Positions 1 through 34,891 of a DNA stretch of 34,891 nucleotides are shown here, piece after piece. The translations under genes and the position numbers were made by a program. How positions within the stretch are numbered: position 1 is the stretch's first letter; every line of letters starts with the position of its first letter. The notes under the pieces are model-generated. The model searched no databases. It saw only the letters and a program-made list of their open reading frames with translations, and had not been told where the DNA came from. The stretch comes from a bacterium BMS3Abin04 (GTDB taxonomy: Bacteria; Bacteroidota; Ignavibacteria; Ignavibacteriales; Melioribacteraceae): assembly GCA_002898175.1 (NCBI GenBank), contig BDSW01000047.1, positions 1 to 34,891 of the forward strand, in the 5' to 3' direction.

Positions 1-652
1 ACCGGTAAGAATATTTAAGATTTTTGTTTTTTAACTAATTTGCTAACTAGGTTGTAACCGAAATTCCCGATAGATTATCATTACACATTGAAGGATGACA
101 AATATGTGTTGATATTAAGACTTCATCCTTTAGTTTACCGGGTAAATAAAATTCGCCATAAGTCAAATTTCCGCTTTCTAAAGTTGAATCAATTACTACT
201 TGGTAGTTTTCGTTCTTTAAAGCCAGGAACTGATTTTGGGACATACAGAAACCCCAATTTTCTTTATAATAAGTTGTGCGGTAAGGAATCCAACTAGGGT
301 GATCAGGAAGTGTAAAGATATGTTGTTCTAATTCTACAAAAGTGATTTCTTTATCGATTGGAATACTATAATTAACTACATGCAGATTCGATTTCTTAAA
401 ATCTATAATTTTTTCACCGTTATTATTTAGAATATATGCATCATTTATATTCCATTCTTTTGGAACCGTCCAATCAAAAACTTTTGTACCTGTCGGAACC
501 TCCGTTATTTCAAGTGGAATTATCTCTTTAATAAAATTTAACGTCTGTCTTACACCGTTACCGGTTATGCTTCTACAGATAGGATAAAGCCTTTCAATAA
601 AATTGTACAATTTATTTTCATTACTTTCAATTCTTTCTTCGTTACTAATCAT
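1..652 (-). pseudogene. DUF4910/DUF2172 aminopeptidase-like protein, interrupted by two amber codons and cut by the window edge
   Basis: The N-terminal 201 residues match the M28-like DUF4910 (formerly DUF2172) family that is common in surface-polysaccharide clusters: RLYPICRSITGNG at 21-33 and STHICHPSMCNDNLSG at 181-196, whose His183, His186 and Asp192 are likely metal ligands. Family members are about 430 aa. Here TAG codons lie at 47-49 and 35-37 (codons 202 and 206), yet the same frame goes on past both with LKNKNLKYSYR, which is what I expect next in the family, with correct spacing. The stops sit where relatives I recall carry aromatic residues. I infer two point nonsense mutations. 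An alternative is a pair of compensating indels, because another frame (GYNLVSKLVKK) is open between the stops. TAG ends several intact genes here, so general TAG recoding is unlikely. The gene is last in the sugar cassette, 21 bp after the epimerase. Confidence 0.62.
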
Positions 653-673
653 ATCTAAGTAATAGTCTAATTA

Positions 674-1777
674 TTAGCTGCATTTTTTTGCAATATTGTA
701 GGAGCTTGGTAATATAGAGTTTACATATCCGTAGTTTATCCAGCTTAAGTTCTGGTTTAGTTTATGTTTTTCAATTAATTCTTTAAGTATGTTTAATCTT
801 ATATATTTCGTATTATAAATATTCTTAGTCTGAAACTGCATATGCTCAATGCCGATTTTCAATTCGTTTATAGTATCAATTAATCTAATTTGAGGCTTAT
901 GAAATGGAGCAAGTCTTTCGAATAAATCAAAATTTACTTTATATGATCTATTATCATTGGAAGCATTCGGGTTAATACTAATTTTACTATTTGGAATAAC
1001 TTGAGCAACTAACCCGGCTAAATCCTTTACCTTGTAATTTGAATCATTCGAACCAACATTTACCGCAAGAAAGTCTCCACCTAAGTTAGGAGTTCGTTTT
1101 ATTCCCCATTCTATCGCTCTTGCCATATCTTTTACATCAATAATCGGGCGCCATGGTTCACCGTTACTAAGAATCGTCATTTCATTATTTAAAACTGCTG
1201 ATGAAACAAAATCATTAAGTACTAAGTCCAAACGTAATCTGCAACTCCAACCGGCTGCTGTTGAAAAACGCAAAGCTGTAACCGTAAAATCCGGGTCGGC
1301 TAAACTTTCCAATTTTTGCTCAGATAAAACTTTTGATTTAGCATAAACGGAAAGCGGATTTAACTCATCGACTTCGGTTTTGGCATTTAGGGTTGCATTA
1401 CCATACATGCTGCAGCTGGAAGCAAAAACAAAGGATTTCACTTTAGCTTCTTTTGCCAACCGAGCTAATTTTACTGTTCCGTTATAATTTATGTCCATAG
1501 TACTATCTTGGAACTGATTACCCATCGGATCATTTGATATTGCTGCCAAGTGAATTATTGCATCTACATTTTTAAGGAAATTCAAACTTACATTTCTAAC
1601 ATCCCCATGATACTGATAATGCGGGAAATACTCTTCTGCACAAGCGCTTACCGATAAACAATCCTCAAAAAAGCCTATGTCCAACCCGATTAATACAGAA
1701 TCGGGTAAAACCTGTTTTATCCTTTTTACCACAACAGGTCCAATGTAACCCAAATTACCTGTAATTAAAATTTTCAT
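674..1777 (-). CDS. NAD-dependent nucleotide-sugar epimerase/dehydratase (extended SDR)
   Basis: A 367-aa extended short-chain dehydrogenase/reductase of the GalE-like NAD-epimerase family. The Rossmann glycine motif is GNLGYIG at 7-13, the active-site serine region is ASSCSMYG at 119-126, and the catalytic Tyr/Lys pair is YAKSK at 145-149. RFSTAAGWS and RLDLVLNDFV (about 170-192) are typical of the branch found next to C-methyltransferases. It should oxidise or epimerise an NDP-sugar in the cytoplasm; the substrate cannot be read from the sequence. About 50 C-terminal residues (NLSWINYGYV and onward) lie beyond the core fold. The ATG is preceded by AAGGA about ten bases upstream. A 198-bp gap with an inverted repeat separates it from the upstream methyltransferase, so it may have its own promoter or a structured leader. 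Confidence 0.9.
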   Translation of the reverse strand: MKILITGNLGYIGPVVVKRIKQVLPDSVLIGLDIGFFEDCLSVSACAEEYFPHYQYHGDVRNVSLNFLKNVDAIIHLAAISNDPMGNQFQDSTMDINYNGTVKLARLAKEAKVKSFVFASSCSMYGNATLNAKTEVDELNPLSVYAKSKVLSEQKLESLADPDFTVTALRFSTAAGWSCRLRLDLVLNDFVSSAVLNNEMTILSNGEPWRPIIDVKDMARAIEWGIKRTPNLGGDFLAVNVGSNDSNYKVKDLAGLVAQVIPNSKISINPNASNDNRSYKVNFDLFERLAPFHKPQIRLIDTINELKIGIEHMQFQTKNIYNTKYIRLNILKELIEKHKLNQNLSWINYGYVNSILPSSYNIAKKCS

Positions 1778-1810
1778 GTTAATTATTCCTTAAATTCCAA
1801 AATAACTAAA

Positions 1811-1889
1811 GTATTTAGCAAGTAAATGCATTTTTCCCTCGAACTCTAATAAATTCTAAAAAACGCCACATTTACTTAGATTTAAATAC
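1811..1889. repeat. Imperfect inverted repeat in the gap between epimerase and methyltransferase
   Basis: Two paired blocks are visible: GTATTTA (1811-1817) with TAAATAC (1883-1889), and AAGTAAATG (1820-1828) with CATTTACTT (1869-1877). They are separated by small internal loops and a terminal loop of about 40 nt. The paired bases are mostly A and T, so the structure would be modest. It could be a leader structure ahead of the epimerase gene or chance in AT-rich DNA. No T-tract follows, so it is not a standard terminator. Confidence 0.3.
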
Positions 1890-1975
1890 TATAAAAATAT
1901 AATCGAGTTTTTAGAAAGCAGGTTTAGTACAACAATTTTAGTACCAACCTCTAAAAGATGTAAATAGAATAAATC

Positions 1976-3202
1976 TTATATTATCTCGATTTTAGGAATA
2001 GGAATTATGAACTTTGCTCCCCATTTTCCGGTAAAACTTAATTGATTGATAATTTCATCTTTTAAGTTCCAAGGTAAAATAAATATATAATCAGGTTTTC
2101 TTTCTGCTATTTTTTCAGGAGAATAAATTGGGATGTGAGTACCGGGAAGAAATTTGCCCTGTTTATATGGATTTCGATCAACGGTAAATTCAAGAAAATC
2201 AGTACGAATACCGCAAAAATTTAATAGTGTATTTCCCTTACCAGGCGCACCATAACCGCATATTATTTTATTTTTTTCCTTAGCTTTAATAAAAAAATCT
2301 AAAATTTCACGTTTTAACGCAAAAATTTCTTCTTGAAAGTTTGTATAATATTCAACCTTTGAAATTCCCTCTACAATTTCATTATTTCTTAATCTATCAA
2401 CATTTTTTGAAATTAATTTTGTAGAATCCTCAATATGACAGCCGTAAATCCGGAGTGAACCACCGTGGGTTTTCAGTTCCTCAACATCGAAAATTTTTAA
2501 GCCGTGATATGAAAAGATTTTTTCAATTGTATAAAATGAGAAATAAGAAAAATGTTCATGGTAAATTGTATCAAATTGACGCTGTTTCACTAAATGCATC
2601 AAATGTGGAAATTCAAATGTAATTATTCCGTTAGGCGCCAATAGAGTTTTAACCCCTTTGATAAAATCATTCAAATCCGGTACTTGAGCCAACACGTTAT
2701 TTCCAATAATCAAATCGGCTTTTTCATTATTTTTAATAATCTCTTCGGCAAGTTTCTCACTAAAAAATTCAACCATCGTGTTTATATTTTTTTCCATTGC
2801 TACTTTTGCAACATTTGCAGCCGGTTCAATTCCCAAAACCGGTATTTTATTCTCAATAAAATTCTGAAGAAGATAACCGTCGTTACTTGCTATTTCAACC
2901 ACAAATGAATTCTGATTGATTTTAAATCTCTTAACCATATTTTCACTATATCTTTTAGCATGCTCTAACCAACTTTGCGAATAGGATGAAAAATAAGCGT
3001 ACTCTGTAAAAATTTCTTCGGGATCAACATATTCTTGAAGCTGGACCAAGAAGCAATTTTCACAGACATACAAATGCAAAGGATAGAACGGTTCCACCCG
3101 GTTCAGTTCATTTTCATTCAAATAACTTTCACATAAAGGAGACATTCCCAAATCAACAAAAGTCAGTTCCAAAACAGAACCGCAAAATCGACATTTATTC
3201 AT
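1976..3202 (-). CDS. Sugar C-methyltransferase, SAM-dependent (TylC3/TcaB9 type)
   Basis: A 408-aa three-part methyltransferase of the NDP-keto-deoxysugar C-methyltransferase family (zinc-binding N-domain, SAM domain, C-terminal Rossmann-like domain). The zinc ligands are C4, C7, C47 and C50. SAM motif I is [10 protein letters not shown] at 101-110. The catalytic stretch YHEH (214-217) is intact and Tyr68 in TEYAYFSS is kept. The C-terminal domain shows GYGAPGKGNTLLNF at 316-329 and RNPYKQGKFLPG at 343-354. Against the TcaB9 residues I recall (Tyr76, His181, Tyr222, Glu224, His225), with a constant offset of eight, only the His181 position differs (Gln173). It should transfer a methyl group to carbon of an NDP-keto sugar. 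It lies 28 bp downstream of its paralogue. The ATG start is preceded by GAGAG. Confidence 0.9.
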   Translation of the reverse strand: MNKCRFCGSVLELTFVDLGMSPLCESYLNENELNRVEPFYPLHLYVCENCFLVQLQEYVDPEEIFTEYAYFSSYSQSWLEHAKRYSENMVKRFKINQNSFVVEIASNDGYLLQNFIENKIPVLGIEPAANVAKVAMEKNINTMVEFFSEKLAEEIIKNNEKADLIIGNNVLAQVPDLNDFIKGVKTLLAPNGIITFEFPHLMHLVKQRQFDTIYHEHFSYFSFYTIEKIFSYHGLKIFDVEELKTHGGSLRIYGCHIEDSTKLISKNVDRLRNNEIVEGISKVEYYTNFQEEIFALKREILDFFIKAKEKNKIICGYGAPGKGNTLLNFCGIRTDFLEFTVDRNPYKQGKFLPGTHIPIYSPEKIAERKPDYIFILPWNLKDEIINQLSFTGKWGAKFIIPIPKIEII

Positions 3203-3230
3203 AAATCTCTCGTTAAAATTTTATTAATTT

Positions 3231-4457
3231 TTATACAATCTTTAATTCAGGAAGCGGGATAATAAATTTCCCGCCCTTTTTTCTATATTCAGCCTCTTGC
3301 CGAAGAATTTCATCTGCATAATTCCAAGCTAAGAGTAAAACATAATCGGGTATATTTTCTAAAAGTTTGCTTGGAGGAAATATCTTTAACAAATTCCCCG
3401 GTAAATAAAATCCTTGTTTAAAAGGATTCGAATCAACTGCATAATCAATCAGCTCTTTTCCAACTCCGACAAAGTTCAGCATTGTTGTAGCCATTCCCCC
3501 GGAAGCACCGTATACAACAACTCTTTTATTTTTAGATTTAATTTCTTCAAGTAAATTCAATAGTCTGTACTTAATTTCGTTTACATGTTGAGGAAAATTT
3601 TTATAATATTCTATCTTATTAATACTCTTTGAACACTCTGAATTTATAATTTTATCTGTCGATTCATCATGATTTTTTTCGTGCTCAATAAATAATCTTA
3701 ACGAACCGCCAAATGTAGGGATTTCTTCAATTTTATTAATATAAAGAGAATGTTTATTAAACAGGTTATTCAATGCAATAACTGAAAAGTAAGATAGATT
3801 CTGATGAAAAATCATATCAAATTCATTTCTCTCAATTAAATTTATTGAATATGGAACTTCGAAAATAACAACACCATTTGGTTTTAATAACTTTTTCAAA
3901 TTTCCGGCGAATTCGTTTAAGTCGGATATTAAGTTTAACACATTATTCCCTAAAATTACATCCGCCGATTTTCCTTGATCTAGCAAATCGTTTGTAACTT
4001 TTATATTAAAAAAATCACATAAAGTAGGAATTCCATTTCCAATAGCCACCTTAGCCGGACCTTTAGCCGGATCAATGCCCAATACTTGAATATTCTTTTC
4101 TGCAAAGTACTTAAGCATGTAACCGTCGTTGCTTGCAATCTCAATCACTAAACTATCTTGATTCAGATCTCTACTTTTAATTATTTGATTAGCGCTTTTT
4201 AAGAAATGATTAAGTAATGTTTTTGACACGGAAGAATAATAGGGATAATCATCCACATAAAGGATTTGCGGATCAACCTCATCTTTAAGCTGCAACAAAC
4301 TACAATTGTTACAAAAAATTAAATCCAGAGGATATTTTTTTTGAGGAATGTTAAGCTGCGATTCTTTCAGTAATACGTCCGCTAAAGGAATTTCACCGAA
4401 TGAGAAAATTTCTTCAAGATTATCACTTCCACACGAACGACAAAGTGAATGCCTCAC
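3231..4457 (-). CDS. C-methyltransferase paralogue with a degenerate catalytic site
   Basis: Also 408 aa and with the same three-part architecture as its downstream neighbour: zinc cysteines C6, C9, C49 and C52, SAM motif [10 protein letters not shown] at 104-113, and C-terminal [14 protein letters not shown] near 341-354. The catalytic stretch that reads YHEH in the neighbour is FHQN here (217-220), and the position matching TcaB9 His181 is Leu176; only the early tyrosine (Tyr71) survives. The C-terminal glycine loop reads [10 protein letters not shown] (316-325) and lacks the lysine found in the neighbour. The SAM fold looks kept while the C-methylation chemistry is probably lost or changed. 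It may act on another position of the sugar, catalyse another reaction, or serve as a partner subunit. The start is GTG with AAGG upstream, 17 bp after the deacetylase. Confidence 0.88.
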
Positions 4458-4474
4458 GGCTTACCTTTTATTAA

Positions 4475-5125
4475 TTAAATAATCAACTTTCGCACATAAA
4501 ATGCTTCGGCAAATTTTTCCGGAGCATTAGATTCGACTCCTCTTATTATTAACAATGACTTAAATGTATCTTCATCGAACCAAGTTTTATTCTTTTGAGA
4601 AACGAAATTTTCTGTAACAAGTTTAATTTTATTTCCTACATATTTTTTAGATAAGTGAACAAAAAAATTAGGTTGACCTAAATCTCCGTCATACTTTAAT
4701 ACTTCGTATTCCAATATTAAATGATCGCGGAATGTATTCCATGTTAATTCTGAAATTAATCTATGGTCTTGGTGATAATCATATTTATAATGTGTGAATA
4801 TTAAATCAGGTGAATAATTTAGTTTTAATTGATCAAAATAATTTTTTATTTCTTCTCCGATGTAAGGGAAAAATCCGTCTTTGAAAGATAAAATGTCGAC
4901 ATCGGATTTTTCAACTTTATCCAAAAATTGATTTGCACACTGTAGAGCCTCTATCTTTCTAACTTCACCGGAACTAAAAACTATCCATTTAATTTCTATA
5001 TTAGAATAAGTTTCAATTAACTTTAAAATCGTCCCTCCACACCCGATTTCTATATCATCTGCATGTGCACCAAGGCAGAGTATTTTTAAAGCTGCGCCCT
5101 TGTTATCAAAATTTATATGCAACAT
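4475..5125 (-). CDS. PIG-L/LmbE family zinc deacetylase
   Basis: A 216-aa member of the PIG-L/LmbE family, which removes acetyl groups from N-acetylated sugars or sugar conjugates using a metal ion. The metal motif AHADD is at 20-24 (GAHADDIEIGCGGT at 19-32) and the second site HQDH at 118-121. The chain starts about twelve residues before the point where relatives usually begin (KILCLGAH), but no better in-frame start codon is visible. It sits 15 bp after the nucleotidyltransferase and 17 bp before the first methyltransferase, so it is almost certainly co-transcribed. In this setting it probably deacetylates an amino-sugar intermediate or the assembled glycan; the substrate is inference. Confidence 0.88.
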   Translation of the reverse strand: MLHINFDNKGAALKILCLGAHADDIEIGCGGTILKLIETYSNIEIKWIVFSSGEVRKIEALQCANQFLDKVEKSDVDILSFKDGFFPYIGEEIKNYFDQLKLNYSPDLIFTHYKYDYHQDHRLISELTWNTFRDHLILEYEVLKYDGDLGQPNFFVHLSKKYVGNKIKLVTENFVSQKNKTWFDEDTFKSLLIIRGVESNAPEKFAEAFYVRKLII

Positions 5126-5140
5126 AAATCACACAATTTA

Positions 5141-5920
5141 TTATTTATGATTCCAAACTTCCCAAGGTTGTTCACCTTTTGAATACATATCATCCAAAAG
5201 TTGTTTATCCTTAAATGTGTCCATACTCGCCCAAAATCCATCGTATTTATAACAGCCTAATTTATCTTCAGCTATCAATCTCTGAAACGGTTCATCAATC
5301 AATTCTTCGCCGTCTTTTAGATATTTAAATACTTCATTTCGGAATATGAAAAATCCGCCGTTCATTTTTATACCGGATTGTCCGATATGCTTAATTTCTT
5401 TTACTAAATTATTCTCCGAAATTTTAACGATATGGAAACTCTGAGTAGGATTTACACACAGGAAATTTGCTATGTTTTTGCTTTGTTCAAATTGCTCCAG
5501 CATTTGATTTAACGGTAAATCCGAAAGACCATCACTATAGTTAGCGAGAAATATCTCTTCTCCATTCAGGTGCTCCTCAACTGCTTTTAGTCTCTGACCA
5601 ATATTTGAATGCAAACCGGTATCAACAAAAGTAATTTTCCAATTACTAATATCGGTATTTAATAATTTTAAATTCTTTCCGCCGCTAGAATAAACAAAAT
5701 CGTTAGTAATGTACTCTTGATAATTTAGAAAATAATTTTTTATTACATCGGCTTTGTAACCTAAGCATAAAATAAAATCCTTATGCCCAAAATGTGCATA
5801 GTATTTCATTATATACCATAATATCGGTTTGTTACCGACCGGGATCATAGGTTTTGGAAGACTTTCGGAATACTCCTTTAATCTCATTCCCAACCCACCG
5901 CAAAATAGAACTACTTTCAT
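5141..5920 (-). CDS. Glucose-1-phosphate cytidylyltransferase-like sugar nucleotidyltransferase (RfbF type)
   Basis: A 259-aa nucleotidyltransferase close to RfbF, which makes CDP-glucose from glucose-1-phosphate and CTP. The nucleotide-binding loop is CGGLGMRL at 7-14, followed by LPKPM at 21-25, then KPILWYIMKYYAHFG and LCLGYKADVIKNYF (51-64), a characteristic RfbF stretch. NYSDGLSD (127-134) corresponds to the family's YGDGxSD metal/sugar site. It is the first gene of the minus-strand cassette and should activate the sugar that the other genes modify. No CDP-glucose 4,6-dehydratase (rfbG) or rfbH is in the window; they may lie elsewhere or the pathway may differ. The promoter should fall in the AT-rich gap 5921-6152, which it shares divergently with the next gene; I see no clear consensus there. 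Confidence 0.88.
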   Translation of the reverse strand: MKVVLFCGGLGMRLKEYSESLPKPMIPVGNKPILWYIMKYYAHFGHKDFILCLGYKADVIKNYFLNYQEYITNDFVYSSGGKNLKLLNTDISNWKITFVDTGLHSNIGQRLKAVEEHLNGEEIFLANYSDGLSDLPLNQMLEQFEQSKNIANFLCVNPTQSFHIVKISENNLVKEIKHIGQSGIKMNGGFFIFRNEVFKYLKDGEELIDEPFQRLIAEDKLGCYKYDGFWASMDTFKDKQLLDDMYSKGEQPWEVWNHK

Positions 5921-6152
5921 AATTCAATACTAACGAATCTTTTAAAAAAATGGAAGAATTTTTAAAATTTAAGTTTACTATATAATAAAATAATCAATAT
6001 TTTCTCTGATAAAGATTTTCTTCCTTTAAGTTGCAACATATAAAATATTTTCTAAACTTACATCACTTTATATTAGATTTTTTGATATACTTTCTTTTAG
6101 AAAAACCGGAATTAAATAATAAAATCATTTTTACCATTTACTTATTTTTTTT

Positions 6153-7079
6153 ATGCCGAATGCACTTGCACATTTAGGAATTAATGGTCTTGCAACAAAA
6201 CCAATTATTAGAACAGCAGACCTGAAATGGATTTACCTTGGAGCTATTATTCCCGATATAGCATGGATAATACAAAGAGTTGTAAAATTTATTTATCCAT
6301 CTGTAAATGGATATGATTTAAGACTCTATGTAATTATTCAGGCATCTTTGTTATTTAGTCTTATTTTAAGCTTCTGGTTTTCCAGTTTTTCCAAAAATCA
6401 GCTTAGAACTTTTATTATCTTATCGCTTGGGTCTTTATTGCATTTACTTCTTGATGCCTGCCAGGTTAAGTGGGGAAACGGTGTTTTGTTGTTCGCTCCT
6501 TTTAGCTGGAAGTTATTGGACTTCGGATTTTTCTGGCCGGAAAGCTGGGCTACATATTTAATTACATTATTTAGTCTGGGTTATGTTATTTTTTATTGGA
6601 AGAGCGTTGTTAATGAAGCTCCGGATTTGAAATTTCGTTCAGTCAAATACCATTCAATCTATTTACTGGTTTTACTTTCATATTTTATTCTACCTCCAAC
6701 TATGCTGCAGAGCCCTCAAAACGCCGATAATCATTTTGTGAAAACTTTAAGAGAATATCATAACAGAAGCGGAAAACACATAGAATTTGACAGACGAACG
6801 GTTTTTTCAAAAAACGGGAATCTGTATGTGAAAACCTTCGCCAATGAAAATATTAAAATAATTGGTAAAAATTTACCTTCTTCCGGTACGGTTTCAATAA
6901 AAGGAATGTTTATAGATAATACTACAATTCAAGTTACTCAATTTCATGTTCATTCCGTTCTATTTAGGGATGGAGCTTCTTATTTAGGACTTTTTATAAT
7001 TCTAATAATTTGGGTTATGTCCTTTATCAAAACTATCAAAAGGGCTAATAAAAAAATAATGACTTTAACTGAAAATTGA
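6153..7079 (+). CDS. Multi-pass membrane protein, possible YdjM-like metal-dependent hydrolase with a C-terminal beta domain
   Basis: A 308-aa membrane protein. The N-terminal half resembles the loose YdjM/membrane-bound metal-dependent hydrolase group: NALAHLGING at the start (His7), GAIIPDIAW at 30-38 (Asp35) and LLHLLLDACQ at 95-104 (His97, Asp101), which could form a metal site. Hydrophobic segments lie near 27-46, 57-75, 87-103, 132-148 and 167-183, with a final one at about 277-293. Residues 205-272 form a soluble beta-rich domain with SGTVSIKGMF and IQVTQFHVHS, reminiscent of an OB fold. No specific substrate can be assigned. It is one of only two plus-strand genes here, and its stop abuts the convergent small gene at 7080. 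No clear ribosome-binding site precedes the ATG. Confidence 0.7.
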   Translation: MPNALAHLGINGLATKPIIRTADLKWIYLGAIIPDIAWIIQRVVKFIYPSVNGYDLRLYVIIQASLLFSLILSFWFSSFSKNQLRTFIILSLGSLLHLLLDACQVKWGNGVLLFAPFSWKLLDFGFFWPESWATYLITLFSLGYVIFYWKSVVNEAPDLKFRSVKYHSIYLLVLLSYFILPPTMLQSPQNADNHFVKTLREYHNRSGKHIEFDRRTVFSKNGNLYVKTFANENIKIIGKNLPSSGTVSIKGMFIDNTTIQVTQFHVHSVLFRDGASYLGLFIILIIWVMSFIKTIKRANKKIMTLTEN

Positions 7080-7322
7080 CTAGTTATAAAGTAACTTACT
7101 CTTTTGTGAATTGTGTTCTTCTAACAATAGCATTTCAAGCATATAATCTTGCAGCATGCTCATCTGAGACAAATTTAAGATTCTTGTTTCAATAACATTG
7201 ATAAATGTCCGTGAAAACTTAGCTTCGTTCGGCTTAACCTTTTTACTACTAAAAGTAAGTTCTTTTTCTACTTTGTTTAGCAGAAGAAAAGCAGAAGCAT
7301 CGGGTTCAAAATAAAATTTCAT
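7080..7322 (-). CDS. Small hypothetical protein (80 aa)
   Basis: I do not recognise this 80-aa protein. It is charged and probably alpha-helical in its second half (about 35-72), with no signal peptide or membrane segment. Support for its being real is a good ribosome-binding site (AAGGA about five bases before the ATG at 7322), a complete frame, and convergent packing with the membrane protein gene without overlap: its TAG stop begins at the base after that gene's end. It is too short and featureless for a functional call. Confidence 0.5.
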   Translation of the reverse strand: MKFYFEPDASAFLLLNKVEKELTFSSKKVKPNEAKFSRTFINVIETRILNLSQMSMLQDYMLEMLLLEEHNSQKSKLLYN

Positions 7323-7698
7323 AATTCCTTCAAATAAATTTAAAATTCTTAGCTATTATCGGTAAAAAATAATATTCTTTAATTGCAATTCTATCGATTG
7401 TGATATAGATTACATATGCAAATTTTTTTGTGTTTTATATTAGGGTGAAGGGTATTATAATTAATTATTTTTTCCTTTAGATTTGTTGCCCTTTATTTTG
7501 GAAGCCTTAAGATATCCTTTCTTGAGGCTTTTTTATTTTTGTTGAAAAAAGTATTCGAATTTATGGAAACCATTTGAATCTATTTCAAATAAGAATAGTA
7601 AAAATCTTTACGCGTAATAAAAGAACTTAAAAATGATTGTTTTTCCACTATTATTTTATACTACTATGCCATTAGAGTTTTACAAAATTAAAGATTAG
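7323..7698. other. 376-bp intergenic region with an orphan plus-strand terminator
   Basis: No protein-coding frame longer than about ten codons is convincing here. The left part should carry the promoter of the small minus-strand gene ending at 7322. The middle holds a purine-rich run (GGGTGAAGGG, 7443-7452), a TATAAT match at 7456-7461 and a strong plus-strand terminator at 7502-7540. A small palindrome, ATTTGAA-TCTAT-TTCAAAT, sits at 7572-7590. The right part is the 3' side of the acyl ligase gene. Confidence 0.6.
7502..7540 (+). terminator. Rho-independent terminator, plus strand
   Basis: AAGCCTTAAG (7502-7511) pairs with CTTGAGGCTT (7521-7530) over ten pairs including one G-U, around a nine-base loop, followed by TTTTATTTTT. 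The T-tract exists only in plus orientation. The nearest plus-strand gene ended 420 bp earlier, so this terminates either a very long 3' UTR or an unannotated small transcript. Confidence 0.8.
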
Positions 7699-9429
7699 CT
7701 AAATTTTCTTTTCATATTCCGTATCATTCATTACTAAATATCTTTTAATTTTTTTTGTTGTAGTTTTTTCAAATTCATGCTCCCGAATATAAAAGCGCAT
7801 AATTCTTTTAAAAGAAGTTAGATTTTTATTTATTCTTTTAATTTCGTCCCCTATTATTTTATCAATAAGTTTATCATTAATTTGAACATTATTTTTTTGC
7901 GAATACAGAATAAATTCCTCCGAATCAACAACAATTTGCGCAGCAATTACTTCGCTTTGTTTATCATCTTTTTCGCCGTAAACAACAGACTCCAAAATGA
8001 ATGGACTTTTATTTAACATATCTTCTATTTCCTCAGGGAAAACATTTTTACCGTTTTTTGAAATTATTACATTTTTTTTCCTGCCGCTAACATGAAGAAA
8101 TCCATCGTTATCAATATAACCTAAATCGCCGGTCTTAAACCATCCGTCTTCAAACGCCTCTTCCGTTTTTTCTTTATTTTTATAGTATCCCAACATTACA
8201 TTATCTCCCTTTGCATATATTTCTCCTATACCGTTTTCATCCGGGTTAACAATTTTTAATTTTACTCCCGGCAACGGTAACCCGGCGGCATCATTCTTAA
8301 AATTATCTAATTGATTTAATGCTAAAATGGGTGAAGTTTCCGTCAATCCGTATCCTTGTAAAAACCCGAAACCAAATCCTTGCAATCCTTTAGCAACCTC
8401 CGGATCCGGTGGAGCGCCACCCACTATAAAAAGTCTTATAGCGCCACCAAATTTATCATGAATTTCTTTGAATATTTTTTTCTTGATATTTTTAATTTTT
8501 AATTTCTCCAAAGCATTCATTAAAGCAACTATTTTGGGAACAATTACTGCTTTTTTTGAATCGCTCTGAACAGCCTTTTGGATTTTTTTATACATCTTAT
8601 CAAATAATAACGGAACACCAAGAACAATGGTTGGTTTGACCTTTAACATATCATCCGCTATTGTTTTAAGCGAACGAGAATAATGTACCGAGGAACCGGC
8701 ATACAACGGACAAAGCATTCCGCAAGTACATTCATAAGTATGATGCATTGGAAGAACAGATAAAAATTTATCTTCCGGATACATCATTAACATACTTAAC
8801 ATATCTTGCAAATTTGCAGCTAGATTTTTTTGTGAAAGCATCACGCCTTTTGCTCTTCCCAAAGAACCCGAGGTAAATATAATTTCCGCCATATCATTTG
8901 AATTAATTTTAGGTAAAGTCGATTCACTAGCTTCTATTTCCCGGTCTATTAAATCTTTCATAAAAATAAAATCGTCTTTTTGTGATTCTTTATCCATATT
9001 AATGAAGACGGTTAAATTTTTTAGTGTATTTTTCTTTTCAATCAGTAGATTAGAAAAATTATCGGAAAAAATTATTGCTTCGGAATCGGATTCATAAAGA
9101 ATATTTAGTATTTCACTGAATGTGAGATTCTTATCGATAGGAACAACGACATAATTAAATGACATTAGCGTAAGATAACTTATAGCCCATTGAACCCTGT
9201 TATCACTTATTAAAGCTATATGGGTTCTTCCCGGAAGTCCAAGTTTTCTTAAAGCATTACCAAACCTTAATATGCTATTTTTGAGTTGTTGATAATTTAC
9301 TTTTGAAATCGGGTAGTTAATAAGATCTTCAAGAGCGAGTTTTTCGCTATATTTTTTACATGATTTAAAAATCATGTCTTGTATGTGTTCAATTTTAGGA
9401 GCGGTATAAAGTTTCAATTTTCTTTTCAT
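7699..9429 (-). CDS. AMP-forming long-chain fatty-acid-CoA ligase
   Basis: A 576-aa ANL-superfamily enzyme that activates a fatty acid with ATP to acyl-AMP and transfers it to CoA. Motifs in order are the P-loop-like FTSGSLGRAKG (185-195, a variant of TSGTTGxPKG), QGYGLTETSP (358-367), DGWFKTGDLGYI (428-439) and SGRKKNVIISKNGKNVFPEEIE (about 448-469); the C-terminal catalytic lysine is probably within KTTTKKIKRY (555-564). Residues 37-550 cover the large and small lobes. The protein is somewhat shorter than FadD-type ligases of about 600 aa. It follows pepD by 63 bp, with a strong hairpin between them and GGTGAG just before the ATG. The stop is TAG. A second, much larger acyl ligase lies at 26631-31439. 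Confidence 0.9.
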   Translation of the reverse strand: MKRKLKLYTAPKIEHIQDMIFKSCKKYSEKLALEDLINYPISKVNYQQLKNSILRFGNALRKLGLPGRTHIALISDNRVQWAISYLTLMSFNYVVVPIDKNLTFSEILNILYESDSEAIIFSDNFSNLLIEKKNTLKNLTVFINMDKESQKDDFIFMKDLIDREIEASESTLPKINSNDMAEIIFTSGSLGRAKGVMLSQKNLAANLQDMLSMLMMYPEDKFLSVLPMHHTYECTCGMLCPLYAGSSVHYSRSLKTIADDMLKVKPTIVLGVPLLFDKMYKKIQKAVQSDSKKAVIVPKIVALMNALEKLKIKNIKKKIFKEIHDKFGGAIRLFIVGGAPPDPEVAKGLQGFGFGFLQGYGLTETSPILALNQLDNFKNDAAGLPLPGVKLKIVNPDENGIGEIYAKGDNVMLGYYKNKEKTEEAFEDGWFKTGDLGYIDNDGFLHVSGRKKNVIISKNGKNVFPEEIEDMLNKSPFILESVVYGEKDDKQSEVIAAQIVVDSEEFILYSQKNNVQINDKLIDKIIGDEIKRINKNLTSFKRIMRFYIREHEFEKTTTKKIKRYLVMNDTEYEKKI

Positions 9430-9446
9430 AACTCACCAAAATTATT

Positions 9447-9482
9447 TTTACAACCGGACTTGTAAGCCAGCCCGGTTGTAAA
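9447..9482 (-). promoter_or_regulatory. Intercistronic hairpin between pepD and the acyl-CoA ligase
   Basis: A perfect 11-bp inverted repeat, TTTACAACCGG (9447-9457) and CCGGTTGTAAA (9472-9482), with a 14-nt loop. It lies directly after the pepD stop and 18 nt before the ligase ATG, next to its GGTGAG ribosome-binding site. In the direction of transcription it is followed by AATAATTTT rather than a run of T. It may be a weak terminator, an mRNA processing or stability element, or a structure affecting ligase translation. Confidence 0.6.
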
Positions 9483-9492
9483 TAATTCGATA

Positions 9493-10947
9493 TTAAGCTA
9501 ATTTTTTTAATATTCCTTTTAAGACCTTATAGAACTTTTCTACATCTTTTATATTAACTTTTTCGTCGGGTGAGTGAGCACCCATAATTGTTGGACCAAA
9601 TGAGATCATATCTAATCCGGGATATTTTGAGCCGAGTAATCCGGTTTCTAAACCTGCATGTATTGCTTTTATTTTAGCTTCTTTTTTGAATAAGCTTTTA
9701 TAAACGGCACGGGATAATTTTAGGAGCTCAGAATCCATATTTGGCTTCCAGCCGGGATAACCGTCACCGATTTCAGCTTTTGCTCCGGCAAGTTTAGCAA
9801 TGGCAACAACCATATTTGTTATGTTGTCTTTAGCGCTTTCAATTGAACTTCGTTGACTTGTCCCAATTACGATTTTACTTTTTTCCATCTTCAGTGTAGC
9901 TAAATTAGTTGAAGTTTCAACAAGTCCGGGAATGTCTGCACTCATTGCCATAACACCATGAGGCAGAGCCAGTAAAGTATTTACTAAAATGCTTGTTAAT
10001 TCTTTAGAAAAAACATTGCCGAATTTTTCATTTAATTTTTTTACTTTAACAGTTAATCCGTTATCGGAGGTTTTATACTCGAGTAACGAATCGGCAGTAA
10101 ATTTTCTAACTGCCGTCTTTACTTTATTGAGATCAACAGGTTTAATCATTATTACAGCTTCGGCTTCACGAGGAATTGCATTTCTTAAAGATCCGCCGGA
10201 AATATTTGCAATCTGAAAAGGGACTTCAATTCTGTTTAACAATTGCGCTAATAACTTAATTGCATTTGCTCTTCCTTGATGAATATCCAGACCCGAATGA
10301 CCACCCTTCAATCCTGTAACTAATAGTTCAACCGGTTGAGTACCTCTTTTGGGTTTTACAAAATCAGCTTTGAAAGAACATACCGTATCTTGACCGCCGG
10401 AGCATCCGACATAGAACACACCATCTTCTTCCGAATCCAAATTCAATAAATACTTACCGGATATAAAATTTTTCTTTAACGCTCCAACACCCGTCATACC
10501 GGTTTCTTCATCAATAGTCATCAATAATTCCAGTGGACCATGTACTGCTTTCCCGTCCAAAGCGATAGCCATTGCGGCAGCTACGCCAATTCCGTTATCT
10601 GCCCCTAAAGTTGTGCCGTTTGCCGTGATCCAGCCGCCTTCTCTTAACAATTCTATTGGATCATTTTCGAAATCATGCTTTGTTCCCTTATTTTTTTCAC
10701 AAACCATATCAATATGACCTTGCAAAACAACTTTCGGGCTTTTTTCGTGCCCTTTGCTTGCAGGAACAGAAATAACAATGTTGCCTACTTTATCTTCAAT
10801 AAATTTTAAGTTATATTTTTTTGTAAACTCTTTAATGTAAGCTCTAATTTTCCCCTCTTTTTTTGAAGGTCTTGGTACTTGACTTATTTCATAGAAATGT
10901 TCCCAAAGTAATTTAGGTTCAAGACCTTTAATAACTTGTTTTGACAT
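9493..10947 (-). CDS. pepD: Aminoacyl-histidine dipeptidase (Xaa-His dipeptidase, M20C)
   Basis: A 484-aa zinc peptidase of the PepD family (M20C), which splits Xaa-His dipeptides such as carnosine and other small peptides in the cytoplasm. Metal-site signatures are LQGHIDMVCE (His78, Asp80), GADNGIG (Asp117), TIDEETGMTG (catalytic and metal glutamates 147-148) and NLDSEEDG (Asp171). Length is normal for the family. I place the start at the ATG at 10947, not at an in-frame TTG twelve bases upstream (10959), because GGAG (10954-10957) lies six bases before this ATG and overlaps the TTG. It is probably transcribed after the YchF-like gene (42-bp gap) and before the acyl ligase. Confidence 0.93.
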   Translation of the reverse strand: MSKQVIKGLEPKLLWEHFYEISQVPRPSKKEGKIRAYIKEFTKKYNLKFIEDKVGNIVISVPASKGHEKSPKVVLQGHIDMVCEKNKGTKHDFENDPIELLREGGWITANGTTLGADNGIGVAAAMAIALDGKAVHGPLELLMTIDEETGMTGVGALKKNFISGKYLLNLDSEEDGVFYVGCSGGQDTVCSFKADFVKPKRGTQPVELLVTGLKGGHSGLDIHQGRANAIKLLAQLLNRIEVPFQIANISGGSLRNAIPREAEAVIMIKPVDLNKVKTAVRKFTADSLLEYKTSDNGLTVKVKKLNEKFGNVFSKELTSILVNTLLALPHGVMAMSADIPGLVETSTNLATLKMEKSKIVIGTSQRSSIESAKDNITNMVVAIAKLAGAKAEIGDGYPGWKPNMDSELLKLSRAVYKSLFKKEAKIKAIHAGLETGLLGSKYPGLDMISFGPTIMGAHSPDEKVNIKDVEKFYKVLKGILKKLA

Positions 10948-10989
10948 TTTCGACTCCAAAATATGATTGTATTTATTAATTATACTCTT

Positions 10990-12069
10990 TTAACTATGTC
11001 TAATATTTAGAATATCACCATCTGCAACGATGTATTCCTTTCCTTCTAATCTCCAAACGCCTGCTTCTTTGCATTTACTGAACGATTTATACTTCATAAA
11101 ATCATCGTAGTGAACAACTTCGGCTCTAATAAATTTATTGTAAAAGTCTGTGTGAATTACACCTGCCGCCTGCTGTGCCGTATAGTTTTTTTTAATTGTC
11201 CACGCTCTCGTTTCATCCTCTCCTACCGTAAAGAATGATTGCAAGCCTAATACTTTGAAAGCAGTACGAAGAATTTTATCTAATGCAGATTCTTTAATTC
11301 CATATTCTTCCATAAACATTTGTTGATCTTCAGGTTCAAGTTTAGAAAGTTCATATTCAATTTCGGCAGAAAACGGAATTATCTCTAAATTTTGCTGTCC
11401 TAATTTTTCTTTAATTTCCCCAATAATCGAGGAAGCATCTTGCATCGAATTTTCATCAAAATTAATAGCAATTGCCAATGGCTTAAGTGTTAATAGCTGA
11501 AATCCCGAGAGAAGGCTAATATCTTTTTCATTTAAGTCTAAAGTTCTTAAAGGCAATTCATTGTTCGTATGTTCATAACATTTTTCTATTACTTCCAATT
11601 CTTTTGTAAGCCTGTCTTCTTTTCTTTTAAGAATATCTTTCTTCAATTTTTCAATTCTATTTTCTAAGAAAGATAAATCGGAGAATAAAAATTCAGTCTC
11701 CAGAAATTCAATATCCGCTAACGAATTTATTCTGTTCATCGGGTGAGGAACGCTTGCATTTTCAAAATGCCGTATTACATAAAATAACGCATCATTGTTT
11801 TTTACATTATTAAGAAACGATGTTGTAATTCTTACTTTCCCATCATCAGAAACTCTGAGTCCGGGAATATCAAAAATTTCAATTGTTGCGTTTACCTGTT
11901 TCTTAGGATTAAAAATATAAGTTAAATTATTTAATCTTTCATCCGGAACTTTTATTACTTCCAGCTTCGCTTCTTCACTTTTATGATACTCAGTTTTTTC
12001 AATTCCCGCCAAAGTATTAAGCAGAAGCGTCTTCCCGGAATTATGTAATCCTACTAATCCGATTTGCAT
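10990..12069 (-). CDS. YchF/Obg-family P-loop NTPase, divergent
   Basis: A 359-aa protein matching YchF: an N-terminal G domain with P-loop GLHNSGKT (7-14), switch II DIPGL, an inserted coiled coil (about 125-180), an NxxE-type base-recognition motif in AINFDENS, and a C-terminal DUF933/TGS domain containing FFTVGEDETRAWTI and GVIHTDFYNKFI. YchF proteins usually read GLPNVGKST at the P-loop; here Pro, Val and Ser are replaced by His, Ser and Thr. YchF enzymes bind ATP as well as GTP because of the NxxE motif, associate with ribosomes and act in stress responses. This copy is divergent and could be a second paralogue, so I give no symbol. It heads the probable ychF-pepD-ligase unit. Confidence 0.85.
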   Translation of the reverse strand: MQIGLVGLHNSGKTLLLNTLAGIEKTEYHKSEEAKLEVIKVPDERLNNLTYIFNPKKQVNATIEIFDIPGLRVSDDGKVRITTSFLNNVKNNDALFYVIRHFENASVPHPMNRINSLADIEFLETEFLFSDLSFLENRIEKLKKDILKRKEDRLTKELEVIEKCYEHTNNELPLRTLDLNEKDISLLSGFQLLTLKPLAIAINFDENSMQDASSIIGEIKEKLGQQNLEIIPFSAEIEYELSKLEPEDQQMFMEEYGIKESALDKILRTAFKVLGLQSFFTVGEDETRAWTIKKNYTAQQAAGVIHTDFYNKFIRAEVVHYDDFMKYKSFSKCKEAGVWRLEGKEYIVADGDILNIRHS

Positions 12070-12168
12070 ATTAATTTTCGTTATTATTAATTTTATTATT
12101 AAGAAATATAGCTAAATTTTAAAGAAGATTTAAGTAAAGAGAACTGAAGATATAGACAGCAAACTGAT

Positions 12169-12459
12169 TTAATCTGAAGCTACTTCCGTATGAAGTTCTA
12201 TTTCTTCAAGTATAGATGATACTTTGAGACAATTTGATAAATCACCGCTAAATACAATAGCTTTCCCTTTAACGTGTACTTCAAAAGCAAATGACCTAGC
12301 CTTCTCAAAAGAACAATGCGTAGCTTTTATAAGTTGATTAATAACTTCATCAAACGTATGCCAATCATCATTATAAAGAATAACTCTAAAAGCTAACCCG
12401 GTTGTCGTATCTTCCGAGATTTCAGGTTCAACTATTCCTGTGTATTGTTGGTCAGGCAT
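12169..12459 (-). CDS. clpS: ATP-dependent Clp protease adaptor ClpS
   Basis: A 96-aa ClpS adaptor, which delivers N-degron substrates to the ClpA/ClpC-ClpP protease. The conserved core is visible: FRVILYNDDWHTFDEVINQL (24-43), carrying the NDD motif, then KARSFAFEVHVKGKAIVFSG (54-73) where the family has A..I...VH..G.A. The usual proline-methionine after NDD is replaced by tryptophan-histidine, as in other Bacteroidota-type copies. It is transcribed divergently from the bifunctional nuclease gene across about 130 bp of AT-rich DNA. No strong ribosome-binding site is seen before the ATG. Confidence 0.85.
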   Translation of the reverse strand: MPDQQYTGIVEPEISEDTTTGLAFRVILYNDDWHTFDEVINQLIKATHCSFEKARSFAFEVHVKGKAIVFSGDLSNCLKVSSILEEIELHTEVASD

Positions 12460-12525
12460 TTTTCTAATTACTTGAAATTATTGTTTATTAAATTATAAAA
12501 TTGTATTTAAAAATAAAATTTTGAT

Positions 12526-12533
12526 TATATTTG
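12526..12533 (+). promoter_or_regulatory. Candidate Bacteroidota-type -7 element
   Basis: TATATTTG matches the Bacteroidota -7 consensus TAnnTTTG exactly, 58 bp before the chosen GTG of the nuclease gene. A TTG at 12501-12503 could be part of a -33 element, but the spacing is longer than ideal. The DNA is very AT-rich, so a chance match is quite possible. Confidence 0.3.
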
Positions 12534-12590
12534 CTTTTGATTTACAAAAAAAAATATAATCATATTATTTTTAATAAATGCAATAACACA

Positions 12591-13199
12591 GTGAATAAAG
12601 TTCAAGTAGAAATTTTAGGATTATCGTCAAGCCCTTCCACTGGCGGGGCTTATGCATTATTATTAAAGGAAGCTTATGGAATAAGGCGTTTGCCTATTAT
12701 TATTGGTTCCTTCGAAGCACAATCAATAGCACTTGAAATTGAGGGTATAAAACCGCCGAGACCTTTAACTCATGATTTGATGAAAAGTTTAGTGGATAAT
12801 TTAGGCGCCTCAGTTAACGAAATAATAATTGATGAGCTGAAAGAAAATACTTTTTACGCAAAAATTATTATCGAGACATCCGGTATTACCACGGAAATCG
12901 ATGCTCGTCCAAGTGATGCTATTGCGCTTGCAGTTAGAACAGGAGCATCAATCTATGTATCTGAAGATGTAATGAAAACAGCTGCATTTATTCCAACCGG
13001 TGAAGAAGCCGAAAGCGATTTAGCTAATTCTACCAATCCCGATATTATACCAAACGAATCAACCGGAAAGCCAAAATCAAAAGAGACGCTAATTGCTTCA
13101 TTGATGGATAAACTGAGAGAGTCTGTTGATAAAGAAGATTATGAACGTGCAGCTAAATTGAGGGATGAAATAAACAGATTAAAAGGAAGTACTAATTAA
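12591..13199 (+). CDS. Bifunctional nuclease-family protein with C-terminal UVR domain
   Basis: A protein of 202 residues with an N-terminal bifunctional nuclease (BFN/DUF151) domain, about residues 1-130 (VQVEILGLSSSPS, LPIIIGSFEAQSIALEIEG, DARPSDAIALAVR), and a C-terminal UVR helical hairpin at about 160-197 (DYERAAKLRDEINRLK). BFN proteins have been reported to cut DNA and RNA, and UVR motifs mediate contacts as in UvrB/ClpC. The open frame reaches upstream to a TTG at 12531, but I choose the GTG at 12591, which gives MNKVQVEIL as in relatives. The 3' end overlaps the convergent DUF2851 gene by 8 bp. It is divergent to clpS. Confidence 0.85.
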   Translation: MNKVQVEILGLSSSPSTGGAYALLLKEAYGIRRLPIIIGSFEAQSIALEIEGIKPPRPLTHDLMKSLVDNLGASVNEIIIDELKENTFYAKIIIETSGITTEIDARPSDAIALAVRTGASIYVSEDVMKTAAFIPTGEEAESDLANSTNPDIIPNESTGKPKSKETLIASLMDKLRESVDKEDYERAAKLRDEINRLKGSTN

Positions 13200-14667
13200 A
13201 TACAATCTTCCCGATTTCGCATTCAAGACATTTATTTTTCGAACAATAGTTTCTAAAAAGTTCAATCATACCTTGTGAAAAGATAGTACGCTTTTTATAT
13301 CCTTCTAAACCGATACTCTCGGCAACTTGCCGAACAATTTTATTATCCGATTTTTGAGTATACATTTGATAAATTTTCAGAACCCTTTTAGATAATACTT
13401 GTTTGCCAAAAATATCGAAGTAAACAGATATAAACGGTAACACAACGTTTATCACTATTTCATCAGCCCTAGAGGCACCAATAAAGTACTTAATTTTTAT
13501 TTTAGACGGTTTAGAAAATACATAATGGTCAGACCAGTAATTATCCGTTTTAATAATAAATATAGAACGTAATGAATTGATTAATACTTTGTCATTTCTA
13601 ATCTCTTCGAATTTCTTAATGATTTTAGTTATTAAATTATTTTCCAGCAAATCTCTTAACAGTCTTGCGCCGCCGGCAATTCTAATAGTAGGAAAATTCT
13701 GAGGGCGGTGATTTAAGAAGTTCCACTGTGTTTCATTTAAATATTTACTATCATATATCTCCTTAATTTTCTGCCAATTACCAAACAAACCCCTTTCGTA
13801 TTCAGTTAATTCCCCATCAGATGTATTTTCAACATCAGGCAAAAGTCCGCTAATTTTAAATAATGAAGATTCTATTCTAGTTAATAAATCATCATCTTCA
13901 CCAAGACTTTGCATAAAATTAATATCCGCATAACGGGCAAGTTTCAGCATGGGAGATTTATTCTTTGAATATCCAAGAGCTTCAAATATTAATTCATAAA
14001 ACAATTGCTTCCATATATTCCTATTGTTAAAGTCCTCATGAGAAAAAGTTCTATTATTAAACTGTTCGGTCAATTCATATTTTATTACAGGCTCTTTTAA
14101 CTTTAGTTCGTTAATAAATACAAGTTCTTTCGCACGACTATAAATTTTCGTACTCTTTTTCTTAAATCTTTCAATTCCAAGATTAATTATGAAGTTCTTT
14201 TTTATTTTATAACTTGTGTCATCGTTTAAATCAAAACATTTTAATTTATTATTGTTATTGTTCGGATGTGTTTTTTTTGAAATTCTTTCTATCTCGGTAT
14301 CTTCAATTAGCTCACTAATACTAATAGTTGGAACTTTACGTCCGGCTTTTGTAAAGACATAATGCTGCTTGAATCGATTTGTAAGAGTGATATGCAGAAT
14401 TACTTTGTTATATTTGCTATCAATATTATGACCGTGCTTTTTCCAATCCGTATAGTCAAGATCAATTTCAATATCTCCGACATAAGTAAGAGACCCAATT
14501 TGAACCCTGGAATGTTTAAAATCCGGACCGGCATCGGAAAGATTATGTGTTCCAATATCAATAGTTCTTATGGGTTCATTTTTGTATGTATTCAGTTGAC
14601 CGGTAAACGATTGGCGCTTCCAGATTTCATGTAAGTATTTCTCATACAGCTTTGGCTCGGGTTCCAT
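13192..14667 (-). CDS. DUF2851 family protein
   Basis: A 491-aa member of DUF2851, a Bacteroidota/Chlorobi family of unknown function. Typical features are the opening YEKYLHEIWKRQ, TIDIGTHNLSDAGPDFKHSR (35-54), GDIEIDLDYTDWKKHGH (64-80), and a cysteine-rich C-terminal end with C475, C480 and C483 (YCSKNKCLECEIG). The cysteines suggest a metal or iron-sulfur site, but this is inference. It is mostly alpha-helical after residue 180, with no signal peptide or membrane segment. It ends in TAG and overlaps the convergent nuclease gene by 8 bp. The 125-bp gap upstream to pyrF holds only AT-rich DNA with a weak A/T hairpin. Confidence 0.88.
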   Translation of the reverse strand: MEPEPKLYEKYLHEIWKRQSFTGQLNTYKNEPIRTIDIGTHNLSDAGPDFKHSRVQIGSLTYVGDIEIDLDYTDWKKHGHNIDSKYNKVILHITLTNRFKQHYVFTKAGRKVPTISISELIEDTEIERISKKTHPNNNNNKLKCFDLNDDTSYKIKKNFIINLGIERFKKKSTKIYSRAKELVFINELKLKEPVIKYELTEQFNNRTFSHEDFNNRNIWKQLFYELIFEALGYSKNKSPMLKLARYADINFMQSLGEDDDLLTRIESSLFKISGLLPDVENTSDGELTEYERGLFGNWQKIKEIYDSKYLNETQWNFLNHRPQNFPTIRIAGGARLLRDLLENNLITKIIKKFEEIRNDKVLINSLRSIFIIKTDNYWSDHYVFSKPSKIKIKYFIGASRADEIVINVVLPFISVYFDIFGKQVLSKRVLKIYQMYTQKSDNKIVRQVAESIGLEGYKKRTIFSQGMIELFRNYCSKNKCLECEIGKIVFN

Positions 14668-14792
14668 CTTTCGCCTCTGATATTCGTTCTGACCTAATAA
14701 TTAAATAGATTTTCAGAAGATTTCATTTTTGACAAAGTAAATAAAGAACTTTTTTATAAAATAATTTAATTGAATTAAAATTCCTAATATTA

Positions 14793-15605
14793 TTAAGAGT
14801 TTAATATACTTTTTATCAGATTGTTATATTCAATTAATTTTGATTTGATTTGCATTCCGAAGTTATATGAGTCATCGACATAAAGAAGTCCGCGGCTGAT
14901 ATTTATTAAATAATCATGATAATCAACATTATCAAATAAGTCTACAATGCTTTTAAGACTTCCGCCTTGAGCGCCGACACCTGGTAAAAGCAAAGGTAGA
15001 TTTTTTAGATTATTCATATTCAATTTAAGCTCATCTGAATTAGTAGCGCCGAAAACAATTCCGCAATTATTAAACTTATTCCATTCATTTATTTTGGCAA
15101 TTACTTCTTGATATAAGAATCTACCGCCTGAAAGATTTAATTTTTCGAAATCATTAGAACTTGGATTGGAAGTTAAACTTAAGATAAAATTAAGTTTATC
15201 TTTATATTCCAAAAAAGGTGAAACCGAATCATAACCCATATACGGCTGAAGGGTAACAGAGTCATATTTATAATAATCATAAACGGATTGTGCATACTTT
15301 TTTGATGTATTTCCAATATCTCCTCGCTTGGCATCGGCAATAACAAGAATTGAATCAGGAATTAATTTCAATGTCCCGATCATCGTTTCTATACCTTTAA
15401 TACCTTCACTCTCATAAAATGCAAAATTAATTTTATACGCAGCAGCATCTTCAAAAGTATTTTGAATAACAACTTTATTGAACTCCAGCATAGGGTTGTC
15501 TGTAGATAATAGATGGGCGGGTATTTTGTCCTTATCCGTGTCTAATCCGACACAAATATGAAGACCTTTTTCAGTAGCTCTTTTAAGTTTTTCGTATGCC
15601 GACAT
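14793..15605 (-). CDS. pyrF: Orotidine-5'-phosphate decarboxylase
   Basis: A 270-aa OMP decarboxylase of the longer subfamily (type 2), which makes UMP in the last step of de novo pyrimidine synthesis. The catalytic Asp/Lys array is ADAKRGDIGNTSKKYA, with D91, K93 and D96. GLDTDKDKIP near the N-terminus and LPGVGAQGGS near residues 207-216 are the substrate-binding loops. It is the last gene of the purN-to-pyrF run, 26 bp after rodA. Pairing with cell-wall genes makes sense through UDP-sugar demand, but that is inference. No strong terminator is visible after it. Confidence 0.93.
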   Translation of the reverse strand: MSAYEKLKRATEKGLHICVGLDTDKDKIPAHLLSTDNPMLEFNKVVIQNTFEDAAAYKINFAFYESEGIKGIETMIGTLKLIPDSILVIADAKRGDIGNTSKKYAQSVYDYYKYDSVTLQPYMGYDSVSPFLEYKDKLNFILSLTSNPSSNDFEKLNLSGGRFLYQEVIAKINEWNKFNNCGIVFGATNSDELKLNMNNLKNLPLLLPGVGAQGGSLKSIVDLFDNVDYHDYLINISRGLLYVDDSYNFGMQIKSKLIEYNNLIKSILNS

Positions 15606-15631
15606 TTTTTTATATTAATAATTAATTGTTA

Positions 15632-16855
15632 TTAAGTATACAATCTTCGGTTTTTATAAATATTCATTGCTATTCCAATTAACGACATATTTACAAGCAG
15701 CGAACTGCCTCCATAACTAAGAAACGGAAGTGGAAGACCAATGACAGGTGTAATGCCAATATTCATTCCTATATTTATACTAAAATGTGTAAACAGCAAA
15801 GTTAAAATTCCCACTAAAACTAAACTGCTAAATTTATCTTTAACTGAAGAAATAATATTTAAAAATCTCAAAAACACTATAAAGAAAAGTGAGATGGTTA
15901 TCACGCTTCCCCAAAAACCAAATTCTTCTCCAATCACACAGTAAATAAAATCGGTCCATTGTTCAGGTATAAACCTTAATTGAGTTTGACTTCCATGAAG
16001 GAATCCTTTGCCGAATAAACCACCGGAACCAATGGCTACTTTTGCTTGAAGAGCGTTATAACCGGAGCCTAGCGGATCCGCAGCAGGATTTACAAATGAT
16101 TCAATCCTTTTCTGTTGATGCGGTTTTAAGTACCGTATAATGTAATCAAAGAAAAATGAACTTGCTAAATTAAAAACAAAAATAATTAGGCTTGTAAAAA
16201 TATCTCTCTTAAAAAAGTAAAGCGCCAGCAGTACAAAACCCAAACTAATAATAATAGCTCCAAGACCAAACATTGAAGCAAATACTATCACTACCGGAGA
16301 AGCAACAACAAAAAACGCGAATAAATTGAGTCCGCTCCAAAAGATCATTGTAAAAGTTATTATTATAAATACAATAGCTGTACCTAAATCAGGTTCTAAC
16401 ATAATAAGCGCGACAGGTATCATTCCAATCGCTAAAGCTACACTAATATCTTTTAAATTGTTTATATTTCTATTTTTATAACTTAACCAGTATGCCAAGA
16501 AAAATATTAAACCGACTTTTGCAAACTCCGAAGGCTGGAAACCTATGGAACCAAAGCTAATCCAACTTTTAGCGCCATAAACAGTTTTTCCCAAAGCAAT
16601 AACAGCTAGTAATAAAAGGATAGAAAAAGCGTATAACCCACCGGCAATAAGTTTAAGACTTTTATGAGGTAAAAAGTAAAAGAAAAAAAATGCTCCAAGC
16701 GAAATAAATGAAAAATAAACTTGTTTTATAAAATTTCCGCTTGCCGTAGGATGATTATAAGTGGAACTATAAATAGCAAGCAGCCCTATTCCGGTTAAAA
16801 TAATAATTGGAACAAAAAGTGAAAAATCAAATTTATCTTCTAATTTACTAAACAT
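15632..16855 (-). CDS. rodA: Peptidoglycan polymerase RodA (SEDS family)
   Basis: A 407-aa SEDS glycosyltransferase that polymerises lipid II during lateral wall growth, with PBP2 as partner. It has about nine to ten membrane helices. Family motifs are FQPSEFAK (106-113), LEPDLGTA (153-160), [20 protein letters not shown] (276-295), the catalytic-site aspartate D302 in EQWTDFIY, and [15 protein letters not shown] near the C-terminus. The gene starts eight bases after the TAG stop of mrdA and is co-transcribed with it. Confidence 0.94.
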
Positions 16856-16863
16856 CTACAACT

Positions 16864-18657
16864 CTAGTTCCATTCGCTTAATAATTTTTGGTTATTTATT
16901 TTTTTCTCCGAATCCAAATATGCCTTAATTACATCCCTGGCAATTGGTGCAGCAAAACTACTGCCAAAACCGGCATTTTCCACCATTACGGCAATAGCAA
17001 TCTTAGGATTGTCGTAAGGAGCAAACGCTATGAACAGTGCATGGTCTTTACCGTGCGGATTTTGCGATGTACCTGTTTTACCGGCAATTTTATATTCTTT
17101 TAGTTTAATACCTGTCGCTGTCCCCTTTCCATTAACAACTTTGAACATTCCTTCTCGTACTATATCAAAATATTTCCGTTTAAAATCAATGTTAACATCT
17201 TTGAATTTAAGAGGAATAAATTCCTGGTTATCCTGAGTTAAATAGCCCTTAACTACGTGCGGCGATTTAGTTTTACCAAAATTAGCCAACAATGCGGCAT
17301 ACTGTGCAAGCTGTACTGTTGTTACGCTTAATTCACCTTGCCCAATTCCTAAGCTTATTAGATTTCCTCTACTCCACTTACCTTTTCCATATACTTTGTC
17401 GTAGTATTTGCTGTCAGGTACAATACCTTTTGATTCTTCGCTTAAATCAATACCTGTTTTTTTTCCAAAACCAAATTTTTTAACATAGTTTGCCCATCTA
17501 TCTAAACCTATATCTAATATCAATTTATAAAAATAAGTGTTACAAGACTGCTCTATAGCTTTTATAACGTTTGTTATCCCATGAGCACCATGACATTTGA
17601 AGAATCTATTTCCGTATTGTAAACCGCCTTTACAATCTATAGTTGAATATTTTGTTATTAGTCCTTCTTGCAAACCAATAAGTGCAGCTAACATTTTGAT
17701 TGTTGAACCGGGTGGATATATTGATGTGGTACCTCTATTAAAAAGAGGTTTATTTTTATCATGAATTATTTTTCTAATCATACTCTCATCCATAATAGAA
17801 GCAAATTCAGCCAAATTATATTGTGGGGAACTAACAAAAGCCAAAACCTCTCCCGTACTCGGTTCAATAGCAACTAACGAACCTGTTTTATGTTTGAAGC
17901 TTTTCTCTGCAACTTTTTGTGCATCTGAATTCAGGGTTAATATTAAATCATATCCTTTAACGGGTGCTCTATCTCCTTTTCCGTTTTCGTACTTTCCAAT
18001 AATTCTTTGAGAAGAGTTAACTATTACAAGTTTATACCCTTTTTCTCCCCTTAAATAATTCTCATATGTTTTTTCAATTCCTTTTATTCCAACATAATCA
18101 CCCAAACTATAAAAGTTTTTTTGCCTTTTTAACTGTGAATAATTTATTTCCCTCGTATAACCGAATATATGGGCGCCATTAATTCCAAACGAATAATCTC
18201 TTTGCATTTCAATTACGTAAGAAGCACCGGGAAGTTTATTACTATTTTCTTCTAACCAAGCTACAAAAGGAAAGTCAACATTTCTTTTAATAAGTCTTGG
18301 TATATATTTTGAATAAGCTGTACTTTTAGACAATCTTTTGGATATGTAATTGCTATCGACACCTAAAACATGCTCGATTAATGGATTTAGTTGCCTGTTA
18401 TAATTAGCAGGAGTTATCTCAAATGAGTAAGAAGGTTTATTGCTAACTAATACCTGAAAATTTCTATCGAAAAAAATTCCTCGAGGAGCTTTAAGCATTA
18501 TCTTTTTAATACTGTTCTCTGTTGATTTTTCCTTATATGCAACCTGCTCCAGTATTTGCATTCGAAATAATTGAAAAATCGATATTGCAAAAAATAAGAT
18601 TATAATAAAATATAAGATTCTCCTTCTGTCCGCCGACCCAAAACTATTATCCATCAT
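16864..18657 (-). CDS. mrdA: Penicillin-binding protein 2 (peptidoglycan transpeptidase)
   Basis: A 597-aa class B penicillin-binding protein of the elongasome. One membrane anchor lies at about 13-33, then the pedestal domain with APRGIFFDRN (57-66), then the transpeptidase domain with SxxK at S318-K321 (PPGSTIK), SCN at 371-373 and KTG at 527-529. It cross-links the glycan strands made by RodA in the periplasm. The gene overlaps mreD by four bases (ATGA) and is followed after eight bases by rodA. It ends in TAG, one of several genes here that use TAG as a normal stop. Confidence 0.95.
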   Translation of the reverse strand: MMDNSFGSADRRRILYFIIILFFAISIFQLFRMQILEQVAYKEKSTENSIKKIMLKAPRGIFFDRNFQVLVSNKPSYSFEITPANYNRQLNPLIEHVLGVDSNYISKRLSKSTAYSKYIPRLIKRNVDFPFVAWLEENSNKLPGASYVIEMQRDYSFGINGAHIFGYTREINYSQLKRQKNFYSLGDYVGIKGIEKTYENYLRGEKGYKLVIVNSSQRIIGKYENGKGDRAPVKGYDLILTLNSDAQKVAEKSFKHKTGSLVAIEPSTGEVLAFVSSPQYNLAEFASIMDESMIRKIIHDKNKPLFNRGTTSIYPPGSTIKMLAALIGLQEGLITKYSTIDCKGGLQYGNRFFKCHGAHGITNVIKAIEQSCNTYFYKLILDIGLDRWANYVKKFGFGKKTGIDLSEESKGIVPDSKYYDKVYGKGKWSRGNLISLGIGQGELSVTTVQLAQYAALLANFGKTKSPHVVKGYLTQDNQEFIPLKFKDVNIDFKRKYFDIVREGMFKVVNGKGTATGIKLKEYKIAGKTGTSQNPHGKDHALFIAFAPYDNPKIAIAVMVENAGFGSSFAAPIARDVIKAYLDSEKKINNQKLLSEWN

Positions 18658-19124
18658 TCACTCTTGGTTTTAGGTTTAAATATAAGCCAAATTAAACTTA
18701 ATAATGCAGTATAAAATGCGGGGAGAAAGCTATGTTTAACGAATAAAGTTATAAAAGTAAAATCCGTTGTTTTGGAAATAAGTATTTGATAAAAAAGGGC
18801 ATCAATTGCCGAACAAACAAAAATAATTAATACAAAAATAGTTGTATTTAAATTAGTATCCGTTTTATTTTCGCTGTAAAAATACCCTGCGGTAAATCCA
18901 GCTAATGTTTTACTAAACATTGCCGCCCCAATTATTCCTCCGGAAAATATATCAAATAAAAATCCTAAAATGAACCCTGTAATTGTTCCGAATATTTGTC
19001 CTTTCTTTAAGGTATAAATAACGAGTACTATTAAAACTAAATCCGGGACAACAAATTGAAAGGATAACAATGGAATCAAAACTATTTGTATGGCTATAGC
19101 AATTATTCCTACAGTAATTGGCAA
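18654..19124 (-). CDS. mreD: Rod shape-determining protein MreD
   Basis: A 156-aa hydrophobic protein with about five membrane helices, identified by its hydropathy, size, the motif GFILGFLFDIFSGG (50-63) and its position between mreC and mrdA. MreD is an inner-membrane member of the elongasome. The start is uncertain: the first usable codon is TTG at 19124 with only a weak AAAAGA upstream, and no in-frame ATG exists between it and the mreC stop 11 bp before. The true start could be another non-standard codon a few residues earlier. It overlaps mrdA by four bases. Confidence 0.88.
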   Translation of the reverse strand: MPITVGIIAIAIQIVLIPLLSFQFVVPDLVLIVLVIYTLKKGQIFGTITGFILGFLFDIFSGGIIGAAMFSKTLAGFTAGYFYSENKTDTNLNTTIFVLIIFVCSAIDALFYQILISKTTDFTFITLFVKHSFLPAFYTALLSLIWLIFKPKTKSE

Positions 19125-19135
19125 TATAAAATCTT

Positions 19136-19978
19136 TTATTTTAATTTAGTTTCCTTTAATAAGTTTAATTCTATATTATTTACTTCTTTACTGCTTATGA
19201 TTTTCAGTACAACAACATTTTTTACTGATTGAAAATTGACAAATGGACTAACTTCAATATTAGTTAGTAAACCGGCAACAGAAGTGCTTTTTCTAATAAC
19301 AATTCCTACCGGAATAGAAGGAGGAACAATTGTACTGAAAGTTGAAGTAACTATTCTATCTCCTATACTAACATCATTGGTAGTAGATATATTCTTTATT
19401 ACAAAACTTTTACCGTCCCAGTCTAAAATGCCGTTTACTTTACTTCTTTGATCCATGACTGCAATATGTGATTGGGTACTTTTTAAAGACCTGACTAGAG
19501 AAAAATGGTCGGATGTTTTTACGATTAATCCTACATATCCTTTATCATTAATTATAGGCATTCCATTTTTCAGGCTATCATTAAGACCTGCATTGATTAA
19601 ATAATACCCCGGCAAACTAGGTATTAGCTTACTAATGATTGTAACGGGTTTTATTGGATATTCAGTAGTATCTTTTAAAAATAAAATTCTTTTGAGCTCA
19701 CTATTCTCTAATCCATATTCTCTTAGCTGGTTAACTTTTAACATTAATTCGGCATTCAGCTTTTCTAACTTCACAACTTCATCTCTATCCCTAAGCATAT
19801 CTTGAGCATCTAACACAAGAGAATTTAAAAAGGCTAGGTTACCGAAAGCAAGTGTACGTATTTTTTTTAACTCTGCACTTTTGTTAAGAGGTAATAACGA
19901 AAGACTAATTAGAAGAAGAAAGATTAATACAATATATTCTTTGAAATTATTAAAAAACTTTTTCAATCCATTAAACAT
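19136..19978 (-). CDS. mreC: Rod shape-determining protein MreC
   Basis: A 280-aa MreC with a short cytoplasmic N-terminus, a single membrane segment at about 14-30, a coiled coil at about 60-95 and a periplasmic beta domain with the family stretches LPGYYLINAGLNDSLKNGMP (126-145) and DRIVTSTFSTIVPPSIPVG (207-225). MreC connects MreB filaments to PBP2 and MreD. Its ATG overlaps the mreB stop by one base (TAATG), which indicates tight translational coupling. Confidence 0.94.
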   Translation of the reverse strand: MFNGLKKFFNNFKEYIVLIFLLLISLSLLPLNKSAELKKIRTLAFGNLAFLNSLVLDAQDMLRDRDEVVKLEKLNAELMLKVNQLREYGLENSELKRILFLKDTTEYPIKPVTIISKLIPSLPGYYLINAGLNDSLKNGMPIINDKGYVGLIVKTSDHFSLVRSLKSTQSHIAVMDQRSKVNGILDWDGKSFVIKNISTTNDVSIGDRIVTSTFSTIVPPSIPVGIVIRKSTSVAGLLTNIEVSPFVNFQSVKNVVVLKIISSKEVNNIELNLLKETKLK

Positions 19979-21003
19979 TAGAAACTTCTTTTACGAATAA
20001 AAACTTTTGAATATTTATTCATATTTTCCATAGCTTTACCTGCACCGCGTACAACTGCCGTAAGCGGATCTTCGGCAATATGAACGGGCAAATTAGTTTC
20101 CATACGAATACGCTGGTCTAAACCTTTGAGTAGAGCGCCGCCGCCGGTAAGAATAACGCCTCTATCCAAAATATCAGCCGAAAGTTCCGGCGGTGTCCTT
20201 TCCAGTGTTTGCTTAACACCTTCAACAATCATCGTAATATTTTCATTAAGCGCTTCACGAATTTCAACGGAACTAACTTCTGCAGTTTTCGGAATGCCTC
20301 CAACAAGGTCCCGTCCTTTAACTTGAATTGTAATTTCTTCTTTCAACGGAACTGCAGAACCGATTTCACACTTAATTGCTTCACCCGTTCTTTCTCCAAT
20401 CAAAAGATTATAGTTCTTTTTAAAGAACTGAATTATTGCACTGTTCATTTCGTCACCGGCAATTCTTAGAGATTCCTCGTTAACTATTCCTGAAAGTGCA
20501 ATAACAGCAATTTCCGTTGTTCCGCCTCCAATATCAAGAATCATATTACCAACGGGAGCTTCAACTTCAATCCCTACACCAATTGCAGCAGCCATCGGTT
20601 CGGCAATTAAGTGAACTTCTCTGGCTCCTGCGTGTTCGGCACTATCTCTAACCGCTCTTTTCTCAACTTCCGTAACACCGCTGGGCACGGCAACAATAAC
20701 TCTTCTACTGGAAAACATCCCGGTATTAACCTTTTTAATGAATGCTCTCAGCATCCCTTCGGCAATTTCAAAATCCGCTATTACACCATCTCGCATCGGT
20801 CTAGAAACCCTAATTGCTCTATGTTCTCTACCCTGCATCTCTTTTGCTTTGTTTCCCAATGCAATTATTTTTTTAGTATTTCTATCAAAAGCTACAATAG
20901 AAGGTTCATTCAAGACAATTCCTTTACCCTTAACATGAATAAGAGTATTAGCTGTGCCTAAATCAATAGCTATATCTGTTGAGAAAAAATCTAAAATTCC
21001 CAT
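19978..21003 (-). CDS. mreB: Rod shape-determining actin homologue MreB
   Basis: A 341-aa bacterial actin that organises lateral peptidoglycan synthesis at the inner face of the membrane. Phosphate-1 motif DLGTANT is at 14-20, phosphate-2 is DIGGGTTEIAV, and the adenosine motif is GGGALLKGLD. The N-terminal MGILDFFSTD is typical and may contribute to membrane binding. It starts eight bases after purH. The ribosome-binding site AAGGAG overlaps the purH stop codon (TAAGGAG), so purine synthesis and the shape genes are likely co-transcribed. Confidence 0.97.
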   Translation of the reverse strand: MGILDFFSTDIAIDLGTANTLIHVKGKGIVLNEPSIVAFDRNTKKIIALGNKAKEMQGREHRAIRVSRPMRDGVIADFEIAEGMLRAFIKKVNTGMFSSRRVIVAVPSGVTEVEKRAVRDSAEHAGAREVHLIAEPMAAAIGVGIEVEAPVGNMILDIGGGTTEIAVIALSGIVNEESLRIAGDEMNSAIIQFFKKNYNLLIGERTGEAIKCEIGSAVPLKEEITIQVKGRDLVGGIPKTAEVSSVEIREALNENITMIVEGVKQTLERTPPELSADILDRGVILTGGGALLKGLDQRIRMETNLPVHIAEDPLTAVVRGAGKAMENMNKYSKVFIRKRSF

Positions 21004-21011
21004 ATTACTCC

Positions 21012-22529
21012 TTAATGCTTAAAATTTCTAATTCCCGAAAACACCATGGAAATATTGTGTTTGTTTGCTTCAGCAATTACTTCTTCGTCTCTAATAGAAC
21101 CGCCGGGTTGAATAATACTGGTAATTCCTTCCGATGCAATTATTTCCACTCCGTCTGCAAAAGGAAAGAATGCATCCGATGCCGCTACAGCTCCTTTAAG
21201 ACTATGCCCATACTCTTTAGCTCTTTGCGCAGCAAGTTTGGCAGCTTCAACTCTTGACATTTGTCCGGCACCAACTCCAATTGCCTTCTGTTTCTTTACA
21301 AAAACTATGGCATTCGACTTTGTATATTTGCATATCGTCCATGCGAATTTCAAATCTTTGAACTCTTCTTCGGTATACGTTTTTTCTGTAACAATTCTAA
21401 GATTATCATCGGAAAGGAAAGAATTATCTTTATCTTGAACAAGGAATCCACCATTAATACTTTTAACAACAGGTTCTTCTTTATTTGCACTTTTAAGAAT
21501 CTTTACTAACCTTCTATTTTTTTTCTTCCTAAGAATAGTTAAAGCGTCCTCAGAAAAATTAGGAGCACAAATAATTTCTAAAAATATTTCGTTTAATTTC
21601 TTTGCTGTTTTCTCGTCTATTGTTGTATTAAATGAAGCAATACCTCCGAATGCCGAAACCGGATCGCAAGACAAAGCTTCTACATAAGATGAGTAGGTAT
21701 CTTGAGAAGTTGCCGCTCCGCAAGGATTAGTATGCTTAACAATTGCACAAGAATTTTTAGGAAGATCGGCAATCAAATCGACAGCGGAAGTTAAATCAAC
21801 AATATTATTATAAGATAATTCTTTACCATGTAAAATTTCAAAATACTTATCAAAGTCTCCGAACAAGAACGCTTTTTGATGCGGGTTTTCTCCATACCTT
21901 AGCGATTTGCTCAGTTTTGAATTTACTCGTAATTCTTTTCGAGGTAAATTAAATTCATGTTCAAAAAAATCTGCAATCATAGCATCATATTGTGCAGTAT
22001 GAGCGAAAGCCGCAGAGGCTAATTCTATTCTTACCGCTTCCGATAAATTATCACTTTTTAATTTTGATAAAAATTTGTCGTATTGGGAAGGACTGGTTAA
22101 AACGGAAACCGACTTGTAATTTTTCGCAGCAGCTCTTATTAAACTCGGTCCACCGATATCAATATTTTCCAATTTTTCCAGCAAGTTTACTCCTTTATCA
22201 TTCACAACTTTATGAAACGGGTAAAGATTAACACAAACCACATCTATAGGCATAATATTGTTACTCGAAGCTTCTTTCAAATCATCGTTGTTTTCTCGTC
22301 TTAAAAGAATTCCGCCAAATATTTTGGGATGAAGTGATTTCACTCTACCGGAAAATATTTCCGGGAAACCGGTATAATCGGAAATTTGCGTGCATTCGAT
22401 ATTGTTATTCTTCAGTAATGCAGCCGTGTTGCCCGTTGCCAATAACCCATAACCAAAACTTTTAAGTTCTTTAGCAAACTCAACTATATTCAACTTATCT
22501 GAAACACTAAGCAGTGCAAACTTTTTCAA
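21012..22529 (-). CDS. purH: Bifunctional AICAR transformylase/IMP cyclohydrolase
   Basis: A 505-aa PurH that carries out the last two steps of IMP synthesis. The N-terminal IMP cyclohydrolase domain (MGS-like fold) includes GRVKSLHPKI at 61-70, NLYPF at 101-105 and IDIGGPSLIRAAAKN. The C-terminal AICAR transformylase domain contains RYGENPHQKA (211-220), the catalytic Lys265-His266 in CAIVKHTNPCGAA, and SDAFFPFADGVE near 451-462. Length is a little under the usual 510-530 aa. It follows purN by 17 bp and precedes mreB by eight. Confidence 0.96.
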   Translation of the reverse strand: MKKFALLSVSDKLNIVEFAKELKSFGYGLLATGNTAALLKNNNIECTQISDYTGFPEIFSGRVKSLHPKIFGGILLRRENNDDLKEASSNNIMPIDVVCVNLYPFHKVVNDKGVNLLEKLENIDIGGPSLIRAAAKNYKSVSVLTSPSQYDKFLSKLKSDNLSEAVRIELASAAFAHTAQYDAMIADFFEHEFNLPRKELRVNSKLSKSLRYGENPHQKAFLFGDFDKYFEILHGKELSYNNIVDLTSAVDLIADLPKNSCAIVKHTNPCGAATSQDTYSSYVEALSCDPVSAFGGIASFNTTIDEKTAKKLNEIFLEIICAPNFSEDALTILRKKKNRRLVKILKSANKEEPVVKSINGGFLVQDKDNSFLSDDNLRIVTEKTYTEEEFKDLKFAWTICKYTKSNAIVFVKKQKAIGVGAGQMSRVEAAKLAAQRAKEYGHSLKGAVAASDAFFPFADGVEIIASEGITSIIQPGGSIRDEEVIAEANKHNISMVFSGIRNFKH

Positions 22530-22546
22530 TACTAAATCCTCAAATA

Positions 22547-23164
22547 TTACTCTAATAAAAACACTCTATTACTTTCTACCTTAACTTTCCTCTCTACAAA
22601 TTTCTTGACTACAACCGGTAAAATTTTATGTTCAATTTTTAACACTTTCTCGGCAATTGCTTCCGGGGTTTTTGCATTTGAAATATCAGTGCATTGTTGC
22701 GCAATTATTAATCCATGATCAAAGATAGTATCAACAAAATGGACTGTTGCCCCGCTAACTTTCGTGCCGGAATTAAAAACAGCTCTATGAACATTTTTTC
22801 CATACATCCCCTTCCCTCCGAAAAAAGGAAGAAGTGCAGGATGAATATTTATTATTTTAAATTCAAACCGTTGTACAAAATAATCTGGAATTTTTTTAAG
22901 AAAACCGGCTAATACAATTAAATTGACCCGGTTAGATTCAAAAATATTTACAAGTTCAGAGTAAGAAACGGAACCAACCTTATTAAGGCTGCTTACAAAG
23001 TAAGTATTTATATTTTTTCTCTTTGCAAAATCAATTGCTCCGCAGTCCTTTTTATTACTTACAACTGCAAAGATATGAGCCTTAATTTTTCCGTTGACAA
23101 TCGAATTATAAACCGACTTTAAATTCGAACCTCTGCCCGATACAAATACAACAATTCTAAACAT
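22547..23164 (-). CDS. purN: Phosphoribosylglycinamide formyltransferase
   Basis: A 205-aa GAR transformylase using 10-formyl-tetrahydrofolate, the third step of purine synthesis. Key features are the phosphate loop SGRGSNLKS (9-17), catalytic Asn106 and His108 in INIHPALLP, and the aspartate-containing loop FVDTIFDHG (143-151). It is the first gene of the run that continues through purH, mreBCD, mrdA, rodA and pyrF. The 114-bp gap upstream holds a 24-bp near-palindrome and AT-rich DNA suitable for a promoter (TTGATT followed 17 bases later by TAATTT). Confidence 0.93.
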   Translation of the reverse strand: MFRIVVFVSGRGSNLKSVYNSIVNGKIKAHIFAVVSNKKDCGAIDFAKRKNINTYFVSSLNKVGSVSYSELVNIFESNRVNLIVLAGFLKKIPDYFVQRFEFKIINIHPALLPFFGGKGMYGKNVHRAVFNSGTKVSGATVHFVDTIFDHGLIIAQQCTDISNAKTPEAIAEKVLKIEHKILPVVVKKFVERKVKVESNRVFLLE

Positions 23165-23213
23165 AAAATTATTCTATTATTTTATAAAATTATTGAATAA
23201 AGAATAAGAAATC

Positions 23214-23237
23214 AATTTTATAAGGCCTTTTAAAATT
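23214..23237. promoter_or_regulatory. 24-bp near-perfect palindrome upstream of purN (candidate operator)
   Basis: The half sites AATTTTATAAGG and CCTTTTAAAATT pair at 11 of 12 positions around a centre with no spacer. It lies 50 bp before the purN ATG and 41 bp after the TPR gene, and partly upstream of a possible -35 (TTGATT). With no loop and no T-tract it looks like a dimeric-regulator site rather than a terminator. No regulator is encoded in the window. Confidence 0.4.
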
Positions 23238-23278
23238 AGAAACTGAAATTATAATACAAAAAAAGAAGAACAATCCGG

Positions 23279-24778
23279 TTATTCCGGTAAATTTAGTTTT
23301 TGTTTTAAATTGTTTATTAGAGATTGTAAGTATTCCTTTTTGTAATAATCATTTTCATTCTCCGCTTTCAGCAGATATTTTACGGCTTCTTTATCATTTC
23401 CTGTTAGCCAATATGCTTTTGCTTTTAAATATAAAGCATAGGGAAGTATCCATTTATCAAAATTATAATTTACGGATATTGCTCTGGAAGCAAAATTAAA
23501 TGCACTATTATAGTTCCCAAGTTCGATATTTGATTCAGCTAAATAAATTAAAACTTTACCTTTCCAATCCGGTTGTTTAATTCTGTGCAAAACCGGATTT
23601 AATATTTTTGCAACATCTTTATATTCTCCTGCTAACAAATAATTTCCGGCTTGAATAACCGTTAACTGATTTTTATTCAGATCATACTCAAATAATATTT
23701 CGCTATACTCTTTCGCATAGCTATCTTCAGGAATATCTTTGTTCCCATTCCTTGCTAAAAGCAAATATTTTTCATACAGTTTTTCATTATTTAAGAATTT
23801 ATAACATAGCGCAACTCTTAAACCGGCAATCCCGGTATAATCCACAGCCTTAGTTGTAGTCAGGAATTTTATATAGTTCTCAATTGCTTCATTAAAATTA
23901 TTTTTTCTTAATTGAACATCACCTAATAAAAAATACGAGAATGAGTTTGTTTGACTAAAATTTTTATTATTTAAGTTTATAACTTTATAAAGTTCCTTTT
24001 CAGCCAAATCCAATTTCCGTTGGTAAATTAAAGTAATTGCGTACTGGTAAATAAATAAACTATTTCGAGGGAATTTTTTAATTAACGAATTTAATAAAAT
24101 TGCAGAGCTATCATATTCCGCTAAATAATCCGTATACATTCTTGCAAGATGAAAAGTAGCTTCTGTCTTAAATAAACTTCCCTTTTGCTTTGCCAGTCTT
24201 ACATTATTAAAACCTTGCAGTTTGTCTGCATCCAAGCCTGTTAGAGTTAACGCAAACTTAAAAATACCTGGAACATAAGTTAGAGCATAATCAAAAATAC
24301 CAATTCCTAAATATGCATCATAAAAATCCGGCTTTTCATCTATAACGTCTTCTAGATATCCAATTGCTTTTTTAGCTGCCCAGAAAGCATCCAGCATTTT
24401 ATCCTTTGATGAATACGCTAAAGCTCTCTGTGTATAGATGTTTCCCTTCCAAAAATCAGCTAAGTAATCTTTACCATCAATTTTTTCAATACTTTCAATT
24501 TTGTTTTTTGCAATGTCTGAAAACTTAAAAAACTGCTTATATTCATGCTCTTCTTTAGAACCCAAAAAAGACCATAGATGAATTTGCGCAATGTAATAAT
24601 AACTTCGGGGATCGTCGGGTGAAATTTTTGCAGCTTCATTAAAAATATCCGAAGCTTTTTTCAGTTCCAAATTGTAAAGGTAAGGTATCCCCTGAGCAAT
24701 CTTTTGATGAAATAACGGATTTGAGCACACTTGCCCGGAAATAACGAAAATAATTAAAATTATTTTCTTAAGACTCAT
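23279..24778 (-). CDS. Secreted TPR-repeat protein, function unknown
   Basis: A 499-aa protein with a Sec signal peptide (about 1-19, [12 protein letters not shown] core, probable cleavage near VCS/NP), so it is likely periplasmic or attached to the outer membrane. The rest is alpha-helical with several tetratricopeptide-like repeats: [20 protein letters not shown] (37-56), further helical pairs through 200-330, and a C-terminal pair [20 protein letters not shown] followed by [21 protein letters not shown] proteins act as scaffolds; no catalytic motif is seen. Its ATG overlaps the pyrG stop by four bases, so it is translationally coupled to CTP synthase, a partnership with no obvious functional logic. 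Confidence 0.85.
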
Positions 24779-26406
24779 TCTTCGGAAACTTTAGACTTTG
24801 AATAGTTTACTGCAGCCTTTACAAATTCCCTAAACAACGGATGAGCTTTCGTTGCCCGGGATTTTAATTCAGGATGAAACTGACAAGCAACGAACCAAGG
24901 ATGTTCCTTTACTTCAACCATTTCTACTAATCTTTCGTCTGGAGAAGTACCGCTGATTAACATTCCGTTTTTCTCCAATTCATCTCTAAACTTATTATTA
25001 ACTTCATACCTGTGCCTGTGTCTTTCGGATATTTTTTCTTTTTTATACGCAAAACGAGCTTTTGTTCCTTTCTTTAAGACGCAAGGATAAGCCCCTAATC
25101 TCATGGAAGCACCTTTAACTTTAACATTTTTTTGGTCGGGCATAATGTGAATAACACAGTACTGATTTTTGACAAACTCCGAGCTGTTTGCTTTTCGAAT
25201 TCCTAAGACATTCCTGGAAAACTCAATAACGGCACATTGCAATCCTAAACAAATTCCGAAAAACGGTATTTTATTTTCCCGCGCAAATTGAACAGCTTTT
25301 ATTTTACCTTCAATTCCTCTCTCACCAAATCCTCCGGGTACCAATAGTCCGTCAACGTCTTTCAGCAGAAGTTCAGGGTTCTTGCTTTCAAACTCCTCTG
25401 CACTTATAAATTTAACATTTACTTTAACATCATTTTCTGCACCGGCATGAATAAAGGCTTCCGTAATACTTTTATATGCATCCAAGTAATCAGTATATTT
25501 ACCGCATAATGCAATGGTTACGCTTCCCGTCGGGTGGTTTACTTTATCGACAAACTCTCTCCATTTTTCAAGATTAATATTAATGTCCGGTAACTTTAAT
25601 TTCCTTAACACAATTCTATCAAATTTTTGATCATATAAATTTAACGGTACTTCATATATTGTATTAGCATCATAAGCCGAGACAACATCTTCTAAACCGA
25701 CATTACAGAAAAGAGCGATCTTTTTTCTTATGTCCTTGGAAACTTTTCTTTCCGATCTACAAACCAAAATACTAGGCTGAATTCCTAATGCTTGTAAATT
25801 TTTAACACTATGCTGAGTTGGTTTGGTTTTCATTTCGGCAGCAGATTTAATATAAGGAATTAAAGTTACATGAATGCTAAGAGCATTTTTCCTTCCAAGT
25901 TCTAAAAGAGTCTGCCTAATTGATTCCATAAACGGTAAACTTTCAATATCTCCTACTGTCCCGCCTATTTCCGTAATTATTATATCATATTTATTTTTTT
26001 CCTCAAGCAATCTCATTCTTCTTTTAATCTCGTCTGTTATGTGAGGAATCACTTGGATAGTTGCACCTAAAAAATCTCCCCTTCGCTCTTTATTTATTAC
26101 TTCATAATAAACTTGACCAGTTGTAGTGTTGTTTGCTTTTGTCATATTGACATCTAAAAATCGCTCATAGTGCCCAAGGTCTAAATCCGTTTCCGCTCCA
26201 TCGTCGGTAACGTAAACTTCACCATGCTGAAACGGGCTCATAGTGCCGGGATCAACATTTATATACGGATCGAATTTCTGAATAGTGACGCTGTAACCTC
26301 TTAGTTTTAACAGCAATCCGAGCGAAGCAGCTGTAATGCCCTTACCTAAAGAAGAAACAACACCCCCGGTAATGAAAATGTATTTCGTTTTCTTTTTAAA
26401 TTTCAT
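24775..26406 (-). CDS. pyrG: CTP synthase (glutamine hydrolysing)
   Basis: A 543-aa CTP synthetase, making CTP from UTP, ATP and glutamine. The N-terminal synthetase domain shows [17 protein letters not shown] (14-30), [20 protein letters not shown] (44-63) and [11 protein letters not shown] (146-156). The C-terminal class I glutamine amidotransferase domain shows the nucleophile Cys386 in GICLGLQ and the His511/Glu513 pair in QFHPE. Length and motifs are complete. It heads a two-gene unit with the TPR protein. The 224 bp upstream (26407-26630) is AT-rich and should contain its promoter; I find no clear consensus or structure there. Confidence 0.97.
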
Positions 26407-26630
26407 GTTTTTTATGTGGATTTGTGGAAACTTTTTGGGTATTAAAGATATAAAAATTACTTGAAAGGTTTTTAAATAATCTAAAAAAAAGTAAAAATAT
26501 TTAACTTTACTTTATATACAATAAAGACTATAAGAATTACCTTTTGGAAAATAATTTTGAACTTAATTAATTTTTTAAACTAAATAAATTATAAAATAAA
26601 TATGTAATACTAAGCTAAAATTGATAATCA

Positions 26631-29600
26631 TCAGCCTTCCAGCTTTTTAACTAACCCCGAATATTTCCTTTCAATTTTAAAACCGAATTTGTAAAAATAT
26701 TCCGGTCTAAAGAACCCGGTTGTTACAAATTTAATCTTTTCATCTCTTAACCTATTGAAAAACTCGTTCATCAATCCATCGCTTATTCCTTTTCTTCTAT
26801 AAGGATCTGCAACAACAATTTTTTCCATGTGAACGGTTTTTTTATCCGTTTGAATGTAAAACAAGCCTCCAATAATATATTCACGTTCAGAAAGTGCAAC
26901 AAGAAATTGATGTTCAGGTCTGAAATGAACCTGCAAATTAGCCGCTAAAAACAAATTATGCAGACGTGCAATTTCTTTAGGCGAAATGGGATTACGGAAA
27001 AGGAATATATTACCCTCATGGTCTTCAAATTGTACCGCGAGGTTTGCTGCATACGCACCTGCTCCCCTTATTTTAAGCAGTTCGGCAGAATCAGTTGGTT
27101 TTAAGTGGGGGTAACTTAATCTGGTCAGGAAATAACTTTCTTTTTTATTTAAACTAAATTCAGTCTGAATTTTTGAAATATAAGAGAGCAATTTTTCCTG
27201 TGAAATTTTTTCCGAGTGTTGTTTTTTAACTAAATCAAGCAATACTATCTTTAAGGATTCTACCGAATCAGCGAAACAAGTCTCTAAGAAAAATCTTGTG
27301 CGTGTTTCAGGATAATATTCATTTAAGTCACTTAAATTATAAGTATCATAAAGTTCGGAAAGCATTTCAGCTTGAGCTTCAATTGCTGCATTATCATTTA
27401 GTTTAAACCAACGATGAAATCTTTTAATAGCAAAATACAACTGCTTGGGAATGTACCCTTTTTCTTTAATAGTCAATAAAAATAAATCTAATTTTTCTTG
27501 CACGTTATCCATTTCTTCCGGTACGCCGACAGATTCTAATTCAAGCTTAAATTGTTTTAATATTATTAATCCGTTTTTTTGCCCTTGAGCATTGATAACA
27601 CCGGAAAACACATAATTCCATATTGAATCCCTATGTAAAAACGGGTATTCATTTTCTGTATTGTGAATAAATTTAACGTGAAAGTTTCTGAAAAATTCTT
27701 TAAAATCAGTAAAATCAGATTTCTCCGTTAATGAAACAATTCTATTTCCCGACTGATAATCATGAAATGGAATAATGAAATTATCAATAGTAGAATTTTC
27801 AAGCTGCAATTTGCTCTCGGTAAGTTTCCAAAAGTTTACATAAGCTGCGGCTGCATTCCAAACAAAATACGGCCATAAATGATATAGCTTTCGTTTATTT
27901 GTTTCATCTTCCCTTCTTAATTCACGTTTAATTAACTTAGCAACCGTATCTCCCGGTAAATATTTTTGAGTCCACAAATCATATTCCTGCCAATACCCTC
28001 CGAAATCTTCAACCAACTCATTTACATAAAATTTAGTACCTGCAATTATTAACCATTTAATTTCTTGCTTAATTTCACTTTTAGGTAATTTTTTATTTAA
28101 TGTTAAAAGCAATTCAAACGCACCGTGCAAACGAGTTTGAATAGTTACTTTGAATGCAGCTTTTGTCTTAGTATTGGAAACTTGGCTCACCCAAATTCCC
28201 GAAGGTAAAATACTATCTAAATGAATTAAAACGCCTTTTGTAAACAAGAATATAGTTTCTCTTAAAATTGCAGTTTCTGAAATACCTTTAATAATTCTAT
28301 CCTTTAAGATTTCGTCAACGCCTTCTTCAACAATAATTACATCTTTCCATTGATATTCTTCACCCGTTTCAACATCTACGGCAACCGATTCATTTTTACC
28401 AAGCCAAGTTCTAAAACCTTTTCTTAATTTTTTTCTTGCTGTCTCGGCTAAGACCGCTAATTCATAATTCTCTTTCCAAACTTGTAGGCGAGCCAGCATT
28501 TGCCTTACTTCACTGTATCTTGTAGGATGACGTATACCATACTTAGCTAACAAGTTTAACATCACCGGTATTGAAGTTTTCTTGATATCTTCTTCTTTAT
28601 GAGATTTAATTTCACTCATTAAAATATCTTCAATCTCATGTAATTCTTCTTTCCCGGAGCTTCCTTCAATTATATAGTAACTCAAATCTTCGTTTAAAAA
28701 ATCAGGATTACTATTAAGGTATGTTCTAAATAAACCGTAAAAAGCATTTAATGTTATTCTTGGTATTGCAGCTCTAAATAATTTTCGTCTTATATTCAAT
28801 GATTTTGTTAGAGATAAAAACGAGATGAAGTGTAATGCGGTTTTATAAATAGGAATTGTTTTATCGGATAATAAAAATCTAATATAATTCACTGCTTCTG
28901 AAGCCAGACCTTCATCATCTGATCTTAACAGCAAAAGTGCATAGTGTAATCCAATTAACGATGTTTCCTTACCGATTTCAATTTTTTGAAAGTGTTCCAA
29001 GATTTGGTTTGATATTGTTTCTTGGGATATAACATTTACAATTTCAATGTCCTTTTCAACACGACTCTGCCTGTGCCATTGAACAATTGTTTCGCCGGTA
29101 AACTCAAATAAGTTTTGATTTCCGCACCAATAAAGCGGGTTTGTAAGGAAGTCTTGTAAATCAATATGTTTATTATTGATTTTATATTCATAGTCACCGA
29201 TTCTATAAATATTTTCTTTCGGGTCAATTCTTTTAATAACTAATGAGCTATTGAGCTTAGGAATCTCTAACTTACCATTTACGGTATAAATATCACCGCT
29301 TAAACATCCTTTTTCCCGGAGGAACCAATTAGGTATCTTAATCTCTACGTTATCAATATAAACGGATGTATGATCTTTGATATACATTTCTTCCAACTGT
29401 TCGTGGAAGTTTTTTTCTATTACTCGGCGTTTATATGTCCCTTTGGGAGTCAATTCTCCTTTTTCTACCGAAAACGGTCTATTGATTATCCTGAAATTAA
29501 CTATCCTCTCAAAAGGAGCTAAAAATTTATTAACCGAAACAATTACCGAAGCAAAATAATCTTTAATTTCTTGATTGGACATGTTTTCTAGGATAGAGTT

Positions 29601-31439
29601 TTCCACTTCAAAGTTTGGGAAAATTAGAACAGTGTTAAACGGTCTATGATCTCCGGCTAGAAAGACTTGCTTCACATTCTCAAAATCCCGGAAGTAATTT
29701 TCTATTTTCTGCGGTGCAATAGTTTCTCCTTTTACGTTTTTATAAATTTCCTTTTTCCTGTCAATAATCTCAATAAAACCATTTTCATCCATTTTCATTA
29801 TGTCGCCGGTGGGTAACCATTCCCCATTAAGAAAAATATTATCTTTTCCGTAATAACCAATCATAACATAGTGCCCTTTAATGAGCAGTTCGCCGTCATC
29901 AGCTATTTTAATTTCCATTCCCGGAAGCGGTTTCCCAAGAGAATTAGGAATATACTTTCCCGGCGGCGTCATAGTTATTCCACCGGTAGCTTCGGTCATT
30001 CCGAAACCGCTCATTAATTCAATATTGTTTTTCTGAAAGAAAGCAAATACTTCAGCCGGAAGATACCCGGCAGCCGAAAGCCCCCATTTTAAATTTCCGC
30101 CGGTATTATTTTTAACGGTTTTTTTTATTAAATCTACATCATCCAATTCAAGGCTTACATGAGCGCCGATAAAATCATATAATTGTATCCACTTTTTAGG
30201 AATACTTATAAAAATTGTTGGTTTCACCAATTGCATATCAGCTATCATGGTTTCCAGCGCCGGGTTTTCCATAAAAGAATAACTCGCGCCCCAAAATACG
30301 CTGCCGGTCATTTCGAACCAGCGGCCAAAAGTATGGTACAATGGTAAGTATGCTAAAAAGCCATCATTGTCCCCGATCTTTGGAAGAGCCATAGCTCTAC
30401 AAAATCTTTTGTAAACTATATTCATGTTGGAAAACATTATACCTTTCGGTTCGCCTGTTGTACCGGAAGTATACATAACCGATGCTAATGAGTTTATGTC
30501 AATATCTCTATTTATTTTGTCAGTATTCAATTTTTGCTTGCTTAAAAATTCATCGAATGTTATCACCCACTCTTCGGCGCTGGAACCTTCCAGCAATATA
30601 ACTTGCTTAAGATGAATCAATTCTTGTTTAATAGATTTTATTTTTGACAACTGCTTCTCGTTAGAAACAAAAAGAAAAGGAGCTTCCGTTTGGTTTAGTA
30701 TAAAAGTAACGTGCTGAGAAACAGAGTTAGCGGGAATCATAATATTTACGATTCCGGAAGTTAAACAAGATAAATCAAGCATTGCCATATTAATACTATT
30801 TTCCATAAGGAAAGCTACTTTGAAATCCGCAATATTAAACTCCGACGCTAAACCGAACATGGATTGACTATATACATCAATTGTCTCATCTACTTCTTGC
30901 CAGCTATAACCTGAAACAGTTTTACCGGTTATTACATTAAAGAGTGTTTTGTTTCCATAAATTTTAACTCTTTGCTTAAATAGTTCTCTAAAGTTAAAGT
31001 TACTTCCATTTATCAAATTATAAATTAAGTCTTCCCATCTATTATCATCATAAATCTTTTTAAGGAATTGAGATAATCTGAACAAATTAAGATATTGATG
31101 AATAACTTTAGTGATGATATTCTTATTAATAACATCACTCCCCTTTAGCAGATTATAAAGAAAGTTACCTAAGTTAAAATATATGTCTGGATTTATTTTC
31201 TCCATCATACCGTAAGCAAGCTGTGCCGGGATTGATGAAGCAAGAATTTCTTTAAATTCAGTTAACGCTTCGTCTTTTTTAAGCATATCAATTTCCACTG
31301 CCTCTTTAACAAAAGACTCAAACATCTCATTAACAACTTGGAGCTGTTTTCCATCCAGCGCAGATTTTCCTGAAAGGATTGTATTCTTCAAAGTACTTAA
31401 TTTGGTCTTTAACTCCGCTGCATTCTGGTTTACCGACAT
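26631..31439 (-). CDS. Giant fusion: AMP-forming acyl ligase + large unassigned region + C-terminal GNAT acyltransferase
   Basis: A 1602-aa multidomain protein. Residues 1-150 are helical and unassigned. Residues 150-680 form an ANL-superfamily acyl-activating domain like long-chain acyl-CoA synthetases: YTSGTTGEPKG (323-333), YLPLYHTFGR (364-373), GFGMTEAT (478-485), WLPTGDI (541-547), DRKKEIYKNVKGETIAP (560-576) and probable catalytic lysine K666 in LTPKGTYKRR. Residues about 820-1000 look like alpha-helical repeats. Residues about 1010-1300 mix strands and helices, with EYDLWTQKYLPGDTV (1152-1166) and IIPFHDYQSGNRIVSL (1222-1237); they faintly suggest a kinase-like fold, but I cannot assign them. 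Residues 1460-1602 are a GNAT acetyltransferase domain with the acyl-CoA loop VVADPYRRKGISDGL (542-556 plus 1000). It stands alone, 131 bp from citrate synthase. A role in activating an acyl group and transferring it to an amine is inference. Confidence 0.88.
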   Translation of the reverse strand: MSVNQNAAELKTKLSTLKNTILSGKSALDGKQLQVVNEMFESFVKEAVEIDMLKKDEALTEFKEILASSIPAQLAYGMMEKINPDIYFNLGNFLYNLLKGSDVINKNIITKVIHQYLNLFRLSQFLKKIYDDNRWEDLIYNLINGSNFNFRELFKQRVKIYGNKTLFNVITGKTVSGYSWQEVDETIDVYSQSMFGLASEFNIADFKVAFLMENSINMAMLDLSCLTSGIVNIMIPANSVSQHVTFILNQTEAPFLFVSNEKQLSKIKSIKQELIHLKQVILLEGSSAEEWVITFDEFLSKQKLNTDKINRDIDINSLASVMYTSGTTGEPKGIMFSNMNIVYKRFCRAMALPKIGDNDGFLAYLPLYHTFGRWFEMTGSVFWGASYSFMENPALETMIADMQLVKPTIFISIPKKWIQLYDFIGAHVSLELDDVDLIKKTVKNNTGGNLKWGLSAAGYLPAEVFAFFQKNNIELMSGFGMTEATGGITMTPPGKYIPNSLGKPLPGMEIKIADDGELLIKGHYVMIGYYGKDNIFLNGEWLPTGDIMKMDENGFIEIIDRKKEIYKNVKGETIAPQKIENYFRDFENVKQVFLAGDHRPFNTVLIFPNFEVENSILENMSNQEIKDYFASVIVSVNKFLAPFERIVNFRIINRPFSVEKGELTPKGTYKRRVIEKNFHEQLEEMYIKDHTSVYIDNVEIKIPNWFLREKGCLSGDIYTVNGKLEIPKLNSSLVIKRIDPKENIYRIGDYEYKINNKHIDLQDFLTNPLYWCGNQNLFEFTGETIVQWHRQSRVEKDIEIVNVISQETISNQILEHFQKIEIGKETSLIGLHYALLLLRSDDEGLASEAVNYIRFLLSDKTIPIYKTALHFISFLSLTKSLNIRRKLFRAAIPRITLNAFYGLFRTYLNSNPDFLNEDLSYYIIEGSSGKEELHEIEDILMSEIKSHKEEDIKKTSIPVMLNLLAKYGIRHPTRYSEVRQMLARLQVWKENYELAVLAETARKKLRKGFRTWLGKNESVAVDVETGEEYQWKDVIIVEEGVDEILKDRIIKGISETAILRETIFLFTKGVLIHLDSILPSGIWVSQVSNTKTKAAFKVTIQTRLHGAFELLLTLNKKLPKSEIKQEIKWLIIAGTKFYVNELVEDFGGYWQEYDLWTQKYLPGDTVAKLIKRELRREDETNKRKLYHLWPYFVWNAAAAYVNFWKLTESKLQLENSTIDNFIIPFHDYQSGNRIVSLTEKSDFTDFKEFFRNFHVKFIHNTENEYPFLHRDSIWNYVFSGVINAQGQKNGLIILKQFKLELESVGVPEEMDNVQEKLDLFLLTIKEKGYIPKQLYFAIKRFHRWFKLNDNAAIEAQAEMLSELYDTYNLSDLNEYYPETRTRFFLETCFADSVESLKIVLLDLVKKQHSEKISQEKLLSYISKIQTEFSLNKKESYFLTRLSYPHLKPTDSAELLKIRGAGAYAANLAVQFEDHEGNIFLFRNPISPKEIARLHNLFLAANLQVHFRPEHQFLVALSEREYIIGGLFYIQTDKKTVHMEKIVVADPYRRKGISDGLMNEFFNRLRDEKIKFVTTGFFRPEYFYKFGFKIERKYSGLVKKLEG

Positions 31440-31526
31440 ATTTTAACCCATACTTTTTGTAAAAAATTTAATAGATAAGAATAGAAAAGACAAATAAATA
31501 AAACAATAAAAAATTAAGTAAAATAA

Positions 31527-31549
31527 AAAAGGGGCATAAAGCCCCTTTT
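31527..31549 (-). terminator. Rho-independent terminator of citrate synthase
   Basis: On the minus strand, AAAAGGGGC pairs with GCCCCTTTT around a five-base TTTAT loop, and the second arm runs into a T-rich tract (TTTTTTATTTT, 31520-31530). It lies 21 bp after the citrate synthase stop, so that gene is terminated before the large fusion gene, which must have its own promoter in 31440-31526. Confidence 0.9.
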
Positions 31550-31570
31550 AGTAAAAACAATATAGAACAA

Positions 31571-32896
31571 TTATTCGTGACTAGGAATAGGTTCTGTTAT
31601 TCCGGCAATCTCTTCCAACATTGCTGTTGTTAATGATTTTGGTCTTTCAATTGAATAACCAAGACCTCTATCCCAAATAATATTTGCACAAACACCTAAG
31701 GCTCTGCCGACACCGAACAGAACGGTATAGAAATCATACTCGGTTAATCCGTAATGCCATTGAATTACACCTGATTGTGCATCAACATTAGGCCATGGGT
31801 TTTTAGCTTTTCCATGCTGTTGAAGAATTGGCGGAACAACCTTGTAAAGAATATTAACATATTCAAAAATCGGATCGTTTGGTAAATGTTTCAAGCAGAA
31901 TTCTCTTTGTGCTTGGTATCTCGGATCGGTTTTTCGAAGAACTGCATGCCCATAACCAGGAATAACTTGACCGGAGTTTAGTGTATCCCAAACAAACTTC
32001 TTCATTTCTTCTTCAGTCGGAACTTTGCCGCCCATTTTATCCATTACACCCTGGATCCATCTTAATACTTCTTGATTTGCCAAACCGTGCAGCGGACCGG
32101 CTAAACCATCTAACATAGCAGAAATTGCGTAATAAGTATCGGATAATGCACTTGCAACCAAGTGACCGGTATGAGCGCTAACATTTCCGCTTTCGTGATC
32201 GCTATGGAGAATAAAATATAACCTTGCAACATCATCATAAGGTTTATCGATTCCCATCATATGAGCGAAATTACCGCCTAAATCAAGATCAGGATCCGGA
32301 GCAATAATATCTCCGTCTTTATATTTTAGTCTATAAATAAATGCAGCAATTTGAGGAAGTTTTGCTAATAAGTTCATAGCATCTTCATAAGTAGGATCCC
32401 AATAATCGTATTTACTCATACCTTCATTATATCTTTTAACAAACTCAGATTCCTTTTCCATTGTAACAACAGCAGTTGAAAACATTGCCATTGGATGGGA
32501 ATCTTTAGGCATAGCCCTTAAAACATCAAACACGTATTCAGGTACAATTTTACGTTTGTTAAACTCTTCTGCAACCTCTTTTACTTCTTCATCGGTTGGA
32601 ATATCGCCGGTTAACAGCAGATAAAAGAAGCCTTCAACATAAGGCATTTCATGACCAGGTACTTTGGGTAATTTTTCAAGGACTTCCGGTATAGTATAAC
32701 CTCTAAACCTAATACCCTCATAGGGATCTAAATAAGAAATATCCGTTGTTAAAGCTTTAACACCGCGCATACCGCCAATTACTTGTGCTATTGTAACATC
32801 ACCAACTTTTGTGCTACCGTATTCTTTTGCTAATCTGACTGTTCTTGGTCGCCAGCCCTCAATTTTTTTATACAGCTTTTCTTTTAAAGTTGACAC
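31571..32896 (-). CDS. gltA: Citrate synthase, mitochondrial-like type I
   Basis: A 441-aa citrate synthase condensing acetyl-CoA and oxaloacetate. It resembles the eukaryotic/mitochondrial type rather than the E. coli hexameric type: HSDHESGNVSAHTGHLV (231-247), LAGPLHGLANQEVL (265-278) and PGYGHAVLRKTDPRY (313-327) closely follow pig heart enzyme motifs. Catalytic residues map to H270, H317 and D372 (NPWPNVDAQSG). The start is GTG at 32896, fixed by a strong AGGAGG (32902-32907) five bases upstream; the next gene upstream is 235 bp away. It is a single-gene unit with its own terminator. Eukaryotic-like citrate synthases are known in some other bacteria such as Geobacter. Confidence 0.95.
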   Translation of the reverse strand: MSTLKEKLYKKIEGWRPRTVRLAKEYGSTKVGDVTIAQVIGGMRGVKALTTDISYLDPYEGIRFRGYTIPEVLEKLPKVPGHEMPYVEGFFYLLLTGDIPTDEEVKEVAEEFNKRKIVPEYVFDVLRAMPKDSHPMAMFSTAVVTMEKESEFVKRYNEGMSKYDYWDPTYEDAMNLLAKLPQIAAFIYRLKYKDGDIIAPDPDLDLGGNFAHMMGIDKPYDDVARLYFILHSDHESGNVSAHTGHLVASALSDTYYAISAMLDGLAGPLHGLANQEVLRWIQGVMDKMGGKVPTEEEMKKFVWDTLNSGQVIPGYGHAVLRKTDPRYQAQREFCLKHLPNDPIFEYVNILYKVVPPILQQHGKAKNPWPNVDAQSGVIQWHYGLTEYDFYTVLFGVGRALGVCANIIWDRGLGYSIERPKSLTTAMLEEIAGITEPIPSHE

Positions 32897-32901
32897 AACA
32901 A

Positions 32902-32907
32902 CCTCCT
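32902..32907 (-). promoter_or_regulatory. Strong Shine-Dalgarno site of citrate synthase
   Basis: AGGAGG, five bases before a GTG start. It is the strongest ribosome-binding site I noticed in this window, where most genes have weak ones, which fits a highly expressed central-metabolism gene and fixes the GTG as the start. Confidence 0.8.
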
Positions 32908-33131
32908 ATAAATTAGTGAATTTTGATTGAATATATTTAATGGAAAAAACTCTGTGGAATTAAAATGAATATAACTAAAAATTTTAAGTGGAATCGGCTC
33001 TTCCATCTTTAATTTTTATTTGAGTGTATAAAATATTGTGCTCTAAAACTTATAATAAGAGCTTTATAACCGAAATATAATGCTAATATTTTAATTATCA
33101 TAGAACTTGGTTAAAAAAAGTTATATTTATC

Positions 33132-34424
33132 TTATTTTTTTTCTGAAATTATATATTCCGCAGCTTTCGTACCGCTTTTTACTGCCGATTCAATTGTGGA
33201 GGGTAAACCGGTATTGGTCCAGTCACCGGCTAAAATTAAATTTTTATAATTGGAAATAATTGCAGACTGATTTTTATCAAAGTAAATTGAAGGAATAAAA
33301 GTTGCTCTCTTTTCCTTTATTATCCTATACCCGGTCACCAAATCTTTGTTGAAAAATTGAAAATAATCCTCTAATTCTTCCAATAATAATTTCGACAAAT
33401 AACCGGAGCTATACTTCACAAATCTATCGGCATTGCTTATGACTAAAGTAATGAAAGTGTTATGATTAAAAACCCAATGCACTTTTGATTTAACTAGCCC
33501 GTAAAATTTTTCTTTAAATGGATTGTCTTTTAGCCAAATATGCATTGATAAAATTGAGGAGTATTGAAACATATTTTCATTTACATTATTTATTCCATTG
33601 TTAATAATTTTTTTTAGAGAAAAATGAGGAATTGCAGTAATTATGAATTTAAAATCTTCGAATAAGTTTTTATTTGTTTTTAAAGCAACAATTTTCCCTG
33701 CTTTTGTAATAAATTCTACCGCTTTTTCTTTTGTTGAAACAGAGCCTCCTTTTTCACAAATAAATTTCTCTGCTTGTGCACAATAAACGTTACTTAAATC
33801 GGTTTTGGGAATTATAAGAGTAGTGGATTTATTACCGCGGTAAAAAATAGTTTTCAGGATATCATAAAATATTGAAGCAGACGCATTTTTTATCGAATTA
33901 TTTAACGCTCCAACTGCTAAAATTTCCCATAAATAATCATTTATCTTCTCCGTTTGGCGGTTTTGTTTTAACCATTCATCTACCGTAAAATTTTTAATAT
34001 TTTCCCTGGAAATAAACAACAGCTTTATCATGAAAGTTATAAGACTAATTTTATCTTTCATGGTGAAAGGTTTGAATTGAAGGATTGCTATTAATAAATT
34101 AAGAGGATAAAAAATATTCGGCGCTTTTAAGACATGCTTTTTACCTCCTTTATTTACTAAAATAAGCTCAAGATTTTCCTGATAAAATAATTTATCCTCA
34201 GTCTTTATCAATTTTAAGAAATCTAAAGAATATTTATAACAGCCCATTAAAATATGCTGACCGTTATCTATAAGTTCATTATGGGTTTTATCTAGGAAAG
34301 AATAAGCCCTACCGCCTAATTTCGGGGAAGCTTCCATAAGGTGAACAGTGACACCTGAGTTAGCAAGATAAGCTGCAGCAGAGAGACCCGCAAAGCCGCC
34401 GCCGATAACAATACATTTAGACAT
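33132..34424 (-). CDS. hpnE: Hydroxysqualene dehydroxylase (HpnE-like FAD amine-oxidase family)
   Basis: A 430-aa FAD flavoprotein of the phytoene-desaturase/amine-oxidase superfamily. The dinucleotide fold IGGGFAGLSAAAYL (7-20) is followed by Glu31, KLGGRAYSF (35-43) and the HpnE-typical DNGQHILMG (53-61). The C-terminal FAD motif is LAGDWTNTGLPSTIESAVKS, near 397-416. HpnE reduces hydroxysqualene to squalene in the HpnCDE route. Its ATG directly follows the TAA stop of the squalene/phytoene synthase gene, so the two are co-translated and probably act in sequence. A carotenoid-type desaturase is the alternative, but the DNGQH motif and short length favour HpnE. Confidence 0.85.
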   Translation of the reverse strand: MSKCIVIGGGFAGLSAAAYLANSGVTVHLMEASPKLGGRAYSFLDKTHNELIDNGQHILMGCYKYSLDFLKLIKTEDKLFYQENLELILVNKGGKKHVLKAPNIFYPLNLLIAILQFKPFTMKDKISLITFMIKLLFISRENIKNFTVDEWLKQNRQTEKINDYLWEILAVGALNNSIKNASASIFYDILKTIFYRGNKSTTLIIPKTDLSNVYCAQAEKFICEKGGSVSTKEKAVEFITKAGKIVALKTNKNLFEDFKFIITAIPHFSLKKIINNGINNVNENMFQYSSILSMHIWLKDNPFKEKFYGLVKSKVHWVFNHNTFITLVISNADRFVKYSSGYLSKLLLEELEDYFQFFNKDLVTGYRIIKEKRATFIPSIYFDKNQSAIISNYKNLILAGDWTNTGLPSTIESAVKSGTKAAEYIISEKK

Positions 34425-34891
34425 TTAATAAACTAATCTATATTTAAGCCAAACACCAACAGCTATAGCAACTTTATCAAATTTTGAGACGCTAATATTT
34501 TTTTCAAATACATTAAAATTCTTCGCTTGCATTTTTTTCAAAAGTCTATAATAAATATGCTGCATTGCTCTGGCAGCAAATAAAGCCGGTTTTTCTTTGT
34601 TGTCTAAACATGCATCGGCAGCTTTATAAAAATCTTCCGCTCGTTTTGCTTCAAACCGCATAAGCGACACAAAATTTTCATTATAAACATTATTAAATAA
34701 ATCCTGTTCGCTATAATTAAATCTTTCTAAATCTTCTTTAGGTAAATAAATCCTACCATGACTAGCATCAATTTTTACATCTCTTAAAATATTAGTAAGC
34801 TGCAATGCCATCCTAAGATGTATTGCATAATCTTTTGTAGACTCTTTTTTATACCCGAATATAGGAATACTCATGAGTCCGACCGTGGAAG
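34425..34891 (-). CDS. Squalene/phytoene synthase family protein, 3' part (HpnD-like)
   Basis: Only the C-terminal 154 or so residues are inside the window. The frame stays open to the right edge and encodes STVGLMSIPIFGY, which is internal family sequence, so the Met at 34874 is not the real start. The second Asp-rich motif is present in QLTNILRDVKIDASHGRIYL (N, R, D and D ligands for diphosphate-bound magnesium). These enzymes join two prenyl diphosphates head to head. With hpnE directly downstream, HpnD (or HpnC) is the best guess, making presqualene diphosphate or hydroxysqualene for hopanoids or squalene; phytoene synthase cannot be excluded from this part. Confidence 0.88.
   Translation of the reverse strand, partial: STVGLMSIPIFGYKKESTKDYAIHLRMALQLTNILRDVKIDASHGRIYLPKEDLERFNYSEQDLFNNVYNENFVSLMRFEAKRAEDFYKAADACLDNKEKPALFAARAMQHIYYRLLKKMQAKNFNVFEKNISVSKFDKVAIAVGVWLKYRLVY

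Follow-up and report, generated by a model that had tools for sequence, protein, structure and literature searches.

Results

The window, a 34,891-nt stretch of DNA, corresponds to contig C47 in the draft genome of an uncultured bacterium (3.66 Mb, 391 contigs, 91.8% complete), and both start at the same base. At this end lies the 5' half of a gene of the DUF4910/DUF2172 type, directly downstream of an NAD-dependent epimerase gene (Table 1). The original prediction had placed two TAG codons in one frame of this gene, and both are present in the sequence. From the ATG, 201 open codons are followed by TAG, Leu-Ala-Asn, a second TAG and then LKNKNLKYSYR up to the contig end (...HPSMCNDNLSGISVTT*LAN*LKNKNLKYSYR), and both stops have the same context, TAG-TTA. 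That position 1, where the earlier reader's stretch ended, is a physical contig end and not an arbitrary cut was invisible to that reader, and it tilts the balance among the explanations weighed below.

The ORF before the first stop matches DUF4910 (PF16254; 153.9 bits, cut-off 26.6) and DUF2172 (PF09940; 134.6 bits, cut-off 27) in Pfam searches, the DUF2172 insert being present as a whole. Over 193 aa it shares 72% identity with the intact gene of genome G002, a same-genus member of the Melioribacteraceae. The metal-ligand His and Asp are present in the motif HPSMCND, and the position of the third ligand falls past the contig end. What would be a full-length DUF4910 frame with a C-terminal winged helix is interrupted by two TAGs and then by the end of the contig, and the remainder is in no readable contig.

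Table 1. Features at the DUF4910 end of the window (window coordinates)
Feature	Position	Strand	Remarks
Physical end of contig C47	1..1	.	Contig coordinates
DUF4910/DUF2172 gene, 5' half, M28-like metallopeptidase fold	1..652	-	ATG 650-652; cut at position 1
Family sequence beyond both stops, LKNKNLKYSYR	2..34	-	Keeps the register of the homologues' ..YSYR motif
Second in-frame TAG	35..37	-	Homologues H/Y; G002 and G003 TAC (Tyr)
First in-frame TAG	47..49	-	Homologues F/Y/H; G002 CAC (His)
NAD-dependent epimerase, directly upstream of DUF4910	674..1777	-	Order common to G001-G003

Further into the window are two tandem minus-strand genes of the same build (1976-3202 and 3231-4457), each with a zinc-binding Methyltransf_13 domain, a methyltransferase domain and Methyltransf_14. 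They adjoin genes for a PIG-L deacetylase, a nucleotidyltransferase and an epimerase, an arrangement that amounts to a sugar C-methyltransferase cassette in which the C-methyltransferase is duplicated. A 1602-aa protein (26631-31439, minus strand) carries an AMP-binding (acyl-CoA/acyl-adenylate ligase) domain near its N-terminus and a C-terminal GNAT acetyltransferase domain, and the roughly 800 residues between the two have no Pfam match at E 1e-5. At its opposite end the contig likewise truncates a gene, for a squalene/phytoene synthase (PF00494; 34425-34889, minus strand), which has no stop anomaly.

We examined the reading frame past the stops at both the DNA and the protein level. In a DNA-level search of the whole genome with DUF4910, the best match ran from 607 down to 2, straight through the two TAGs, and scored 172.2 bits, compared with 153.9 bits for the portion up to the first stop. 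When a profile built from 79 homologues was applied, the read-through frame (X at the stops) reached 227.4 bits and the truncated ORF 206.8 bits; every +1 or +2 switch close to the stops was scored as well, and the best reached 210.1 bits, leaving all of them 17 bits or more short of read-through. The spacing from HPS..ND to YSYR is the same in most homologues, and the terminal codons are family-like except for the two stops. The DNA aligns without gaps to that of G002 (ACC CAC TTG GCA AAT TAC TTA AAA in G002 and ACC TAG TTA GCA AAT TAG TTA AAA here), and the difference therefore consists of substitutions, not indels. Because the 201 codons match Pfam and the DNA-level match runs through both stops, the observation is real and the frame is right. 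The alignment to DUF4910 proteins that had been proposed as a check, made here with the profile and the homologues, agrees with the original prediction that LKNKNLKYSYR resumes in the family frame.

Homologues containing the motif numbered 81, three from same-genus genomes and the rest from a scan of genome contigs (the G002 record is in both sets), and none of the 81 has a stop at either site. Nor does any other DUF4910 match in 294 genomes of the class contain a stop. At the first site F occurs in 48 of the homologues, Y in 8 and H in 6, and at the second site H occurs in 24 and Y in 20; at both sites Y is the common residue one base from TAG. The statement in the original prediction that family members carry aromatic residues at the two positions is accordingly partly right.

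The DUF4910 genes of the three same-genus genomes (G001-G003) are intact. Over the 201 codons upstream of the stops, comparison with G002 gave a dN of 0.20 and a dS of 1.82, and this part of the gene is thus under strong purifying constraint. Most genomes of the family and class lack DUF4910, so that at that level the gene is dispensable. In one other genome of the class the DUF4910 match falls into two overlapping pieces in different frames (G233:C107:7669-8172 and 8159-8623), which suggests that this copy is frameshifted.

In G002 the intact gene is followed by a glycosyltransferase gene, tRNA-Cys, tRNA-Gly, pcm and miaA (glycosyltransferase, pcm and miaA being named from sequence). In the genome studied here, the C-terminal half of DUF4910 is absent from all readable contigs; those shorter than 3 kb are masked with N, so that the missing piece could sit among them. 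The next piece syntenic with G002 starts inside miaA, of which only the last third is present, at the very end of contig C354. Judged by the spacing in G002, about 3.5 kb is unrecovered between the ends of C47 and C354, and since the continuation is intact in G002 and the next piece is the miaA end of C354, this segment failed to assemble or to bin. Neither tRNA-Cys nor tRNA-Gly(gcc) is among the 29 tRNAs found in the genome. A 30-base, 90% match between the end of C47 and contig C27 lies inside what appears to be an ABC-transporter gene and is a chance AT-rich resemblance, not an overlap. Shared k-mers at contig ends, examined for hints of the assembler, came only from the N-masked contigs under 3 kb.

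The roughly 140 readable contig ends of the assembly show no general excess of stops: three outgoing coding frames stop within 50 bases of the end and three within 50-100 bases, and bins further inward are similar. About 10% of single substitutions in the terminal stretch of C47 create a stop, which puts the chance that two random errors would both do so at about 1%.

The genome shows no signs of recoding. RF1 (prfA) is intact (527.9 bits, curated cut-off 423.25), and a 0.77-Mb sample holds 299 long ORFs, of which 211 end in TAA, 45 in TAG and 43 in TGA. TAG also ends the four intact window genes that the original prediction had named (mrdA, the acyl ligase, DUF2851 and the 80-aa protein; 7080, 7699, 13192 and 16864), and its judgement that whole-genome recoding is not supported stands.

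The search for a suppressor tRNA that had been called for returned none: a CUA anticodon occurs in none of the 29 tRNAs identified with Rfam and ARAGORN, a set that lacks about a quarter of the isoacceptors (Ala, Ile, Phe, Asn and Cys among the missing kinds, contigs under 3 kb being masked) and whose incompleteness keeps this absence from being proof. Across four genomes of the genus, a CUA-tRNA pattern matched only normal tRNAs or stretches that are not called as tRNA, ARAGORN having been run on 30 of the 45 matches; the normal tRNAs were Arg-TCT, Leu-TAG, Leu-CAG and Cys-GCA. A weak tRNA match at C192:2364-2426 has, by eye, a CAT anticodon and not CUA. We also applied a composition test to 0.77 Mb, recording in-frame stops that have coding-like flanks and no early start codon after them, and it detected no other coding stretch interrupted by TAG. 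The single case that it returned is a TGA (locus L156 in G000:C37, minus strand, frame 1, codon 2694), possibly in a broken gene or a non-coding frame. No Rfam family matched in the window.

Discussion

With both stops in the final 49 bases of the contig and TAG a normal stop elsewhere, they most likely stem either from a flaw in sequencing or assembly or from a gene broken in the ordinary way. Of these we favour the former, at a probability of about 0.6: two bases miscalled at a contig end with poor support, each change turning TAY into TAG. (This figure and the weights that we give below in words to real nonsense and to suppression reflect judgement and were not computed as posteriors.) An ordinary DUF4910 gene, the last of a surface-sugar cassette, would be cut by the contig end; its terminal 49 bases would carry two wrong calls, each converting a probable Tyr codon into TAG; and the contig would have stopped there where read support was too low or conflicting. 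The two bases would then be read or consensus errors and not part of the organism's DNA. In favour of such errors, both stops are confined to the terminal stretch, and the 201 codons preceding it are open and constrained. Moreover, each site is most simply explained by a T or C replaced by G on the strand from which reads would extend outward past the contig end. In Illumina data, substitution errors become more frequent near the ends of reads and favour G (PMC4787001), a bias that changes to G at a contig end would match if, as we assume, the assembly is of Illumina origin. Against wrong base calls stand the absence of a general stop excess at the other contig ends and the small chance that two random errors would both make stops.

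Next in order are real nonsense mutations, possible but in our view somewhat doubtful, which would make the gene a recent pseudogene or a broken allele in part of the population, the strain difference itself having halted the assembly. The stops do stand in the consensus, strain polymorphism would by itself end a contig at such a spot, and the gene, which most family and class members lack, is dispensable at that level; sugar-cassette genes also differ between strains. Yet 217 codons whose only stops or frameshifts are two nonsense codons four codons apart would be an unusual form of decay, and both the strong constraint on the coding part and the three intact same-genus genes speak against it. 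If the first TAG does end translation, the product would be a 201-aa protein that keeps the His and Asp of HPSMCND and lacks the third ligand, more than half of the fold and the HTH domain, in which case it should be inactive. A paired insertion and deletion, with GYNLVSKLVKK as the true frame between the sites, has become exceedingly improbable; the alternative frame offers a superficially similar L..KL pattern, but it meets a stop of its own, every frame switch scores below read-through and the alignment with G002 is gap-free across both sites.

The remaining explanations have the TAGs read as sense. Local amber suppression or programmed read-through, in which a suppressor tRNA or the sequence context puts an aromatic residue at both TAGs and function is kept, would account for the good family sequence that continues in frame beyond both stops and for the fact that both are TAG in a shared context. 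We nevertheless hold it very unlikely, given an intact RF1, the ordinary use of TAG both in the genome sample and in the window, the lack of a CUA tRNA among the 29 called here or among the pattern matches in the genus, the lack of a stop in any homologue or other class genome with a DUF4910 match, and a TGA as the only flanked stop in the composition test. The specific form in which two TAGs are read as aromatic in one sugar-cassette gene against standard stop usage elsewhere, by a suppressor tRNA in the missing part of the genome or through context, is highly improbable. The chance of genome-wide reassignment of TAG is practically negligible, with RF1 above its curated cut-off and TAG an ordinary terminator of long ORFs. 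There is, in short, no positive evidence of unusual decoding, and the two TAGs most likely have an ordinary origin and do not represent a new way to read the code. The interpretation in the original prediction is partly supported: among the explanations that it listed, sequencing artefact (in the form of substitutions) and decay survive, whereas the paired indel falls and local suppression is left without support.

Wrong calls at the contig end thus remain our preferred explanation, followed by an ordinary double nonsense mutation. The case is a caution that stops lying within one read length of the end of a metagenomic contig need a check of the reads before either decay or recoding is called. 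Should the TAGs be real and read through, they would be a rare instance in which a free-living bacterium decodes amber codons in a gene-specific way.

The closest known relative of the gene is CA_C2195 of Clostridium acetobutylicum (PDB 3k9t), which comprises DUF4910, DUF2172 and HTH_47 (PMC4000134). Proteins of this family combine an M28-like metallopeptidase fold, which binds one zinc, with a DUF2172 insert and a winged helix, and a role in the synthesis of modified surface polysaccharides has been proposed for them; the metal ligands of CA_C2195 are His189, Asp195 and His324 (PMC4000134). The intact G002 protein matches 3k9t over its length (E 1.1e-158). The window ORF resembles CA_C2195 in the start of DUF4910, the whole DUF2172 insert and the His...Asp metal motif, and like other members of the family (PMC4000134) it stands beside sugar-modifying genes. 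It differs in the two TAGs and in being cut by the contig end, so that it shows neither the equivalent of His324 nor the remainder of the fold nor the HTH domain.

With lineages in which TAG is reassigned or suppressed, the locus shares an in-frame TAG and homologous sequence past it, but here RF1 is present, TAG is a normal stop, no CUA tRNA was found in the readable genome and no other gene was seen to be affected. Contig-end errors in metagenomic assemblies are another parallel: although such stops are no general feature of the contig ends of this assembly and both changes happen to make stops, the locus shares with such errors its place in the last 49 bases, a missing continuation and a change toward G on the outgoing strand.
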